DNA of 64,000 nucleotides. Origin: Streptomyces sp. L2. Lineage in GTDB: Bacteria > Actinomycetota > Actinomycetes > Streptomycetales > Streptomycetaceae. The first letter of the stretch is position 1, and each line of letters opens with the position of its first letter. Positions 1-64,000 of this stretch are shown here, in pieces. The translations under genes were made by a program, and so were the position numbers. The DNA is taken from NCBI RefSeq assembly GCF_004124325.1, contig NZ_QBDT01000001.1:248001-312000 (forward strand). Reading direction: 5' to 3'. The notes beneath the pieces are model-generated. The model was not told the DNA's origin, made no database searches, and worked only from the letters and a program-made list of their open reading frames with translations.

Positions 1-519
1 CCGCCACCGCGGATGCTGGTGTTCGGTGCCATCGACTACGCGGCGGCCGTGGCCCGGATCGGGGACTTCCTCGGCTATCGGGTGACGGTGTGCGACGCCC
101 GCCCGGTGTTCGCCACGCCCCGGCGCTTCCCGGCGGGCGTCGAGGTCGTCGCGGACTGGCCGCACCGGTATCTGCGGGGCACGGACACCGACGAGCGGAC
201 GGTGATCTGCGTCCTCACCCACGACCCGAAGTTCGACGTACCGCTGCTGCGGGAAGCGCTGCGCCGCCCGGCCGCGTACATCGGCGCGATGGGCAGCCGC
301 CGCACCCACGAGGACCGCCTGCGCCACCTGGCCGACGCCGGCCTCGGCCCCGCCGACCTGTCCCGCCTCCGCTCCCCCATCGGCCTGGACCTCGGCGCCC
401 GCACCCCGGAGGAGGTGGCCGTCTCGGTGGCGGCGGAGATCGTCGCCCTGCGCTGGGGCGGCACCGGGTCACCCCTGACGGCGACGGCGGGAGCGATCCA
501 TCCACGCACACGGGAGTGA
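1..519 (+). CDS. XdhC/CoxI family protein, C-terminal part (cut by window start)
   Basis: The reading frame is open through base 1, so the start lies outside the window; about 172 residues are visible. The visible part matches the C-terminal Rossmann-like domain of XdhC/CoxI proteins. It begins with a VFGAIDYAAAVA nucleotide-binding loop, then GYRVTVCDARPVF, the VICVLTHDPKFD segment and the conserved YIGAMGSRRT motif, and ends in a helix starting with RTPEEVAVS. Family knowledge: XdhC proteins bind molybdenum cofactor and help mature xanthine dehydrogenase or CO-dehydrogenase-type enzymes. No molybdenum enzyme is visible, so its partner must lie upstream or elsewhere. The family call is firm and the substrate enzyme is unknown. 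Confidence 0.85.
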   Translation, partial: PPPRMLVFGAIDYAAAVARIGDFLGYRVTVCDARPVFATPRRFPAGVEVVADWPHRYLRGTDTDERTVICVLTHDPKFDVPLLREALRRPAAYIGAMGSRRTHEDRLRHLADAGLGPADLSRLRSPIGLDLGARTPEEVAVSVAAEIVALRWGGTGSPLTATAGAIHPRTRE

Positions 520-1164
520 GGCGGGGCACCGCCGGCCCACTGTGACAACGTGCCGGGGGGGCCGCGCGGCTACCGGCCAGAGGCGAGGCCGCCGCCGGCC
601 CACGGTGGCGCCGCCGGGCGAAGCCACCCGGGGGCCGGCCGCCGGCACGTCCCCCGGGGGAGAGCCGCCAGTCGACGGGCAGAAGCCAGGCGCGTGGCCG
701 CGCGGGCCCCGGTGGCGCGCCGCCAGGACGGAGCCACCCCGGGGGCCGACCGTCGGCATGTCCCGGGGAGAGCCGCGAGTCGGCGGGCAGAAGCCAGGCG
801 CGTGGCCGCGCGGGCCCCGGTGGCGCGCCGCCAGGACGGAGCCACCCCGGGGGCCGACCGTCGGTGCGTCCCCGGGGAGAGCCGCCGGCCGGCCGGCAGC
901 AGCCAGGCCGGCGGGGACGCGGTTCTGGTCGCGCCGCCACGAGGGGCCGCCGCACGGCCTCGCGGTGTGGCGCGGGGTGCTGCCGGGGAAGGCGGCGGGG
1001 CACAGCCGCGTCGCGAAGAGCGCCCCGGAGGCCACCAGGACCCGGCGGTGCGGCGGAGGGCGAGGGCCGGGGCTGCGGGTGCCGTCGCCGGTGTCGTCGC
1101 GGGGCTCGGTTCAACCACGGTGTGGCGGCGGGCCGGGACGGCGGGTGTCGTCGCGGGACTCCGT
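520..1164. repeat. Gene-free gap with 108-bp tandem repeat
   Basis: This 645-bp gap separates the convergent XdhC-like and MFS genes. Between about 621 and 896 it holds a tandem repeat with a period near 108 bp. The units starting at 681 and 789 are identical over their first 76 bases, and a diverged partial unit lies before them. Because 108 is a multiple of three, long open frames run through the repeat on both strands, but they have the biased composition of repeats and no recognisable protein. I see no gene here. Confidence 0.7.
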
Positions 1165-2589
1165 TCAGCGGCGGTGGGGCAGGAAGGTGCCCGGGAGCAG
1201 GGACAGGGCGAGGACGGCGGTCGCCGTGTACAGGGCGGCGGAGCCGAGGGCGACCGTGTGGAAGCCGTGCAGGAAGCTGGTCCGGTCGCTCGGTGGGCCG
1301 GCGATGGCGCCCGCTACGGCGATGCCGATCGCGCCGCCGGTCTGGCGGGCGGTGTTGTTGACGGCCGAGGCCAGGCCGGAGCGTTCGGCGGGGACGGCCG
1401 AGATGGCCGCGGCGACCACGGCGGGCGTGAGCAGACCGCAGCCGACGCCCCAGAGGAGGAACGCGGGCACCAGCAGGGCGGAGCCGGCGTGGGCGTCGGC
1501 CCGGGTGAGCAGGGCGAGTCCGGCCGCGGCGACGAGCAGCCCGGCCGCGGCCGGTACGCGGGCGCCGATGCGGCTGGTGATCCGGCCGCCGAGCGGCGCG
1601 AACACCGCGAGCGGGCTGAACAGCGGCAGCATCGCCAGGCCCGCCCCGAACGCCGACCGGCCCTGCACCGACTGCAGGAACAGCGGCAGCACGAACAGCG
1701 TGCCCAGGGTGCACAGGTTCATGATCCCGGCGGTCAGGTTGGCGGCGCCGAACGCCGGGCGGCGCAACAGGGCGAGCGGCACCATGGCGCTGTCGCCGCG
1801 CCTGGCCTCGGCCGCGACGAGCCCGGCGAGGGCGAGGGCGGCGGCGACGGCGGCCACCAGCACCGCGGGCGCCGTGGCCCCGGCGCGACCGCCCTCGATG
1901 AAGGCGTACGTCGTCGCCAGCAGCGCCAGGCCGCCGAGCAGCAGCCCGGGCAGATCCAGGCGGGGTGCGTCCTCGTCCCGGCTCTCGCGGACGACGGCCC
2001 GCGACCAGAGCAGGGCCACGAGCACGATCGGCACGTTGACCAGGAAGATCGCCCGCCAGCCGAGGCCGTCGGTGAGGGCGCCGCCGAGCAGCGGGCCCGC
2101 GGGCAGGGCGAGGCTTCCGACGCCCGCCCACACGCCGATCGCGCGGGCCCGCTCGGCCGGGTCGGGGAAGGCGCGGCCGATGATGGCCAGCGTGCCCGGC
2201 AGCAGCAGGGCGGCGCCGACGCCCTGGACGACCCGGGCGGCCACGAGGACGGGCACGTCCGGGGCGAGCCCGCACGCGAGGGACCCGGCGCCGAACACGG
2301 CGAGGCCCGCGAGCACGACGCGCTTGTGGCCGTAGCGGTCGCCCGCCGTGCCGCTGGTGAGCATGAGCGAGGCCAGGGCCAGCGCGTAGCCGTCGACCAT
2401 CCACTGCAGGCCCGCGATGTCGGTGCCCAGCCCGGAACCGATCGCGGGCAGCGCGACGTTGACGATGGTCACGTCGAGCAGCACCAGGAAGTAGCCGGCA
2501 CACATGACGACGAGCACGGTGTACGGCGAGCCGCCGCGGGCGCGGGGAGTCACGGTGCGGCGCAGCAGGGTCAGCGGTGACTCGGGCAT
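1165..2589 (-). CDS. MFS drug efflux transporter, DHA2 (14-helix) family
   Basis: A 474-residue hydrophobic protein of the major facilitator superfamily. The first helix carries LLDVTIVNVALPAIG, the signature of the EmrB/QacA-type DHA2 group. It is followed by the cytoplasmic loop motif GTAGDRYGHKRV (motif A) and a WRAIFLVNVPI segment typical of the family. Known members export drugs or secondary metabolites in exchange for protons across the cytoplasmic membrane. The start at 2589 begins MPESPLTLLRR and is the only sensible one. No adjacent regulator is visible, so the substrate cannot be inferred. Confidence 0.9.
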   Translation of the reverse strand: MPESPLTLLRRTVTPRARGGSPYTVLVVMCAGYFLVLLDVTIVNVALPAIGSGLGTDIAGLQWMVDGYALALASLMLTSGTAGDRYGHKRVVLAGLAVFGAGSLACGLAPDVPVLVAARVVQGVGAALLLPGTLAIIGRAFPDPAERARAIGVWAGVGSLALPAGPLLGGALTDGLGWRAIFLVNVPIVLVALLWSRAVVRESRDEDAPRLDLPGLLLGGLALLATTYAFIEGGRAGATAPAVLVAAVAAALALAGLVAAEARRGDSAMVPLALLRRPAFGAANLTAGIMNLCTLGTLFVLPLFLQSVQGRSAFGAGLAMLPLFSPLAVFAPLGGRITSRIGARVPAAAGLLVAAAGLALLTRADAHAGSALLVPAFLLWGVGCGLLTPAVVAAAISAVPAERSGLASAVNNTARQTGGAIGIAVAGAIAGPPSDRTSFLHGFHTVALGSAALYTATAVLALSLLPGTFLPHRR

Positions 2590-2651
2590 ACGTCACGGGT
2601 ACCACGGGCCACTGACAGCACCCCCGGCCGGCCGGGGGCTCGTACGCCCGC

Positions 2652-3266
2652 TCAGGTGTCCCCGGCGATCCGGGCGTGCAGGTGCTGGTCGTGCCAGCCG
2701 TCGGCGTGCAGCAGGGCGCTGCGCTGGACGCCCTCGAAGGCGTAGCCGGCCTTCTCGGCGACCCGGCAGGAGGCGGGGTTGGCCGCCGAGTGGCACAGGC
2801 GCAGGCGGTGCAGCCCGAGGTCGTCCAGCGCCCAGGTGCTGAGCCGGCGGGCGGCCCGGCCGACGAGTCCGCCGCCGCGGGCTTCGGGCAGGACCCAGTA
2901 GACGACCTCGGCGCTGCCGCCCGCGAGGTCGATGTCGTTGAGCCCGATGAGGCCGACGGCCGCCCGGCCGGGCGGGGCCACGGCCCAGACGGCGCCGGTC
3001 TCGGACCGCCACCGCTCGTGCATGCGGCGGATCCGCTGCCGGGCCTCTTCCCGGTCGGCGACGGAGAACAGGTTCCACCGGCGGATCGCCGGGTCGCGGC
3101 CCGCGGCGAGGAGCGCGTCGGCGTCGGCGTCGTCCGCGCGCCAGGGCCGCAGTTCGGTGCCGCCGGGCAGACCGAGCACGGGCTGGCCCGCCCCGGCCAT
3201 GCGTCCGGCGGGTACGACGGCGGGTATGCCGGCGGGTTCGCCGGAGCTGGAGATCCTGGAGATCAT
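2652..3266 (-). CDS. GNAT family N-acetyltransferase (RimJ/RimL-like)
   Basis: A 204-residue GNAT-fold protein. The core runs from LRPWRADDADADALL near residue 40 to EKAGYAFEGVQRS near 180. An ARGGGLVGRAARRL loop fits the acetyl-CoA pyrophosphate-binding motif, and NPASCRVAEKAGYAFEG is the classic motif B of RimJ/RimL-type enzymes acting on protein N-termini or small amines. The first 35 residues are probably an unstructured extension, or the true start is slightly downstream. It shares its strand with the phosphoesterase that precedes it in transcription. The family is firm and the substrate unknown. Confidence 0.85.
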   Translation of the reverse strand: MISRISSSGEPAGIPAVVPAGRMAGAGQPVLGLPGGTELRPWRADDADADALLAAGRDPAIRRWNLFSVADREEARQRIRRMHERWRSETGAVWAVAPPGRAAVGLIGLNDIDLAGGSAEVVYWVLPEARGGGLVGRAARRLSTWALDDLGLHRLRLCHSAANPASCRVAEKAGYAFEGVQRSALLHADGWHDQHLHARIAGDT

Positions 3267-3289
3267 CGCGGCATCGTGTCACAGGCCGC

Positions 3290-3799
3290 TCACCGGGGCG
3301 GCAGGCGGTGCAGGGTGACGTCGGTGAGCGTGCCGGCGGCGATCTCGGCCGTGAGGTACGTGCAGTGCGGCTGGCGGCGCCGGTCGGTCGGGGAGCCGGG
3401 GTTGAGGAGGCGGAGGCCGGTCGGGGCGGTGGTGTCCCAGGGGATGTGGCTGTGGCCGAAGACGAGGACGTCCAGGCCGGGGAAGCGCGCTGCGCAGCGG
3501 GCCTCGCGGCCCTGGGCGGGGCCGGTCTCGTGGACCACGCCGAAGCGGAGCCCGCCGAGGTCGGCGTGGGCGACCTCGGGCAGGCGGGCACGCAGTTCCG
3601 GGCCGTCGTTGTTGCCGTACACCCCGATCAGCCGGCGGCTGCGGCTCTCCAGCAGGTCGAGCGTGGCGGTGTCGACCCAGTCGCCGGCGTGCACGACGAC
3701 GTCGGCGCGCGGGAGTTCGGCGAGCAGCGGGTCCGGGAGCCGCTTGGCCCGCTTGGGGAGGTGGGTGTCGGACATCAGCAGCAGGCGCACGGTCCTCAC
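3290..3799 (-). CDS. YfcE/MJ0936-type metallophosphoesterase
   Basis: A 169-residue calcineurin-like phosphoesterase with the whole metal-binding set visible: SDTH near residue 10, HAGDWVD near 38, YGNND near 61 and GHSHIPWD near 114. An LNPGSPTDRRR segment, common in the YfcE group, lies near the C-terminus. These enzymes use two metal ions to hydrolyse phosphodiester or phosphomonoester bonds in the cytoplasm. The length is normal for the family. It lies 9 bp downstream of the SDR gene on the same strand, so the two are probably co-transcribed. The natural substrate is not known from sequence. Confidence 0.88.
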   Translation of the reverse strand: MRTVRLLLMSDTHLPKRAKRLPDPLLAELPRADVVVHAGDWVDTATLDLLESRSRRLIGVYGNNDGPELRARLPEVAHADLGGLRFGVVHETGPAQGREARCAARFPGLDVLVFGHSHIPWDTTAPTGLRLLNPGSPTDRRRQPHCTYLTAEIAAGTLTDVTLHRLPPR

Positions 3800-3808
3800 C
3801 CCAGGGAG

Positions 3809-4810
3809 TCATGAGGTCAGGCGGCGGATGCCGGTGACCGCGCCGGCGAGTACGGCGCCCGCGCCGACGGCGGTGGCGGCGGGGTGTCGTACGAAGGTCT
3901 CCTGCCAGGACCGCGAGTGGGCGCTGTCGTCGAAGGAGCCGTGGGCGCCCTGGTCGTCGGCGGCTGTCCGGTCGGCCGGTTCGAAGAGGTTGTCCAGGCC
4001 GGCCGGCGGGATGCTGTCGGTCTGCTGGGAGTCGAAGCCGGTGCGGGCCAGGTAGCGGTCGAGCAGGGCCGGGGCGAACCGGTTGGCCCAGGTCGTGGCC
4101 ACGGTGGTGGCGCCGATGTAGTACTGCTTGCGCGTGGGGTGGTCGGCCGCGTAGGCGACGCCGCGGGCGGCGACCTCCGGCTGGTAGATCGGCGGGACCG
4201 GCATCGGGTGCTTGGACAGCTTCGAGCGGACCCATTCGAACTGGGGCGTGTTGACGGCGGGCATCTGGGCGACGGTGACGTGGACGTTGCTGCCGCGGTG
4301 CAGGAGTTCGACGCGCAGGGAGGACGTGAACCCGTTGATGGCGTGTTTGGCGCCGCAGTACGCGGACTGCAGCGGGATGGACCGCTCGCCGAGCGCGGAG
4401 CCCACCTGTACGACGGTGCCGCGGTCGCGGGGCAGCATGCGCTTCAGGGCGGTGCGGGTGCCGTTGACGAAGCCGAGGTAGGTGACGTCGGTGATGCGCT
4501 TGTACTCCTCGGCGGTGATCTCGTCGAAGGGTGCGAAGACGCTGGCGAACGCGCAGTTGATCCAGACGTCGATCGGTCCGAACGCCTGCTCGGCGGCCCC
4601 CGCGACGGCCTCCACCTGGTCGGGGTCGGCGACGTCGGCGGCCTGTACGAGGGGGCGTCCGCCGAGGACGGCGACCTCGTCGGCCGCTTCCTCCAGGCCG
4701 CCCTTGCCGCGCGCGACCAGGACGACGTCGGCGCCGCGCCGGGCGAACAGGCGGGCGGTGGCGCGACCGATCCCGGCGCTGGCTCCGGTGATGACGACGG
4801 TGGGAGGCAT
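3809..4810 (-). CDS. SDR family oxidoreductase with C-terminal extension
   Basis: A 333-residue short-chain dehydrogenase/reductase. The NAD(P)-binding loop TGASAGIG sits at residues 8-15, DVADP near 60, the catalytic serine in VQVGSALG and the YCGAK (Tyr-X3-Lys) pair near 150. The usual NNAG motif is replaced by INCAFA, as in a recognised actinobacterial subgroup. The last 90 residues are an extension ending in a hydrophobic stretch (TAVGAGAVLAGAVTG) that may anchor it at the membrane. The substrate is unknown. Confidence 0.88.
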   Translation of the reverse strand: MPPTVVITGASAGIGRATARLFARRGADVVLVARGKGGLEEAADEVAVLGGRPLVQAADVADPDQVEAVAGAAEQAFGPIDVWINCAFASVFAPFDEITAEEYKRITDVTYLGFVNGTRTALKRMLPRDRGTVVQVGSALGERSIPLQSAYCGAKHAINGFTSSLRVELLHRGSNVHVTVAQMPAVNTPQFEWVRSKLSKHPMPVPPIYQPEVAARGVAYAADHPTRKQYYIGATTVATTWANRFAPALLDRYLARTGFDSQQTDSIPPAGLDNLFEPADRTAADDQGAHGSFDDSAHSRSWQETFVRHPAATAVGAGAVLAGAVTGIRRLTS

Positions 4811-4887
4811 GTCAGTTCCTTTCGGCGGCCTGGGCGGCGCGGGTGCGGTGGCGGGTGTCCGGGGGTGTCCCGGGGCTCATCGGTTCC

Positions 4888-7800
4888 TCATCGGTTCCTC
4901 CGCAGCCGCAGGGCCGCGCCGGTCCCGGCCGCGGCGGCGAGGGCGGCGGAGGCGGTCGTGGCCCAGCGGGCGGTGCGGGAGGGACGGTCCGGGCGGACGG
5001 CGAGGCGTTCGGGCATGCTGCTGGGGAGGTTGCCGTCGAGCCCGAGGGCGAGGACCTCGGCGAGGTGCAGGGCGCGGCGACCGGTGCCGCCCTCCTCGAT
5101 CTGGGTGCGGCAGCTGAAGCCGTCGGCGAGGACGACGCTGTCCGGGGCGGCCCCGCGCACGGCGGGCAGCACGCCTTGTTCGGCGACGGCCATGGAGACC
5201 TCGTGGTGGCCGCGTTCGAAGCCGAAGTTGCCGGCGAGCCCGCAGCAGCCCTCGTCGAGGACGTCGGCGTCCAGGTGGGCCCGGCGCATCAGTTCGCGGT
5301 CGGCGTCGAACTTCATGATGGCGTGCTGGTGGCAGTGGGTCTGCACGGTCGCCTGCCGGGCCACGCGGGGCGGCTGCCAGTCCTCGGCGGCGTGGTGCAC
5401 GAGCTGTTCGGCGAAGGTGCGGACCTGCCCGGCCAGCCGCTGCACGTCCTGGTCGGCGGGCATCAGCTCGGGCGCGTCGGAGCGGAACACGGCGGTGCAG
5501 GAGGGTTCGAGGCCGATGACCGGGGTGCCGGCGTCCAGGTAGGGGCGCAGCACGTCGAGGGTGCGGCGCAACACCTTCCGCGCGACGCTCAGTTGCCCGG
5601 TGGAGATCCAGGTCAGGCCGCAGCAGACCGGCTCGGTGGGTACGGCGACCTGGAAGCCGGCGTCCTCCAAAACCCGGACCGCGGAGATGGCGATGGAGGG
5701 GTGGAAGTAGGTGGTGAAGGTGTCGGGCCATACGACGACGGTGCGCGGGTCGGCCGGGTCGGGCTCCTCCTTCCCGCGGGCCTGCCACCACTGCTGGAAG
5801 GACTGCTTGGCGAACACCGGTGCGGAGCGGGCCCCGTCGACGCCGGCCAGGCGTTTTCCGGCGCCGGACACGCCGGGCGCGTGGAGCGCGGCGTTGACCA
5901 GGGACGGGGCGACGCGGGACAGCCGGGCGAGGACCGGGAGCCAGCCCAGGGAGTAGTGGGACGCCGGACGGACGCGGCCCTCGTAGTGGTGGGCCATGAA
6001 CTCCGCCTTGAGAGTCGCCATGTCGACACCGGTGGGGCAGTCCGACTTGCAGCCCTTGCAGGCCAGGCACAGGTCGAGGGCGTCGCGCACCTCGGTGGAG
6101 CGCCAGCCGTCCTTGATCGCGGAGTCGGCGTGGCCGTCGAGCATCTCGAACAGCAGCCGGGCCCGGCCCCGGGTGGAGTGCTCCTCCTCCATCGTGGCCC
6201 GGTACGACGGGCACATCACGCCACCGGAGTGGCCGCGGCAGTTGCCGATGCCGACGCAGCGCATCACCGCGCGGTTGAAGGAGTGCTCGTCCTCCGGGAA
6301 GTCGAAGTGGGTGTCGGAGGTGTTCGGGCGCCAGGCGGGGCCGAGGCGGAGCTGTCCGTCGACCGGGTTGGGGTCCACGATCTTGCCGGGGTTCATCCGG
6401 TTGCCGGGGTCGAACAGCTCCTTCAGCTCGCCGAACGCGGTCACCAGGCGTTCGCCGAACATCCGGACGAGCAGTTCGCCGCGGGACTGTCCGTCGCCGT
6501 GCTCGCCGGAGAGGGAGCCGCCGTAGGAGGCGACGAGGTCGGCGGCGCGTTCCACGAAGCGGCGGAAGTCGGCGACGCCCTCGGCCGTCTTGAGCCCGAA
6601 GGGGATACGGGTGTGGACGCAGCCCTGGCCGAAGTGGCCGTACAGGGAGGGGTGGTCGTAGTCGAACTCCTCGAACAGGCCCTTGAGGTCGCGGAGATAG
6701 TCGCCGAGCCGCTCCGGCGGGACCGCGGAGTCCTCCCAGCCCTCCCAGGTCTCCCGGTCGTCCGGCGGCCGGGCGGTGACGCCGAGGCCGGCCTCGCGGG
6801 CCTTCAGCATCTCCTGCTCGCGGTCGGGGTCGTCGGAGAAGGCGACCCGGTCGTCCTTCTCGCTGCGGCCGAGTGCGCGCAGCAGCGCGTGGGCCTGTTC
6901 GTCGACCTCGTCCTGGGTGTCGCCGGAGAACTGCACCATCAGCCAGCTGTCGCCCTCGGGCAGCACCTCCAGGGAGTCCAGGTAGGCGCCCTCCTCGCGC
7001 ATCAGCTGGGCCATGCGCCCGTCGAGGGCCTCCAGTTGGGTGGGTGAGCAGTGCTCCAGCAGGACGGAGACGTCGTCGCCGGCGGCGCAGATGTCGTCGT
7101 AGCCGAGGACGAGCAGCGACTGGTGTGCCGGTACCGGTACGAGGTCGAGTTCGGCGCGCAGCACGGTGACCAGGGTGCCCTCGCTGCCGACCAGGGCCTT
7201 GGCCACGTCGAAGCCGTTCTCGGGCAGCAGGGAGTCGAGGTTGTAGCCGGAGACGCGGCGCGGGATCTTCGGATAGCCGCGCCGGATGTCGGCGAGGTAC
7301 TCCTCGGCGATGCGGTCGAGGCCCGCGTAGATCCGGGCGAGCGGGCCGCCCTCGTCGGCGATGCGGGCGCGTTCCGCGGCGGAGGCCGGGCCGACCCAGG
7401 CGCGGGTGCCGTCGTAGGTGAGGATCTCCAGGCGGCGCACGCTGTCGACGGTCTTGCCGTACGCCTGGGCGGAGGAGCCGCAGGAGTTGTTGCCGATCAT
7501 GCCGCCGAGGGCGCAGTGGCTGTGAGTGGAGGGCTTGGGCCCGAACTGCAGTTTGTGATCGGCGAGTCGCCGGTTGAGTTCGTCCAGGACGATGCCGGGT
7601 TCCACCACGCAGACGCGCCGGTCGGGGTCGACGGAGATCAGCTGGTGGCAGTACTTGGTCCAGTCGATGACGACGGCCGTGTTGGTCGTCTGCCCGGCGA
7701 GGCTGGTGCCGCCGCCGCGGGACAGGACGGGGGCGCCGAAGCGGGCGCACACGGAGACGGCGCGGGCGCCGGCCTCCACGGTGCGGGGCACGACCACGCC

Positions 7801-7929
7801 GATGGGTACCTGCCGGTAGTTGGATCCGTCGGTGACGTAGGCGCCGCGTGTGCCCGCGTCGAAGCGGACCTCGCCGTCCACTTCGGCGCGCAGCGCCGCC
7901 TCAAGGCCCGACAAGTCCGGAAGGGTCAT
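4888..7929 (-). CDS. FAD-linked oxidase fused to Fe-S/CCG domains (D-lactate/glycolate dehydrogenase type)
   Basis: A 1013-residue fusion. The N-terminal third is an FAD_binding_4 (VAO-type) domain with PIGVVVPRTVEAG and VLSRGGGTSLAGQ. Then come the FAD-oxidase C-terminal domain, a 4Fe-4S segment (CLACKGCKSDCPTG, about residue 630), and two cysteine-rich CCG motifs (CCGLTW and CCGLAG) as in GlpC/LldE-type subunits. Related enzymes oxidise D-2-hydroxyacids and pass electrons to the quinone pool. I chose the ATG at 7929 because GGGAG lies just upstream; the frame stays open to 8031 without a better site. The C-terminal 30 residues are hydrophobic then Arg-rich, possibly a tail anchor. It is divergent from a marR gene that may control it. 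Confidence 0.9.
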   Translation of the reverse strand: MTLPDLSGLEAALRAEVDGEVRFDAGTRGAYVTDGSNYRQVPIGVVVPRTVEAGARAVSVCARFGAPVLSRGGGTSLAGQTTNTAVVIDWTKYCHQLISVDPDRRVCVVEPGIVLDELNRRLADHKLQFGPKPSTHSHCALGGMIGNNSCGSSAQAYGKTVDSVRRLEILTYDGTRAWVGPASAAERARIADEGGPLARIYAGLDRIAEEYLADIRRGYPKIPRRVSGYNLDSLLPENGFDVAKALVGSEGTLVTVLRAELDLVPVPAHQSLLVLGYDDICAAGDDVSVLLEHCSPTQLEALDGRMAQLMREEGAYLDSLEVLPEGDSWLMVQFSGDTQDEVDEQAHALLRALGRSEKDDRVAFSDDPDREQEMLKAREAGLGVTARPPDDRETWEGWEDSAVPPERLGDYLRDLKGLFEEFDYDHPSLYGHFGQGCVHTRIPFGLKTAEGVADFRRFVERAADLVASYGGSLSGEHGDGQSRGELLVRMFGERLVTAFGELKELFDPGNRMNPGKIVDPNPVDGQLRLGPAWRPNTSDTHFDFPEDEHSFNRAVMRCVGIGNCRGHSGGVMCPSYRATMEEEHSTRGRARLLFEMLDGHADSAIKDGWRSTEVRDALDLCLACKGCKSDCPTGVDMATLKAEFMAHHYEGRVRPASHYSLGWLPVLARLSRVAPSLVNAALHAPGVSGAGKRLAGVDGARSAPVFAKQSFQQWWQARGKEEPDPADPRTVVVWPDTFTTYFHPSIAISAVRVLEDAGFQVAVPTEPVCCGLTWISTGQLSVARKVLRRTLDVLRPYLDAGTPVIGLEPSCTAVFRSDAPELMPADQDVQRLAGQVRTFAEQLVHHAAEDWQPPRVARQATVQTHCHQHAIMKFDADRELMRRAHLDADVLDEGCCGLAGNFGFERGHHEVSMAVAEQGVLPAVRGAAPDSVVLADGFSCRTQIEEGGTGRRALHLAEVLALGLDGNLPSSMPERLAVRPDRPSRTARWATTASAALAAAAGTGAALRLRRNR

Positions 7930-8052
7930 CTGCGCTCCCTGTGATCGCTGGCGTACCGGCTCATCCAGGACCAGCGGGTACCCCGCTCTTGTCCTGTGCA
8001 ACGGCCCGCCGGGAATTCCACCCGACCGCACCCATCCCTCTTAGGCAGGCTG

Positions 8053-8064
8053 AACTGAACAGTT
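8053..8064. promoter_or_regulatory. Candidate MarR operator in divergent promoter region
   Basis: AACTGAACAGTT is a 12-bp near-perfect palindrome (one mismatched pair) lying 41 bp before the marR start and 123 bp before the FAD-oxidase start. A related half-site, ACAGTTT, recurs at 8073-8079. MarR dimers commonly bind such inverted repeats in divergent intergenic regions. The role is inferred. Confidence 0.45.
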
Positions 8065-8105
8065 TGAGCTGGACAGTTTCTCCTGCCGGTCCTAGGGTGG
8101 CGGGC

Positions 8106-8543
8106 ATGGACGAGATCTCCGACTCGGCGGCGCGGGCCGCGCGTGACCTGCGCGTGGTGTTCAGCCGGCTGCGGCGCCGCATCCGGGAGGTGGCGCAGGA
8201 CACCGACCTCTCCCCCTCGCAGGAGTCGGCGCTCACGCTCGTCGGCAAGCACGGCGCCGCCACGGCCAGCGCGCTCGCCGCGGCGGAGGGCGTCCGGCCG
8301 CAGTCGATGGCCACCACCCTGGCCGCCCTGGACCAGCACGGTCTGATCCGCCGCGCCCCCGACCCGGAGGACGGGCGCCGTCAGCTGGTCACGCTCACCG
8401 AGACGGGCCGGGCCCGGATCGAGGGCAACCGGCAGGTGCGCGAGGAGTGGCTGGCCCGCGCCTTCCAGGACCGCTACAGCGAGCAGGAGCGGGAGACGGT
8501 CCTCGCGGCGCTGGCCCTGATGGACCGGCTGTCCCGCCCGTGA
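8106..8543 (+). CDS. MarR family transcriptional regulator
   Basis: A 145-residue winged-helix protein. The recognition region reads SALAAAEGVRPQSMATTLAALDQHGLIRR, and the wing DPEDGRRQLVTLTETG is the hallmark DxR-type MarR wing. N- and C-terminal helices form the dimer interface. The ATG at 8106 follows GGGTGGCGGGC, a weak binding site, and gives a standard family length. Its position head to head with the FAD/Fe-S oxidase suggests that it represses that gene and possibly itself through the palindrome between them. The ligand is unknown. Confidence 0.9.
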   Translation: MDEISDSAARAARDLRVVFSRLRRRIREVAQDTDLSPSQESALTLVGKHGAATASALAAAEGVRPQSMATTLAALDQHGLIRRAPDPEDGRRQLVTLTETGRARIEGNRQVREEWLARAFQDRYSEQERETVLAALALMDRLSRP

Positions 8544-8894
8544 CTCGCCGGCCCTGCCGTACGACGGCCTCGGCCCCGGCGGCCCGGGCGGCCTGGGCAG
8601 CACGCGCCCGGCCCCGCCGGCGTCCCGGCGACCGCCCACACGGGTCGCGAACGCTCACGCCGGGTCTCATGCCCGCCCGCCGCCGTGCAGCCGAAGCACG
8701 CCCATCCCGGTCTCCCCACACCGTGGGGCACAGCCCTCGCGTCTTGTGACGCCGGAGAGGTGTCCGGCCCCGGCCCGTGTGCCTCGCCGGCTGCCCCGGC
8801 TCTGATCCCGTCCGCCGGCGCCGCCCCGCGCCGGCGCGCTTCCCCCCGGACCGGTACCCGGTCCGTTCACCCCCTCGAAAGGCCTGAACGACAT
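8544..8894. other. Gene-free gap, nothing recognised
   Basis: This 351-bp interval follows marR and precedes the isochorismatase-like gene. Open frames here are short and lack family features. A small CCCCAC/GTGGGG hairpin lies at 8714-8728 and may be part of a terminator. The promoter of the next gene must lie in the last 100 bp, but I cannot place it. Confidence 0.5.
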
Positions 8895-9479
8895 ATGTCC
8901 GTCAGCACCCTCGACCCGCGTACCGCGCTTGTCGTGATCGACCTCCAGCAGGGCATCGTCGGCATGCCCACGCAGCCGCACGCCGCATCGGACGTGGTGG
9001 CCCGCACGGCCGAACTCGCCGCCGCGTTCCGCGCCCGGGACCTGCCCGTGGTCTTGGTACGGGTCTCCTTCGCCGCCGACGGCTCGGACGCGCTGCCCGG
9101 CCGCACCGAGCGCCAGGGACCGGCGCGCGCGTTCCCGGAGGGCTGGGACGTCGTCGTGGACGAGCTGTCCGGGCACCCGGGGGACATCCTGGTCACCAAG
9201 CGCAACTGGGGCGCCTTCCACGGCACCGGCCTCGACGTGCAGCTCCGCCGCCGGGGCGTCACCCAGATCGTGCTGACCGGCATTTCGACCAGCATCGGCG
9301 TGGAGTCCACGGCCCGCGCCGCCTACGAGCACGGATACAACGTCACCGTCGCGACCGACGCCGTCACCGACTCCGACCCGGTCTCGCACGCCCACGCCGT
9401 CGAGCGGATCTTCCCGCGGCTCGGCGAGTCCGGCAGCACCGCGGAGATCCTCGAACTCCTGGCCAAGACGCACGCCTGA
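8895..9479 (+). CDS. Isochorismatase-like cysteine-hydrolase family protein lacking the catalytic Cys
   Basis: A 194-residue alpha/beta hydrolase of the isochorismatase superfamily. The Asp of the active site is in VVIDLQQGI, and the Lys is in VTKRNWGAF. The third position, usually Cys in nicotinamidase-like members (TGIxTxxCVESTAR), reads TGISTSIGVESTAR, so the nucleophile is Gly. This substitution is known in true isochorismatases such as PhzD, which hydrolyse a vinyl ether without a covalent cysteine. The reaction is therefore more likely vinyl-ether hydrolysis than amide hydrolysis. The ATG at 8895 follows GAAAGG. It stands alone and ends at a strong terminator. Confidence 0.85.
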   Translation: MSVSTLDPRTALVVIDLQQGIVGMPTQPHAASDVVARTAELAAAFRARDLPVVLVRVSFAADGSDALPGRTERQGPARAFPEGWDVVVDELSGHPGDILVTKRNWGAFHGTGLDVQLRRRGVTQIVLTGISTSIGVESTARAAYEHGYNVTVATDAVTDSDPVSHAHAVERIFPRLGESGSTAEILELLAKTHA

Positions 9480-9485
9480 GCAGCG

Positions 9486-9539
9486 GACGGCCCTTGTCCC
9501 GCGGCACACCCGAAGGTGTGCCGCGGGACAAGGGCCGTC
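9486..9539. terminator. Strong bidirectional terminator hairpin
   Basis: A perfect 25-bp inverted repeat (9486-9510 and 9515-9539) with a CGAA tetraloop begins 7 bp after the isochorismatase-like stop codon. It lacks a T tract, which is common in Streptomyces terminators. A small convergent gene ends 17 bp beyond it, so it probably terminates transcription from both sides. Confidence 0.85.
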
Positions 9540-9556
9540 ACGGGCTCGTGGCCGCC

Positions 9557-9730
9557 TCAGTCCTCGCCCCGCACGATGTTGCCGTCCCGGTCCGTGCAGC
9601 CGTCCGGCGGCGCGGTGCGGTCGGCGATGGCGGGGAGGCAGGTGCGCGGGCCCTTGTCGCGCCGGTGCGCCTTGGACCAGCCGGTCTCGGGATGCGTAAC
9701 TGCCGGTTTCTCAGTGGTGTGCGCGGTCAC
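9557..9730 (-). CDS. Small hypothetical protein (57 aa)
   Basis: A short GTG-started frame (GTG at 9730-9728) encoding 57 residues beginning VTAHTTEKPAVTHPETGWSK and ending DRDGNIVRGED. An AAGGAAG ribosome binding site lies about 10 bases upstream. It is hydrophilic, contains two cysteines, and has no membrane segment or known domain. Support comes from its binding site, from a strong hairpin placed exactly past its stop, and from G/C-rich third positions. I do not recognise a family and the function is unknown. Confidence 0.5.
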   Translation of the reverse strand: MTAHTTEKPAVTHPETGWSKAHRRDKGPRTCLPAIADRTAPPDGCTDRDGNIVRGED

Positions 9731-9874
9731 GGCCCTTCAACTTCCTTCTGCCTGAGGGGGCGACCCGCCGATCCCGCGGGATCCGGGGCCGGCCCGTGCG
9801 CGGTGTGTGCCGAACGGGTCCCCGCGCGCCGGGGGCGCAAACCCGGGCGAGCGGGCGCCGGTTCGGGCGCCGGC

Positions 9875-10243
9875 TCAGGTACGGCCGCTGCCGCCGCTGC
9901 CGAAGGAGCCGCTGGAGCCGGGGGACCACCGGCGGCGCCGCTGGTCGTCGGCGCGCCTGCTGCCGGCCGCGTTCAGTTCGTGCGGGGTGAGGCGTTCGCT
10001 CTCGTCGGCGGCCCGGGGCACCGCGTCGGGCTCGCGGACCTCGCTGGTCTCGTGCACCGGCCCGGAGGCCGGCGGCCGGGGCTGCTCGTGCGGCCGGGGC
10101 GGCGAGGGTTCCCGCTCGCGCACCTTCATGCCCAGGCGGACGGCCCACACCAGGGCGACGACGACGGCGACACCGGCGATCAGGATGAGCACGTAGCCGA
10201 ACACCTGACCACCCGTGGCTGCTGCAAACATGGCACTGTCCAT
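9875..10243 (-). CDS. DUF6479 family membrane protein
   Basis: A 122-residue Streptomyces-type protein. One N-terminal membrane helix (about residues 15-35, VLILIAGVAVVVALVWAV) is followed by RLGMKVRERE, then a long hydrophilic tail. The tail includes SGPVHET, REPDAVPR, RLTPHEL and a C-terminal GSSGSFGSGGSGR, the pattern I associate with DUF6479. No function is established for the family. The start is uncertain: the ATG at 10243 is used, one at 10231 would remove four residues, and the frame is open to 10288. It is followed in transcription by the small gene ending at 9557. Confidence 0.75.
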   Translation of the reverse strand: MDSAMFAAATGGQVFGYVLILIAGVAVVVALVWAVRLGMKVREREPSPPRPHEQPRPPASGPVHETSEVREPDAVPRAADESERLTPHELNAAGSRRADDQRRRRWSPGSSGSFGSGGSGRT

Positions 10244-10316
10244 GGCCGTCGGGTACCCGGCGGTCCGCACCGGATGCCCGCGGCTCACCCCGATGGCGGG
10301 CAGCGTGCGTGGGCGT

Positions 10317-10589
10317 TCAGTCCTGGTCGGCCGCCGCGCGTTCCACCTCGGCCTCCACGTCGTGGCGGGGGCGGCCCGTGTCCCTGGCGTACTCGCTCAC
10401 GGCGGTCTGCACGTCACGGGCCAGGTCCCGCCAGGCGCGCAGGGCCGTCTCGTAGGTGCCCGACTGGGCGCCGATCCGCTGCTCCGCCGGGGGGCCGTAG
10501 GTGTCGCGCAGGTCGTCGACCGTGCGATGGGCCGCCTCGGCCGCGCGCTGCTTCTGCACCAGTTCCTCGAAGGTGTGTGCCACGCCCAC
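10317..10589 (-). CDS. Conserved hypothetical small helical protein (90 aa)
   Basis: A 90-residue, strongly charged, probably all-helical protein starting MGVAHTFEELVQKQRAAEAA. It has no membrane segment, cysteine or recognisable catalytic motif. Alternating acidic and basic residues in long helices suggest a coiled coil or a small helical bundle. It lies on the same strand as the DUF6479 gene, 73 bp beyond its open frame start. I do not recognise a named family. Confidence 0.6.
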   Translation of the reverse strand: MGVAHTFEELVQKQRAAEAAHRTVDDLRDTYGPPAEQRIGAQSGTYETALRAWRDLARDVQTAVSEYARDTGRPRHDVEAEVERAAADQD

Positions 10590-11071
10590 CGACCCTAGGC
10601 ACGCGGGGCGCCCGCACCCCTCCGACCTGCCGCGTCCGCGCTCCGGCGCACCCGAGTGGCGGTCAGCCTCGGGTACCGGGCCGGCGGCTCAGCGTCAGAG
10701 GCGCGGGCCGAGAGGGCGGGTCACCGGCAGGAAGCCGGGCCGGGAAGACCGGTCACCGGCAAGGAAACCGGGCCGAGAGCCCTCGCCGTCGGAGAACCGC
10801 GCCGGGAGCCGTCGCCTCGGAGAGCCGGGCCGTGACGGCCCGTCGCCGCCGAAGATCCGCCGCGGGCCGCCCCGTCAGCCGCCCGGTACCCAACCGGGCC
10901 CGACCGCCGACCGTCACCTCCACAACGCCGCGCCGCCCCTCAGCCGCCCGGCACCTACCCCGGCCCGACCGCCGACCGTCACCTCCACAACGCCGCGCCG
11001 CCCCGTCAGCCGCCCGGCACCAGGTCCGCCCAGACCCCCGACCGTCACCTCCACAGCGCCGGGCCGCCCCG
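10590..11071. repeat. Gene-free gap with 65-66 bp tandem repeats derived from a gene 3' end
   Basis: The left part (about 10660-10860) holds degenerate CCGGGCCG-rich repeats. The right part (about 10860-11071) holds about three copies of a 65-66 bp unit; the shared GACCGTCACC block occurs at 10909, 10974 and 11040. The unit continues into the last codons of the neighbouring phosphatase gene: on the minus strand, the block encoding the terminal WADLVPG and its stop recurs downstream, partly decayed. No gene is seen. Confidence 0.75.
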
Positions 11072-13519
11072 TCAGGCGCCCGGCACCAGGTCCGCCCAGA
11101 CCTGTTTGCCGCCGCTGACCGGGACGGTGCCCCAGGCCGCCGACATGGCCTCCACCAGGAGGATGCCGCGCCCGCCGGTGGCCTCCCAGCCGATGCTGGT
11201 GGGCTTGACCGGGCTGCGGGGCGAGGAGTCGGCGACGGCGAGCCGCAGCCGGTGGTTGACCAGGCTCAGGTCGAGCCGGACCGGGCCCTCGGTGTGCACG
11301 AGGGCGTTGGTGACCAGTTCGGAGACGACCAGCAGCGCCGCGTCGACACAGTCCCGGGCCACGCCCCAGGTGCGCAGGGTGCGGCGGGTGAAGCGGCGGG
11401 CGTGCCGGACCGCCTCCGGGACCCGCCACACGGTCCAGCTCTCGCGCAGCGGCCGTACGGCCATGCCGTCGTAGCGCATGAGCAGCAGGGCGACGTCGTC
11501 CTCGCGGTGGGCGCCGGTGAGCAGCGCGTCGGCGACCAGGCCGAGGTGGCCGGGGTCGGCGCGGGCCAGCTCGCGGGCGAGGCGGTCGAGGCCCACGTCG
11601 ATATCAGTGTCCGCGGACTCCACGAGACCGTCCGTGGTGAGCGCGAGGATCGTGCCGGGCCGCAGCCTGAGCGGGGTCATCGGGAACTCGGCCTGGCCGA
11701 GCACGCCGAGCGGCGGGCCGCCCTCCGCGTGCGCGATCTCGGTGGTGCCGTCCGGCTGGCGCAGCACCGGCGGCACGTGCCCGGCGCGGACGCACCAGGC
11801 GGTGCCCTCCTCCATGTCGACGTCGACGTAGGCGCAGGTGGCGAAGAGGTCGGTCTCCATGTCCAGCAGCAGCCGGTTGGCGTGCGCGACGACCACGTCG
11901 GGGGCGTGACCCTCGGCGGCGTAGGCGCGCAGCGCGGTCCGCATCTGGCCCATGAGGGTGGCGGCGCCCGCATTGTGGCCCTGGACGTCGCCGATGACGA
12001 ACGCGACGTGGTTGTCGTTCAGCGGGATGACGTCGTACCAGTCGCCGCCGACCTCCAGTCCGGCGGTGGTGGGCAGGTACCGGGCGACGGCGACCGCGCC
12101 GGGCAGCCGGGGCAGCCGGCGGGGCAGCAGGGTGCGCTGGAGCATGCCGACGAGTTCGTGCTCGGCGTCGAAGGCGTGGGCGCGCAGCAGGGCCTGGCCG
12201 GCCAGACCGGCGCAGGCGGTGAGCAGGGCGCGCTCGTCGGGACCGAAGTCGTGCGGGCTGTCCCAGCCGATGAGGCAGGCGCCGGCCATGCGGCCGCCGG
12301 CGGGCAGCGGCAGCACGGCGAGACCGCCGGGGCCGACCTCGGCGAGCGCCGGTTCCAGGGGGCTGTCGGCGGGCCAGATCCGGGCGCGGCCCTCGCGCAG
12401 GGCGGCAGCCAGGGTGGGCATGGCGCGCACCGGCGCGTCGGGCCACTCGGTGCGCCACTCGCTGCGCCACAGCTCGGGCCAGGACTCGGGGTCGGGCGGG
12501 TCCAGGACGGTGACGACGAGGCGGTCGTTCTCCAGTTCGGCGAGCGCGATCCGGTCGGCCTGCAGGGGTTTGCGCAGGGCGGCCACGACGGCCTTGCCGA
12601 CGTCCTTGACGGTGCCGGCGGTGGCGAGGGCGGCGGCGAGGCGCTGCACGCGGGCCACGTCGGTGACGTCGGAGCGCAGCTTGGTGGCGTCCGCGACGGT
12701 GCCGACGAGCCGGGCCGGCCGGCCCTCGCCGCCGGGCAGCAGCCGGCCGCGCAGCCGCAGCCAGGCGGGCGGGCCGGCGGGCTGCAGGACGCGGAACTCC
12801 AGTTCGCGGTCGCCGATGGACATGTGGTCGGCCTCGACGACCGACATCAGGGCGGGCAGGTCCTCGGGCACGGTCAGGGCGAGCAGGGTCTCCACCCGGC
12901 CGTCGAACGCCTCGCGGCCGATGCCGAAGAGCCGCAGGATCGTGTCGCCGACCTCGACCCGGCCGGTGTCCATGGCCAGGCTGAAGGCGTCGGCGGGCAG
13001 TTCGCCGGTGTCGGCGGCCGGGCCGGCCGGTACGGGCACGGCGACGGCACCGGCGATCAGCTCCAGGCAGACGCGGTCGTCGGTGCCGAAGCCGCCGGGC
13101 TCCTCGCTGACGGCGACCAGGCAGCCCGCGCCGGCCGCGCCGAGCGGCAGGACGGCCAGGCTGAACTCCGGGGACGGGGTCCGGCGGGCCTCGGGGCAGT
13201 CGGCGAGTTCCTCGGGTCCGAGCCAGAGCGGACGCCCGCCGCGGTGGGCCGCGGCGACCGGGGAGTGTCCGCCGGCCGGGTAGCCGTCGCGCAGTCCGTA
13301 CAGGGTGCGGGGCAGGCCCGCCGACTCGGCCAGGCACAGCGTCGCGGGGTCGCCGCCGGGCGAGTACACCCCGGCGAACGCCGCGCCGGCGAAGACCAGC
13401 GCCTGTTCGAGGACGCGGCGCAGCCGGTCGGGCGACGGGGGCGACGAGGTGAGCGTGGCGAGGGCACTTTCGGCACGCTCCGTCCTCGTTCTGCGCACCG
13501 CAGCGCCCTCAGTGGCCAC
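11072..13519 (-). CDS. GAF/PAS/PP2C (SpoIIE-type) phosphatase with C-terminal HATPase domain
   Basis: An 815-residue signalling protein. By order: a GAF-like region (about 15-155), a PAS domain (155-260), a second GAF domain (280-430), a SpoIIE-type PP2C phosphatase (about 440-640) with EVGGDWYDV, GDVQGHNAGAA, TTDGLVE and REDDVALLL metal-site motifs, and an RsbW-like ATPase with SELVTNALVH and GGRGILLVE. Such proteins control anti-sigma-factor pathways by dephosphorylating antagonists and by kinase or binding activity. The GTG at 13519 was chosen because upstream residues have non-coding composition; the frame stays open to 13699. It is divergent from the ram synthetase, with an iteron array between them. 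Confidence 0.88.
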   Translation of the reverse strand: MATEGAAVRRTRTERAESALATLTSSPPSPDRLRRVLEQALVFAGAAFAGVYSPGGDPATLCLAESAGLPRTLYGLRDGYPAGGHSPVAAAHRGGRPLWLGPEELADCPEARRTPSPEFSLAVLPLGAAGAGCLVAVSEEPGGFGTDDRVCLELIAGAVAVPVPAGPAADTGELPADAFSLAMDTGRVEVGDTILRLFGIGREAFDGRVETLLALTVPEDLPALMSVVEADHMSIGDRELEFRVLQPAGPPAWLRLRGRLLPGGEGRPARLVGTVADATKLRSDVTDVARVQRLAAALATAGTVKDVGKAVVAALRKPLQADRIALAELENDRLVVTVLDPPDPESWPELWRSEWRTEWPDAPVRAMPTLAAALREGRARIWPADSPLEPALAEVGPGGLAVLPLPAGGRMAGACLIGWDSPHDFGPDERALLTACAGLAGQALLRAHAFDAEHELVGMLQRTLLPRRLPRLPGAVAVARYLPTTAGLEVGGDWYDVIPLNDNHVAFVIGDVQGHNAGAATLMGQMRTALRAYAAEGHAPDVVVAHANRLLLDMETDLFATCAYVDVDMEEGTAWCVRAGHVPPVLRQPDGTTEIAHAEGGPPLGVLGQAEFPMTPLRLRPGTILALTTDGLVESADTDIDVGLDRLARELARADPGHLGLVADALLTGAHREDDVALLLMRYDGMAVRPLRESWTVWRVPEAVRHARRFTRRTLRTWGVARDCVDAALLVVSELVTNALVHTEGPVRLDLSLVNHRLRLAVADSSPRSPVKPTSIGWEATGGRGILLVEAMSAAWGTVPVSGGKQVWADLVPGA

Positions 13520-13596
13520 GTCGCCATTACAGCGCTTCTGGGCCGCCCGCGCAGCCCCTGTGGACCGTCCCCGTGGGCTGTTGCCGCCGGGTGGGC

Positions 13597-13692
13597 CTCG
13601 AAAGGTGCCGGGCAGGCGCCTCGAAAGGTGCTCGCGCGCCCCGAAGGGTGCCGACCGGGCCTCGAAGCGTGCCGGGCGCTCTCGAAAGATGT
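13597..13692. promoter_or_regulatory. Five-iteron array (CTCGAAAGGTGC-like)
   Basis: Direct repeats of a CTCGAAAGGTGC consensus start at 13597, 13620, 13640, 13661 and 13681. The first two are identical and the other three differ by one to three bases. Spacings of 20-23 bp place all sites on roughly the same DNA face. The array occupies the 303-bp gap between the divergent phosphatase and lanthipeptide synthetase genes. A cooperative activator such as RamR is a reasonable but unproven ligand. Confidence 0.55.
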
Positions 13693-13733
13693 CGAACACA
13701 TCTTTACGCGTGCGTTCCGCACGGGGATCTCGT

Positions 13734-13749
13734 GACAGTCGTGACTGTC
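13734..13749. promoter_or_regulatory. Perfect inverted repeat upstream of lanKC
   Basis: GACAGTC-GT-GACTGTC is a perfect 7-2-7 inverted repeat 74 bp before the lanKC start. A weaker CCTGA/TCAGG repeat follows at 13765-13779. The size and position fit a dimeric regulator site near the promoter. The regulator is unknown. Confidence 0.45.
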
Positions 13750-13822
13750 CGCGACCCTCCGGTGCCTGAAAGTGTCAGGTCCGGGCCACGGAGAGGGAGC
13801 CGGGCCCCGGAGAGGGAGGCGC

Positions 13823-15796
13823 ATGGACAAGCGGTACGAGGTGTACGCGCTGGCCGACGGGCAGTTCTACGACACGCCCGACCGGCTCGCGACGGCCGCC
13901 CAGGAGCCCCCCACACCGTTCGCGACGGCGTGCCGCGCGGTCCCGGACGGCTGGCACACGGGGCGCACCGGCGACTGGCTGACGATGACCCCGCTCGGCG
14001 CGGACGGCACCCCGCTCCCGGGGCCCGAACAGGGCTGGAAGGTCCACGCGTCGGCGACGGCGGCGAACGCGGACCGGATCGCCGGGATCGTGTGGGACTA
14101 CTGCGTGCCGCGCCGCATCCCCTTCAAGTTCGTGCCGGCCCCGCACCTCCTGCACCTGAGGAACGCCAAGTACGCCGGCCGGGACACCAGCGGCAAGTTC
14201 GTCACCGTCTACCCGGCGGACGAGGAACAGCTGCACCGGGTCCTGTGCGAACTCGGGGCGCTGCTGGAGGGCTTCGAGGGGCCGTACGTCCTCACCGACC
14301 TGCGCTGGGCCGAGGGCCCGCTGTACGTCCGCTACGGCGCCTTCGCGCGCCGCTACGTCGTCGACGAGCGCGGCTCCCTGGTCCTCGCGGTGCGCGACGG
14401 CGACGGCCGCCTGGTCCCGGACCGGCGGACACCGACCTTCCAGGTGCCCGGCTGGGTGTCGCTGCCGGAGTTCCTGCGCCCGCATCTGGAGGCGCGCAAC
14501 ACGACGACGGTGGGCGACCTGCCGTACCGCATCGAGAAGGCGCTGCACTTCTCCAACGGCGGCGGGGTCTACGTCGGCACGGACACCCGGGACGGGCGGC
14601 GGGTGGTGCTCAAGGAGGGGCGGCCGCACGCGGGGCTCGCCGCCGACGGCGCGGACGCGGTGGCCCGGCTGGAGCGGGAGAAGGCGGCGCTGGAGCGGGC
14701 CGCCGGGACGGGCGTCGTACCGGAGGTGCGGGACTGGTTCGCGCTGGGCGACCACCGGTTCCTGGTGATGGAGCACCTGGAGGGCCGCACGCTCAACTCC
14801 TTCTTCGCCGAACGGCACCCGCTGCTCACCCCGGACCCGGACCCGGAGCGCGTCGCCGCGTACACCGCGTGGGCGCTGCGGATCCACGGGGCGGTGGAGC
14901 GGGCGGTCGAGGCGATCCACGACCGCGGCCTGGTCTTCAACGACCTGCACGTCTTCAACATCATGGTCGGCCCCGACGAGGAGTCGGTGCACCTCATCGA
15001 CTTCGAGGCGGCGGCCCCGGCCGAGGAGAACGGCCGGCAGACCGTCGCGCACCCCGGTTTCTTCGCTCCGCCGGACCGCCGGGGCAAGGACGTCGACCGG
15101 TACGCGCTGGCCTGCCTGCGGCTGGCCCTGTTCCTGCCGGTCACCACGCTGTTCGTGGTGGACCGCGGCAAGGCCGCCCACCTGGCGGACGTGATCGCGG
15201 GGCAGTTCCCGGACGTGCCGCGCGCCTTCCTGGACGAGGCGGTCGCCGAGATCACCCGGGACGCCTCGGGGAACCGGGCCCGCAGCAGACCGGCCCCGCC
15301 GGTGGTGCCGGAAGACTGGCCGTACAGCCGGGACTCGATGGTCAAGGCGATCCTCGCCTCGGCGACCCCGGAACGCGACGACCGGCTCTTCCCCGGCGAC
15401 ATCGCCCAGTTCTCCGACGGCGGCGGCCTCGGCCTCGCGCACGGCGCCGCCGGTGTGCTGTACGCCCTGGAGGTGTGCGGGGCCGCCCGCTACGACGAGG
15501 GCGAACGCTGGCTGCTGGACCACACCGCCTCGCCCCCGCCGGGCACCCCGCTCGGCCTGTACGACGGACTCGCGGGCGTCGCCCTGGTCCTCGACCGGCT
15601 CGGACACCGGCAGCGCGCACTGGACCTGGTCGACGGCATCCTGCGGGAGAACTGGCAGCGCCTGTCCCCCGACCTGCACGGCGGCCTCGCCGGCCTCGGC
15701 CTGGTCCTCGGGCACCTCGCGGACACGACCGGCGAGCCGGCTCTGCGCGAACGGGCCGCCGAGGCCGCCGGGATCGTCGTACGCCACCTCGCCTAA
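13823..15796 (+). CDS. ramC: Class III lanthipeptide synthetase LanKC (RamC/AmfT type), N-terminal portion ended by in-frame TAA
   Basis: A 657-residue product with the start typical of RamC proteins (MDKRYEVYALADGQFYDTP) after an AGAGGGAGG binding site. Order: an N-terminal lyase region (about 1-200); a Ser/Thr kinase domain (about 210-490) with NGGGVYVG, VVLKEG, the catalytic-loop equivalent FNDLHVFNIMV and the metal motif LIDFEAA; and the first half of a LanC-like cyclase starting at GGGLGLAHGAAG. The complete enzyme phosphorylates and eliminates Ser/Thr of the RamS precursor and closes labionin or lanthionine rings. TAA at 15794-15796 stops the frame inside the cyclase. The missing half continues in the same frame from 15800, so this is a nonsense codon and not a frameshift. 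It could be a pseudogene, a two-chain enzyme or a sequence error. Confidence 0.88.
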   Translation: MDKRYEVYALADGQFYDTPDRLATAAQEPPTPFATACRAVPDGWHTGRTGDWLTMTPLGADGTPLPGPEQGWKVHASATAANADRIAGIVWDYCVPRRIPFKFVPAPHLLHLRNAKYAGRDTSGKFVTVYPADEEQLHRVLCELGALLEGFEGPYVLTDLRWAEGPLYVRYGAFARRYVVDERGSLVLAVRDGDGRLVPDRRTPTFQVPGWVSLPEFLRPHLEARNTTTVGDLPYRIEKALHFSNGGGVYVGTDTRDGRRVVLKEGRPHAGLAADGADAVARLEREKAALERAAGTGVVPEVRDWFALGDHRFLVMEHLEGRTLNSFFAERHPLLTPDPDPERVAAYTAWALRIHGAVERAVEAIHDRGLVFNDLHVFNIMVGPDEESVHLIDFEAAAPAEENGRQTVAHPGFFAPPDRRGKDVDRYALACLRLALFLPVTTLFVVDRGKAAHLADVIAGQFPDVPRAFLDEAVAEITRDASGNRARSRPAPPVVPEDWPYSRDSMVKAILASATPERDDRLFPGDIAQFSDGGGLGLAHGAAGVLYALEVCGAARYDEGERWLLDHTASPPPGTPLGLYDGLAGVALVLDRLGHRQRALDLVDGILRENWQRLSPDLHGGLAGLGLVLGHLADTTGEPALRERAAEAAGIVVRHLA

Positions 15797-15799
15797 CCG

Positions 15800-16435
15800 G
15801 TGCCGGACACGCCCCGGCGGCGGGCCGGGCTGCTGCGGGGCGCGAGCGGGCCGGCGCTGTTCCTGCTGCGCCAGTACGAGCGGACCGGGGAGCCCCGTCT
15901 GCTCGCGGCCGCGGCCGAGGCGCTCCGCCGTGACCTGGCCGTCTGCGTCGTCCAGAAGGCGGGCGGCGGCCTGGAGGTCGACGAGGGCTGGCGGACGCTG
16001 CCCTACCTCGGCGACGGCAGCGCCGGCATCGGGCTGGTCCTCGACGACCTCGTCGCCCACGCGCCCGACCTCGCCGGGGAGTTCGAGCGGGCCCGCGAGG
16101 GCATCGTCACCGCCGCCTCCTCCCGCTTCTACGCACAGCCCGGGCTCCTCCAGGGCCGCGCCGGACTGATCCTGCACCTCGCCCGCACCACCACGCCGGG
16201 CGCCGCACGGGAACGGCTGGCCCAGCAGGTGTCGGGGCTGGGCTGGCTCGCGATGGCGTACCAGGGCCAACTGGCCTTCCCCGGGCACCAGATGATGCGG
16301 CTCTCCATGGACCTCGCCACCGGAACGGCCGGCTGCCTGCTGGCGCTCGCGTCGGCCCTCGACGGCGACCGCGCCACGCACCTGCCGTTCCTCCCGCCGC
16401 CACCGGCGGCCCACACACGCGGCTCCGCGCACTGA
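15800..16435 (+). CDS. ramC: LanKC C-terminal half of cyclase domain (same frame, after TAA)
   Basis: 211 residues from a GTG four bases beyond the TAA, in the same frame as the upstream part. It starts with PDTPRRRAGLLRGASGPALF, continues with VDEGWRTLPYLGDGSAGIGLVLDDL and ends with GTAGCLLAL, which is the second half of a LanC-like toroid. At the place where zinc-binding cyclases have Cys-His-Gly it reads YAQPGLLQGRAG, so zinc ligands are absent, as expected for class III and not class IV. No convincing ribosome binding site precedes the GTG. If translated, it would depend on reinitiation or readthrough. Otherwise it is the dead 3' half of the synthetase gene. Confidence 0.75.
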   Translation: MPDTPRRRAGLLRGASGPALFLLRQYERTGEPRLLAAAAEALRRDLAVCVVQKAGGGLEVDEGWRTLPYLGDGSAGIGLVLDDLVAHAPDLAGEFERAREGIVTAASSRFYAQPGLLQGRAGLILHLARTTTPGAARERLAQQVSGLGWLAMAYQGQLAFPGHQMMRLSMDLATGTAGCLLALASALDGDRATHLPFLPPPPAAHTRGSAH

Positions 16436-16484
16436 CGGAGCCGTGACCCAACCCCCGTCCCCGAATCAAGGGAAAGGACACATC

Positions 16485-16601
16485 ATGGCACTTCTCGACC
16501 TGCAGGCACTGGAGTCCGACGAGCACAACGGAGGCGGCGGCGCCAGCACCGTGAGCCTGCTGTCCTGCGTCTCGGCGGCGAGCGTCCTGCTCTGCCTCTG
16601 A
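16485..16601 (+). CDS. ramS: SapB/AmfS-type class III lanthipeptide precursor
   Basis: A 38-residue precursor with a strong AAGGGAAAGGA binding site upstream. The leader MALLDLQALESDEHNGGGGA carries the LLDLQ box recognised by class III synthetases. The core STVSLLSCVSAASVLLCL holds two Ser-X2-Ser-X3-Cys motifs (S21-S24-C28 and S30-S33-C37), the signature for two labionin or lanthionine rings. Known relatives (SapB, AmfS) are secreted biosurfactants that lower surface tension so that aerial hyphae can rise. It lies between the synthetase and two exporter genes, the usual order. The peptide gene itself looks intact. Confidence 0.93.
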   Translation: MALLDLQALESDEHNGGGGASTVSLLSCVSAASVLLCL

Positions 16602-17089
16602 CGGCAGACCGGCACACGGCTCCGGGCTCCTCTCCCCACGGGGGAGGGGCCGCCCGGAGTCTCACCGCACGTCTCCGACACGGGAACCATCCGTTCGGCC
16701 CGCCGCCTTTCGGTTCGCGGCCGGGTGCCGCTCCCACGGGCCGGCCGCCCGCAGTCTTCCCGGGCCCATACGTGCATTCCCGAAACCGCCGCCAACGACG
16801 GAGGCCGCCCCTCCAGCGCCCCCGGAACGGTCCGGCGCGTTCCGCAACCGACCGGCCTGCTCCGGCATCCGACCGGCCCGTCACGCGACCGTCCGGGCCG
16901 CCCCGGCAAGCGACCGGCCCGTCACGCGACCGTTCCGGGCAGCTTCCGCGACCGACCAACCCGCTCCGGCAACCGAGCAGCCCGCCCCGGCAACCGACCG
17001 GACCACTCCCCGGACCGGTCGAAGTCATTCCGGAGACCACCCGCCGTTCTCCCTGAACATTCCGACCCCGACGTGAGGCCACGCAGCCG
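16602..17089. other. ramS-ramA intergenic region with short degenerate repeats
   Basis: A 488-bp gap. It opens with the hairpin at 16620-16659. Its middle (about 16810-17010) is built of short diverged repeats around CGACCGGCCCGTCACGCGACCG, two copies of which start near 16864 and 16911. Open frames through it look like repeat artefacts. A separate promoter for ramAB could lie near 17040-17075, but none can be assigned. Confidence 0.5.
16620..16659 (+). terminator. Hairpin just after ramS (terminator/attenuator)
   Basis: The outer stem CTCCGGGC/GCCCGGAG (8 bp, perfect) encloses an inner CTCCCC/GGGGAG stem. It starts 19 bp after the ramS stop. In known ram loci a partial terminator here lets the short precursor transcript outnumber the exporter transcript. 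The same role is inferred. Confidence 0.65.
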
Positions 17090-18871
17090 ATGACCAGCCG
17101 TCTCGATGGCGCCCCTTCACCCGACACGTGCCCGGCTCCCGCCGGTGCCGTGGCTCCGGCCGGGAGCGGTCTGCCGCGTGCGCTGCTCCGGTACGGCGCG
17201 GGGCGCTGCGTCGCACTGGGTGCCATGAGCATGGGCGCCACGGCCGTCGGGCTGCTGCTGCCGGCCGTGCTGGGCCGGACCCTGGACCGGCTGCTCGCTC
17301 AGGCGCCGGCGACCCGCTGGGTGGCCTGCTGCGCGGCCCTGGTGCTGCTGCACGCGGTGCTGGAGGCGGGCACCGACGTGGTGTCCGGCACGCTCGACGC
17401 GCGGGCCACCGGGTGGCTGCGCCGCCGGGTCACCGGGCACGTCCTCGCGGTGGGCCCGCGCGCGGGGGCCCGGTTCGGCGCCGGCGACCTCGTCGCTCGC
17501 CTGGTGGGCAACGCCACGCAGGCCGGAACGGCGCCGGGTGCGCTGGCCGCGCTGCTCGCGGCACTCGCCGGCCCGGTCGGGGGTGTGGTGGCGCTCGGTC
17601 TCCTCGACCCGTGGCTGGTGCTCGTGTTCCTCGCCGGCGCACCCGTGCTGGCGCTGCTGCTGCGGGCGTTCGCCCGGGACACGACGGCGTGCGTCGCCGA
17701 GTACCAGCGGGAGCAGGGCAGGATCGCCGCCGCTCTCGCGGAGGCGGTCGGCGGCCACCGTACGATCCGGGCGGCCGGCGTCGAGGACCGCGAGACGGCC
17801 CGGGTGCTGGCCCCGCTGCCCGCGCTCTCGCGCGCCGGGCACCGGATGTGGCGGGTGCAGGGGCGGGCCGCGGCCCAGGCGGTGGCCGTGGCCCCGCTGC
17901 TGAACCTGGGGGTGGTCGCCGTGGCCGGGCTGCTCCTCGCCCGGCACCGGCTGTCGGTGGGCGACGTGCTGGCCGCCTCCCGGTACGCGGTCCTCGCGAG
18001 CGGCTTCGGGGTGCTGGTCGGACAACTCGCCGCGCTCAGCAGGGCCCGCGCCGCGACCGGCAGGCTCGCCGAGGTGCTGGCCGAACCCGCCCCCGCCCAC
18101 GGCGCCCGGCACCTGCCGCCCGGCCCGGGGCGCCTCGAACTGCGCGGTGTGTCGGCTCTCCGGGGCGGCCGTACCGTCCTGGACGGCGTGGATCTCACCG
18201 TGCCGGGCGGCAGCACGCTCGCCGTGGTCGGCCGCTCCGGCGCCGGCAAGTCGCTGCTCGCCGAACTCGCCGGCCGGCTGGCCGACCCGGACACCGGCGA
18301 GGTGCTCCTGGACGGGGTCCCGCTACGGGACCTCGCCCACGACGAACTGCGGAGCGCGGTCGCCTACGCCTTCGAACGCCCGGCTCTGCTGGGGGAGACC
18401 ATCGAGGACACGCTCCGCCTCGGCCTTGCCGACCCCGAGCCGTCCGCGATCCGGGCCGCCGCGCGCCGGGCCCACGCCGACGCGTTCATCCGCCGCCTCC
18501 CCCACGGCTATGCCACGCGCTGCGCCGACGCGCCCCACTCCGGCGGAGAGTCGCAGCGCCTGGGCCTCGCCCGCGCCTTCGCGCACGGCGGCCGCCTGCT
18601 GATCCTGGACGACGCCCTGTCCAGCCTGGACACGGTCACCGAGCACCACATCACCGAATCCCTCCTGTCGTCCGCCCCGTCTCCCACCCGCCTTCTGATG
18701 GCGCACCGCGTGACGACGGCCTCCCGTGCCGACCGGGTCGCCTGGCTGGCGGACGGCCGCGTACGGGCGGTGGGCACGCACGCGGAGCTGTGGCGGGACG
18801 CGGAATACCGGGCGGTGTTCGGGGGCCTCACGACAGGCCCCGGCCGCCCGGACGAGAAGCCGGACGGCTGA
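17090..18871 (+). CDS. ramA: ABC transporter permease/ATPase, RamA/AmfA-like half-transporter
   Basis: A 593-residue fused membrane-ATPase protein. Six membrane helices occupy about residues 40-310 (for example MSMGATAVGLLLPAVLGRT). The ATPase domain has Walker A GRSGAGKSL, signature SGGESQRLG, Walker B LLILDDALSSLD and the H-loop LLMAHRV. It probably pairs with the next gene product as a heterodimer exporting the modified SapB-like peptide. Start: ATG at 17090 with GTGAGG upstream. It is followed after 70 bp by ramB. The name rests on locus order as well as the family. Confidence 0.87.
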   Translation: MTSRLDGAPSPDTCPAPAGAVAPAGSGLPRALLRYGAGRCVALGAMSMGATAVGLLLPAVLGRTLDRLLAQAPATRWVACCAALVLLHAVLEAGTDVVSGTLDARATGWLRRRVTGHVLAVGPRAGARFGAGDLVARLVGNATQAGTAPGALAALLAALAGPVGGVVALGLLDPWLVLVFLAGAPVLALLLRAFARDTTACVAEYQREQGRIAAALAEAVGGHRTIRAAGVEDRETARVLAPLPALSRAGHRMWRVQGRAAAQAVAVAPLLNLGVVAVAGLLLARHRLSVGDVLAASRYAVLASGFGVLVGQLAALSRARAATGRLAEVLAEPAPAHGARHLPPGPGRLELRGVSALRGGRTVLDGVDLTVPGGSTLAVVGRSGAGKSLLAELAGRLADPDTGEVLLDGVPLRDLAHDELRSAVAYAFERPALLGETIEDTLRLGLADPEPSAIRAAARRAHADAFIRRLPHGYATRCADAPHSGGESQRLGLARAFAHGGRLLILDDALSSLDTVTEHHITESLLSSAPSPTRLLMAHRVTTASRADRVAWLADGRVRAVGTHAELWRDAEYRAVFGGLTTGPGRPDEKPDG

Positions 18872-18941
18872 CGGTGCGGGGCGGCAGGGAGGCGGCGGTG
18901 CCGGTGCAGAAGGACGTGGACGGGAAGCGGTGGGTGCGCGG

Positions 18942-21194
18942 GTGAGGGAGCTGCGGGCACAGGGCGTACGGTTCCTGCGCGGACGCTGGGGGGTGGTCGC
19001 GCGGCTCGGCGGCTGGTCGGTGCTGGAGGCGGCGCAGACCTTCGTCACCGGGTACGCGCCGGCGCGGGCGCTGGACGCCGGGTTCCTGGCCGGGAACGCG
19101 CGGCTCGGGCTGCTGTGGCTGGCGGGCGCGGGACTCGCCGTCTGCGCGGGGGCGTACGGGACGGGGCGGGTGTACGGCGTCGTCGCCGCGCTGGTCGAAC
19201 CCGCGCGGGACCGGCTGGTCGAGCGGGTGGTGGCGCGCGGGGTGCGCGAGGCGGACAGCGGGGCGCTGTCCCGGCTCACCCAGCAGGTGGAGATCGCGCG
19301 GGACACTCTGGCCGGTCTCGTGATGCTCTCCCGCTCCTTCCTGTTCACCGCGGCGGGTGCGCTGATCGGCCTGTTCTCGCTGGCGCCGCTGCTGCTGGTC
19401 GTCGTCGTACCCCCGGTGCTGGCCGGTCTCGTCCTCTTCGCGGCGACCCTGCGCCCGCTGGCCCGGCGTCAGGAGCGGTTCCTCGTGGCCGACGAGGCGC
19501 TGGCCGCGGAGTTGGGCGCGGTGGGGCCGGGGTTGCGGGACATCACGGCGGCCGGCGCGCAGGGGTGGGCGGCGGCGGGTACGGGCCGGCGGATCGAGGC
19601 GGAGGTGCGGGCCGCGCGGGCGCTGGCGCGCTGGAGCGTGGTCCGGGTGGCGGCGCTGGCTGTGGGCGGCCAGCTGCCCGTGGTCCTGCTGCTCGCGGCG
19701 GCGCCGTGGCTGCTGCGCCATGACGTCACTCCGGGCGCCCTGGTCGGCGCGCTCGCCTATGTCACGCAGTCCTTGCTGCCGGCTCTGCAGAACCTCGTCC
19801 ACGGCTTGGGCACGAGTGGCTCACGCCTGACGGTGATCCTGCGTCGGCTGACCTCGCCTGCGGGGCGCTCCGCTTCGGACGCGATCCGCCGTCGTCCGCC
19901 TGCGGCAGCGTCTGGGCTGGTCGCGCAGTTCCCCGCGCCCCTTCCGGGCACTGCCCTCCCCGGAGCGGACGCCGCCGAGCCCTCCACCGCAGACGACGCG
20001 GGCCGCCCTCGTTCGCCCGCAGCGCCGTCGGGGCCGATCGCGCAGATCCCCGCGCCCCTTCCGGGCGCTGCCCTCCCCGGAGCGGACGCCGCCGAGCCCT
20101 CCACCGCAGACGACGCGAACCGACCTCGTTCGCCCGCAGCGCCGTCGGGGCCGATCGCGCAGTTCCCCGCGCCCCTTCCGGGCACTGCCCTCCCCGGGAC
20201 GGACGCCGCGGAGCGCTCCACTGCGGATGACGCGAACCGACCTCGTTCGCCCGCAGCGCCGTCGGGGCCGATCGCGCAGTTCCCCGCGCCCCTTCCGGGC
20301 ACTGCCCTCCCCGGGACGGACGCCGCGGAGCGCTCCACTGCGGATGACGCGAACCGACCTCGTTCGCCTGCAGCGCCGTCCGGGCTGGTCGGGCAGATCC
20401 CCGCGGCCCTTCGGGGCGCTGCCGTGTGCGGGGCGGGGTTGTCCGTGGGGCTTTGGGGTGAGGGTGTTCCTGCGCTGGAGCTCTTCGGCGTCACCTTTGC
20501 CTATGGGGCGGCTAGTGCGGCCGTGCTCGATGGGCTTGACCTGGTTGTCCCGCCGGGTGGGCATCTTGCTGTCGTGGGGCCGAGTGGGGTGGGGAAGTCG
20601 ACGCTCGCGGGTCTCGTCGCCGGCCTGCTGGAAGCGCGGGAGGGGGCGATTCGGGTGTTCGGGCGGGCTGTGCCGGGGGCGGAGGCGGCGGGGGCGCGGG
20701 TGTTGATCCCGCAGGAGGCGTATGTGCACGGGGGCACGCTTGCCGAGAATCTCGGCCTGTTCCGGGCGGGTCCGGTGCCCGAGGGCGAGCTGCTGGCCGC
20801 CGCCGAGGCCGTCGGGCTCGGCCCGCACATGGCCTCGATGGGCGGCCTTGGCGCCCGGGTGGATCCGGCGGCGCTGTCGGCCGGTGAGCGCCAGTTGATC
20901 GCGCTGACGAGGGCGTACCTCTCCCCCGCGCCGCTGGCGCTGCTCGACGAGGCGACCTGCCACCTCGACCCCGAGGCGGAGGAGCGCGCCGAGCGGGCCT
21001 TCGCCGCGCGCCCGGGCGGCACCCTGGTCGTGGTCGCGCACCGGATCAGCTCGGCCCGCCGCGCCGCGCGCGTCCTCGTGCTGGACGGACCGCGCACCGC
21101 CTACGGCACGCACGACGAACTCCTGCGGACCTCGGCTCTCTACCGGGACCTGGTCGGCGGCTGGACGGCGGCGCCGGCCGCCCCCGCCCGGTGA
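18942..21194 (+). CDS. ramB: ABC transporter permease/ATPase, RamB/AmfB-like, with a 39-residue tandem repeat in its linker
   Basis: A 750-residue second half-transporter. The membrane domain spans about 1-295. The ATPase domain (about 510-745) has Walker A GPSGVGKST, signature LSAGERQLIAL, Walker B LALLDEATCHLD and VVAHRIS. Between them, where relatives have a short linker, lies an insert of about 160-180 residues made of a 39-residue unit (GLVAQFPAPLPGTALPG... to RPRSPAAPS) repeated four times plus a partial copy. Relatives are nearer 600 residues. Bases just after the repeat (20440-20640) have fewer G/C third positions than the rest of the gene. The start is uncertain: GTG at 18942 is chosen, with GTG at 18930 an alternative. 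The stop abuts the ramR stop. Confidence 0.85.
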   Translation: MRELRAQGVRFLRGRWGVVARLGGWSVLEAAQTFVTGYAPARALDAGFLAGNARLGLLWLAGAGLAVCAGAYGTGRVYGVVAALVEPARDRLVERVVARGVREADSGALSRLTQQVEIARDTLAGLVMLSRSFLFTAAGALIGLFSLAPLLLVVVVPPVLAGLVLFAATLRPLARRQERFLVADEALAAELGAVGPGLRDITAAGAQGWAAAGTGRRIEAEVRAARALARWSVVRVAALAVGGQLPVVLLLAAAPWLLRHDVTPGALVGALAYVTQSLLPALQNLVHGLGTSGSRLTVILRRLTSPAGRSASDAIRRRPPAAASGLVAQFPAPLPGTALPGADAAEPSTADDAGRPRSPAAPSGPIAQIPAPLPGAALPGADAAEPSTADDANRPRSPAAPSGPIAQFPAPLPGTALPGTDAAERSTADDANRPRSPAAPSGPIAQFPAPLPGTALPGTDAAERSTADDANRPRSPAAPSGLVGQIPAALRGAAVCGAGLSVGLWGEGVPALELFGVTFAYGAASAAVLDGLDLVVPPGGHLAVVGPSGVGKSTLAGLVAGLLEAREGAIRVFGRAVPGAEAAGARVLIPQEAYVHGGTLAENLGLFRAGPVPEGELLAAAEAVGLGPHMASMGGLGARVDPAALSAGERQLIALTRAYLSPAPLALLDEATCHLDPEAEERAERAFAARPGGTLVVVAHRISSARRAARVLVLDGPRTAYGTHDELLRTSALYRDLVGGWTAAPAAPAR
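19911..20440. repeat. 117-bp in-frame tandem repeat inside ramB
   Basis: Exact period 117 bp (39 codons): the TCGCGCAG block recurs at 19921, 20038, 20155 and 20272, and in altered form (TCGGGCAG) at 20389. Its CCCCGCGCCCCTTCCGGGC core resembles a repeat that I know as abundant between Streptomyces genes. A relative (CCCCGCGCCCCTTTGGGGC) is present in this window at 58251-58269. Units 3 and 4 are nearly identical, suggesting recent expansion. Confidence 0.9.
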
Positions 21195-21803
21195 TCACAC
21201 CCAGCCCTCGCCCCGCGAGATGCGGATCGCGTCGACGCGGTTGCGCGCACCGGTCTTGCGGGTGATCGCCGCCATGTAGTTGCGCACGGTGCCGTGGGAC
21301 AGGTGCAGGCTTCCGGCGATCTCCGCGATCGACGCACCCTGGGCCGCCAGCGACAGCACGCTCAGCTCGCGGCGCGTCAGCGGCATCTGCGCGGCCTTGA
21401 GGAAGCCGAAGCCCAGCGAGGGGTCGACGAAACGTTCCCCCTCCGCGACCCGCCGGATCGCGCGCACCAGCCGGTCGGGCGACCCGGCCTTGTCGACGAA
21501 GCCGAGCGCGCCCGCCTCGGCCGCCCGCTTCAGCAGCCCGGGCCGGCTCGCGCCCGCGAGCACCACGAGGGCGGGCGGTCTCCCCCCGGTGCCGGGCGGG
21601 CACAGGTCGGACAGCGGCGGAGCGGCGTGACCGTCACCGCATTCCAGGTCGGCCGCGCACACGTCCGGGCATAAGGACCGTACCCGCGCGGACGCGGCAC
21701 GCCATGGCGTGTCGGCGACGTCGAGGCCGGGTTCCGCCCGCAGCCAGTCGGCCAGGACCGATCGCACCAGACACGCGTCGTGCACCAGAAGAACCCGGAT
21801 CAC
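21195..21803 (-). CDS. ramR: RamR-like LuxR-family response regulator
   Basis: A 202-residue regulator. Its N-terminal receiver-like domain begins IRVLLVHDACLVRSVLADWL and contains CAADLECGDG and LVVLAGASRPGLLKRA. The LuxR/NarL helix-turn-helix is at the end (LTRRELSVLSLAAQGASIAEIAGSLHLSHGTVRNYM). This closely follows the plan of RamR/AmfR, which activates the ram operon without an obvious partner kinase. GTG at 21803 follows GAGGGGGCG. It is tail to tail with ramB: the two stops abut as TGATCA with no spacing. The heptanucleotide repeat lies 66 bp before its start and could affect its promoter. Confidence 0.9.
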   Translation of the reverse strand: MIRVLLVHDACLVRSVLADWLRAEPGLDVADTPWRAASARVRSLCPDVCAADLECGDGHAAPPLSDLCPPGTGGRPPALVVLAGASRPGLLKRAAEAGALGFVDKAGSPDRLVRAIRRVAEGERFVDPSLGFGFLKAAQMPLTRRELSVLSLAAQGASIAEIAGSLHLSHGTVRNYMAAITRKTGARNRVDAIRISRGEGWV

Positions 21804-22223
21804 TGCCCGCCCCCTCGAACTCGCCGTATCCACCTGTGCGCGCCAGACGCACCGTGTCCGTACTCCGTACTCGTGACTCGTGACTCGTGACTCGTGACTC
21901 GTGACTCGTGACTCGTACTCACCGTGCCCGTGTCCGGGCGTGTCCCGTCGTGCTCGGTGCCCTGATGGTGAGCGCGTGCCCCATTGTTGGCGGCCGTCAC
22001 CGCCCGCGTGCGCGGAGAATCGGCCATCACGATGCGCGGGGGCGCACGCAGGGCGCCCGTACGCCACCGCGCGCTTCCACTGCGGGGGCATGGCCCGGGC
22101 CGGCCGGGGTACGCAGCAGGGTTTCCCCTCCCCCGCGGACCCGTGCCCGGGCCGGCGTGTCCGGTGTGCACCGCTCCGCGTTCGCCGTGCGCGGATCGCC
22201 GGTACGAGGGAGTCTTGACCCGG
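21804..22223. other. Divergent intergenic region between ramR and SpoIIE-like gene
   Basis: A 420-bp gap that must hold both divergent promoters. The only clear structure is the ACTCGTG heptamer array at 21869-21916. Open frames on both strands through this interval are partly created by that array (a seven-residue periodic peptide) and are rejected. Confidence 0.5.
21869..21916. repeat. ACTCGTG heptanucleotide array upstream of ramR
   Basis: Six perfect tandem ACTCGTG units (21869-21910) plus a seventh ending in A instead of G. Short arrays of this kind are prone to slipped-strand length change. It lies 66-113 bp upstream of the ramR start, where changing length could shift promoter or activator spacing. 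Confidence 0.9.
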
Positions 22224-24389
22224 ATGAACGCGCGGCCGTACGAGGAGGTGGTCGGCGTGTCCGACGGGCCGAGGCCGGCGGTGGCCACCGGCAGGCGGGT
22301 GCGCCGCCCGGTGCTGTCCGTCGCGCTGGCCTCGATGATGGAGGAGGTCGACGCGCACTCCGGTGCCGTGTACCTGCTCCGGACCGACGAGCCGGTGCTG
22401 GAGATGGCGGTGATGGCGGGGCTGCCGCGGGCGTTCGCCGCGCCGTGGGAGCGGGTGGGGCTGAGCGCGCCGATCCCGGTCGCCGACGCGGCGCGGGAGC
22501 GGCGGCTGGTGTGGGTGGGCGGCGAGGAGGAGATGGCCGGCCGCTACCCGCGCATCGCGGTGGTGCTGCCGTATCCCTTCGCGCTGGCCGCGCTGCCCCT
22601 GGCGACACCGGAGAAGGTGTACGGCGCGGTGTTCCTGACCTGGCCCGGATCGCATGCGCCGGAGCTGTCCGACCGGGAGCGGGACCATCTGACGGCGGCC
22701 TGCGACCGGCTGGCGACGCGGCTGGAACGGGCCGCCGAGGAGAGCCGGCCGCTGGGCGACGAGGCCGATCTGCTGGCCGCGCCGGCGATCGGCTCGACGG
22801 ACACGCCGGCCTCGGTCGAGGCGGCCCGGATGGTGGCCCGGCTGCCGTACGGACTGGTGTCGCTGGACCTGCACGGCCGAATCGCCTTCGCCAACTCCGC
22901 CGCCGCCGAACTGCTCGGCCGGCCCGCGGGTGAACTCCTCGGCACGCTGCCGTGGGTGTCGGTGCCGTGGCTCAACGACCCGATGTACGAGGACCGGTAC
23001 CGGGCCGCGCTGATCAGCCAGCACGTCACGTCGTTCGTGGCACTGCGGCCGCCCGGCGAGTGGCTGTCGTTCCGGCTGTATCCGACCACCACCGGGCTCA
23101 GCGTGCGGATCAGCCGCGCCCGCGCGGTCGCCCAGCTGGCGCAGGCGGCGCCTAAACCCGCGTCCGGCCCGTCCCGCCTGGTGACCATCTCCCAGGTGCT
23201 GAGTCTCGCGGGAGCGCTGACCGAGGCGGTGGGCGTGCAGGACGTGGTGCAGCTGGTCGCGGACGAGATCGCCCCGGCGGTCGGCAGCCAGGCCCTGGTG
23301 GTCCTCGGCTCGCAGGCCGGGCGGCTGCACCTGCTCGGGCACCGCGGCTACGCGGACCCACGGGTCGTGGAGCATTACGACGGCCGGCCGCTGAGCGACC
23401 GCGCCCCGGGCACGCAGGCGTTGAGCAGCGGGGTGCCCGGCTTCTTCGAGTCCCGGGAGCATCTCGAACGCCTGTACCCGGAGCGGCGCGACACGCCGGA
23501 CGGGTACGCGGCGTGGGCGTACCTGCCGCTGATCGCGTCGGGACGGCCGGTGGGCACGTGCGTGCTGGCGTACGCCGAGCCGCACCCCTTCCCCGCGGAC
23601 GAGCGGGCCGTGCTGACGAGCCTCGGCGGCCTGATCGCCCAGGCCCTGGAGCGGGCCCAGCTCTACGACGCCAAGTTCCGCCTCGCCCACGGCCTCCAGG
23701 AAGCGCTGCTGCCGCGCACCCTCGCCGCACCGCCGGGCATCGAGGCGGCCGCCCGCTACGTGCCGGCCACGCGCGGTCTGGAGATCGGCGGCGACTTCTA
23801 CGACCTGGTGCCGAGCCGGCCCCTCGCGGCGGCGGTGATCGGGGACGTGCAGGGACACAACGTGACGGCGGCCGGGCTGATGGGGCAGCTGCGCACGGGG
23901 GTACGGGCGTACACCACCGTGGGGCAGGCGCCGGAGGACGTGATGCGCAGCACCAACCGGCTGCTCATCGACCTCGGCGTCGATCTGTTCGCCAGCTGCC
24001 TGTACCTGCGGCTGGACCCGGCGCGCGGGCGGGCCGTGATGGCGCGGGCGGGGCATCCGCCGCCGCTGCTGAGGAGGCCGGACGGGCGGGTGAAAGTGCT
24101 GGACCTGGCCGGCGGGCCGCTGCTGGGCATCGACGCGGAGGCGACGTATCCGACGACGGAGGTGTCCCTCTCCCCCGGCTCGCTCCTCGTCCTCTACACC
24201 GACGGTCTCGTCGAGTCCCCCGGCCTGGACATCGAGGACGCCCTGGCCGATCTCGGCTCTCTGCTGACGGACATCGGCGACCGGCCCCTGGAACAGCTGG
24301 CCGACGACCTGGTGGCCCACGCCGCGTCGGCACGCGAACTCGTGGACGATGTCGCGGTGCTGCTGCTGAGGGCCTGCCCGGTCGGCTGA
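22224..24389 (+). CDS. GAF/PAS/GAF SpoIIE-type PP2C phosphatase
   Basis: A 721-residue cytoplasmic phosphatase. Order: a GAF-like region (about 25-180); a PAS domain (about 205-310, LPYGLVSLDLHGRIAFANSA); a GAF domain (about 325-490); and a SpoIIE-type PP2C domain (about 500-720) with EIGGDFYDLV, GDVQGHNVTAAGLMGQL, LYTDGLVE and VDDVAVLLL. Unlike the two other copies in the window, it has no HATPase domain. Such proteins dephosphorylate anti-anti-sigma factors. Start: ATG at 22224 with GAGGGAG about 12 bases upstream. It is divergent from ramR, so the ram locus is bracketed by two phosphatases of this kind. Confidence 0.88.
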   Translation: MNARPYEEVVGVSDGPRPAVATGRRVRRPVLSVALASMMEEVDAHSGAVYLLRTDEPVLEMAVMAGLPRAFAAPWERVGLSAPIPVADAARERRLVWVGGEEEMAGRYPRIAVVLPYPFALAALPLATPEKVYGAVFLTWPGSHAPELSDRERDHLTAACDRLATRLERAAEESRPLGDEADLLAAPAIGSTDTPASVEAARMVARLPYGLVSLDLHGRIAFANSAAAELLGRPAGELLGTLPWVSVPWLNDPMYEDRYRAALISQHVTSFVALRPPGEWLSFRLYPTTTGLSVRISRARAVAQLAQAAPKPASGPSRLVTISQVLSLAGALTEAVGVQDVVQLVADEIAPAVGSQALVVLGSQAGRLHLLGHRGYADPRVVEHYDGRPLSDRAPGTQALSSGVPGFFESREHLERLYPERRDTPDGYAAWAYLPLIASGRPVGTCVLAYAEPHPFPADERAVLTSLGGLIAQALERAQLYDAKFRLAHGLQEALLPRTLAAPPGIEAAARYVPATRGLEIGGDFYDLVPSRPLAAAVIGDVQGHNVTAAGLMGQLRTGVRAYTTVGQAPEDVMRSTNRLLIDLGVDLFASCLYLRLDPARGRAVMARAGHPPPLLRRPDGRVKVLDLAGGPLLGIDAEATYPTTEVSLSPGSLLVLYTDGLVESPGLDIEDALADLGSLLTDIGDRPLEQLADDLVAHAASARELVDDVAVLLLRACPVG

Positions 24390-24736
24390 TGGCTGCCGGG
24401 CGTGCCGGGCCGGCGGACCGCTGCGAGCGCGCCCGGCCGACGGACCGCCCGGAGCGCGCCGGGCCGGCGGACCGCTGCGAGCGCGCCCGGCCGACGGACC
24501 GCCCGGAGCGCGCCCGGCCGACGGACCGCTGCGAGCGCGCCGGGCCGGCTGACGGCCGGGAGGGCACAGCCGCCGCTGGTCCGGCCCTCCGGGCGGAGGG
24601 CCGGACCGTTCCCCGCCGGCCGGAACCGCGGGCGGGGCCGGACGGGGGCTGGGGGGAGACCCGGTGGGGCGGGCCCCCGGTCACGGGGTCGGGACGGCGG
24701 TGCCGTGGCCTGTCGCCGGTCCCCTGAGCGGACGGG
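24390..24736. repeat. 27/54-bp tandem repeat between convergent genes
   Basis: The 347-bp gap between the SpoIIE-like gene and the serine protease starts with a repeat whose 54-bp period consists of two alternating 27-bp halves (GCGCGCCGGGCCGGCGGACC and GCGCGCCCGGCCGACGGACC types), about 24400-24560. CTGCGAGCGCGC recurs at 24421, 24475 and 24529. The remainder is GC-rich with no gene. Confidence 0.75.
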
Positions 24737-26185
24737 TCAGTTGGTCCCGGTGAGGGACGACCCGTCGTTCCCGCCGGAATAGGACGGGGCGTCGGCACCC
24801 GACTGGTCCCCGGCACCCGACTGGTCGCCCGCACCCTGGTCGCCCGAGCCCTGCTGGCCCGCGCCCTGGTCCTGGCCCTGGCCGCCGCCGTTCTGGTCAC
24901 CGCCGGTGGCGGACGGGTCGGCCGTGCCACCGGTCTGGTCGCCTCCGGCCTGGTCCCCGGCACCGGCCTGAGCCCCCGAGCCCGACTGGTCACCCGCACC
25001 GGACTGGTCCCCGGCGCCCGCCTGGCCCCCGGCGCCGCCGCCCAGCGTGGCGCCCGTGGCCTGGAGCGCCGCCGTCACCGGCTGGAAGAAGGTCTCGCCG
25101 CCGTTGGTGCAGTCGCCGCTGCCGCCCGAGGTGAGGCCGACCGCGCCGCCGTCCTGGGTGAAGAGGGAGCCGCCGCTGTCGCCGGCCTCGGCGCAGACGT
25201 TGGTCTGGATGAGGCCGTTGACGGTGTCGACCCCGCCCGGGTCGGTCTCGCTCTGGAAGTTGACCGTGGCGTCGAGGCCGGTGACCTGGCCGTCGTGCAG
25301 ACCGGTGGTCGAGCCCATGCGGAACACGGTCTCGCCGACGGTGGCGTCCTGGGCCTGCGTGATCTGCACCGTCTGCCCGTTGCCGGCGTTGACCTCGCTG
25401 GGCGCCTGGGTGGTGGCGTCGTCGTACTTGACGAGGGCGAAGTCGTTCCCGGGGAAGGTGGCCTGGTCGACGGTGGCGAGGGGCTGCCCGGTCTGCGAGT
25501 CGGACCACTGCTTGGCGGCCACCCCGCAGTGACCGGCCGTCAGGAAGGCCGGACTGCCGTCGGACGCGGTGACGTTGAAGCCGAGGGAGCAGCGGACACC
25601 GCCGCCCTGCACCTGGGCGAAGATGGCGTCGCCGCCGGAGAGGAACGTCTTGAAGGTGCCCGAGGACTTCTTCAGGGTCGCCATGCCGGAGCCGAGACCG
25701 CGCACGGTCGACCGCACCTTGTCCCACTTGGCGCCGGTGACGGTGCTGTCGGCGGTGACCAGGATCTTGTCGGTGCGCGGGTCGACGGCCCAGGCGGTGC
25801 CGGGCACGGTCGCCCGGGTCTTCAGGGTGTGGGCGGCGGCCTTGAGTTCGGCGGTGCTGTTGGCGACGTGCCGGACAGCCGCGCCCGCCTTCTCCGCCTG
25901 TGCGGCCGCCGTGCCGTCGCCGTCGGCGACGTTGACGACGAGCTGTTTCTTCGCGTCGTCGTAGTAGGTGCCGGCGATCGAGTCGCCGAGCGTCTTCTGC
26001 AACCGGGCGGCGAGGTCCGAGGCGTCAGCGGCCTTCAGGGTCCGGGCGGTGCCGCCGGCGTTCGAGGCCTTGCCCTGGTCCTGTGAGGCCATGGCGTTGG
26101 GCAGCAGGAGTGCCGCCGCTCCGAGCGCCGCGACGCCGCCCACCGCTATCGCGGCCTTGCGCTTGGGCATTCGCTTGTGACTCAA
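24737..26185 (-). CDS. Secreted S1-family (streptogrisin-like) serine protease with low-complexity tail
   Basis: A 482-residue preproprotein. TTG at 26185 is chosen because AGGAGG lies eight bases upstream; the product then starts MSHKRMPKRKAAIAVGG. A signal peptide (to about residue 34) and a propeptide (about 35-195) precede the chymotrypsin-like domain. The catalytic triad is visible: His in LTAGHCG, Asp in GNDFALVKY, Ser in EAGDSGGS. Two cysteine pairs (RCSLGF/GHCG, NVCAEAG/GDCTNGG) match streptogrisins. The last 95 residues are a Gly/Gln/Asp-rich repeat of GAGDQSG units ending SLTGTN, unusual for the family, possibly a wall-spanning or disordered tail. It acts outside the cell. Confidence 0.9.
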   Translation of the reverse strand: MSHKRMPKRKAAIAVGGVAALGAAALLLPNAMASQDQGKASNAGGTARTLKAADASDLAARLQKTLGDSIAGTYYDDAKKQLVVNVADGDGTAAAQAEKAGAAVRHVANSTAELKAAAHTLKTRATVPGTAWAVDPRTDKILVTADSTVTGAKWDKVRSTVRGLGSGMATLKKSSGTFKTFLSGGDAIFAQVQGGGVRCSLGFNVTASDGSPAFLTAGHCGVAAKQWSDSQTGQPLATVDQATFPGNDFALVKYDDATTQAPSEVNAGNGQTVQITQAQDATVGETVFRMGSTTGLHDGQVTGLDATVNFQSETDPGGVDTVNGLIQTNVCAEAGDSGGSLFTQDGGAVGLTSGGSGDCTNGGETFFQPVTAALQATGATLGGGAGGQAGAGDQSGAGDQSGSGAQAGAGDQAGGDQTGGTADPSATGGDQNGGGQGQDQGAGQQGSGDQGAGDQSGAGDQSGADAPSYSGGNDGSSLTGTN

Positions 26186-26799
26186 CTTCTCGACCTCCTG
26201 GGGACGGGGGTCTGCCGCTGTCGGCAGGTGATCGGGGGCGCCTGGATGGCTGTAGGTACGGGCGGTTCGCGTGGCGCGTTCAACGCGGGGCGTCAACTCC
26301 CGTCCCACGGAGGCGAATCAGCCGCGCACCGAAGAGCCCTCGCCCGACACGTTCGGCTACCGATCGGTAACGGTCGGTTCCGGACACGTACCGGAATCCC
26401 GGCTTCAGCGAATCTGCACATCGAATGCCCAAGCGGGTCACGGCGGCCAGGGGATCTGCACATCCGCGCGCCCCTCAAAACGCCTTTGGGGCGGAGTGCC
26501 GGATTCCGCCTCCGCTGGGCAAGGGGCGTGCCGTACCGATGCCGTGCGGCTTGTGAAGGAGTCGCCGACATGCCGTGCGCACACCTGCACGGTTAGGTGG
26601 CTCCCGGAGCCAAGTGTGCTGGTGAGAGCCCTGTTTGAGTGGAAGGGGGCCGCGCGTGCGTGCTTTGATCCTTCGCATCGCGGGGGCCGCTGCGGGCCCC
26701 GGAGACGGGTGCCCGGCACCCGCGTTCGCGGCCGTCCGTCTGTCCCCAGAGGGGGCCGCTCCCCCCTTGTGAAATATCCATACGAAGGGAAGTTCCACC
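26186..26799. promoter_or_regulatory. Long divergent upstream region with palindromes and direct repeats
   Basis: A 614-bp gap between the divergent protease and the GG-peptide gene. It holds a perfect 12-bp palindrome TACCGATCGGTA (26358-26369), an inverted repeat TTCCGG-N7-CCGGAA (26378-26396), and two copies of ATCTGCACATC (26412-26422 and 26454-26464) spaced 42 bp apart, four helical turns. Open frames through it lack coding features. These are candidate regulator sites for the peptide or protease gene; the regulators are not in the window. Confidence 0.45.
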
Positions 26800-27015
26800 A
26801 TGAACTCCACCCCCCAGGTCGAGACCGCCGAGATCTCGGACGCCGCCCTTGACGGCATCTCCGGCGGTCTCTCCGTGAACGCCCTCAACACCGCCACCGG
26901 CGCCCTGAACGGCGTTGCCCCGGTCGCCGGCCTGGCGGACACGCTCGTCGGCACCGTCGAGGGTGTCACCGGCCTGAACGTCCAGCCGGTCACCAACCTG
27001 GTCGCCGGTCTCTGA
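26800..27015 (+). CDS. Double-glycine leader peptide, putative bacteriocin-like/RiPP precursor
   Basis: A 71-residue peptide with a GAAGGGA binding site. Residues 1-23 (MNSTPQVETAEISDAALDGISGG) form an acidic leader ending in Gly-Gly, with the D-x-x-L-D-x-I-x-G-G pattern cleaved by C39 peptidases. The 48-residue core (24-71) is hydrophobic, Gly/Val/Ala/Leu-rich with short quasi-repeats such as NTATGALNGVAP and GLADTLVGTVEG. It has no cysteine and few basic residues, resembling two-peptide or linear bacteriocins more than lanthipeptides. The following genes encode an adaptor and a peptidase-exporter, which presumably cleave and secrete it. No modifying enzyme is adjacent. Its activity is unknown. 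Confidence 0.8.
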   Translation: MNSTPQVETAEISDAALDGISGGLSVNALNTATGALNGVAPVAGLADTLVGTVEGVTGLNVQPVTNLVAGL

Positions 27016-27039
27016 CCGCACCGAGGTGTCACCGCGGGT

Positions 27040-27064
27040 CCCGGAGCCGTCCCTCGGCTCCGGG
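27040..27064 (+). terminator. Hairpin between GG-peptide and exporter genes
   Basis: A perfect 10-bp stem CCCGGAGCCG/CGGCTCCGGG with a five-base loop starts 25 bp after the peptide stop and 60 bp before the adaptor start. It probably attenuates transcription so that the peptide is made in excess over its exporter. Confidence 0.6.
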
Positions 27065-27123
27065 GCTCTCGGATGCCCGCACACATGCCGTGACGTCGTC
27101 TCTCCCCGGGTGAGGGAAGTTCC

Positions 27124-27930
27124 GTGCAGTTCCGCCAACAGGCCCTCGCCAAACTCCAGTCGCCGGAAGAACTGGATCTTCCCGTGCGGCTGGCCCGCCC
27201 GCAGGGGTGGCTCGCGCTGGCCGTCACCGTCGTGGTGATGGCGGCCGCCACCGTGTGGGCGCTGACCGGTTCGGTCGCCTCCACCGTGAGCGCGCCGGCC
27301 GTTCTCACGCACGGGCAGGGCAGCTATGTGCTCCAGAGCCCCGTGTCCGGGCAGGTGACGGCCGTGCTCGCCCAGCAGGGCGAGCGGCTGGCCGCCGGCG
27401 CCCCAGTCGTCAAGGTCCGTACCGCGCAGGGCGATTCGATGGTCCGCACGGTCGCCGCCGGCCGGGTCACCGCGCTCGCCGCCACCATCGGGCAGATCGT
27501 GCGCACCGGCACCGCCGTGGCCGCGGTCGAGAAGGTCGCGCACGCTTCCGACCCGCTGTACGCGACGGTGTACGTCCCCGCCGAGAACGCCGCCTCGATC
27601 CCCGCGCACGCCGCCGTGGACCTCACCGTGCCCTCGGTGTCCACGCAGCGGTACGGCGTGCTGCGCGGGCACGTGAAGTCGGTGGACCGCGCGGCCCAGT
27701 CCGCCCAGTCGATCTCCGCGTTCCTCGGCGACAGTCAGCTCGGCGAGCAGTTCACCCGCAAGGGGCGCCCGGTCGCCGTCCTGGTCTCGCTGGACCGGTC
27801 GGCGTCGACGAAGAGCGGCTACCGCTGGTCGTCCGCGGACGGACCGCCGTACCGGCTGGACTCCATGACCCTGGCCTCCGGTTCGGTCAAGCTGGCCGAC
27901 CAGCGCCCCGTCGACTGGCTGCTCCCGTGA
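27124..27930 (+). CDS. HlyD-like membrane adaptor of an NHLM-type peptide export system
   Basis: A 268-residue protein with a GTG start after GAGGGAAG. One N-terminal membrane helix (about residues 28-50, WLALAVTVVVMAAATVWAL) is followed by a biotinyl/lipoyl-like hairpin (LQSPVSGQVTAVLAQQGERLAAGAPV) and beta-rich segments. It matches the secretion proteins found with NHLM bacteriocin transporters. In Gram-positive bacteria these adaptors help the ABC exporter thread the peptide through the envelope. It overlaps the next gene by GTGA, so translation is probably coupled. The family call is good; partner identity comes from context. Confidence 0.82.
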   Translation: MQFRQQALAKLQSPEELDLPVRLARPQGWLALAVTVVVMAAATVWALTGSVASTVSAPAVLTHGQGSYVLQSPVSGQVTAVLAQQGERLAAGAPVVKVRTAQGDSMVRTVAAGRVTALAATIGQIVRTGTAVAAVEKVAHASDPLYATVYVPAENAASIPAHAAVDLTVPSVSTQRYGVLRGHVKSVDRAAQSAQSISAFLGDSQLGEQFTRKGRPVAVLVSLDRSASTKSGYRWSSADGPPYRLDSMTLASGSVKLADQRPVDWLLP

Positions 27931-30149
27931 CCGCCGCGCAGGAGACCGGTGGCCGCAGACGCGCCGCCCCGGCCAAGCGGCAGGTCCCCCGGCCCCGCGG
28001 CCGCGCTGTGCGCACACCCACCGTGCTGCAGATGGAGGCCGTCGAGTGCGGCGCCGCCTCGCTCGCGATGGTGCTCGGCCACTACGGCCGGCACGTCCCG
28101 CTGGAGGAGCTGCGCATCGCCTGCGGCGTCTCCCGGGACGGCTCGCGCGCCAGCAACCTGCTGAAGGCGGCCCGCGGTTACGGCCTCACCGCCAAGGGCA
28201 TGCAGATGGACCTGGCCGCCCTCGCCGAGGTGCGCGGGCCGGCCATCCTGTTCTGGGAGTTCAACCACTACGTCGTCTACGACGGCATGGGGCGCCGCTT
28301 CGGCCGGCGCGGCGTGTACGTCAACGACCCCGCCAAGGGCCGCCGGTTCGTGCCCATGGAGGAGTTCGACGGCAGCTTCACCGGCGTCGTGCTGGTGCTG
28401 GAGCCCGGTGACAGCTTCACCCGGGGCGGGCGCAGGCCGGGCGTGCTCGGCGCGATGCCGGCCCGGCTGCGCGGCACCGCGGGCGCCCTGCCCGCCGCGG
28501 TGCTGGCCAGCCTGCTGCTGGTCGGGGTGGGCGCCGCGCTGCCCGCGCTCAGCCGCACCTACATCGACCTGTTCCTGCTCGGCGGCCAGACCTCGCTGCT
28601 GGGCGTGCTGTTCGCCTCGATGGCCACGTGTGTGCTGCTCACGCTGGCCCTGACCTGGCTGCAGCAGGCCAATCTGCTGCACGGCCGGATCATCTCCTCG
28701 ACCCTGTCCAGCGCCCGCTTCCTGCGCCATCTGCTGCGGCTGCCGGTGACGTTCTTCGCCCAGCGCTCCCCCGCCGACCTGGTGCAGCGCCTGCAGTCCA
28801 ACGACCAGGTCGCCGAGACCCTGGCCCGCGACCTCGCGGCGGCCGGCGTCGACGCGATCGTCGTCGTGCTGTACGCGGTGCTCCTCTACACCTACGACCC
28901 GCAGCTGACGTTCCTCGGCATCGGCGTGGCCCTGCTGAACGTGGTGGCGATGCGCATAGCCGTACGGCTGCGCGCGACCCGGACGGCCAAGCTGCGCGCG
29001 GACACGGCCCGGCTCACGAACACGTCGTACACGGGTCTGCAGCTGATCGAGACGATGAAGGCGACCGGCGGCGAGGACGGCTACTTCCGCAAGTGGGCCG
29101 GGCAGCACGCCACCACGCTGGAGGAGCAGCAGCGGCTCGGGGTGCCGAGCGCCTGGCTGGGCGTGGTCGCGCCGACGCTGGCGACGTTCAACAGCGCGCT
29201 GATCCTGTGGATCGGCGGGATGCGGGCGGTGGAGGGGCACATCTCGGTCGGTCTGCTGGTCGCCTTCCAGGCGCTGGTCACCCGGTTCACCGCGCCGCTG
29301 ACCCGGCTCAACGGGGTCGCGGGCCGCATCCAGGACTTCGCCGCCGACGTGGCCCGGCTGAAGGACGTGGAGAACTTCCAGGCCGACCCGCTCTACGCCC
29401 GCCCCGGCGCCGGCGACTCGACGCGCCGGCTGCACGGGCACGTCGAGCTGGAGAACATCGCCTTCGGGTACAGCCCGCTGGACCAGCCGCTGCTGACCGG
29501 GTTCGACCTGACGGTGGGTCCGGGTCAGCAGGTGGCGCTGGTCGGCGGCTCGGGCAGCGGCAAGTCGACGGTGTCCCGGCTGATCTCCGGCCTGTACACG
29601 CCGTGGGACGGGGTGATCCGGATCGACGGCCGCCGGCTGGAGGACATCCCGCGCGGCGCGCTGGCGGCCTCCGTGTCCTTCGTCGACCAGGACGTGTTCC
29701 TCTTCGAGGGCTCGGTCCGCGACAACGTGGCGCTGTGGGACCCGTCGGTCCCGGACGAGGCCGTGGTGGAGGCGCTGAGGGACGCGGCGCTGTACGACGT
29801 GGTGACGCGTCGGCCCGGCGGCATCCACAGCCCGGTCGAGCAGGACGGCCGGAACTTCTCCGGCGGGCAGCGCCAGCGCCTGGAGATCGCCCGCGCGCTG
29901 GTGCGCCGCCCGAGCATCCTGGTGCTGGACGAGGTGACCAGCGCGCTGGACGCGGAGACCGAGCAGGTCGTGATGGACAACCTGCGGCGGCGCGGCTGCG
30001 CCTGTGTGGTCATCGCGCACCGGCTGAGCACGGTCCGCGACAGCGACGAGATCGTCGTGCTCCAGCACGGCACGGTCGTCGAACGCGGGCGGCACGAGGA
30101 GCTGGTGGCGCGCGGCGGCGCGTACGCGGCGCTGGTCAGGGAGCGGTGA
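27927..30149 (+). CDS. C39 peptidase-containing ABC exporter (NHLM type)
   Basis: A 740-residue transporter starting at the GTG inside the GTGA overlap with the adaptor gene. The N-terminal C39 peptidase domain (about 30-160) has its cysteine in QMEAVECGAAS (C41), its histidine in EFNHYVVYDG and its aspartate in YVNDPAKGR, so it should be active and cleave after Gly-Gly. Membrane helices occupy about 190-470. The ATPase domain has GGSGSGKST, FSGGQRQRLE, ILVLDEVTSALD and VIAHRLS. It presumably processes and exports the peptide encoded at 26800. The next gene starts one base after its stop. Confidence 0.92.
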   Translation: MTAAQETGGRRRAAPAKRQVPRPRGRAVRTPTVLQMEAVECGAASLAMVLGHYGRHVPLEELRIACGVSRDGSRASNLLKAARGYGLTAKGMQMDLAALAEVRGPAILFWEFNHYVVYDGMGRRFGRRGVYVNDPAKGRRFVPMEEFDGSFTGVVLVLEPGDSFTRGGRRPGVLGAMPARLRGTAGALPAAVLASLLLVGVGAALPALSRTYIDLFLLGGQTSLLGVLFASMATCVLLTLALTWLQQANLLHGRIISSTLSSARFLRHLLRLPVTFFAQRSPADLVQRLQSNDQVAETLARDLAAAGVDAIVVVLYAVLLYTYDPQLTFLGIGVALLNVVAMRIAVRLRATRTAKLRADTARLTNTSYTGLQLIETMKATGGEDGYFRKWAGQHATTLEEQQRLGVPSAWLGVVAPTLATFNSALILWIGGMRAVEGHISVGLLVAFQALVTRFTAPLTRLNGVAGRIQDFAADVARLKDVENFQADPLYARPGAGDSTRRLHGHVELENIAFGYSPLDQPLLTGFDLTVGPGQQVALVGGSGSGKSTVSRLISGLYTPWDGVIRIDGRRLEDIPRGALAASVSFVDQDVFLFEGSVRDNVALWDPSVPDEAVVEALRDAALYDVVTRRPGGIHSPVEQDGRNFSGGQRQRLEIARALVRRPSILVLDEVTSALDAETEQVVMDNLRRRGCACVVIAHRLSTVRDSDEIVVLQHGTVVERGRHEELVARGGAYAALVRER

Positions 30150-30150
30150 G

Positions 30151-32976
30151 ATGACGTCGGTTCAGGAGGGGTACGACGGCGACCTCGTGCTCGGCGCGCT
30201 CGGTGCGCTGGGCACGCGCGTCGACTGCGCCGGGTTCACCCGCGTCGACCTGGAGGGTCCGCAGGTGCTGTGGCTGGTCGCGGCCGGCGCGCTGGACCTG
30301 TTCGCGGTGGACGCCGCCGAGCAGGGCCACTGGCACCACCTGGGCCGGCTGGAGGCGGGCGCGCTGCTGCTCGGCCCGGTCGCCGGGCCCCGGCACACCC
30401 TGGTCGCCCGCCCGGTGCGGGACTGCGTGCTGCACCGGGTCAACCTGCGCGAGCTGTACCAGCCGGCCCACACCCAGACCTGGTCGTACGACGAGTACGG
30501 CAACCCGCAGTACGTGCCGCCGGCGACGAGCCCGCTGGAGTACGCCGTCGCCCTGGGCGTGGGCCGCGGCCTCTCCGTCCTCTTCCAGGCGCCGATGGCC
30601 GAGGAGCGGACGGCGGCGCCCTCCGACGACGACGTGTTCTGGATGCAGGTCCCGCCGGGCAGCGTGCAGTACGGCTCGGTCTACGGCGCGGAGGCCGCGG
30701 CCGACCTGCTGATGGACCCGGCGCTGTGGCAGAGCATGGTCGACCAGCAGTACCGGCTGCTGACCGCGCTGGACCGCTGGATCGAGCAGCTGGAGCGCAG
30801 CCACGAGACACGGACGGCCGCCGGGATCAAGGCCGGTGAGGCGGTCCGCGCGCAGGCCGACCAGACCCTGCTGGCGTCCATCGGCCGGCGCTCGCCGCGC
30901 CGGACGACGGCCGCCGACACCGACGCCACCTACGCGGCCTGCGCGCTGGTCGCCGAGGCGTCCGGGATCACCCTCGCCGAGCCCGCCCGGGGCGGCGCGG
31001 AGAGCGAGCGCCTCGACCCGGTCGAGCGGGTGGCACTCGCCTCCCGCGTGCGCACGAGGGCCGTACGGCTGGACGGGCGCTGGTGGCGGGAGAACGTGGG
31101 CCCGCTGGTCGGGCACCGGGCGCTGTCCGGGGCGCCGGTGGCGCTGCTGTGGCGGCGCGGCGGCTATGCGGCCGTGCATCCGGGGACCGGGCGTGAGACG
31201 CCGGTGGAGAAGGAGAACGCCGAGGAGTTCGAGGCGCGCGCGGTGATGTTCTACCGGCCGCTGCCCGAGCGGCGGCTCGGGCCGCTCGGGCTGCTGCGGT
31301 TCAGCCTGCGCGGCACCCGCGGCGACGTGCTGCGGCTCCTGCTGGCGGGGCTGGTGACGGTGGCGATCGGCGCGCTGGTGCCGGTCGCCACCGGCAAGGT
31401 CCTCGGGGAGTACGTGCCGAAGGCGCAGCAGGACCTCATCGTCCAGGTGTGCCTGGCGGTGATGGTGAGCGGGGTGGTGTCGGCCGCGTTCACGCTGCTG
31501 GAGAACCTGACGATCTTGCGGCTGGAGGGCCGTATCGAGGCGGCGCTCCAGCCGGCCGTCTGGGACCGGTTGCTGCGCCTGCCCACCCGGTTCTTCACGC
31601 AGCGCTCGACGGGTGAACTGGCCAGCGCCGCCATGGGCATCAGCGCGATCCGCCGGCTGCTCGCGGGCGTCGGCCCGGTGGTCGCCCAGTCGGTGACGGT
31701 CGGCGCGATGAACCTGGGCCTGCTGTTCTGGTACAGCGCGCCGCTGGCGCTGGCGGCGATCGGCATGCTCGTCGTCATCGGGGGCGTCTTCCTGGGACTC
31801 GGGCTGTGGCAGGTGCGCTGGCAGCGGCGGCTGGTGGTGCTCGGCAACAAGCTGAACAACCAGGCGTTCCAGACGCTGCGGGGCCTGCCGAAGCTGCGGG
31901 TCGCGGCGGCGGAGAACTACGCGTACGCGGCCTGGGCCCGGCAGTTCGCGCACAGCAGGGAGCTGCAGCAGAAGGTCGGCCGGATCAAGAACCTCACCAC
32001 CGTGCTGGGCGCGGTCTATCTGCCGGTGTGCACGCTGGCGATGTTCATGCTGCTGGCGGGTCCGGCGCAGGGCACGATGTCGGCGGCGGCGTTCCTCACC
32101 TTCAACACGTCGGTGACGATGGTGCTGACCTCGGTCACCCAGCTCACCGGCTCGTTCGTGTCGGCGGTGGCCGCGCTGCCGCTGTTCGAGGAGATCAGGC
32201 CGGTCCTGGACGCCACGCCCGAGGTGCGCACGGCCAGCACCCGGCCCGGTCCGCTGTCGGGCGCGCTGGAGGCGCGGCGGCTGTCGTTCCGGTACGCCGA
32301 CGACGGCCCGCTCGTCCTGGACGACGTGTCCTTCGCGGTCCGCCCGGGCGAGTTCGTGGCGATCGTCGGCCCGAGCGGCTGCGGCAAGTCGACCCTGTTG
32401 CGGCTGCTGATCGGCTTCGACAAGCCGGTCTCGGGCAGCGTCCTGTACGACGGCCAGGACCTGGCGGCGCTGGACCAGTCGGCGGTGCGCCGCCAGTGCG
32501 GGGTCGTCCTGCAGCACGCGCAGCCGTTCACCGGCTCGATCCTTGACGTCATCTGCGGCACCGAGCCGTACACGCCGGAGGAGGCCATGGCCGCCGCCGA
32601 GCTGGCGGGGCTCGCGGAGGACATCCGGCGGATGCCGATGGGCCTGCACACGATCGTCTCGGGCAGCGGCGCCGTGTCCGGCGGGCAGCGGCAGCGGCTG
32701 ATGATCGCGCAGGCGCTGATCCGCCGACCGCGGATCCTGTTCTTCGACGAGGCGACCAGCGCCCTGGACAACGACACCCAGCGCACGGTCATCGACAGCA
32801 CCCGCAAGCTGAACGCCACCCGGATCGTGATCGCCCACCGGCTGTCGACGGTGCTGGACGCGGACCGGGTCGTCGTCATGGAGGACGGCCGTGTCGTCCA
32901 GCAGGGCCCGCCCGCAGACCTGCTCGCCGACACCGGCGGCCGGCTGCACGAGCTGGTGCGCAGGCAGCTGGCCTGA
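30151..32976 (+). CDS. Second NHLM-type ABC transporter protein without peptidase
   Basis: A 941-residue protein. The first ~370 residues are soluble and lack a C39 site. They begin with a cyclic-nucleotide-binding-like beta region (VLWLVAAGALDLFAVDA...) and continue with a helical domain, as in the second ATPase subunit of NHLM bacteriocin export systems. Membrane helices are at about 390-640. The ATPase part has GPSGCGKST, VSGGQRQRL, ILFFDEATSALD and VIAHRLS. It probably forms a heterodimer with the upstream peptidase-transporter. ATG at 30151 is one base after the previous stop, so the genes are one operon. The role of the N-terminal domain is not established. Confidence 0.9.
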   Translation: MTSVQEGYDGDLVLGALGALGTRVDCAGFTRVDLEGPQVLWLVAAGALDLFAVDAAEQGHWHHLGRLEAGALLLGPVAGPRHTLVARPVRDCVLHRVNLRELYQPAHTQTWSYDEYGNPQYVPPATSPLEYAVALGVGRGLSVLFQAPMAEERTAAPSDDDVFWMQVPPGSVQYGSVYGAEAAADLLMDPALWQSMVDQQYRLLTALDRWIEQLERSHETRTAAGIKAGEAVRAQADQTLLASIGRRSPRRTTAADTDATYAACALVAEASGITLAEPARGGAESERLDPVERVALASRVRTRAVRLDGRWWRENVGPLVGHRALSGAPVALLWRRGGYAAVHPGTGRETPVEKENAEEFEARAVMFYRPLPERRLGPLGLLRFSLRGTRGDVLRLLLAGLVTVAIGALVPVATGKVLGEYVPKAQQDLIVQVCLAVMVSGVVSAAFTLLENLTILRLEGRIEAALQPAVWDRLLRLPTRFFTQRSTGELASAAMGISAIRRLLAGVGPVVAQSVTVGAMNLGLLFWYSAPLALAAIGMLVVIGGVFLGLGLWQVRWQRRLVVLGNKLNNQAFQTLRGLPKLRVAAAENYAYAAWARQFAHSRELQQKVGRIKNLTTVLGAVYLPVCTLAMFMLLAGPAQGTMSAAAFLTFNTSVTMVLTSVTQLTGSFVSAVAALPLFEEIRPVLDATPEVRTASTRPGPLSGALEARRLSFRYADDGPLVLDDVSFAVRPGEFVAIVGPSGCGKSTLLRLLIGFDKPVSGSVLYDGQDLAALDQSAVRRQCGVVLQHAQPFTGSILDVICGTEPYTPEEAMAAAELAGLAEDIRRMPMGLHTIVSGSGAVSGGQRQRLMIAQALIRRPRILFFDEATSALDNDTQRTVIDSTRKLNATRIVIAHRLSTVLDADRVVVMEDGRVVQQGPPADLLADTGGRLHELVRRQLA

Positions 32977-33120
32977 CCGTGTCCGGCTCCCCCGGGCCGA
33001 GTCGCAGGGTGGCGGGCGCCGGGGTGAGCATGGAACGGACAGGCAAGACGGCACAGGGCGGTCGCGCGGGAGCCGCGCAGCGGGTCCGGCCACCGCCCGG
33101 ACGCCCGGCGGGAGCAGCGC

Positions 33121-34752
33121 ATGACGGACACCGAGGTACTGATCGCCGGGGCCGGCCCGGTCGGCCTGACCGCCGCCCTGGAACTCAGTCGCCGCCAGGT
33201 CCCCTGTCGCCTCGTCGACCGGCTCGACGGACGGCTGCCGTACGCGAAGGCCGTCGGGATCCAGCCGCGGACGCTGGAGATCTGGGACCGGATGGGGGTG
33301 GCCCGCGCGGCACTGGACGCGGCGGTGCCCATGCTCGGCCAGCTCACCTACGTCAACGGGGGCGAGCAGCCGCGGCTGGACCTGTCTCTGCCCGAGCAGG
33401 TGCCGTACGGCTTCGCGGCCCTGCCGCAGTACGACACCGAGCGCATCCTCGAAGAGGCCGCGGCCCGGCACGGCACGCGGATCGAGCGGAGCACGGAACT
33501 GGTGTCCTTCACGCAGGACGCCGACGGCGTCACCAGCACGCTGCGCACCCGGTCCGGCGAGGAGACCGAGGTCCGGTCACGCTTCCTGATCGGCTGCGAC
33601 GGCGCGCACAGCATCGTCCGCAAGACGCTCGGCCTGTCCTTCGAGGGAGGCGCACTGCCCGAGGAGTACATGCTCGCCGACGTGGAGGTGGACTGGGACC
33701 TTCCGGCGGGGTATTCCGTGCGGTCCATGCACCGCGCGGACGACGGCACGGTGAACGACATCCTGGTGTGCATCCCGCTGCCCGGCCGGTGCCGCTACCG
33801 CATGTCGATGATGGTCCCGCCGGAGCTGTCGCCGAGGGAGCAGCCGGGCGGTCCGGACGCGGTCGCGCACGGACTGGAGTCGGGCCGCGCCCCCGGCCTG
33901 GAGCACATCCAGGCGGTCATCGACCGGCTGTCGCCCCGGCCGACCACCGCCTCGGCGATGCGCTGGTCGTCGGTGTTCCGCATCAGCCACCGGCTCGTCG
34001 ACCGGTACGGCGACGGCCGGGTGTTCGTCGCCGGCGACGCCGCGCACATCCATCCGCCGACCGGCGCCCAGGGCATGAACACCGGTATCCAGGACGCCTG
34101 CAACCTGGCCTGGAAACTGGCTCTCGTGGCGAACGGCACCGCCCGCCCGACGCTGCCGGCCAGCTACGACGCCGAGCGCCGGCCGGTCGGCGAGGAAGTG
34201 GTGGGCCGCACCCTGCGGCACGCCGCGCACGGCGTGCAGGCCGATCCGGAGGACGCCGCGACCGTGATGATGCGCGAGGCGCAGCTGCTCATCGCCTACC
34301 CGGACAGCCCGCTGACCGAGCCGGACCCGTCGCCCGAGCCCGGGTCCGGCCCGGCCCCGGGCGACCGGGCCCCCGACTGCGGCGGCCTGATGGACGAGAT
34401 CGCGGCCTTCCCGCTGCGCCTCCACGACCTGCTGCGCGAGCGCGATCACGTCCTGCTGCTGTACGCCGACTCCTCCGACGGCGCTAAGGGGTTCCCCGAA
34501 CTCGCCGAGGGCGCCGAGGAGTCGGCGCACGGCCGGCTGCTGACGTACTGCGTGCTGCCCGAGCAGGTGGACGCCGGGCACGTGGTCACGCTGCCGGTGC
34601 TGCGGGACTGCCGGGGCGAGTTCCGCAGCCAGTACGCCAGTGACGGGCCGACGGCGTTCCTGGTGCGGCCGGACGGACACCTCTCCGCGCGGGTGAGCCC
34701 GGCCGACGCGGGGACGCTGGCCGCCGCCCTCCGGCGGGTCTTCGCGGCCTGA
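33121..34752 (+). CDS. FAD-dependent aromatic monooxygenase (PheA/PgaE-like class A)
   Basis: A 543-residue flavin monooxygenase. The N-terminal GAGPVGLTAALELSRR (dinucleotide loop), the middle FLIGCDGAHSIVRKTLG (DG motif) and GRVFVAGDAAHIHPPTGAQGMNTGIQDACNLAWKL (GD motif) are all present. A thioredoxin-like C-terminal domain (about 400-543) is typical of phenol- and polyketide-hydroxylating members. Relatives hydroxylate aromatic compounds, including rifampicin-type antibiotics, with NAD(P)H and O2. ATG at 33121 lies after GGGAGCAGC. It stands between the peptide exporter operon and a drug efflux pump, so a detoxification role is possible but unproven. Confidence 0.88.
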   Translation: MTDTEVLIAGAGPVGLTAALELSRRQVPCRLVDRLDGRLPYAKAVGIQPRTLEIWDRMGVARAALDAAVPMLGQLTYVNGGEQPRLDLSLPEQVPYGFAALPQYDTERILEEAAARHGTRIERSTELVSFTQDADGVTSTLRTRSGEETEVRSRFLIGCDGAHSIVRKTLGLSFEGGALPEEYMLADVEVDWDLPAGYSVRSMHRADDGTVNDILVCIPLPGRCRYRMSMMVPPELSPREQPGGPDAVAHGLESGRAPGLEHIQAVIDRLSPRPTTASAMRWSSVFRISHRLVDRYGDGRVFVAGDAAHIHPPTGAQGMNTGIQDACNLAWKLALVANGTARPTLPASYDAERRPVGEEVVGRTLRHAAHGVQADPEDAATVMMREAQLLIAYPDSPLTEPDPSPEPGSGPAPGDRAPDCGGLMDEIAAFPLRLHDLLRERDHVLLLYADSSDGAKGFPELAEGAEESAHGRLLTYCVLPEQVDAGHVVTLPVLRDCRGEFRSQYASDGPTAFLVRPDGHLSARVSPADAGTLAAALRRVFAA

Positions 34753-34804
34753 CCGCACGGACCGCACGTCGCCGCCTGCCCCCTGCCTCTCCGGGCCCGG
34801 CAAA

Positions 34805-34863
34805 CGAAACGTTGCCGTTTCGCTGAAAGTGTTCTAGCCTCGTCGTGTACGAAACCGTTTCGT
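34805..34863 (+). promoter_or_regulatory. Promoter with two TetR-type operators before the MFS gene
   Basis: TTGCCG (34812-34817) and TAGCCT (34835-34840), 17 bp apart, form a plausible promoter. ACGAAAC-C-GTTTCGT (34849-34863) is a perfect palindrome just downstream. CGAAAC-N6-GTTTCG (34805-34822) overlaps the -35 box. This arrangement fits repression by a TetR-like protein, but no tetR gene lies nearby. Confidence 0.6.
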
Positions 34864-34924
34864 TTATTTCCGCGGGACGGTTTCCCGAACGGCTTCCCGA
34901 ACGACTTCCCTGGAGTGGTTCTCC

Positions 34925-36436
34925 ATGTCCCAGAAGACCCTGACCGGAGGCTCCCGCACGGGAGCCCCCGTGGAGGCGGCGGCCCCCGGCCACGCCTCCG
35001 CCCGGCGGTGGTGGATCCTCGCGGTCATCGCCGTAGCGCAGCTGATGGTCGTGCTCGACGCCACCATCGTGAACATCGCCCTGCCGTCCGCCCAGGCCGA
35101 CCTCGGCTTCTCCGACGGCAACCGGCAATGGATCGTGACGGCGTACGCGCTCGCGTTCGCCTCCCTGCTGCTGCTCGGCGGCCGCATAGCGGACCTTTTC
35201 GGACGCAAGCCCGCCTTCCTCATCGGCGTCGTCGGTTTCGCCGGGGCCTCCGCGCTCGGCGGCGCCGCGAACGGCTTCACCATGCTGGTCGTCGCCCGCG
35301 CCCTGCAGGGCGTCTTCGGCGCCCTTCTCGCACCGGCCGCGCTGTCGCTGCTCAACACCACGTTCACCGACGCCCGGGAACGGGCCCGCGCGTTCAGCGT
35401 CTACGGCGCCATCGCGGGCGCGGGCGGTGCCGTCGGACTGCTGCTCGGCGGCGTGCTGACCGACGCGTTCGACTGGCGATGGACGCTGTACGTCAACGTG
35501 GCCATCGCGGTCGTCGCCTTCGCCGGCGGCTGGCTCCTGCTGGGCAGCCACCGGGACGCGGCCGGCGCCAAGCTGGACGTGCCCGGCACGGCCTTGGTGG
35601 CCGGCGGTCTGTTCGCCCTGGTGTACGGCTTCTCCAACGCCGAGACCCACGACTGGGGCTCCCCGCTGACCTGGGGCTTCCTGCTCGCGGGCGGCCTGCT
35701 GCTGACCGCGTTCGCCTGGTGGCAGACCCGGGCCGCGCACCCGCTGCTGCCGCTCAGGATCCTGCTGGACCGCGACCGGGCCGCCGCCTTCCTCGCGGTG
35801 CTGATCAGCGGCGCGGGCATGTTCGGCGTGTTCCTCTTCCTGACCTACTACCTCCAGCTCAATCTTGGCTTCAGCCCCACGAAGACGGGGGTGGCGTTCC
35901 TGCCCATGGTCGGCGCCCTGATGGTGGCCGCACAGCTCGGCACCACCGTCCTGCTGCCCCGGATCGGCCCGAAGGCGGTCATCCCGCTGGGCTTCGCGAT
36001 CGCCACGGCCGGCATGGCCTGGCTGACCGGGATCGGCCTCGGCTCGCACTACGCCAGTGCGGTGCTGCCCCAGGTGATCGTGATCGGCGCGGGCCTCGGC
36101 CTGGTCATGCCGCCCGCGATGCAGCTGGCCACCGGCGGGGTCGCGGCGGAGGACGCCGGCGTCGCCTCGGCCACGGTCAACGCGATGCAGCAGGTGGGCG
36201 GTTCGATCGGCACGGCCCTGCTGAACACCCTCGCCGCGAGCGCCGCCACCGCCTACCTGTCGGGACACGACGCCGGCAGCAAGCTGGTCCGGGCGCAGGC
36301 CACGATCGAGAGCTACACCACCGCCTTCTGGTGGTCGGCGGGCTTCTTCGCCGCGGGCACGGTGATCGCGTTCCTGCTCCACCGCCGCGGGGTGCCGCGC
36401 CAGGACGCGGGCGCCGCAGCGGTCGCCCACATGTGA
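34925..36436 (+). CDS. MFS efflux transporter, DHA2 (EmrB/QacA) family
   Basis: A 503-residue protein with fourteen predicted helices. VVLDATIVNIALPSAQADLGF in helix 1, GGRIADLFGRKPAF (motif A) and YGAIAGAGGAVGLLLGGVLTD (antiporter motif C) identify the drug-proton antiporter group. It probably exports a toxic or antibiotic compound. ATG at 34925 starts MSQKTLTGGS. The promoter upstream carries two GAAAC/GTTTC palindromes that suggest inducible control. A strong terminator follows. Confidence 0.92.
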   Translation: MSQKTLTGGSRTGAPVEAAAPGHASARRWWILAVIAVAQLMVVLDATIVNIALPSAQADLGFSDGNRQWIVTAYALAFASLLLLGGRIADLFGRKPAFLIGVVGFAGASALGGAANGFTMLVVARALQGVFGALLAPAALSLLNTTFTDARERARAFSVYGAIAGAGGAVGLLLGGVLTDAFDWRWTLYVNVAIAVVAFAGGWLLLGSHRDAAGAKLDVPGTALVAGGLFALVYGFSNAETHDWGSPLTWGFLLAGGLLLTAFAWWQTRAAHPLLPLRILLDRDRAAAFLAVLISGAGMFGVFLFLTYYLQLNLGFSPTKTGVAFLPMVGALMVAAQLGTTVLLPRIGPKAVIPLGFAIATAGMAWLTGIGLGSHYASAVLPQVIVIGAGLGLVMPPAMQLATGGVAAEDAGVASATVNAMQQVGGSIGTALLNTLAASAATAYLSGHDAGSKLVRAQATIESYTTAFWWSAGFFAAGTVIAFLLHRRGVPRQDAGAAAVAHM

Positions 36437-36454
36437 CAGCCCGCTCCGCCGGCC

Positions 36455-36496
36455 GCCGAGGGGCCGCCGTCCGCAGGGAGACGGCGGCCCCTCGGC
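36455..36496. terminator. Strong terminator after the MFS gene
   Basis: A perfect 17-bp stem (36455-36471 and 36480-36496) with an eight-base loop starts 18 bp after the MFS stop codon. It separates this gene from the operon starting at 36549. Confidence 0.85.
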
Positions 36497-36548
36497 CACG
36501 TCCGGAACCGAGGACGGTGTCCTCGGGGCTCGCGGGTACCCGGCCGCC

Positions 36549-37556
36549 ATGAACCACCACGAACCCCGCCTGCCCGGCACGCGGGGACCGCTCTCCGCCG
36601 CGGTCACCGCCCACCTGACCGGCACCGGCCCGCTGCCCCTCCCCTCCGGCGCGGAAACGGCCGACCCCTATGGCGACGACCTCCAGCTCGCCCTGTACGT
36701 GTGCTACGAACTGCACTACCGGGGCTTCGCGGGCGTCGACCCGGGCCACGAGTGGGACCCGGAGCTGCTGCGCGTGCGGGCCGCGCTGGAGCGGCGGTTC
36801 CTGTCCGCGCTGCGCGCCGACACCCCCGGGCACGACAGCCTCGACGAGGCCCTCGGTGCCCTCCTGGTCGAGCCGGTCGAAGGCACCGGCGTCACCCACC
36901 ACCTGCGCGACGAGGGCGAGTTGTGGCAGCTGCGCGAGTACGCCGCCCTGCGCTCCCTGTACCACCTGAAGGAGGCCGACCCGCACGCGTGGGTGCTGCC
37001 CCGGCTGTGGGGACGGGCCAAGGCGGCGATGGCGGCCGTGGAGTTCGACGAGTTCGGCGGCGGCCGGGCGGAGCGGGTCCACGCCCGCCTCTTCGCCGAT
37101 CTGATGACGGACCTGGGCCTGGACACGGCGTACGGCCGCTACCTGGACGCGGGCCGGGCCGAGATGCTCGCCGTCGTCAACCTGATGTCGCTGTTCGGGC
37201 TGCACCGGGACCTGCGCGGCGCCCTGGTCGGCCACTTCGCCGACGTCGAGATCACCTCCTCCCCCGGCTCGCGCCGGCTCGCCGAGGCCATGCGCCGCAC
37301 GGGCGCCGGGCCGGCCGCCGAGTTCTTCTACGACGAGCACGTCGAGGCCGACGCGGTGCACGAGCAGGTCGTACGCCACGACGTGATCGGCGGCCTGCTG
37401 GACGAGGAACCGGAGCTGTCGGCCGACATCGCCTTCGGGATCGACGCGACGGAGTACCTGGAGGACCGGCTGGCCCGGCGGCTGCTCACCGACTGGCGCG
37501 CGGGCCGCTCCGCACTACGGGTTCCGCTTGATCCGGTTATGTCTCATACATCCTGA
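36549..37556 (+). CDS. Iron-containing redox enzyme family protein (heme-oxygenase-like fold)
   Basis: A 335-residue protein of the HDO-like (heme-oxygenase-like diiron oxidase) superfamily. Candidate metal ligands lie in YELHYRG (near residue 58), the Glu/His pair in DEFGGGRAERVHARLF (near 165-180) and YDEHVEADAVHEQ near 265. The region between is all-helical, as the fold requires. Members with known activity oxidatively cleave or desaturate small organic acids with O2. The gene is followed by a HemK-like methyltransferase and a CDGSH protein, an arrangement I recall from other Streptomyces. The substrate is unknown. Confidence 0.82.
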   Translation: MNHHEPRLPGTRGPLSAAVTAHLTGTGPLPLPSGAETADPYGDDLQLALYVCYELHYRGFAGVDPGHEWDPELLRVRAALERRFLSALRADTPGHDSLDEALGALLVEPVEGTGVTHHLRDEGELWQLREYAALRSLYHLKEADPHAWVLPRLWGRAKAAMAAVEFDEFGGGRAERVHARLFADLMTDLGLDTAYGRYLDAGRAEMLAVVNLMSLFGLHRDLRGALVGHFADVEITSSPGSRRLAEAMRRTGAGPAAEFFYDEHVEADAVHEQVVRHDVIGGLLDEEPELSADIAFGIDATEYLEDRLARRLLTDWRAGRSALRVPLDPVMSHTS

Positions 37557-37577
37557 TCGCTCGGGTACTCGTACGAA

Positions 37578-38231
37578 ATGATCGCTCTGGTGCTTCCCGG
37601 GGTGTACGCCCCGCAGGACGACACCGCACTCCTCACCGAGGCCCTCCACGCGGAGGCGCCGCGACCCGGTGCGCGGGTGCTGGACGTGGGCACCGGCAGC
37701 GGTGCCCTGGCGCTGGCGGCCGCCCGGCGCGGTGCCGAGGTGACCGCGGTGGACGTGTCGTGGACGGCGGTGTGGACGGCCCGGCTGAACGCCTGGCTGA
37801 CCCGGCAGCCGGTCCGGATCCGCCGCGGCAACCTCTTCCACCCGGTGCGGGGACGGACGTACGACCTCATCCTCGCCAATCCGCCCTACGTGCCGGAGCC
37901 CGGCACCGTACGCGCGCCGCGCGGCCGGGCGCGGGCCTGGGACGCGGGCCCCGACGGGCGGCTGCTGCTGGACCGGATCTGCCGGGACGCGCCCGGTCTG
38001 CTGAAGGCCGGCGGTGTGCTGCTGATCGTGCACTCGTCGCTGAGCGGCACCGAGCGGACCGTGCACGCGCTGCGGGCGGCGGGCCTGCGGGCCTCGGTGG
38101 TCCGGCGGCGCCGCATCGCGTTCGGGCCGGTCCTGCGGTCCCGGGCGGGCCGGCTGCGCCGCAGCGGTCTGCTGCCGGCGGCCGACGAGACGGAGGAGCT
38201 GGTGGTCATCCGTGCCGAACGACCCTGCTGA
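37578..38231 (+). CDS. HemK/MTQ2-type SAM-dependent methyltransferase
   Basis: A 217-residue class I methyltransferase. The SAM site reads VLDVGTGSGALALAAARRG (near 36-54), the acidic residue ending the next strand is in VTAVDVSWTA, and the substrate motif NPPYVP (near 97) is diagnostic of enzymes methylating glutamine or adenine amides and amines. The short N-terminus matches MTQ2-like and not the longer PrmC. It lies 21 bp after the HDO-like gene and overlaps the CDGSH gene by 20 bp, so translation of the three is probably coupled. The protein substrate is unknown. Confidence 0.87.
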   Translation: MIALVLPGVYAPQDDTALLTEALHAEAPRPGARVLDVGTGSGALALAAARRGAEVTAVDVSWTAVWTARLNAWLTRQPVRIRRGNLFHPVRGRTYDLILANPPYVPEPGTVRAPRGRARAWDAGPDGRLLLDRICRDAPGLLKAGGVLLIVHSSLSGTERTVHALRAAGLRASVVRRRRIAFGPVLRSRAGRLRRSGLLPAADETEELVVIRAERPC

Positions 38232-38409
38232 GCGACCGCGCCGGATCACCGCGCGGCGGCGCGGCCCGCTGCTGGTGGAGGGCCCGGTGGAGGTGGAGCT
38301 GGAGGACGGCACCGTCGTCTCCTCCGACCGCTTCCGGGTGGCCCTGTGCACCTGCCGGCGCAGCCGCCGCTACCCCTGGTGCGACACCAGTCACCGGCGC
38401 CGGACATGA
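38212..38409 (+). CDS. CDGSH-type iron-sulfur protein
   Basis: A 65-residue protein with a complete 2Fe-2S CDGSH motif near the end: C46-T-C48-R-R-S-R-R-Y-P-W-C57-D-T-S-H61. Three cysteines and one histidine bind the cluster; the usual Gly is Thr, a common actinobacterial variant. A short beta region precedes it. These proteins bind redox-active clusters and may transfer electrons or clusters. GTG at 38212 lies inside the end of the methyltransferase gene, giving a 20-bp overlap. Context suggests service to the upstream HDO-like oxidase. Confidence 0.85.
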   Translation: MPNDPAERPRRITARRRGPLLVEGPVEVELEDGTVVSSDRFRVALCTCRRSRRYPWCDTSHRRRT

Positions 38410-38414
38410 AAGGG

Positions 38415-38443
38415 GCCTGCCCGGCCATCGCGGCCGGACAGGC
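38415..38443. terminator. Terminator hairpin after the CDGSH gene
   Basis: The stem GCCTGCCCGGCC/GGCCGGACAGGC (one mismatch) with a five-base loop starts 6 bp after the CDGSH stop codon and ends the three-gene operon. Confidence 0.7.
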
Positions 38444-38639
38444 GCCGACGTGCTGCCACCGCTCCCCGGGTGGACCCCCACAGTCCACCGCGGGGAGGGG
38501 CGGCGTGCCCGGTGACCGGAGGGCGGCCCCACTCCGCCCAGTCGGTCCCGGTGCGAGATCGCAGGTCCCCCGCCCGAAGAGCCGCACTCCCCAGTTGCAG
38601 GCCTGATCCGGTGATACGGGGTACCGGCGATCCCGGTCT

Positions 38640-39071
38640 CTAGAACGCGAAGAGGCTGCCGATGGCATCCCTCGCGCAGGCGTTGCCGAACGTGCGCTCG
38701 TAGGAGACGCGCTTGCCCTGCCACACGCCCTCGACCGTGACGACGACCGGGTCCCACAGCTTGGTGCACATCACGCCGTCCTGGGCCTTCAGCGCGTCGA
38801 GGTCGCCGCCGACACCGCGCAGTTCGGCGCAGGCCTGAACCGCGGCCGGATGCGTTCCGGAGGCCGTCGGGGCGCACGTCAGGGTGACGGCGCGCTCCGG
38901 GGTGGCGGTGGCCGCCTGGTCGCCGTGGCCGGTGGTGAGCACCAGCGCCGAGGGGGCGTAGAGCGACGCCGGCGCGGCGTGCGGCGCGGCGACGGCGGCC
39001 CCGGTCAGGGGTCCGCAGACGGCGGCGGCCGAGAGGCCGAGGGTCGCTGCCCAGCGCGCGGTGGTCCGCAT
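38640..39071 (-). CDS. Subtilisin inhibitor-like (SSI family) secreted protease inhibitor, P1 Lys
   Basis: A 143-residue secreted protein. [30 protein letters not shown] is a signal peptide ending near residue 29. The SSI fold is marked by [21 protein letters not shown] (first disulphide), the reactive-site loop [15 protein letters not shown] and [10 protein letters not shown] (second disulphide). In SSI the P1 position is Met; here it is Lys, which predicts inhibition of trypsin-like proteases. ATG at 39071 has GGAAGG nine bases upstream; the ATG at 39080 would be too close to it. Such inhibitors restrain extracellular proteases during development. Confidence 0.92.
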
Positions 39072-39518
39072 TGTGTGCATCCTTCCGCTTGAAACTTCGA
39101 GGGTGCCGCCCGGACCGGTCGGGTGCCGGAGCGGCGAGCGCCACTCTGCCGAGTCCGCCGGGGAAACACACATCGACCCCATGGCTTTCAGTAACCTTGC
39201 GTATTGAATCAGTGGCGTGAAGTTACGGAAACTGAGCGTGTAACCCCCATAACTGAGCGGTTCTTGATCGCGAGAAACGGCCAGATGGCCGAAAGCCACC
39301 GCTTTCTCAATCGGCCGGAAACATTCCGTCCCGACCTTTCACCAACCCCTCACCAAACCCTTGCGGTCAGGAGGCGTACATCCCGTCGTCACCGCCGCGA
39401 CGGGAGAAACGGGTCCGGCGGGTGCGGGACCCCCGGCGGAATCCGTGGCTACCGGCCAGTATCGTCGGGCTGCACGTGCCGGCGGCGCGTACTCGGCGAG
39501 GAGAGGCGGGACGGACGG
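39072..39518. other. Divergent intergenic region, promoters not resolved
   Basis: This 447-bp gap holds the SSI promoter (leftward) and the oxidase promoter (rightward). The stretch 39185-39260 is richer in A/T than its surroundings and contains two AACTGAGCG copies about 28 bp apart. Nothing else is recognised, and the open frame crossing it is the upstream extension of the oxidase frame. Confidence 0.45.
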
Positions 39519-40688
39519 ATGGCGAAGCACTGGGCCGACTTCCAGTACGAGATCTATCTGAACGGGATGACGGGCGCCGTACCCCGGCTGCCGACCGATC
39601 TGACCCGGCTGGAGGAGCTGGCCGAACACCGGCTCGGACCAGGCCCGGTGGGGTACGTGGCGGGCTGCGCGGGCGACGGCAGCACCGCGCGCGCCAACCG
39701 GGAGGCCCTCGCCAGGCGCCGCATCGTGCCCCGCATGCTCCGGGACGTGCACGAGCGCGACCTGTCGGTCGAGGTGCTGGGCCGTGCCCTGCCGGCGCCG
39801 CTGGCCCTGGCCCCCGTCGGGGTGCTCTCGATCATGCATCCGGACGCCGAGTGCGCCGCCGCCCGGGCCGCCGCCGCGCAGGGCGTGCCGTACATCCTGT
39901 CCTCGGCGTCCAGCACCCCGCTGGAGGAGGTCGCCGAGGCCATGGGCGACGGCGAGCGCTGGTTCCAGCTGTACTGGGGCAAGGACCGCGAGGTGACGCG
40001 CAGCTTCCTCGGGCGGGCACGGGCGGCCGGGTACTCGGTGCTGGTCGTCACGCTGGACACCCCGCTGCTGTCCTGGCGGCCCCGCGACCTGGACCAGGCG
40101 TACCTGCCGTTCCTGCACGGGGTGGGCACCGCCAACTACTTCAGCGACCCGGCGTTCCGGGCCGGGCTCGCCAAGCCCGTCCACGAGGACCCGAACGCGG
40201 CGGTGCTGCACTTCCTGGGCCTGTTCGGGGACGCGAGCCACACCTGGCCGGACCTGGCGTTCCTGCGGGAGCACTGGGACGGGCCGATCGTCCTCAAGGG
40301 CGTCCTGCACCCGGACGACGCCCGGCTCGCCGCCGACGCCGGGATGGACGGCGTGGTGGTGTCCAACCACGGCGGCCGGCAGGTCGCCGGTTCCGTCGCC
40401 GCGGCCGACGCGCTGCCGGGGATCGCGGACGCCGTCGGCGACCGGCTCGCCGTGCTGTTCGACAGCGGGGTGCGCACCGGCGATGACGTCTTCAAGGCCC
40501 TCGCCCTGGGCGCGCGGGCGGTGCTGCTGGGCCGGCCCTACGCCTACGGGCTCGGTCTGGACGGGCAGGCGGGCGTGGAGCACGTCGTGCGCTGCCTGCT
40601 GGCCGAACTGGATCTCACCCTGGCCCTGTCCGGCCATTCCTCCCCCGCCGGCGTCGGGCGGGCCGACCTCGCCGAGGAGTCCGCGTGA
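39519..40688 (+). CDS. FMN-dependent alpha-hydroxy acid oxidase (lactate 2-monooxygenase-like)
   Basis: A 389-residue TIM-barrel flavoprotein. The FMN-binding ALAPVGVLS, SSASSTPLEEVA, WFQLYWGKD and LKGVLHPDDA segments and the catalytic VSNHGGRQ motif are all present. Together with YVAGCAGDGSTARAN near the start, this resembles lactate 2-monooxygenases more than glycolate oxidase. These enzymes oxidise L-2-hydroxyacids with O2. ATG at 39519 has GAGGAGAGG upstream. It overlaps the next gene by GTGA, so a hydroxyacid or ketoacid is probably shared with the dehydrogenase. Confidence 0.88.
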   Translation: MAKHWADFQYEIYLNGMTGAVPRLPTDLTRLEELAEHRLGPGPVGYVAGCAGDGSTARANREALARRRIVPRMLRDVHERDLSVEVLGRALPAPLALAPVGVLSIMHPDAECAAARAAAAQGVPYILSSASSTPLEEVAEAMGDGERWFQLYWGKDREVTRSFLGRARAAGYSVLVVTLDTPLLSWRPRDLDQAYLPFLHGVGTANYFSDPAFRAGLAKPVHEDPNAAVLHFLGLFGDASHTWPDLAFLREHWDGPIVLKGVLHPDDARLAADAGMDGVVVSNHGGRQVAGSVAAADALPGIADAVGDRLAVLFDSGVRTGDDVFKALALGARAVLLGRPYAYGLGLDGQAGVEHVVRCLLAELDLTLALSGHSSPAGVGRADLAEESA

Positions 40689-41662
40689 GCGCCCCGAAGA
40701 ACGTCCTCGCCGTGGTACCGCCGCACGTCGGCGGTCGCGCCACGGGCGCCGCACTGGCCGGGCTGTTCCCCGCCGACGCCCCTGTCACCGTCGTCGAGTC
40801 CGCCGGCGAGGACCCGGACGCGCTGCGCGCCGCCCGGGTGATCCTCACCGCGCTCGCCCCGGTCAGCGCCGAACACCTCGCGCAGGCACCCGGGTTGGAG
40901 CTGGTGCAGTGCGCCAGCCACGGCTTCGACTACGTCGACACGGACGCGGCCCGCGCCCGGGGGATCCCGGTGTGCACGATCGGCTCCAGTGGCGCCGAGG
41001 CCCAGAACGTGGCCGAGCAGACCTTCGCGCTCATGCTGGCCCTCGCCAAGCAGGTGCTGCCCGCCCATCAGGCGCTGGCCGCGGGCGAGTGGGCGCTGCC
41101 CCGGCTCCAGCCGAGCCTGACCGAACTGTCCGGCAAGACGCTCGGCATCGTGGGGCTCGGCCAGATCGGCCGCCAAGTGGCCTGGCGGGCCGCCGCGTTC
41201 GACATGACGATCCTCTACACGGGGCGCCACCGGCTGCCCGAGGAGACCGAACAGGCGCTGGGCGGAGCCCGGTTCGTGCCGCTGGAGGACCTGCTCGCCT
41301 CCTCGGACTACGTCACCCTGCACGCGCCGCTCACCGAGGACACCCGGCACCTGCTGGACGCCGGGCGGCTGGCGCTGCTCCGGCCGACGGCGTTCGTCGT
41401 CAACACGGCCCGGGGCGCCCTGATCGACCAGGACGCCCTCGCGGACGCGCTGGAGAAGGGCGCCCTGGCCGGAGCGGGCCTCGACGTCTTCGACCCGGAG
41501 CCGCCCGCGCCGGACAGCAGGCTGCTGCGGGCCCCGAACGTGGTCCTCTTCCCCCATGTCGGGGGCGTCACCCGGGAGACGGTGATCCGCATCGCGCTGG
41601 CCGCGGTCCAGAACGTCCTCGGCTTCCTGGCCGGCACCGCACCGCAGGACGTGGTCGACTAG
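40685..41662 (+). CDS. D-isomer-specific 2-hydroxyacid dehydrogenase
   Basis: A 325-residue NAD(P)-dependent enzyme. GIVGLGQIGRQVAWRAAAF is the nucleotide loop, NTARGALIDQDAL carries the catalytic Arg, DVFDPEPP precedes the Glu region and PHVGG has the catalytic His. Members interconvert 2-ketoacids and D-2-hydroxyacids. The GTG start overlaps the oxidase gene by 4 bp. Paired with an L-specific oxidase, it could complete a racemising or ketoacid cycle, but the substrate is not known. Its TAG stop is the left CTAG of the inserted repeat element. Confidence 0.9.
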   Translation: MSAPKNVLAVVPPHVGGRATGAALAGLFPADAPVTVVESAGEDPDALRAARVILTALAPVSAEHLAQAPGLELVQCASHGFDYVDTDAARARGIPVCTIGSSGAEAQNVAEQTFALMLALAKQVLPAHQALAAGEWALPRLQPSLTELSGKTLGIVGLGQIGRQVAWRAAAFDMTILYTGRHRLPEETEQALGGARFVPLEDLLASSDYVTLHAPLTEDTRHLLDAGRLALLRPTAFVVNTARGALIDQDALADALEKGALAGAGLDVFDPEPPAPDSRLLRAPNVVLFPHVGGVTRETVIRIALAAVQNVLGFLAGTAPQDVVD

Positions 41663-41789
41663 GGCGTGTTGCGAAAGTCCCGTCGTTCGCCCGTAGGGCG
41701 GGCCGCGCGGCGTCGGGTGCATGGCGTCGCGAGGCTGGGGGCACCTCCCGGCCGAAGGCTGGGGGAGGGACCTTCGCAACACGCCCTAG
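41659..41789. mobile_element. MITE-like element with CTAG target duplication
   Basis: 123 bp (41663-41785) bounded by CTAG direct repeats at 41659-41662 and 41786-41789. The ends are 18-bp terminal inverted repeats, GGCGTGTTGCGAAAGTCC and GGACCTTCGCAACACGCC, with one mismatch. No transposase is encoded, so it is a non-autonomous miniature element. The interior contains GGGGGCACCTCCCGGCCGAAGGCTGGGGGAGG-like sequence, familiar from Streptomyces intergenic repeats. The two CTAGs form the stop codons of the two flanking convergent genes. Confidence 0.8.
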
Positions 41790-43441
41790 CCCTGGATGAC
41801 TGTGGGTTCGGCGGCACGTGCGGGCGGTCCGGCGGTGCCGGCGACGGACAGGGAACCGGGGGTCGCCGTGGGGCGGTCGGTCCGCCAGCGCTGGCCGGGC
41901 GCGTGGTCGCGGACCTTGACGACGACGTCCGCGCCCGCCTGCCCGTCGGCCGGGGCGAGGGCGAGGGTCGTGTCCCAGCGGGGCAGCAACTCGCCCCGCC
42001 CGGTGAGCTCGTAGCGCACGTCACCGCCACGCTTCGTCTTCGCGCCGGCGCAGGCGCCGAGGATGACCACGCCGGCGTCGGCGTGCGAGTCCAGGCACAG
42101 GCCGGGGCCGGCCGCGCTGCGCAGCAGCCCGTCGCCGTCGTACGTCCACTGCTGGGTCCCGGCGGTGGAGCACACCGCGAGGACGGCGCTCGCGCCCGGC
42201 GCCGGCCTGCCCTTGACGTCGAGGCAGAGGCCGGTGCCCACGTCGCGCAGCCGGGTCCGCCGGTCGGCGTTGGGGAGGCCGGCCGCGCCCGGACCGGTGG
42301 CGGAGGCCGACGGAGAACCGGCACGGGGGCCGGTGGCGTTGTGGGAGCCATCGCCGTCGCCGCCGTCGGGCCAGAGGCTGACGGCGAGGACGACGGCGAG
42401 CAGCGCGGCCGAGGCGACGCCGACGCCGGTGAGCAGGGTCCTGGACGACCAGCCGGCGCCGGGCTCCCCGCGTCCGGTCCGGGCGAGCGGACCGGGCCCG
42501 CCCTCGCCCCGGCGGCGTCCCGGGAGCGCGGGGAGCCGGGCCAGCGGTCCGGGTTTCCCACGCCGGCCTCCGCCGGAGCGCCGGGACGTGCCCCGGGCCG
42601 GGCCGGGGCGGCGGCCGGGGCGCGAGTCGAGGTAGCGGCGGGCGCCCCAGCCGAGGATCGCCTCGGCGAGGAGCACCCCGGGATCGGCCTCGACATGGCC
42701 GAGTTGCTCGGCGGCGTGCCGGCAGTAGGAGCACTCGCCGAGATGCCGCTCGACGTCCGGCAGGAGGGCACCGCCGCGGCGGATCGGGATGTCGAGCAGC
42801 CGGTTGTAGTGCCGGCAGTCCACGCTCGGCGCGAGTTCCCGGTGCGCGCGGACGCAGCCCTCGCGGAAGGCGTCGCGGGCCTGCGCGAGTGCCGCGGCCG
42901 CGACGTCGGCGGCCATGCCGAGCAGTCCGGCGGGCACGTGTGCCGGCTCGGCCTCGACCTCGGTGTGCCACAACAGCGCCTGGGCGAGCCGGGGAAGACC
43001 GGTGAAGGAGCGTTCGACGAGGAGCCGGTTCTCCGGTATCAGCGACTTCGCGGTCCGCATGCCGCGGCCGCCGGCGGGTTTGCCGAGGCCGGGCAGGACG
43101 GCGGCTATGTGTCCGGTGCCGGACCAGTTCAGGACGGTGTCCCGGACGGCCACGAGCAGGCGGGGCCGCAGCGCCTCGGCGGGTTCGCCGAGCGCGACCC
43201 GGCCGAGGACCTGGTGGAAGGCGGCGGCGGTCACCATGTGGGCGAGGGTGCCGGGGGCGGCCAGGCAGATGACGGCGTAGTCCTGGACGGGCCGCCAGTG
43301 CCGGGCCATCAGCAGCGCGACGGAGCGGGAGGCCTCGGCGTCGGAGCCGGCCCGCAGCGGCGCGGCGAGGGACTCGTCGGACTCGGCCGGATCGCCGCCG
43401 GGCGGCGGGAACGGAGGGCGAGGGGGGTGGGGGGTGAACAC
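41786..43441 (-). CDS. Membrane protein: sigma-like N-terminus, zinc anti-sigma motif, one helix, ricin-type lectin
   Basis: A 551-residue protein. Residues 1-190 resemble an ECF sigma factor (SVALLMARHWRPVQDYAV, a region-2-like stretch; LPRLAQALLWHTEVEAEP, region-4-like). HLGECSYC near 230 is the HxxxCxxC zinc motif of anti-sigma factors. A basic Pro/Arg-rich linker leads to one membrane helix near 335 (LLTGVGVASAALLAVVLAVSL). The outer C-terminus (about 395-530) is a ricin B-like beta-trefoil with LCLDVKGR, GTQQWTYDGDGLLRS and LCLDSHAD. It is paralogous to the protein at 54026-55900. Inferred role: a one-piece surface sensor that may control transcription, though release of the sigma part is unproven. 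GTG at 43441 follows GAAGGAA. Confidence 0.78.
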   Translation of the reverse strand: MFTPHPPRPPFPPPGGDPAESDESLAAPLRAGSDAEASRSVALLMARHWRPVQDYAVICLAAPGTLAHMVTAAAFHQVLGRVALGEPAEALRPRLLVAVRDTVLNWSGTGHIAAVLPGLGKPAGGRGMRTAKSLIPENRLLVERSFTGLPRLAQALLWHTEVEAEPAHVPAGLLGMAADVAAAALAQARDAFREGCVRAHRELAPSVDCRHYNRLLDIPIRRGGALLPDVERHLGECSYCRHAAEQLGHVEADPGVLLAEAILGWGARRYLDSRPGRRPGPARGTSRRSGGGRRGKPGPLARLPALPGRRRGEGGPGPLARTGRGEPGAGWSSRTLLTGVGVASAALLAVVLAVSLWPDGGDGDGSHNATGPRAGSPSASATGPGAAGLPNADRRTRLRDVGTGLCLDVKGRPAPGASAVLAVCSTAGTQQWTYDGDGLLRSAAGPGLCLDSHADAGVVILGACAGAKTKRGGDVRYELTGRGELLPRWDTTLALAPADGQAGADVVVKVRDHAPGQRWRTDRPTATPGSLSVAGTAGPPARAAEPTVIQG

Positions 43442-43936
43442 GGAGCGGGTTCCTTCGATGCGTTCTGCTCAGCGGTGGCGCGGAGGCGTGCCTGCGCACC
43501 TCCGGACGGTGGCGGGGGCGGGAACGCACCGGCTCCTGCCGGTCCTGCTCCTCAACTGCCCGATGAGCCCCGGCCGTTACCCTCCGCACCGGTGCCGCCA
43601 CCCTTGCACAATTCCCACACAGGCAACAAGGCGCCCGTACGACATCACCGGTGTTGAAGGAAAGTCAGGCGACACGCCCGTGGCCTGGTTGAACAGTGCA
43701 TCTTCCGGGCGCATCTGCGGGGCGTCCGCGCGCCCCGTGTGAAGGGCGCGCACGCACCGCCCGGCCGCGCACGCTCCCGGTGCCCGGGGGGGCGGGAGTG
43801 GACTGGGGTCCGGCCCTTCTCGGAGGCCTCGCGCGGAACGGCGGCTCTCCCGCGCGACACGGCCGCCGGCCCCGTTCCTCCCGCCCTCGGCCGGCGGCCC
43901 CGGGGGGCCGCTTCCCTGCCGGCTCCGGGGGCCTGG
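43442..43936. other. Gene-free gap upstream of the ricin-domain gene
   Basis: A 495-bp gap. The stretch 43600-43720 is less G/C-rich and includes CACCGGTG and TTGAAGG, and may carry the promoter of the leftward gene. No convincing gene or large repeat is seen in the remainder. Confidence 0.45.
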
Positions 43937-44317
43937 TCAGATCTGCCAGGAGCGGAGCCGGTCGGCCGCGCCGTAGACGTCGGTCTTGCCGGACATCAGG
44001 TCGCGGGCGAGGTCGACGAGGGCGCCGTAGGACGGATCGATGCCGACGCCGCTGACGAACATGTAGGCCACCGCGGTCGCGCAGGCGAAGCGGGCGTTGG
44101 CCGAGGGCAGCGGCTTGAGCAGGGCGAGGGTGTGCAGGAGGGCGGCGGCGCGCCAGGCCGCGTCGGAGTCCACGCCGAGCCGGGGCGGGTCGACGCGGTG
44201 CCGGGCGACGGCGGCGACCAGCGCGGAGAAGTCGTCGACCGTCGGCTGGTCGGGCAGGACCTCCTCGTGGCGCTGGAGCAGCCAGGGGACGTCGATGTGG
44301 AGGACGGGCGGCATCAC
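43937..44317 (-). CDS. Fic/Doc-like toxin component (degenerate motif)
   Basis: A 126-residue helical protein with the layout of Doc-type toxins. The usual HxFx(D/N)GNKR catalytic motif is replaced by KPLPSANARFA, so AMP- or phosphate-transfer activity is doubtful. The sequence closely resembles proteins annotated in Streptomyces as Fic-family toxin components; I rely on recall for that. The start is GTG at 44317 or ATG at 44314, directly after the antitoxin stop (TGA-GTG-ATG), so translation is coupled. It would act in the cytoplasm. It may be an inactivated or altered toxin. Confidence 0.7.
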   Translation of the reverse strand: MMPPVLHIDVPWLLQRHEEVLPDQPTVDDFSALVAAVARHRVDPPRLGVDSDAAWRAAALLHTLALLKPLPSANARFACATAVAYMFVSGVGIDPSYGALVDLARDLMSGKTDVYGAADRLRSWQI

Positions 44318-44557
44318 TCAGGCGGCCTCGCCCTTGGCGGGGGCCTCGTCGTCCGGGAACGCGGCCGCGAACTCCGCGGCGTGTGCGGCGAAGAAGCGCC
44401 GGAACTCCTCGGCGCCCTCCTGCAGGGCCCGGTGCCGGGCGATGTCGGCCGCGGCCGCCTCGCGCACGAGGGCCTTCATCGACGTACCGCGCTCCTTGGC
44501 GATCTGCCTCAGGTCCTCTAGCTCGCGGTCGCTGAACTCCACGTTGAGAGCTGGCAT
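44318..44557 (-). CDS. Antitoxin-like ribbon-helix-helix protein
   Basis: A 79-residue protein starting MPALNVEFSDRELEDLRQIA, with a short beta strand followed by two helices and GTSMKALVREA: the layout of ribbon-helix-helix DNA-binding antitoxins. Its acidic, alanine-rich C-terminal tail (AAFPDDEAPAKGEAA) would contact the toxin. It is the first gene of the two-gene operon, normal for antitoxins, which commonly repress their own operon. Start: ATG at 44557; the frame is open to 44767 but upstream residues look non-coding. Confidence 0.75.
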   Translation of the reverse strand: MPALNVEFSDRELEDLRQIAKERGTSMKALVREAAAADIARHRALQEGAEEFRRFFAAHAAEFAAAFPDDEAPAKGEAA

Positions 44558-44811
44558 GGCCTCACGGTACCGCCGATGGTACTCACGCGTAAATACCCCC
44601 AGGTCAGGACCCTGTGGCGGCGGTACCTGCCGACGCCCGGCAGCGACGCCGGGAGGACCCGGCCCGCGGCTCGGCCGGAAACGGCCCTTGACCGGGTCCG
44701 GCCGGCCGGAGTCCTCGCCGGGGGTCGCGGTTCGCCGGAGCACGCGACGCACTAGGCTGGAACACAAGTGGTGCGCCTGTTCACTGTGCGTGTGCGCTTG
44801 GGAGTGGCGAG

Positions 44812-47241
44812 ATGAGCCGGGTCTATCCGTTCGACGATGGGGCGACGGCCCGGGCTGTCATCGACGACGACGGCACTCTGGTGGAGTGGAACGAGGGCGC
44901 GCGGCGGCTGCTCGGCCACCCGGCCGCCGACGTCGTGGGCCGCCCCGCCGCCGATCTGCTCGCCGGGAGCGATCCGCCCGCCCCACCCGGCACACCGCGC
45001 TGGGAGGGAACGCTCGCTCTGCGCCACCGGGACGGCCGTACCGTCCCGGTCTGGCTGCTCGCGCACCACCGGCCGCCGCGCGACGGCTGGCCCGGTGACT
45101 GGCTCGTGGTCACCCCGCTCACCGGCGGGGAGACGGCGGCGCCGGACGACCCGGGCGACCCCCTCACCCGGGCGAGCCTCATCCAGGCGCCCTGTGCCGT
45201 CGCCGTGTACGACGAGCGGCTGCGGCTGCGCCGCATGAACGACGCCATGGCCGAGATCATCGGGCTGCCCGAGGAGCGGCTGCGGGGCCTCAGGCTGGCG
45301 GAGATCGGCGGCAAGCCGCAGAGCGACGAGCTGGAGCAGGGCATGCTCCGGGTGCTGTCCACCGGCGCTCCGCTGGACGTGCAGACGCTGCTGCGCACCG
45401 GCGCCCGTGACGAGGTCCGCGCCTGGCTGGCCCGGATGGCACCGGTGACCGACGGCGCGGGCCGGGTGCGGGGCGTGTGCCTGGCCGCGCACGACGTCAC
45501 CGAGAACCACCGGACCCGGCAGCGACTTCAGCTGGTGAACGAGGCGAGCGTGCGCATCGGCTCGACCCTCGACGTCACCCGGACGGCACAGGAGCTGGCG
45601 GACGTGTGCGTTCCCGCGCTCGCCGACTTCGTCAGCATCGATCTGCTGGACCCGCGGGAGCCGGGCTGGGAGCCTCCGGCGCGCATCACGGCGCCGGTGT
45701 CGCTGCGCCGCGCCGCGCACCAGTCGGTCCTCCCCGGGGTCCCGGAGGCGGTGACCGCGCAGGGGCAGGTCAGCGTGTACCCGGCCGCCTCCCCGCAGGC
45801 CGACTCGCTGATCGCCGGCCGCACCATCCGCGCCTCCGACAGCGCGGAGGCCGCGGAGGCCGCGGAGGTTACGAAGGCCAGGGACGACTGGCTGCGGTCG
45901 GACCCGGTGCGGTCCGGTCGGGCGCAGGACTTCGGCTTCCACTCGGCGATGTCGGTGCCCATCCAGGCCCGCGGCCTCACCCTCGGGGTCGCCCTGCTGG
46001 CCCGGCACCGGCGCCCGGACCCGTTCACCGCGGACGACGCCCTGCTCGCCGAGGAGATCACCGCCCGCGCCGCCGTGTGCATCGACAACGCCCGCCGCTA
46101 CTCCCGTGAACGCGAGACCGCGCTCGCCCTGCAGCGCAGTCTGCTGCCCCGCACCCTGCCGCGCACCGCCGCCCTGGAGGCCTCCTCCCGCTATCTGCCG
46201 GCGGCCCGCGCCGGGGTGGGCGGCGACTGGTTCGACGTGATCCCGCTGTCCGGGATGCGCGTCGCCATGGTCGTGGGGGACGTCGTCGGGCACGGCGTGC
46301 AGGCGTCGGCCACCATGGGCCGGCTGCGCACCGCGGTGCGCACCCTGGCCGACATCGACCTGGCCCCGGACGAGCTGCTCACGCACCTCGACGACCTGGT
46401 GATCCGGCTGTCGGAGGAGTCCGGTGGCGACGGCAGCACGGGCGAGGTCGGCGCCACCTGCCTGTACGCGGTGTACGACCCCGTCTCGCGGCGCTGCACC
46501 CTCGCCCGGGCCGGTCATCCGCCGCCGGTGCTGCTGCCCCCGGGCGTCGGCGAGGCCCGGCAGCTGGACCTGCCGGCCGGGCCGCCGCTGGGGCTCGGCG
46601 GGCTGCCGTTCGAGTCCACCGAGGTCGAACTGCCCGAGGGCACCGTCCTCGCTCTGTACACGGACGGCCTGGTGCAGCCCCGGGACCGGGCGGGCGACGC
46701 CGGCCACCCGCTGCTGCACGAGGCGCTCGGGACGTACACCGGGTCCCTCGACGAGACCTGCGACCGCATCCTGCACGCGCTGCTGCCGCAGGGCGGTGCC
46801 GGCGACGACGTGGCGCTGCTGCTGGCCCGCACCCAGGGGCTGCCCGCGTCCCAGGTGGCGACCTGGGACATCCCGGCCGACCCGGCGCTGGTCGCGCCGA
46901 TCCGCAAGCAGGTCGTCGACCAGCTGGACCGCTGGTCGCTGAGCGCGGCCGGGTTCACCGCGGAGCTGGTGGTGAGCGAGCTGGTGACCAACGCGATCCG
47001 GTACGGCTCCCACCCGATCCGGCTGCGGCTCATCCATGACGCGACCACGCTGATCTGCGAGGTCTCCGACACCAGCCACACCGCGCCGCACCTCAGGCGC
47101 GCGAAGACCTGGGACGAGGGCGGCCGCGGACTGCTGCTGGTCGCCCAGCTCACCCAGCGCTGGGGCAGCAGGCACACCACCGACGGCAAGACGATCTGGG
47201 CGGAACTGGGGCTGCTCGACGAGGACGAGGGCCTGGGCTGA
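44812..47241 (+). CDS. PAS/PAS/GAF SpoIIE-type phosphatase with HATPase domain
   Basis: An 809-residue regulator. Two PAS-like domains (about 10-110 and 120-230, ending VCLAAHDVTENH), a GAF domain (about 240-430) and a SpoIIE PP2C domain (about 440-665: GVGGDWFDVIPL, GDVVGHGVQASA, LYTDGLVQ, AGDDVALLL) are followed by an RsbW-like ATPase (SELVTNAIRYG, GGRGLLLVAQL). It is the third such phosphatase in the window and has the same C-terminal pair as the one at 11072. Expected role: control of a sigma factor through anti-sigma partners, in response to signals bound by PAS or GAF. ATG at 44812. Confidence 0.9.
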   Translation: MSRVYPFDDGATARAVIDDDGTLVEWNEGARRLLGHPAADVVGRPAADLLAGSDPPAPPGTPRWEGTLALRHRDGRTVPVWLLAHHRPPRDGWPGDWLVVTPLTGGETAAPDDPGDPLTRASLIQAPCAVAVYDERLRLRRMNDAMAEIIGLPEERLRGLRLAEIGGKPQSDELEQGMLRVLSTGAPLDVQTLLRTGARDEVRAWLARMAPVTDGAGRVRGVCLAAHDVTENHRTRQRLQLVNEASVRIGSTLDVTRTAQELADVCVPALADFVSIDLLDPREPGWEPPARITAPVSLRRAAHQSVLPGVPEAVTAQGQVSVYPAASPQADSLIAGRTIRASDSAEAAEAAEVTKARDDWLRSDPVRSGRAQDFGFHSAMSVPIQARGLTLGVALLARHRRPDPFTADDALLAEEITARAAVCIDNARRYSRERETALALQRSLLPRTLPRTAALEASSRYLPAARAGVGGDWFDVIPLSGMRVAMVVGDVVGHGVQASATMGRLRTAVRTLADIDLAPDELLTHLDDLVIRLSEESGGDGSTGEVGATCLYAVYDPVSRRCTLARAGHPPPVLLPPGVGEARQLDLPAGPPLGLGGLPFESTEVELPEGTVLALYTDGLVQPRDRAGDAGHPLLHEALGTYTGSLDETCDRILHALLPQGGAGDDVALLLARTQGLPASQVATWDIPADPALVAPIRKQVVDQLDRWSLSAAGFTAELVVSELVTNAIRYGSHPIRLRLIHDATTLICEVSDTSHTAPHLRRAKTWDEGGRGLLLVAQLTQRWGSRHTTDGKTIWAELGLLDEDEGLG

Positions 47242-47655
47242 GGCCGGGCACCGGGCCGGACGAGGGCTCAGGACGCGGGCTTAGGCCGGGCATCGGGCCG
47301 GACCAAGGGGCTCAGGACGTGCGCCGAGGCCGGACACCAGGCCGCACGAAGACCTCACGACCCGGGCCGAGGCCAGACACCAAGCCGCACGAAGACCTCA
47401 CGACCCGGGCCGAGGCCAGACACCAAGCCGCACGAAGACCTCACGACCCGGGCCGAGGCCAGACACCAAGCCGCACGAAGACCTCACGACCCGGGCCGAG
47501 GCCAGACACCAAGCCGCACGAAGACCTCACGACCCGGGCCGAGGCCAGACACCAAGCCGCACGAAGACCTCACGACCCGGGCCGAGGCCAGACACCAAGC
47601 CGCACGAAGACCTCACGACCCGGGCCTAGGCCGGGCACCGGGCCGGACCAGGGGC
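47242..47655. repeat. 43-bp minisatellite filling a convergent intergenic gap
   Basis: Seven consecutive copies of a 43-bp unit; GCCGCAC recurs at 47341, 47384, 47427, 47470, 47513, 47556 and 47599, nearly without change. Diverged 43-45 bp relatives extend to both sides, so the whole gap between the convergent phosphatase and sigma-factor stops is repeat. The period is not a multiple of three, so the frame crossing it is not a gene. On the minus strand the sigma gene's final GCGTCCTGA belongs to one of the units. Confidence 0.92.
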
Positions 47656-48204
47656 TCAGGACGCGGTGAGCCAGGGGCGGACCTGTTTGCGTGCCTCGTG
47701 CAGGCGGGACTTCAGGGTGCCGAGGGGGATGCCGACGCGTTCGGCGACCTCGGCGTAGTCCAGCTGGCAGATGTCCCGGTAGACCAGCGGCGCCACCAGG
47801 TGCGGGTGCTCGCGCTCCAGCCGTTCCAGGGCCTCCAGCAGGTCGACGCGGGAGCCGGCGATGACGCTGGTGGTGCGCGGGTCGACGGACAGGGACGGCT
47901 CGATGACGGCGGGCTGTTCGGCGGCGCGCCGCTTCAGCTCGCGGTACTTCTGCCGGGCGCAGTTGGCGACCACCGTGTAGAGCCAGGTGCTGAAGCGGCT
48001 GCGGCCTTCGAAGGCGGAGATGTGCCGGGCCACCTGGAGCAGCACGTCCTGGGCGGCCTCCTCCGCGTCCTCCCGGCAGGGCAGGAAGCGCCCGCAGCGG
48101 CGCACGGCCTCCGGCCGGATCTCGGTCAGCAGCCGGTCCAGCGCGGCACGGTCACCGGCGGCGGCGCGCCGGGCGAGGTCTTCGGTCAGTGCCGGGTCCT
48201 GCAC
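47656..48204 (-). CDS. ECF-type RNA polymerase sigma factor
   Basis: A 182-residue sigma-70 family protein. Region 2 (about 20-90) includes DAEEAAQDVLLQVARHISAFEGRSRFSTWLYTVVANCARQKYR, typical of -10 recognition and melting. Region 4 (about 120-180) includes LVYRDICQLDYAEVAERVGIPLGTLKSRLHEARKQV, a helix-turn-helix for the -35 element. No anti-sigma gene is adjacent. It is divergent from a Ser/Thr kinase by 47 bp, so the kinase may be co-regulated or act on the same pathway. GTG at 48204 with AGGGGG eight bases upstream. Confidence 0.9.
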   Translation of the reverse strand: MQDPALTEDLARRAAAGDRAALDRLLTEIRPEAVRRCGRFLPCREDAEEAAQDVLLQVARHISAFEGRSRFSTWLYTVVANCARQKYRELKRRAAEQPAVIEPSLSVDPRTTSVIAGSRVDLLEALERLEREHPHLVAPLVYRDICQLDYAEVAERVGIPLGTLKSRLHEARKQVRPWLTAS

Positions 48205-48251
48205 GTGAGGGTCCCCCTGGAAGTCGATCTCAGGCCAGGCATGATAGTCGT

Positions 48252-49775
48252 ATGCACTCCCTGGAGCGGATCGGCCGCTACCGTCTCGAACGGCGCCTGG
48301 GCAGCGGGGCCTTCGCCACGGTGTGGCTCGCCCACGACGAGGAGCTGGACGCTCCGGTGGCGGTGAAGGTCCTCGCCGAGAACTGGGCGCACCGGCTCGA
48401 CGTCCGGGAGCGGTTCCTGTCCGAGGCGCGGCTGCTGCGCCGGGCCGGCTCCAGCCGGGTGGTGCAGGTCTACGACATCGGGGAACTCCCGGACTCCCGG
48501 CCGTACTTCGTGATGGAGTACGCCGACGGCGGCACCCTCGCCGACCTGCTCGCCGACGGCCCGCTGCCGGTGCCCGAGGCGCTGCGGCTGACAGCGCTGG
48601 CCGCGCGGAGCGCCGCCGCCCTGCACGAGGCGGGCATCGTGCACCGGGACATCAAGCCGACCAACGTGCTGCTGCACACCGCGCCGGACGGTGACCGGCG
48701 GGTGCTGCTGGCGGATCTGGGGCTGGCCAAGAGCCTCGCGCAGGCCTCGGTGCTGACGCTCGCCGCCGGCAGCGCGGGCTACCAGCCGCCGGAGCAGGCC
48801 GAGCCCGGGGAGGGCATCGACGAGCGCGCCGACGTGTACAGCCTGGGCGCGGTGGGCTACGAGCTGGTCACGGGCAGCGTGCCGGGACAGCCCGGCCGGG
48901 TGGTGCCGCCTGGACGGCTGCGGCCGGACCTGGGCGAGGCGGCCGAGCGGGCCCTGATGCGCGCGCTGGAGCCGGACCGGCGGCGGCGCTGGCCGGGCGC
49001 GCAGGTCTTCGCGGACGAGCTGGACCGGCTGGCGGCGGCCCCGGACACCCCGCCGACACCCCACTCCCCCGCCGACCCGGCGAGCGCCCTCGCCCCGTCG
49101 GCACCCCACTCCGCTGCCGACCCGGCCACGGCCCTCGCCCCCGCCACCCCGGCCGCCCCGCCCTCCGTCGCCGTCCGGGCCAAACGGCTCGACGGCGTCC
49201 GGGGGCGGCTCAACGCGGTCACCCTGGCGCTGGCCGCGCTGCTCGCCGCCGCGGTCGCCGCCGCCGGGGTGACGCTGCTGCTCCACCGGCCGGGCTCGGC
49301 CGGGCGGACGAGGGTGGCGGACTCCACCGGCCGGGTGAGCGTGGAGGTGCCCGCCGACTGGGCGCGGCAGTTGCGCGACTCCGGCTGGGACCCGGCCGCG
49401 CTGGGCCTGGCGGCGGGGCACGAGCCGGGGCTCGGCGTCGCCGACGACCTGACCGCCTGGCCGGATCTGACGGCCCCGGTCGACGGCGTGTTCGTGGGCC
49501 TCAGCGAGCACGGCGACGTCACGGCCCGGGTGGACGCCCTCACCCACTCCGGCTGCCACTACGCGGGCGGCCACACGTTCGCCGATACCGACTGGCGCGG
49601 CCCGGTCCGGGTCTGGACCGGCTGCCCCGACGGCGGCTCGGTCACCGAGTCCGCGCTGCGCCCGGCGGACGGCGCCGCGCAGCCGCAGGTGTACGTCCAG
49701 GTCCGGCGCCGGGGTGACAACTCGGCGCCCGACGGCGTACTCCGTTCGCTGCGGGTCTCGCCGCAGGGGTCGTAG
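48252..49775 (+). CDS. Membrane serine/threonine protein kinase (PknB-like, no PASTA)
   Basis: A 507-residue kinase. Catalytic domain 1-265: the glycine loop is GSGAFATV, the ATP lysine is in VAVKVL, the catalytic loop is HRDIKPTNVLL, and the DFG position reads DLG (LLADLGLAKS), a variant common in bacterial kinases. A Pro/Ala-rich linker, one helix (about 325-350, LALAALLAAAVAAAGVTLLL) and an external domain of about 150 residues with two cysteines follow; that domain has no PASTA repeat. It senses an unknown signal outside and phosphorylates cytoplasmic proteins. ATG at 48252; no clear binding site precedes it. It is divergent from the ECF sigma gene. Confidence 0.9.
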   Translation: MHSLERIGRYRLERRLGSGAFATVWLAHDEELDAPVAVKVLAENWAHRLDVRERFLSEARLLRRAGSSRVVQVYDIGELPDSRPYFVMEYADGGTLADLLADGPLPVPEALRLTALAARSAAALHEAGIVHRDIKPTNVLLHTAPDGDRRVLLADLGLAKSLAQASVLTLAAGSAGYQPPEQAEPGEGIDERADVYSLGAVGYELVTGSVPGQPGRVVPPGRLRPDLGEAAERALMRALEPDRRRRWPGAQVFADELDRLAAAPDTPPTPHSPADPASALAPSAPHSAADPATALAPATPAAPPSVAVRAKRLDGVRGRLNAVTLALAALLAAAVAAAGVTLLLHRPGSAGRTRVADSTGRVSVEVPADWARQLRDSGWDPAALGLAAGHEPGLGVADDLTAWPDLTAPVDGVFVGLSEHGDVTARVDALTHSGCHYAGGHTFADTDWRGPVRVWTGCPDGGSVTESALRPADGAAQPQVYVQVRRRGDNSAPDGVLRSLRVSPQGS

Positions 49776-49915
49776 GGACGGTCAAGGCGGGGAAAAGAAC
49801 CCGGCACGTGCCGAACTTTTCCGGCGGTCCGCGCATCGGAGTGTGATGACGGCGCACTCGGCGCCTCAGGCACGCGTCCGGCGCGTGCCGTGACCCTCCA
49901 GGAGTGTTGAGAGAC

Positions 49916-50611
49916 ATGGCGTACACACCTCGATCCTTGCGGCGCACCACCCTGCTCGCGGGCGTGGTCGCCGGCCTGAGCCTCCTGACCGCCTGCGGCA
50001 GCACCGACGGCCACACCGGCCCGTCGGTGAAGGTGTCCGGGACGGCGGCGCCCGCGACCGAGTCCAGCCCGGGCTCGGCCCCGCACAAGAGCGTCGCGTC
50101 CACCGCGTCCACCCCGGACGGGGGCACGAAGACGTCCGCCGCCAAGCCGGCGACCACGTCCCCGGACGGCGGAACGCGCACGTCGGCCACAAGCTCCCGC
50201 TGCCACACCTCCGAGCTGCGTGCCTCGGTGGGCCGCAACGATCCGGGGGCCGGCCAGGAGAACTTCCCGCTCGTCCTCACCAACAAGTCGGCCCGCACCT
50301 GCACCGTGCGCGGTTATCCGGGGGCGGCCTTCGTGAACGCCTCCGGCGGCCAGCTCGGCCCGGACCCCAAGCGGTCCTCGGGCACGCCGGTGACGATCAC
50401 GCTCAGGCCCGGGGGGAGCGCCTGGGCGGGGCTGACGTTCTCCAACCCGGAGATCAGCGGCGCCAGGACGGCCACGCCGGCCGCGCTGCTGATCACCCCG
50501 CCGGACGAGCGGGCCCACCTGAAGGTGGCGTGGACGGCGGGGGCGGTCCCGGTCGGCGGGAACTCCTCGTCCGTGTTCCTGACGGTCTTCCGCCCCGGCA
50601 CGGGCGCCTGA
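49916..50611 (+). CDS. DUF4232 domain lipoprotein
   Basis: A 231-residue secreted lipoprotein. The signal ends in the lipobox LLTAC-GS (Cys near residue 27). A Ser/Thr/Pro-rich linker (about 28-95) leads to a DUF4232 domain (about 95-230) with SRCHTSELRASV, ENFPLVLTNKSARTCTVRGYPG and two conserved cysteines. This domain is common in secreted actinobacterial proteins, and I know no established function. The ATG at 49916 is preferred over the upstream TTG at 49904. It stands alone between the kinase and a deacetylase-like gene. Confidence 0.82.
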   Translation: MAYTPRSLRRTTLLAGVVAGLSLLTACGSTDGHTGPSVKVSGTAAPATESSPGSAPHKSVASTASTPDGGTKTSAAKPATTSPDGGTRTSATSSRCHTSELRASVGRNDPGAGQENFPLVLTNKSARTCTVRGYPGAAFVNASGGQLGPDPKRSSGTPVTITLRPGGSAWAGLTFSNPEISGARTATPAALLITPPDERAHLKVAWTAGAVPVGGNSSSVFLTVFRPGTGA

Positions 50612-50819
50612 CCGGTACTCCCGCGCGCGGGCTCCCGCCCGTCTCCGCAGCCCCGTCGCCCGCTCCGGACGGCGGGGTTCGTCATGAGCGCGCCACAAGT
50701 GTCACAGGACGGCAACACGTCCCGCCGGCCGCGATCTTTCCGCCGTGACGGCTCATCGAACCCCTCGACCACACAGCGAGCGGGCCCTGGGGGGCCTTGA
50801 CGAGGAGTTCGGGGACAAG

Positions 50820-52061
50820 ATGAGCGGGATTTCACGCAGGCGTGTGCTGACGGCGGGGGCGGCGGCCGGTGCCCTGGGCGCCCTGTCCGCGTGCTCGTCC
50901 GGGGGCGGGCTGTCCGTGGGCGCGAAGGACCCGGCGTACGGCCGGGGCACCGCGCAGGCGCGGCCGGTCAGGAAGATAGGCGACGGCTCCACCGCGGACA
51001 CCGGCGCGCAGCCGCACCAGCCGAAGCCGGTCCGGCTGAAGCCGGGCCAGAAGCCGCCGCAGTTCGTGGTGTTCTCGTGGGACGGGGCCGGCGAGCTGAG
51101 CAACAAGCTGTTCTCCCGGTTCCGCAAGGTGGCCGCCGACCACCACGCCACGATGACGTTCTTCCTCAGCGGCATCTACACGCTGCCGGAGTCCAAGAAG
51201 CACCTGTATCACCCGCCGCAGCACCCGGTCGGCGCGTCCGCGATCGGCTACCTAGCCGACCGGCACATCCACGCCACCCTCCAGCAGGTGCGCGCCGCCT
51301 GGCTGGAGGGCCACGAGATCGGCACCCACTTCAACGGGCACTTCTGCGGTGCGACCGGCGTGGGCAGGTGGTCGCCGGCCGACTGGCGCAGCGAGATCGA
51401 CCAGGCCGTCGACTTCGTCACGCACTGGCGGACCAACACCGGCTTCACCGACCTCGAACCCCTCCCCTTCGACTACCGCAAGGAGCTGACCGGCGGCCGC
51501 ACCCCCTGTCTGGAGGGGCAGAAGAACCTGCTGCCCACGGCGGCCGCGCTCGGCTGGACGTACGACGCAAGCTCCCCGGGCGGGCTGCAGATCTGGCCGC
51601 AGAAGGTGCAGGGCGGCCGGATCTGGGACTTCCCGCTGCAGTCGATCCCGTTCTCCGGGCACTCCTTCCAAGTCCTGTCGATGGACTACAACATGATGTT
51701 CAACCAGTCCGGCGGCGACCCGCTCGGCGACCCGGGGAAGTTCGCCTCGTGGCGCTCGCAGGCCCGCGACACCTACCTGGCCGGCTTCCACCGCGCGTAC
51801 ACCACCAACCGGGCGCCGTTCTTCGTCGGCAACCACTTCGAACGCTGGAACGGCGGCATCTACATGGACGCCGTCGAGGAGGCGATCGGCCGGATGGCCG
51901 CGTACGACGACGTCCGCTTCGTGTCCTTCAAGCAGCTCGTGGCCTGGCTGGAGGCGCAGGACCCGGCGGTGCTGCGTACCCTGCGGACGCTGTCGCCGGG
52001 TCAGGCCCCGGTGGGCGGCTGGGCGGAGTTCCTGGGCGCGGCGGGTGCGGGGGCGTCGTAG
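50820..52061 (+). CDS. Secreted polysaccharide deacetylase-like lipoprotein
   Basis: A 413-residue protein with a twin-arginine-type signal and lipobox (SRRRVLTAGAAAGALGALSAC-SS). The catalytic region resembles NodB/polysaccharide deacetylase folds: FVVFSWDGAGE at the first motif (one Asp where NodB has two), HEIGTHFNGHFCG at the metal-binding motif, and a late WLEAQ helix. Altered first-motif residues make enzymatic activity uncertain. Related proteins are common in Streptomyces and may modify cell-wall glycans. The start is ATG at 50820 with GAGGAG upstream; the frame is open to 50745 without coding character. Confidence 0.78.
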   Translation: MSGISRRRVLTAGAAAGALGALSACSSGGGLSVGAKDPAYGRGTAQARPVRKIGDGSTADTGAQPHQPKPVRLKPGQKPPQFVVFSWDGAGELSNKLFSRFRKVAADHHATMTFFLSGIYTLPESKKHLYHPPQHPVGASAIGYLADRHIHATLQQVRAAWLEGHEIGTHFNGHFCGATGVGRWSPADWRSEIDQAVDFVTHWRTNTGFTDLEPLPFDYRKELTGGRTPCLEGQKNLLPTAAALGWTYDASSPGGLQIWPQKVQGGRIWDFPLQSIPFSGHSFQVLSMDYNMMFNQSGGDPLGDPGKFASWRSQARDTYLAGFHRAYTTNRAPFFVGNHFERWNGGIYMDAVEEAIGRMAAYDDVRFVSFKQLVAWLEAQDPAVLRTLRTLSPGQAPVGGWAEFLGAAGAGAS

Positions 52062-52141
52062 GCCGGGTCCCGGAGTCTGTTTTCATGGGCGGCACCGTCC
52101 GATCGACCTGATCGACCTGATCGACCGGGGAAGGACCCGCC

Positions 52142-53395
52142 CTGAACAGCTCTGCCGCCGAGGCCCTCTCCGCCGTCCTGCTGGTCGTGGTGCTCGTCTG
52201 GGCCGTCGTACGGCCGTTCGGGTGGCCGGAGGCGGTGGCGGCCGCGCCCGCCGCCGGTCTCGTGGTCGCCACCGGCGCGATCTCGCCGGCCCACGCGGGG
52301 GCCGAGGCCGCGCGGCTCGGCCCGGTGGTCGGGTTCCTGGCGGCGGTGCTGGTGCTCGCCCACTTCTGCGACGTGGCGGGGCTGTTCCAGTGGTGCGGGG
52401 CGTGGACGGCCCGCTGGGCGGCGGGCCGGCCGGTGCGGCTGCTGGCGGCGGTGTTCGCGCTGGCGTCGGCCATCACGGCCGTCCTCAGCCTGGACGCCAC
52501 GGTCGTGCTGCTGACGCCGGTGGTCTTCGCCACCGCCGCGCGGACCGGCGTACGGCCCAAGCCGCACGTGTACGCGTGCACGCATCTGTCGAACACGGCG
52601 TCGCTGCTGCTGCCGGTGTCCAATCTGACGAACCTGCTCGCGTTCGCGGCGAGCGGGCTGAGCTTCACCCGGTTCGCGGTGCTGATGGTCCTGCCGTGGC
52701 TGGCCGCGATCGGCGTGGAGTACGTGGTCTTCCGGCGGTTCTTCGCCCACGATCTGACGGCGGCCGCGCCGGTCGCGAAGGACACGGGCGAGCCGCCCGC
52801 GCCGCCGCTGTTCGCGCTGGTGACCGTCGGCTGCGTGCTGGCCGGCTTCGTGGTCGCCTCGGTGTTCGGGGTGGAGCCCGTGTGGGTCGCGGCGGCGGGT
52901 GCGCTGGTGCTGGCCGGGCGGGCGCTGCTGCGGGGGCGGGCGACACCGCTGACGGTGGTGCGGGCGGCGGCGCCGGCCTTCCTGATGTTCGTGCTGGCGC
53001 TGGGCGTCGTGGTGCGGGCGGTCGTCGACAACGGGCTCGCCGGCGTGCTCGGGCACGTGCTGCCGGGCGGCACGGGGCTGCCCGCGCTGCTGGGGACCGC
53101 CGCGCTGGCCGCGGTGCTGGCGAACGTCATCAACAATCTGCCGGCCGTACTGGTGCTGCTGCCGCTGGCGGCGGCGTCCGGGCCGGGCGCGGTGCTCGCG
53201 GTGCTGCTCGGGGTGAACATCGGCCCGAACCTGACGTACGCCGGTTCGCTGGCCACGCTGCTGTGGCGGCGGATCGTGCACCAGCACGAGCACGGCGTGG
53301 ACCTCGGGGAGTTCACCCGGCTGGGGCTGATCGCGGTGCCGTCCTCGCTGGCCGTGGCGGTGGTGGCGCTGTGGGGGGCGCTGCGGGTTTTCTGA
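52142..53395 (+). CDS. SLC13/ArsB-type membrane permease
   Basis: A 417-residue integral membrane protein of the ArsB/NhaD/CitT (ion transporter) superfamily. Helices are evenly spread. Characteristic re-entrant-loop motifs LSLDATVVLLTPVV and NVINNLPAVLVLLPL mark the two halves, and CTHLSNTASLLLPVSNLTNLLAF lies between them. It may extrude arsenite or move an organic anion; no ars genes are adjacent. The best start is a CTG at 52142, preceded by GGGGAAGGA, which restores a full first helix (ALSAVLLVVVLVWAVV). The next conventional start, GTG at 52187, would cut that helix. Confidence 0.82.
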   Translation: MNSSAAEALSAVLLVVVLVWAVVRPFGWPEAVAAAPAAGLVVATGAISPAHAGAEAARLGPVVGFLAAVLVLAHFCDVAGLFQWCGAWTARWAAGRPVRLLAAVFALASAITAVLSLDATVVLLTPVVFATAARTGVRPKPHVYACTHLSNTASLLLPVSNLTNLLAFAASGLSFTRFAVLMVLPWLAAIGVEYVVFRRFFAHDLTAAAPVAKDTGEPPAPPLFALVTVGCVLAGFVVASVFGVEPVWVAAAGALVLAGRALLRGRATPLTVVRAAAPAFLMFVLALGVVVRAVVDNGLAGVLGHVLPGGTGLPALLGTAALAAVLANVINNLPAVLVLLPLAAASGPGAVLAVLLGVNIGPNLTYAGSLATLLWRRIVHQHEHGVDLGEFTRLGLIAVPSSLAVAVVALWGALRVF

Positions 53396-53441
53396 GGGGC
53401 GGGACTTCGGTGGTGTGAGGCAACTGAGGGAGGCCGACGGG

Positions 53442-54020
53442 ATGCGTGTGATCGCCTGGCTGGTGGAGGGCACCTGGCCCGCCTGTGTGGACGCCGTGCG
53501 CGCCCATGCCCCGGACGCGTCCGAGGTGGTGCTGCTGCATGTGACCGGACCGGAGGTGCCCGGGGTGGCGCACGGGGCGTTCGCGGGTCTGCTCGGCCGC
53601 GCGCATCCCGGCGGGCATGGTCCGGGCGAGGGCTGGGGCCGGGATCCCGGGGACCGGCTGGAGACGCTCGGCGACAGCTCGGCCGCCGACCTGCTGGCGG
53701 CGGCGGCCGAGCGGCTCGAGCGGCCGTGCACCCGGCAGGAGCGGTCCGGGCGGGTCGAGCGGGAGGTGGTGGCCGCAGCCGAGGGTGCCGATCTGCTGGT
53801 GCTGGCCCGGGACGGCGACCGCTCCCGGCTTGGCCCGCGCAGCCTGGGGCCGGCCGTGCGGTTCGCCGTGGACCACGCCCCCTGTCCGGTGCTGCTGGTG
53901 TGGCCCGAACCGGCGCCCGCCCTGGGCACGATCCCGCCCCCGCCGCCGCACCACCCCGGCGAGCGGCCTCCCCGCCCCGGCCGGCCGCCGCAGCCTCCCG
54001 GGCCGCCGCCGCAGCCCTGA
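53442..54020 (+). CDS. Universal stress protein (UspA-like) with proline-rich tail
   Basis: A 192-residue cytoplasmic protein with the Usp alpha/beta fold: VIAWLVEGTWPACVDAV at the start, EGADLLVLARDG in the middle and APCPVLLVWPE at the end. The ATP-loop pattern G-x2-G-x9-G-(S/T) is only partly conserved (RDGDRSRLGPRSLGPAVR), so nucleotide binding is uncertain. The C-terminal 40 residues are Pro-rich and probably disordered. ATG at 53442 follows GAGGGAGG. It is convergent with the next gene, with only 5 bp between stops. Confidence 0.8.
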   Translation: MRVIAWLVEGTWPACVDAVRAHAPDASEVVLLHVTGPEVPGVAHGAFAGLLGRAHPGGHGPGEGWGRDPGDRLETLGDSSAADLLAAAAERLERPCTRQERSGRVEREVVAAAEGADLLVLARDGDRSRLGPRSLGPAVRFAVDHAPCPVLLVWPEPAPALGTIPPPPPHHPGERPPRPGRPPQPPGPPPQP

Positions 54021-54025
54021 GCCGG

Positions 54026-55900
54026 TCAGCGGCCGCCGTGTCCGCCGTGGCCGCCGCCGAAGCCCCCGGTGCCTCCCGAGCCGTCCTGTCCGCCCGGGTA
54101 GCAGTAGGCGGGGTAGGCGGCGCAGAAGCCGGAGAGGGAGGGGGACGGTGCCGGCCGCGGGGCCCGGCCGGTCGCCGTCGGGGCGGGCGTCGTCGGCGAC
54201 GGGCTCGCCGACGGCCGGGGAGCGGCCTTCGGAGTCGGCGTCGGCGAGGCTGTAGGACCGCTGTCGGTGTCCCAGTTGACGATCTGCATCCGCAGGTCGG
54301 GCTGGGCGGTGTCGACGGTCCAGTGCTGGACGGAGGTGTTGGCGCGGTTCTTCAGGACGAGGGAACCCGAGCCGTCGGTGGCGGCCGGGGTGAGCGCCAG
54401 GTCCTGGTCCCAGCGGGGCACGAGGGCGCCCTGCAGGGTGAAGTCGTAGCGGACGCTCCTGGCGGCGTGGCCGCTGTCCTTGTCCGCGCAGTCGGCCAGC
54501 ACGACCGAGTACCCGAGGTGGGAGTCCAGGCACAGGGCGGTGGCGGCGGCGCTGCGCAGCAGTCCGTCGGGCTCGTAGACCCACTGCTGGTCCGACGCGG
54601 AGGAGCACGCGGCCAGTTCCGTCTCCGCGCCCTTGACGGCCTTCTTGCCGACGACGGCGACGCACAGCCCGGAGGCGACGTTGTGCAGCCGGCCGCGCAG
54701 GGCGCCCTTCGCGGTGCCGTTCGCGCCGGCCCAGGACGGGCCCGGACTGGCCGTGTCCTTGCCGGGCGCCCGGGAGGGCGTGCCGCCGGGGCCCGGCGCG
54801 GGGCCGTCGCCGGAGCCCAGCACCGACCACAGGACCAGCGGCAGGACGACGAGGCCACTGACGGTGGCGACGGCCAGGGCGAGGTTGCGGCGCCGGGGAC
54901 GGGGGCGGGGGGCGGCCCGACGTGCCGAGCGGTGCGAGGGGCGGGGGGCGGACGCGCCGACCGGGGCGCCGGGCGCGGCCGGGGCGACGGGCGCGGCCGG
55001 TGACGTGGCCGCCGGTTCCGCCAGGGGGGCGAACGCCTCGCCACCCCAGGGCAGCGGGGTGTCGGGGGCCGGCTCGGGCCGCGGGTCCGGTCCGGCGCTC
55101 TCGCCGGACCGGCCGGGCCGGGACTCCAGGTAGGCGCCGGCGCCCCAGCCGAGGACGGCCTCGGCGAGCGCGAGTCCGAGCCCCGACTCGAACCGCGCGA
55201 GCTGGTCCCCGGTCCGCCGGCAGTGCCGGCAGCGGGCCAGGTGGTCGTTCAGGTCCGGGTCGATGTCGACGCCGCCGCGCCGGAAGGTCACGTCCAGCAT
55301 GCGCAGATAGCGCAGGCACTCCTGCTCGGGGGCGAGTTCGCGATGCGCCTGCAGGCATTCCTCGCGCAGCCGCTCCCGGGCCCGCCGCAGCTCGGCCAGG
55401 GTGTCCTCCTCGTCCAGGCCCAGCAGTGCGGCCGGGGCGGACAGGGGCTCGGCCTCGACCTCGGTGTGCCAGAGCACGGCGCGGGCGGTCTGCGGCAGCC
55501 GCTGGAAGGCCCGGGAGAGCATGCGCCGGCCGGCGGGCGGGAGCAGCCGGGCGGCGGCCCGCTCCCCGGCGGCGGTGGGGCGCAACGCCGGGTGGAGGAG
55601 GTTCTGGCGGCCGTCGCCGTCCCATTCGGCGGCGATACGGCGGACGGTGACCAGCAGGTGGGGCCGCCAGGCCGCGGATGGCCCGGAGTGCCTGAGGGAC
55701 TCGCCGAACAGGCGGGTGAAGGCGGCCGTGGTGAGCATTCCGGCGGCACGGGTGCCGTCGGTGCAGAGCCGGGCGTAGGCGAAGGCCGCCTCCCAGTGCC
55801 GGTCGAGGAGTTCGCCGACCGGATGCAGTGCGGGTGCCGTTCCCGTCCACTTCTTCAGCGCGGCACTCAGTTGCTCGTCCGAGGCATCTGCGTCTTTCAC
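54026..55900 (-). CDS. Paralogue: sigma-like, zinc anti-sigma motif, one helix, ricin-type lectin
   Basis: A 624-residue protein with the same order as the one at 41786-43441. An ECF sigma-like region (about 20-215: AYARLCTDGTRAAGMLTTAAFTRLFGES; FQRLPQTARAVLWHTEVEAEPLSAPAALLG) precedes HLARCRHC (HxxxCxxC, about 230), a long Pro/Ala/Arg-rich linker, one helix near 360 (LALAVATVSGLVVLPLVLWSVL) and a ricin-type beta-trefoil (about 415-545: LCVAVVGKK, DQQWVYEPDGLLRSA, LCLDSHLG). Unlike its paralogue it ends in a Ser/Pro/Thr-rich stretch and a Gly/His tail (GGFGGGHGGHGGR). GTG at 55900 has GGAGGA eight bases upstream. Role inferred as carbohydrate-responsive envelope signalling. Confidence 0.78.
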   Translation of the reverse strand: MKDADASDEQLSAALKKWTGTAPALHPVGELLDRHWEAAFAYARLCTDGTRAAGMLTTAAFTRLFGESLRHSGPSAAWRPHLLVTVRRIAAEWDGDGRQNLLHPALRPTAAGERAAARLLPPAGRRMLSRAFQRLPQTARAVLWHTEVEAEPLSAPAALLGLDEEDTLAELRRARERLREECLQAHRELAPEQECLRYLRMLDVTFRRGGVDIDPDLNDHLARCRHCRRTGDQLARFESGLGLALAEAVLGWGAGAYLESRPGRSGESAGPDPRPEPAPDTPLPWGGEAFAPLAEPAATSPAAPVAPAAPGAPVGASAPRPSHRSARRAAPRPRPRRRNLALAVATVSGLVVLPLVLWSVLGSGDGPAPGPGGTPSRAPGKDTASPGPSWAGANGTAKGALRGRLHNVASGLCVAVVGKKAVKGAETELAACSSASDQQWVYEPDGLLRSAAATALCLDSHLGYSVVLADCADKDSGHAARSVRYDFTLQGALVPRWDQDLALTPAATDGSGSLVLKNRANTSVQHWTVDTAQPDLRMQIVNWDTDSGPTASPTPTPKAAPRPSASPSPTTPAPTATGRAPRPAPSPSLSGFCAAYPAYCYPGGQDGSGGTGGFGGGHGGHGGR

Positions 55901-56207
55901 GGCTGCATTCCTCCGGGCGCGATACGAATTGGTCCATACCGAGGGGTATGCGACCCGATATTCGGCATCTCTGACGTCCGCCGTCGGCAGCTCTTTCGAG
56001 GCGTGGGGGGTGGCGTACGGGAGCGCGATCGCGCACACCTTTGCACAGGCCGGCAGCTTGGAACAAGAGATCCATCGCTTTTCCACAAAACAAACCGGCC
56101 GCGTATGTTCGACTAATTGTCAATTAACGCGGCGAGTATGGCGACCGGTGAATTGCGGACCGGTCCGTGCGGCGCCCGGCGTGTGCCGCACGGACCTGGT
56201 GAACCGC
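55901..56207. promoter_or_regulatory. A/T-richer upstream region with TAATTG-T-CAATTA palindrome
   Basis: A 307-bp gap before the ricin-domain gene. It is clearly less G/C-rich than its neighbours and contains a perfect 6-1-6 palindrome TAATTGTCAATTA at 56114-56126. This is a candidate operator or promoter element for the leftward gene; its regulator is not known. No gene is seen. Confidence 0.5.
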
Positions 56208-57176
56208 TCAGTGGCCGCTGACGGCGTGCGGCGTGTACGGCTCCTGGAGTTCTTCGATCTCCTTGTCGCTCAGCTCCAGTTCGACGGCGGCCACCGCGTC
56301 CTCGATGTGCTGCGGACGGGCCGCGCCGACGATCGGGGCGGTCACCGTGGACTGGTGCAGCAGCCAGGCGAGCGCCACCTGGGCCCGCGGCACGCCCCGG
56401 TCTCCCGCGATGCGGGTGACCGCTTCCACGATCGCACGGTCGCCCTCCTGGTAGAGCCGCCCGCCGAAGTCGTCATTACTGCTGCGCCCGGTGACGGTCC
56501 CCCAGTCCCGGGTGAGGCGTCCGCGGGCCAGCGGGCTCCAGGGCAGCACGCCGACGCCCTGGTCCGCGCAGAGCGGCAGCATCTCGCGCTCCTCCTCGCG
56601 GTAGAGCAGGTTGTAGTGGTTCTGCATGGAGACGAACTTCGTCCAGCCGTGCCGCTCGGCCGTGTACTGCGCCTTGGAGAATTCCCACGCGTACATCGAA
56701 CTCGCGCCGATGTAGCGCACCTTGCCCGCCTTGACGAGGTCGTGCAGCGCCTCCATGGTCTCCTCGACCGGGGTGACGTGGTCGTAGCGGTGGATCTGGT
56801 AGAGGTCGACGTAGTCGGTGCCGAGGCGGCGCAGGCTGTGATCGATCTCCGTCATGACGGCCTTGCGGGACAGCCCGGCCCCGTTGGGTCCCGGCCGCAT
56901 CCGGCCGTGCACCTTGGTGGCCAGCACGATCTCGTCGCGGTTCGCGTACTCGCGCAGCGCCTTGCCGACGATCTCCTCGCTGGTTCCGTCGGAGTAGACG
57001 TTGGCGGTGTCGAAGAAGGTGATGCCCGCCTCCAGCGCCTGCCGGATCAGCGGGCGGGACGCCGCCTCGTCGAGGGTCCACTCGTGCGTGCCGCGGTCGG
57101 GCAGTCCGTAGGTCATGCAGCCCAGACAGAGCCGCGAGACGTCCAGGCCCGTCGAACCGAGCTTCACATACTGCAT
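56208..57176 (-). CDS. Aldo/keto reductase (YajO/AKR-type)
   Basis: A 322-residue TIM-barrel NADPH reductase. The catalytic tetrad is visible: Asp and Tyr in FFDTANVYSDGTSEEIVG, Lys in VLATKVHGR, His in YQIHRYD. The NADPH-binding end reads VTAPIVGAARPQHIEDA. Members reduce aldehydes and ketones, and many have broad substrate range. ATG at 57176 is the only good start and gives the normal family length. It lies between unrelated genes, so its physiological substrate is unknown. Confidence 0.92.
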   Translation of the reverse strand: MQYVKLGSTGLDVSRLCLGCMTYGLPDRGTHEWTLDEAASRPLIRQALEAGITFFDTANVYSDGTSEEIVGKALREYANRDEIVLATKVHGRMRPGPNGAGLSRKAVMTEIDHSLRRLGTDYVDLYQIHRYDHVTPVEETMEALHDLVKAGKVRYIGASSMYAWEFSKAQYTAERHGWTKFVSMQNHYNLLYREEEREMLPLCADQGVGVLPWSPLARGRLTRDWGTVTGRSSNDDFGGRLYQEGDRAIVEAVTRIAGDRGVPRAQVALAWLLHQSTVTAPIVGAARPQHIEDAVAAVELELSDKEIEELQEPYTPHAVSGH

Positions 57177-57277
57177 CGTTGCTGCTCCTGCCTTCCAGGC
57201 GATGGTCAGTCAGGAGCGTACGTGGTGGCGCTGGGCGGGCTTGACGACGACCGCGCGGGGACGCTTGGATCCGGGGT

Positions 57278-58180
57278 GTGAGGGAGGAAACGGGCGTCGC
57301 CGAACACGTTGCGCGCGGCGGTGGCCGTGGCTCCCGGTGGACCGTCCGTACCCTGTCGGCCGCTCTGGCCTTCGCCGTGTCCGTCCTGGCCGGCTGTGCC
57401 CGGGGCGGTGACGGGGACCGCGGAAACGGCGCGGGCAGCGGACGCGGGAGTGCCTCGCCGACGCACGCCGCCGTGCGGCTGCCGCCCCGGCACGCCGGGT
57501 TCGACTACCAGATCGGCGGCGCCTATCCGCCGCCCCCGGGCGTCCGGATCGTGAGCCGCGACCGCTCCGACTCCCCCGCGCCCGGCCTCTACAACATCTG
57601 CTACGTCAACGCCTTCCAGGCCCAGCCCGCCGAGCGGTCCTCCTGGCCGGCCGACCTGCTGCTGCGCGACGCCCACGGCGAGGTCGTCATCGACGAGGAC
57701 TGGAACGAGCCGCTGCTCGACCTGCGCACCCCGGCCAAGCGGCGGCGCGTGGCGGCACGCGTCGACCGGTGGATCGACGGCTGCGCGGCGAAGGGCTTCG
57801 ACGCGATCGAGCCGGACAACTACGACAGTTACACCCGCTCCCGTCATCTGCTCACCGCCGCCGACGCGACCGCCTTCATGAGCCTGCTCGTCCGGCACGC
57901 GCACGCCCGGCACCTCGCCGTCGGGCAGAAGAACACGGCCGAACTGGCGGGGCGGGCCCGGCGGATCGGGCTGGACTTCGCGGTGACGGAGGAGTGCGGG
58001 GCGTACGAGGAGTGCGGGGTGTATGCCGGGGTCTTCGATGATCGGGTGGTGGACGTCGAGTACACCGACGCGGGGTTGCGGCGGGCGCTGCGCCGGTGGG
58101 GTTCGCGGATCAGTGTGGTGCGGCGGGATGTCGGCGTCTCCACGCCGGGGAGTTCGGGGTACGTCCGTAAGGTTCGATGA
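57278..58180 (+). CDS. GH114-like (endo-alpha-1,4-polygalactosaminidase family) lipoprotein
   Basis: A 300-residue exported protein. After a Gly/Arg-rich stretch the signal WTVRTLSAALAFAVSVLAGC ends in a lipobox (LAGC). The catalytic domain (about 70-300) shows the GH114 (TM1410-like) barrel: FDYQIGGAYPPP, NICYVNAFQAQP, DEDWNEPLLDLR, GFDAIEPDNYDSY (the acidic residues are the likely catalytic site) and FAVTEECGAYEEC. Characterised relatives cleave galactosaminogalactan or similar amino-sugar polymers. The substrate here is not shown. GTG at 57278. It ends against an intergenic repeat. Confidence 0.85.
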   Translation: MREETGVAEHVARGGGRGSRWTVRTLSAALAFAVSVLAGCARGGDGDRGNGAGSGRGSASPTHAAVRLPPRHAGFDYQIGGAYPPPPGVRIVSRDRSDSPAPGLYNICYVNAFQAQPAERSSWPADLLLRDAHGEVVIDEDWNEPLLDLRTPAKRRRVAARVDRWIDGCAAKGFDAIEPDNYDSYTRSRHLLTAADATAFMSLLVRHAHARHLAVGQKNTAELAGRARRIGLDFAVTEECGAYEECGVYAGVFDDRVVDVEYTDAGLRRALRRWGSRISVVRRDVGVSTPGSSGYVRKVR

Positions 58181-58272
58181 GGTTGTTTGTTCGGGTGCGG
58201 GTGCGTCGTGGCTTGTCGCGCCCACGCGGCGGAGCCGCATGTCGACACAGCCCCGCGCCCCTTTGGGGCGCT
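58181..58272. repeat. Streptomyces-type palindromic intergenic repeat between convergent stops
   Basis: About 90 bp filling the gap exactly between two convergent stop codons. It has a GT-rich start, TGGCTTGTCGCGCC, a GCGGCGGAGCCGC hairpin and the tail CCCCGCGCCCCTTTGGGGCG. I know similar sequences as highly repeated between Streptomyces genes. It probably acts as a two-way terminator. Its tail is related to the core of the ramB repeat. Confidence 0.7.
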
Positions 58273-58767
58273 TCAGTCAAGCAGGTCGAACACCGACTCC
58301 CAGTTGGACTCAGGGCCGTCTGCTATGCGGATGCCCATGTCTCGTAGGCGGGTCAGGCTGGACCGGTAGGCGGGGTGGGTGGTCAGGGCTTCTGTCACTC
58401 GGGGGAGGACGGCGGTCGGGATGTTCAGGCCGGCGGTCTCGCAGAGGGTGGCGACGGCGAGGGTGTCGGCTATGCCCGCCGCCCATTTGTTGATGGTGTT
58501 GAAGGTCGCGGGTGCGACCACCACGGCGTCCGGGGCAGGGAAGGGGCGCGGGTCGTCCGGGGTGCGCCAGGCCGAGCGGATGGGGCGGCCGGTCTGGGCC
58601 CGGACCGCCTCGGCGTCGAAGAACCCGTTCATCGCGAGCGGCGTGGCGATGACCCCGACCTCCCAGTTCCGCTCCTGGGCGGCGGTGATCAGTTCGCCGA
58701 TGCCGGAGGCGGAACCGGCCGCGCAGACGATGACGTAGAGGAAGGGTTTCCCGGCGTGTTCGGTCAT
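58273..58767 (-). CDS. Flavoprotein (PPC-decarboxylase/HFCD-like)
   Basis: A 164-residue protein of the flavoprotein family that includes phosphopantothenoylcysteine decarboxylase and epidermin-type decarboxylases. YVIVCAAGSASGIGELITAA forms the FMN phosphate loop, DAVVVAPATFNTINKWAAGIADTLA is the diagnostic central motif (the family usually has PA(S)ANT(I/M)(A/G)K), and the C-terminus is a helix. Unlike CoaBC it has no synthetase domain, so it is not the coenzyme A enzyme. The substrate is unknown. It is a single gene, tail to tail with the GH114-like gene. Confidence 0.82.
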   Translation of the reverse strand: MTEHAGKPFLYVIVCAAGSASGIGELITAAQERNWEVGVIATPLAMNGFFDAEAVRAQTGRPIRSAWRTPDDPRPFPAPDAVVVAPATFNTINKWAAGIADTLAVATLCETAGLNIPTAVLPRVTEALTTHPAYRSSLTRLRDMGIRIADGPESNWESVFDLLD

Positions 58768-58822
58768 CCGGGAACCCTACTCAGGCCTGCCGCGGCCGGT
58801 CCCGCGGGCCTTCGGCGGCCGG

Positions 58823-59023
58823 TCAGTCGCCGGCCGTGCCGACCGTGATCGCGCTCACCGGGCAGGCGCGGGCCGCCTCCCGGACCATGGTCTCGCCCGC
58901 GCCGTCCGCGCGGCCGGGGACCAGGGTGCTGTAGCCGTCGTCGTCCTGGGTGAACACGGCGGGCGCGGCGAGCGCGCACTGGCCCGCGCCGATGCAGCGG
59001 TCCTTGTCGATGTCGATGTGCAT
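58823..59023 (-). CDS. 3Fe-4S-type ferredoxin
   Basis: A 66-residue small ferredoxin. Cys10 and Cys16 (CIGAGQC, with Ala at the middle ligand position) and Cys54 (CPVSAI) match the CX5C...CP pattern of actinobacterial 3Fe-4S ferredoxins. They pass electrons to a P450. It starts 12 bp after the P450 stop on the same strand, so the pair is an operon and partner. The electron donor, a ferredoxin reductase, is not in the window. Confidence 0.9.
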   Translation of the reverse strand: MHIDIDKDRCIGAGQCALAAPAVFTQDDDGYSTLVPGRADGAGETMVREAARACPVSAITVGTAGD

Positions 59024-59035
59024 GACGGCAGCCTC

Positions 59036-60265
59036 TTACCAGGTCACGGGGAGTTCCAGCATCCCCTGGATCGTGTCGCCGGGCTTGAAGGGGATCTCCT
59101 CTGGCGGGGCGGCGAGCCGCAGCGAGGGGAAGCGCCGGAGCAGGGTGCCGAGGGCGATCTCCAGTTCGGCGCGGGCCAGGTTCTGGCCCAGGCACTGGTG
59201 GATGCCGAAGCCGAAGGCGACGTGGTGGCGGGCCGGGCGGTGGAAGTCCAGCGCGTCGGGTTCGGCGTACTGGTCCGTGTCGCGGTTGATCACCGAGGTG
59301 CTGAAGAAGACGCCTTCTCCGGCCCGGATCGTGGTGCCCTCCACCTCGACGTCCTCCAGGGCGATGCGCGCGAGACCCTCCGCGATGGACAGCATGCGCA
59401 TCAACTCCTCGACGGCGTCGGGCAGCAGCGCCGGATCGGCGCGCAACTCGGCCAGCCGGTCGGGGTGCTGGAGGAGCGTGAAGGTGCCCAGGGAGATCAT
59501 GTTGGCGGTCGTCTCGTGTCCCGCGACGAGCAGGATGACGGCCAGCGAGACGAGTTCGGCCCGGTCCAGCAGGCCGTCGCGGTACTGCCGGTGGACGAGG
59601 CCGTCGAGGATGCCGTCGCCCGTCGCCCCGCTTGCGGCCTTGCGGTCGATGAGGTCGCCGAGATAGGCGTCCAGCCGCTCCCGGGCCCGTTGGGTGTCGG
59701 CGGCGGTGGGGCCGCGCAGCAGGCGGCGGGACTGCTCCTCGAAGAACTCGTGGTCGGCGTACGGCACGCCGAGCAGGTCGCAGATGACCATGGACGGCAC
59801 CGGCAGCGCGAACGCGGAGACCAGTTCGGCGGGCGGCCCCTGCTCGGCCATCCTGTCCAGCAGTCCGTCGACGATCCGCTGGATGGCGGGCCGCAGTTCC
59901 GTGGCGCGTTTGAGGGTGAACGACGGGATCATCATCCGCCGCTGGGTACGGTGTTCGGGGTCGTCGGCGCCGAGGAGGGCCACCTTGCGGTCCCGTACGG
60001 CCGCGAACCGGGCGGTCGGCGAGGGGAAGCCGGCCCGGCGCCGGTCGCTGGACAGGCGGGGGTCGGACAGCAGCGCGCGGGCGGCGGCGTGGCCGGTGAC
60101 CAGCCAGACCTCGCGGCCGTCGTAGAGCGTGACGCGGGACAGGGCCCGGCCGTCGCGCAGCGGGGCGTAGGCGGTCGGCGGGTGGTAGGGGCAGGTGCGG
60201 TCCTGGGGGAAGGCGACGGGTTCGGCCGGGGTCGCCGGGCCGGTGATGTCCGTCAGTTCCGTCAT
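59036..60265 (-). CDS. Cytochrome P450
   Basis: A 409-residue soluble bacterial P450. The I-helix oxygen-binding motif AGHETTANM, the K-helix ExxR (EELMRML), and the heme-binding loop FGFGIHQCLGQNLARAEL with the axial cysteine are all intact. The enzyme should activate O2 to hydroxylate a small organic substrate in the cytoplasm, with electrons from the following ferredoxin. ATG at 60265. A 19-bp perfect palindrome lies 59 bp upstream and may mediate control by a repressor. The substrate is unknown. Confidence 0.93.
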   Translation of the reverse strand: MTELTDITGPATPAEPVAFPQDRTCPYHPPTAYAPLRDGRALSRVTLYDGREVWLVTGHAAARALLSDPRLSSDRRRAGFPSPTARFAAVRDRKVALLGADDPEHRTQRRMMIPSFTLKRATELRPAIQRIVDGLLDRMAEQGPPAELVSAFALPVPSMVICDLLGVPYADHEFFEEQSRRLLRGPTAADTQRARERLDAYLGDLIDRKAASGATGDGILDGLVHRQYRDGLLDRAELVSLAVILLVAGHETTANMISLGTFTLLQHPDRLAELRADPALLPDAVEELMRMLSIAEGLARIALEDVEVEGTTIRAGEGVFFSTSVINRDTDQYAEPDALDFHRPARHHVAFGFGIHQCLGQNLARAELEIALGTLLRRFPSLRLAAPPEEIPFKPGDTIQGMLELPVTW

Positions 60266-60569
60266 GGAAAGACCTCGCAGACGTTGGTGCGTCGTGCCGA
60301 TGGTGCCTCGTACTGATCTTCATTAGATGCCCCGGGCATCTATGGGGCGACGGCAACTTCGGCCAGATCGGTGATCCGCGGGATCTGGCCGAAGACCGGG
60401 GGTGCGAGGGGCGGTTCCACGCCGAAATCCGGTTGACCCGAGGGCGGCGCGGGCCGCAGGATCTGCCCATGTTCCGCACCGACACCCCGCTGCCGCTGTC
60501 CGCCGCCCGCCTCGCGCCGCGGCTTCAGCAGCAGCCCGGCCGTCCCCGGAGGCCCTGTCCCGCGCGACC
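60266..60569. promoter_or_regulatory. P450 upstream region with 19-bp palindrome and long hairpin
   Basis: TAGATGCCC-C-GGGCATCTA (60324-60342) is a perfect 9-1-9 palindrome and a strong operator candidate for the leftward P450-ferredoxin operon. CTTCGGCCAGATC-N12-GATCTGGCCGAAG (60357-60394) is a perfect 13-bp inverted repeat, either a second binding site or a hairpin for the rightward gene. No regulator gene lies close by. Confidence 0.65.
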
Positions 60570-61202
60570 GTGACGGCCGCGCTCACGGCGGGCCTGCTCG
60601 CCGGGTACGGCATCGCCGTGCCGGTCGGCGCCGTCGGGACGTACCTGGTGTCCCTGACCGCGCGCACCTCGCTGCGCACCGGCGCCTGCGCCGCCCTGGG
60701 CGTCGCGAGCGCCGACGGTCTCTACGCCCTCCTCGCCACCGTCGGCGGCTCGGCCCTCGCGGCCGCGCTGCGCCCGGTGCTGGCCCCGTTGCGTCTGGCC
60801 TCGGCGCTGGTCCTGGCGGCCCTGGCGGTGTGGGGCGCGGCCGGTGCCCTGCGGCAGTACCGCGCGCGCCGGCCGGCGACCCGGGCGGAGCGGCCGGTTC
60901 CGAGCGCCGCGCGCGCGTATCTCGGCCTTCTCGGTGTCACCCTGCTCAATCCCGTCACGGTCGTGTACTTCGCCGCGCTGGTCGTCGGCACCAGCACCGC
61001 GGACGCCGTACGGCCGCTGGACCGGGCCGTGTTCGTCCTGGCCGCCCTCGCCGCCTCCGCGAGCTGGCAGCTGCTCCTGGCCTGCGGCGGGGCGCTCCTC
61101 GGCCGCGCGCTCACGGGGCGCCGGGGCCGGCTGGCCACGGCGCTGCTGTCGAGCGGCGTGATCCTGACCCTGGCGGTCCGCATGGCGGCGGCGCCGGGGT
61201 GA
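60570..61202 (+). CDS. LysE-family amino acid/metabolite exporter
   Basis: A 210-residue membrane protein with six hydrophobic segments. The LysE/RhtB signature is clear: GIAVPVGAVGTYLVSLTARTSLRTGA near the start and LLGVTLLNPVTVVYFAALVVG in the middle. Members export amino acids or related small molecules. The start is uncertain: GTG at 60570 gives the usual length and the family's typical beginning (TAALTAGLLAGYG), but its ribosome binding site is weak and the frame is open to 60402. Confidence 0.85.
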   Translation: MTAALTAGLLAGYGIAVPVGAVGTYLVSLTARTSLRTGACAALGVASADGLYALLATVGGSALAAALRPVLAPLRLASALVLAALAVWGAAGALRQYRARRPATRAERPVPSAARAYLGLLGVTLLNPVTVVYFAALVVGTSTADAVRPLDRAVFVLAALAASASWQLLLACGGALLGRALTGRRGRLATALLSSGVILTLAVRMAAAPG

Positions 61203-61303
61203 CGGCGGTGCCCTGGATGAATCGGGGCGCGGCCTGTGTTGGATGAAGCTGGACGTCAGCCGTTGACACGCCGGCGGAGCCGGCGGGAGAAGGGACGGAT
61301 GCC

Positions 61304-61753
61304 ATGCCTCTCGAGGGCGAGTACGAGCCGAGCCCGACGCAGTGGGTGCGTGAGCAGGTCGAGCTGTACGAGGGTTCCGGCGGCACCAAGGGCACGACCC
61401 TGCGCGACACCGGGCTGCCGGTGATCGTGCTGACCACGCGGGGCGCGCGGAGCGGGAAGATCCGCAAGACGCCGTTGATGCGGGTCGAGCACGAGGGACG
61501 TTACGCCGCGGTGGCCTCGGTGGGCGGGGCGCCCAAGCACCCGGTGTGGTATTTCAACGTGACGGCCGATCCGCGGGTGGAGTTGCAGGACGGGCCGGTC
61601 AAGCGGGACATGAGGGCCCGGGAGGTCACCGGCGCGGAGAAGGCCGCCTGGTGGGAGCGGGCGGTGGCCGCGTTCCCGTCGTACGCCGACTACCAGGAGA
61701 AGACGTCGCGGGACATCCCGGTGTTCGTGCTGGAGCCCGTCGACGGGAGCTGA
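61304..61753 (+). CDS. F420-dependent Ddn-like nitroreductase-family oxidoreductase
   Basis: A 149-residue split-barrel protein of the deazaflavin-dependent nitroreductase (Ddn) family. [47 protein letters not shown] is the core motif set: the RSGKxRxTPL segment binds F420 phosphate, and the KHPxWYFN segment is diagnostic. Actinobacterial members reduce quinones or enones with F420H2. ATG at 61304. It is a single gene between the LysE-type exporter and a convergent CDF gene. Confidence 0.9.
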
Positions 61754-61833
61754 TTTCCGGCCGGGAACCGGCAGATTTTAGAAATATCTGTGTTCCGCGC
61801 GCATGACCCGGCTTCCGGTTGGGCACGCGTGCG

Positions 61834-62859
61834 TCAGGCCCCGCCGCGTTCCCCCGTCGCGGCGGGGCTCTCCCGTGCCTCCCCGGCGGGCCGGTCGGTC
61901 ACGTCGAGGAAGACCTGGGTAGCGGCGGGCAGGTCGTGGGCGAGGGACCGCTTGATCCGTACGGCGACCTCCTCGACGCGCTCGCTGTCCAGGCCGGGCA
62001 CCAGGTCGATGCGGGCGGCCACCAGGGTGGCGTCCAGGCCCAGTTTCATGGTGAACAGCGCCTCGACGCTGTCGATCTCGGGCTGTCGCTCCAGGTGCTC
62101 CTGGATCCGGCGGGCCAGCTCCGGGTCGGCGGCCTCGCCGATGAGCTGGTCGCGGGCGTCGCGGCCGAGCCGGTAGGCGACGTACACCAGCAGCGCGCCG
62201 ATCGCGAGCGAGGCGGCCGCCTCCCAGGCGACCTGGCCGGTCACCATGTGCAGGGCCATGCCGATGAGGGCGAAGGTGACGCCGAGGACCGCGCTGCCGT
62301 CCTCGGCGACCACCGTGCGCAGCGCCGGGTCGCGCAGGGCCTCGCGGCCGCCGCCCTCGCGCACCTGGTGCAGCGCCCGCAGCAGGGAGGCGCCCTCGGC
62401 GAGGAGGGCCACGCCGAGGACGATCAGGCCGGCGACGTACCCGGTGAACGTCTCGCTGGTGTCCTCCCGGAGCGCTTCGAAGCCCTGGAAGAAGGAGAAG
62501 CAGCCGCCCATGACGAAGATGCCGACGGCGGCGAGGAGCGACCAGAAGAAGCGCTCCTTGCCGTAGCCGAAGGGGTGCCGTTCGTCGGCGGGCCGGCGGC
62601 TGCGGCGCAGCGCGGTCAGCAGGAATATCTCGTTGAAGCTGTCGGCGACCGAGTGGGCGGCCTCCGACAGCAGCGCCGGCGAGCCGGCGAACACGCCGCC
62701 GAAGGCCTTGGCGGCGGCGATCAGCAGGTTGGCGCCGAGGGCGACGTAGACGGTGAGGCGGGTGTGCCGGTCGCCCTGGGATGGCCGGCTGCCGCCGGGG
62801 GCGGCGGGGGCGTCACCGGGCGCGGCGGCCCGTTCCTGTTCCGAGGGTGTCCGGGTCAC
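61834..62859 (-). CDS. Cation diffusion facilitator (CDF) family transporter
   Basis: A 341-residue membrane protein. AANLLIAAAKAFGGVFAGSPALLSEAAHSVADSFNEIFLL carries the HxxxD metal-binding motif of helix 2, and FGYGKERFFWSLLAAVGIF is the conserved helix 3. A cytoplasmic ferredoxin-like domain follows (about 240-320). Members exchange Zn, Mn or Fe for protons. GTG at 62859 is chosen; the frame is open to 63045 but would overlap the next gene and has non-coding character. The metal specificity is not shown. Confidence 0.88.
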   Translation of the reverse strand: MTRTPSEQERAAAPGDAPAAPGGSRPSQGDRHTRLTVYVALGANLLIAAAKAFGGVFAGSPALLSEAAHSVADSFNEIFLLTALRRSRRPADERHPFGYGKERFFWSLLAAVGIFVMGGCFSFFQGFEALREDTSETFTGYVAGLIVLGVALLAEGASLLRALHQVREGGGREALRDPALRTVVAEDGSAVLGVTFALIGMALHMVTGQVAWEAAASLAIGALLVYVAYRLGRDARDQLIGEAADPELARRIQEHLERQPEIDSVEALFTMKLGLDATLVAARIDLVPGLDSERVEEVAVRIKRSLAHDLPAATQVFLDVTDRPAGEARESPAATGERGGA

Positions 62860-62968
62860 TCCCGCCGACTGCCCCCGAGCGGGTGGATCACACGGTGCCG
62901 GCGGCGGAAATCGGGGAACGCGTTGTGCCAGGGCGTCCGTCACGCGGGACGTGCGGCGAGGAGGAGAC

Positions 62969-63982
62969 ATGGGCGGCGACGGGAACAGCGCGTACGGCCA
63001 CAAGGCGTTCAAGCGGTCCAGGAGCCACTTCAGGGACCGGATCACCGCGGACGGCCGGGACGGCTGGCCGGTGGAGGCGGGCCGTTACCGGCTGGTGGTC
63101 TCCCGCGCCTGTCCGTGGGCGAGCCGGGCGGTGGTCTCGCGCCGGCTGCTGGGCCTGGAGGACGCCCTGTCCATGGCGATCGCCGACCCGGTCCAGGACG
63201 ACCGCAGCTGGCGGTTCACCCTGGACCCGGACGGCCGGGACCCGGTGCTCGGCATCCGCTACCTCGCCGAGGCGTACGACGCACGGGAGACCGGCTACCC
63301 GGGCGGGGTGAGCGTGCCCGCGGTCGTCGACGTCTCCAGCGGGCGGCTCGTCACCAACGACTACCCGCAGATCACCCTGGACCTGGCCACCGAGTGGAGC
63401 GCCCTGCACCGTCCCGGCGCGCCGGACCTGTATCCGGCCGGCCGCCGGGACGAGATCGACGAGGTGATGGCGGCGGTCTACGAGGACGTGAACAACGGCG
63501 TGTACCGGGCCGGGTTCGCCACCCACCAGGCGGAGTACGAGGCGGCCTGTACGGCGGTCTTCCGGCGTCTGGAGTGGCTCGCCGAGCGGCTGGCCGGGCA
63601 GCGCTACCTCGTCGGGGACACCCTCACCGAGGCGGACATCCGGCTGTTCACCACGCTGGTCCGGTTCGACCCGGTCTACCACGGCCACTTCAAGTGCAAC
63701 CGGTGGAAGCTGGCGGAGAACCCGGTGCTCTGGGCGTACGCGCGGGACCTGTTCCAGACGCCCGGCTTCGGCGACACCGTCGACTTCGACCACATCAAGC
63801 GGCACTACTACCAGGTGCACAGCGGCATCAACCCCACCGGCATCGTGCCGCTCGGCCCGGATCTCGCCGGCTGGACGGCCCCGCACCAGCGGGAGGAGCT
63901 CGGCGGCCGCCCCTTCGGCGACGGCACTCCGCCCGGCCCGGTACGGCCCGCGGAGGAGGTCCCGCCCGCCGGCCGCCCCTGA
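62969..63982 (+). CDS. Glutathionyl-hydroquinone reductase-type GST (ECM4/PcpF family)
   Basis: A 337-residue glutathione transferase-like enzyme. The catalytic Cys is in SRACPWASR, the thioredoxin-like domain continues to SVPAVVD and NDYPQITLDL, and the helical domain has VYEDVNNGVYRAGFA, YLVGDTLTEADIRLF and FKCNRWKLAENP, all diagnostic of S-glutathionyl-hydroquinone reductases. Actinobacteria generally use mycothiol in place of glutathione, so the natural thiol partner is unclear. ATG at 62969 follows GAGGAGGAG. It is divergent from the CDF gene. Confidence 0.92.
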   Translation: MGGDGNSAYGHKAFKRSRSHFRDRITADGRDGWPVEAGRYRLVVSRACPWASRAVVSRRLLGLEDALSMAIADPVQDDRSWRFTLDPDGRDPVLGIRYLAEAYDARETGYPGGVSVPAVVDVSSGRLVTNDYPQITLDLATEWSALHRPGAPDLYPAGRRDEIDEVMAAVYEDVNNGVYRAGFATHQAEYEAACTAVFRRLEWLAERLAGQRYLVGDTLTEADIRLFTTLVRFDPVYHGHFKCNRWKLAENPVLWAYARDLFQTPGFGDTVDFDHIKRHYYQVHSGINPTGIVPLGPDLAGWTAPHQREELGGRPFGDGTPPGPVRPAEEVPPAGRP

Positions 63983-64000
63983 TCCCGCATCCGGCCGGAA

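Follow-up and report, generated by a model that had tools for sequence, protein, structure and literature searches.

Probable capture and tandem multiplication of a dispersed Streptomyces repeat in the interdomain linker of the exporter RamB

Introduction

A tandem array with a period of 117 bp lies inside ramB of Streptomyces sp. L2, between the regions that encode the membrane and ATPase domains of an ABC exporter. The question raised by this locus is where the array came from, and how an exporter came to carry it in frame. The array was analysed in a window of 64,000 nucleotides (positions 248,001 to 312,000 of contig NZ_QBDT01000001.1; coordinates are those of the window unless stated otherwise) and compared with the host genome, related loci and proteins, and other Streptomyces genomes.

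Results

The RamB linker contains a 117-bp tandem array

The ramB gene (18942..21194, forward strand, GTG start) encodes an ABC exporter half-transporter of 750 aa with a match to the Pfam domain ABC_tran. It lies beside genes for the partner half-transporter RamA, a class III lanthionine synthetase (LanKC) and a LuxR-type regulator, which is a RamB-type context; half-transporters named RamA and RamB have a role in the export of SapB. The membrane domain (18951..19850, forward strand; 300 residues as query) is recognised by its helices in an AlphaFold2 model, no Pfam domain being named at these positions, and the ATPase domain (20469..21191, forward strand) is placed by Pfam, the boundary query and the model. 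Between them lies a linker of 206 aa (19851..20468, forward strand), defined by the domain boundaries and predicted to be disordered: in the single-chain model (mean pLDDT 70.1, pTM 0.46), residues 306-503 have a pLDDT below 50 and most of the linker lies at 30-37. The partner half-transporter RamA (17090..18871, forward strand) has a linker of 13 aa and was used as a control.

Tandem Repeats Finder places the array at 19878-20423 (period 117, 4.7 copies, 92% matches, score 819), and a second repeat search also gave a spacing of 117. Each unit comprises 39 codons and starts with the first base of a codon. The RamB reading frame stays open across the array, which supplies 182 of the 750 codons (24%). 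A preliminary description of this DNA had reported an in-frame repeat of four full 39-codon units and a partial one, lengthening the protein by about a quarter, with the last two full copies nearly identical. All of this is borne out; only the span that it gave, 19911..20440, was displaced by about 20-30 bases. The full units occupy 19878..19994, 19995..20111, 20112..20228 and 20229..20345, and the partial fifth unit 20346..20423, all on the forward strand. Copies 1 and 2 share 88.9% identity, copies 2 and 3 share 89.7%, and the partial copy 5 is 80-85% alike over 91 bases. There is no difference between copies 3 and 4, where the period of 117 is perfect over 140 bases, suggesting that the last duplication step was recent or that these copies were recently homogenised.

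A dispersed repeat makes up 56-58 of the 117 bases of the unit by profile, and up to 76 by BLAST. The element parts lie at 19896-19951 (40.0 bits), 20013-20068 (33.4 bits), 20130-20185 (37.6 bits), 20247-20302 and 20363-20420 (20.7 bits) in units 1 to 5, respectively. The remaining half or so of the unit has no dispersed relative and, among the host genome matches, is found in the array alone: a search of the host with the 117-bp unit, in which 40 of 319 candidate places were scored, gave 90 matches at E<=0.01, of which five are the array and the other 85 all fall within query positions 9-90. The core of the repeat, CAGTTCCCCGCGCCCCTT, occurs six times in the window with up to three mismatches, five of them in the array, against an expectation of 0.20 from shuffles. 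A scan of the array region (19700-20700) against Rfam gave no match at E<=1. Parts of the array are matched by seven Streptomyces plasmid records. Two other tandem arrays lie in the window. One, upstream of the LuxR-type regulator at 21869-21920, repeats the heptamer ACTCGTG (7.6 copies, 97% matches); the other, at 47323-47639, has a 43-bp unit (7.4 copies, 98% matches) and lies between two called genes in convergent orientation.

The array is related to a largely intergenic repeat of Streptomyces

The core CAGTTCCCCGCGCCCCTT occurs 266 times in the host genome with at most one mismatch, compared with seven times for the reversed control. A 66-base profile of the short form, built from copies outside the window, was used to survey 2.464 Mb of the host, made up of four contiguous blocks (2.0 Mb in total), shorter pieces mostly chosen for listed matches (400 kb) and the window; the blocks were also sited where matches were listed, so the density of copies is not a genome average. 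With genes called by a codon-score script, the 259 copies divide into 239 intergenic copies, nine across gene ends and 11 inside called genes. The surveyed sequence is 85% coding, and blind placement would put about 85% of copies in genes. The 11 copies in called genes comprise the five of the array, two well inside other genes, three at gene ends or a likely miscalled start, and one weak match judged to be chance, so that only two genes besides ramB contain a clear copy well inside them in the surveyed 2.464 Mb. A weak match at 9231-9292 lies in an ordinary gene (E 1.2e-4) and was taken as chance.

The consensus is G+C-rich and passes through GGCTGGTCGCGCAGTTCCCCGCGCCCCTT, often followed by a hairpin arm. 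In a long form of the repeat, the AGTT of the short form is replaced by a longer stretch with a small hairpin of its own. A long-form copy lies between two called genes at 58190..58275 (forward strand, E 3e-19), and the intergenic core at 58251-58269 to which the preliminary description had related the array is its 3' part. The proposed origin of the unit from an intergenic repeat agrees with the position of 239 of the 259 relatives and applies to only part of the 117 bp. Folding energies revealed no clear rule of hairpin loss in coding copies: RamB copies 1, 3 and 4 fold weakly (-7.0), and copies 2 and 5 have values (-12.4 and -10.5) close to those typical of 212 other copies (median -11.2).

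The 238 intergenic copies with both neighbours called are found in 10 divergent, 92 convergent and 136 tandem gaps, compared with 347 divergent, 203 convergent and 775 tandem gaps of at least 60 bases in the surveyed sequence. The repeat therefore avoids promoter regions, and the preference for convergent gaps is as expected of an element near gene ends. Neighbouring copies up to 200 bases apart outside the window form 87 same-strand pairs and 13 inverted pairs; tandem spacings there peak at 74-76, and multiples of three are not favoured among them (20 of 67). In any given frame, 85-87% of the 252 copies outside the window lack a stop codon, and in-frame capture should therefore be easy wherever a linker tolerates it.

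The exact core is present in 54 of 101 Streptomyces genomes, including the host, with a maximum of 751 copies; it is missing from the other 47 and from all 15 genomes of other genera in the order. Genome searches, which may have left out records very near the genome of the window, returned no near relative and no other genome of the host species. No prior description of the repeat was found among the matches listed in the open-access literature, and strings of the core itself matched nothing in the open-access literature. In passages of PMC1590033, the sole mention of Streptomyces is in the title of a reference. REP-like mobilisation by a Y1 (RAYT) transposase was considered and set aside, as the two matches to Y1_Tnp (PF01797) in the host, at L269 and L270, lie in stretches of about 3.3 kb each where the best element match has an E of 0.19, so that neither has a convincing copy of the repeat beside it in these stretches.

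The RamB linker is hypervariable, and a second clade carries the repeat in reverse

The array is absent from all 25 other ramB loci with a measured linker and from all 119 other RamB proteins among the best 120 of 1307 listed. An ancestral repeat domain, which the preliminary description had named as a finding that would refute its reading, is thus rejected for the orthologues examined. The protein set has 121 rows, namely the best 120 of 1307 plus P0001, and P0001 and P0002 (the 750-aa form) are the same host protein. The linker is 206 residues long in the host and 18-175 in the 25 other loci, and 22-330 across the 121 rows (median 51); its ends are BLAST boundaries, and differences of a few residues may be noise. 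It is in frame in all 26 measured loci. The RamA linker is 13 aa in 25 of the same 26 loci and 14 in one, and this internal control suggests that the length of the RamB linker drifts. Linker lengths are unequal in 58 of the 71 RamB pairs whose domains are at least 95% identical, and in 28 they differ by at least 20 aa; P0069 and P0099 are identical in the membrane domain (292/292 residues) and the ATPase domain (239/239) and have linkers of 193 and 96 aa. Other tandem repeats are found in the RamB linkers of L074 and L087 (period 147 bp), L093 (84 bp) and L078 (36 bp). The codon score is -0.26 in the host linker versus 0.385 and 0.243 in the RamB domains; the average of other RamB linkers is -0.06, so the poor score is only partly special to the array. 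A second RamB-like protein of the host has a 76-residue linker without the array, and host RamB itself sits on a long end branch (0.22) of the protein tree. The linker of P0050, from S. monashensis, contains a piece resembling the end of the membrane domain (GSGTSGSRPAVLLRR), which appears to represent a different route to a longer linker.

A search of 29 loci for the repeat gave matches at E<=1 only in the RamB linkers of L079 (E 2.3e-13), L081 (3e-8), L092 (4e-5) and L075 (0.0048), all in reverse orientation; the first three are of the long form and L075 is a weaker short-form match. At the protein level, 11 of the 121 rows score as repeat-derived, two of which are the host's and the other nine of which are all in reverse frames. 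Two further proteins possess the short motif GRGAV. These 11 non-host proteins all fall in one clade of 21 rows (SH-aLRT 99), and the host protein lies outside it. The simplest count would be two captures in RamB, in opposite orientations.

The repeat is found in frame in unrelated proteins

In-frame insertion is found in more than one unrelated gene: RamB, P0122 and P0123. P0122, an acetate-CoA ligase with a GNAT domain (L221:14836-17724), possesses a reverse short form between domains, ahead of its ATP-grasp domain, and P0123, a StiP-family protein with PRTase, TRSP, StiP and PELOTA domains, possesses a long form between the PRTase and TRSP domains. Among the 120 best proteins listed for each, two relatives of P0122 (P0122 itself and P0124) and 40 of P0123 score as repeat-derived. 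The best-matching frames differ by protein (S+2, L-0/L-1, S-2 and L+1/S+1).

Of 30 loci for StiP-family stress proteins from a search of 41 genomes, 10, the host included, carry the repeat in frame in the PRTase-TRSP linker (L274, L275, L279-L282 and L300-L303), with both orientations, as inverted pairs, in L300-L303. None of the 30 linkers breaks the frame or contains a stop codon, and among 600 shuffled linkers there was no repeat match. The peptide VAQFPAPL is read in L280, L281, L301, L302 and L303 and in copy 1 of RamB, so the same peptide arose in two unrelated proteins.

A tree was built from 41 of the 120 StiP-family proteins (7 short, 27 long and 7 others, with unclear rows excluded), in which the seven short forms need seven changes between short and long, with 10 forks open. 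The short/long labels were set by eye, after automatic labelling had placed four long-like rows among the short, and the short forms were read as protein, except for P0249, which has the same linker as L275 and was seen as DNA. Two short/long pairs, P0243/P0123 and P0249/P0248, are well-supported sister pairs. The TT of the short form is absent at that place in the long form, and so a plain deletion does not explain a change from long to short. Gene conversion from other copies would explain such changes, and renewed insertion or exchange between strains might also do so. These linkers suggest that gene conversion may replace one dispersed copy with another, in coding sequence too, with the frame kept. 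That the Streptomyces repeat gives rise to interdomain linkers recurrently, with its coding copies still exchanging with intergenic ones, is a tentative reading, which we favour rather less than its converse.

Alternative explanations for the array

The ramC gene upstream, which encodes the class III lanthionine synthetase, contains an in-frame TAA at 15794-15796, a site that is read through in all 22 relatives compared. The ram operon, and hence RamB, may therefore be idle in the host, and the array could have grown only because RamB was no longer needed. Such decay fits the presence in the same genome of a second LanKC gene without a stop (G000:C1:7715127-7721581), which is followed after 2 kb by a gene for a RamB-like half-transporter. 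Against this, domain pN/pS is not raised in host RamB (mean 0.29 over 12 pairs, versus 0.33 over 66 pairs of others, from 13 chosen loci), though pN/pS would not register a recent loss, and long linkers are found in L074 (167 aa), L078 (163 aa) and L087 (174 aa), where ramC has no stop at this site. The RamB domains look selected, and decay as the sole reason for the array is unlikely, although its tolerance in this host may partly reflect loss of function.

Somewhat less likely still is an adaptive array, in which linker length or the repeat peptide would tune the coupling of membrane and ATPase domains or bind something. The frame is kept in every measured linker, though any working protein needs its frame, and length changes recur among RamB relatives. 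Two of six comparisons between array copies gave pN/pS values of 0.34 and 0.42, so some constraint on the repeat peptide is possible; the other four gave 0.90-1.63, the counts being small and the comparisons non-independent. It is also difficult to reconcile a tuned length or peptide with linkers of 22 to 330 aa built with several different repeats, or with the twofold difference in length between P0069 and P0099, whose domains are identical. The selected-looking domains, the copy pN/pS of 0.34 to 1.63, the low linker pLDDT and the scarcity of stops in the copies together point to a captured repeat that is tolerated, and not to a functional motif.

An exact 117-bp repeat can be miscounted, but an assembly error behind the identity of copies 3 and 4 is very improbable in a contig of 7.78 Mb from a genome in two contigs, and the differences among copies 1, 2 and 5 show the array itself to be genuine. 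The reverse direction, in which the dispersed repeat derives from a coding sequence such as RamB, would account for the shared sequence itself but is scarcely credible given dozens to hundreds of copies in many Streptomyces genomes, a forward RamB copy in the host strain alone (against 119 other proteins, best of 1307), and coding copies elsewhere in differing frames and strands.

Discussion

The array is very probably the product of a dispersed repeat that entered the ramB linker in frame, was tolerated and was multiplied in tandem, giving a long disordered tether under little sequence constraint. A short-form copy of the repeat, which usually forms a hairpin, would have entered the region of ramB encoding the flexible connection between membrane and ATPase domains. 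It would have been tolerated there in frame because stop codons are rare in the repeat and the linker can vary in both length and sequence. The element, together with about 40-60 bp of adjoining sequence, would then have multiplied by tandem duplication in steps of 39 codons. We infer the insertion event itself, growth by slippage or unequal crossing-over, and near-neutrality for transport; insertion and growth are not seen directly, as the genomes compared include no close relative in which the site is empty or smaller. The preliminary description had presented the locus as an example of an intergenic repeat captured without breaking the frame, and this is supported with two refinements: the dispersed repeat accounts for only part of the unit, and RamB is not the sole case, given the hypervariable linkers of its relatives and the other proteins that carry the repeat. 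The best reading of these cases is that repeats with few stops now and then enter disordered linkers in frame, where they are tolerated and later expand.

Repeats of the REP, BIME and ERIC kind are present in hundreds of copies, are mostly intergenic and hairpin-forming, and often occur in tandem or inverted groups. The Streptomyces repeat shares their copy number, intergenic siting, hairpins and grouping, and differs from the REP type in that no link to a Y1 transposase was found in the stretches at L269 and L270. In VNTR variation, gain or loss of in-frame units changes the length of disordered protein regions. The RamB linker likewise varies by in-frame units, but its unit contains a dispersed intergenic repeat.

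A close parallel is provided by the Rickettsia palindromic elements (RPE; Ogata et al. 2000 and 2002), each of which, according to passages of PMC10969869, encodes a conserved peptide, and nearly half of whose copies lie in genes. The same passages state that in-frame fusions by such palindromic elements are not unusual, that their frequency in Rickettsia is, and that protein evolution by in-frame repeat fusion is conceivable in other prokaryotes (PMC10969869). As described there, RPE and the Streptomyces repeat are alike as short dispersed palindromic repeats found in frame in unrelated genes and tolerated, and the 259 matches in 2.464 Mb form a dispersed family of many copies, as RPE do. RPE keep one frame and a conserved peptide, whereas the frame and strand of the Streptomyces repeat vary between proteins; and nearly half of RPE lie in genes, compared with 11 of the 259 copies here, five of which are the array. 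Tandem growth inside a gene, as in the RamB array, is a further difference from RPE as these passages of PMC10969869 describe them.

Rickettsia provides the best-documented cases in which dispersed palindromic repeats are fused to proteins in frame. Streptomyces, a free-living and G+C-rich genus, has up to hundreds of copies of its repeat per genome, with a signature that can be recognised, so that the process can be counted: how often the repeat enters genes, in which frames, which linkers it uses, and how its copies later exchange or multiply.
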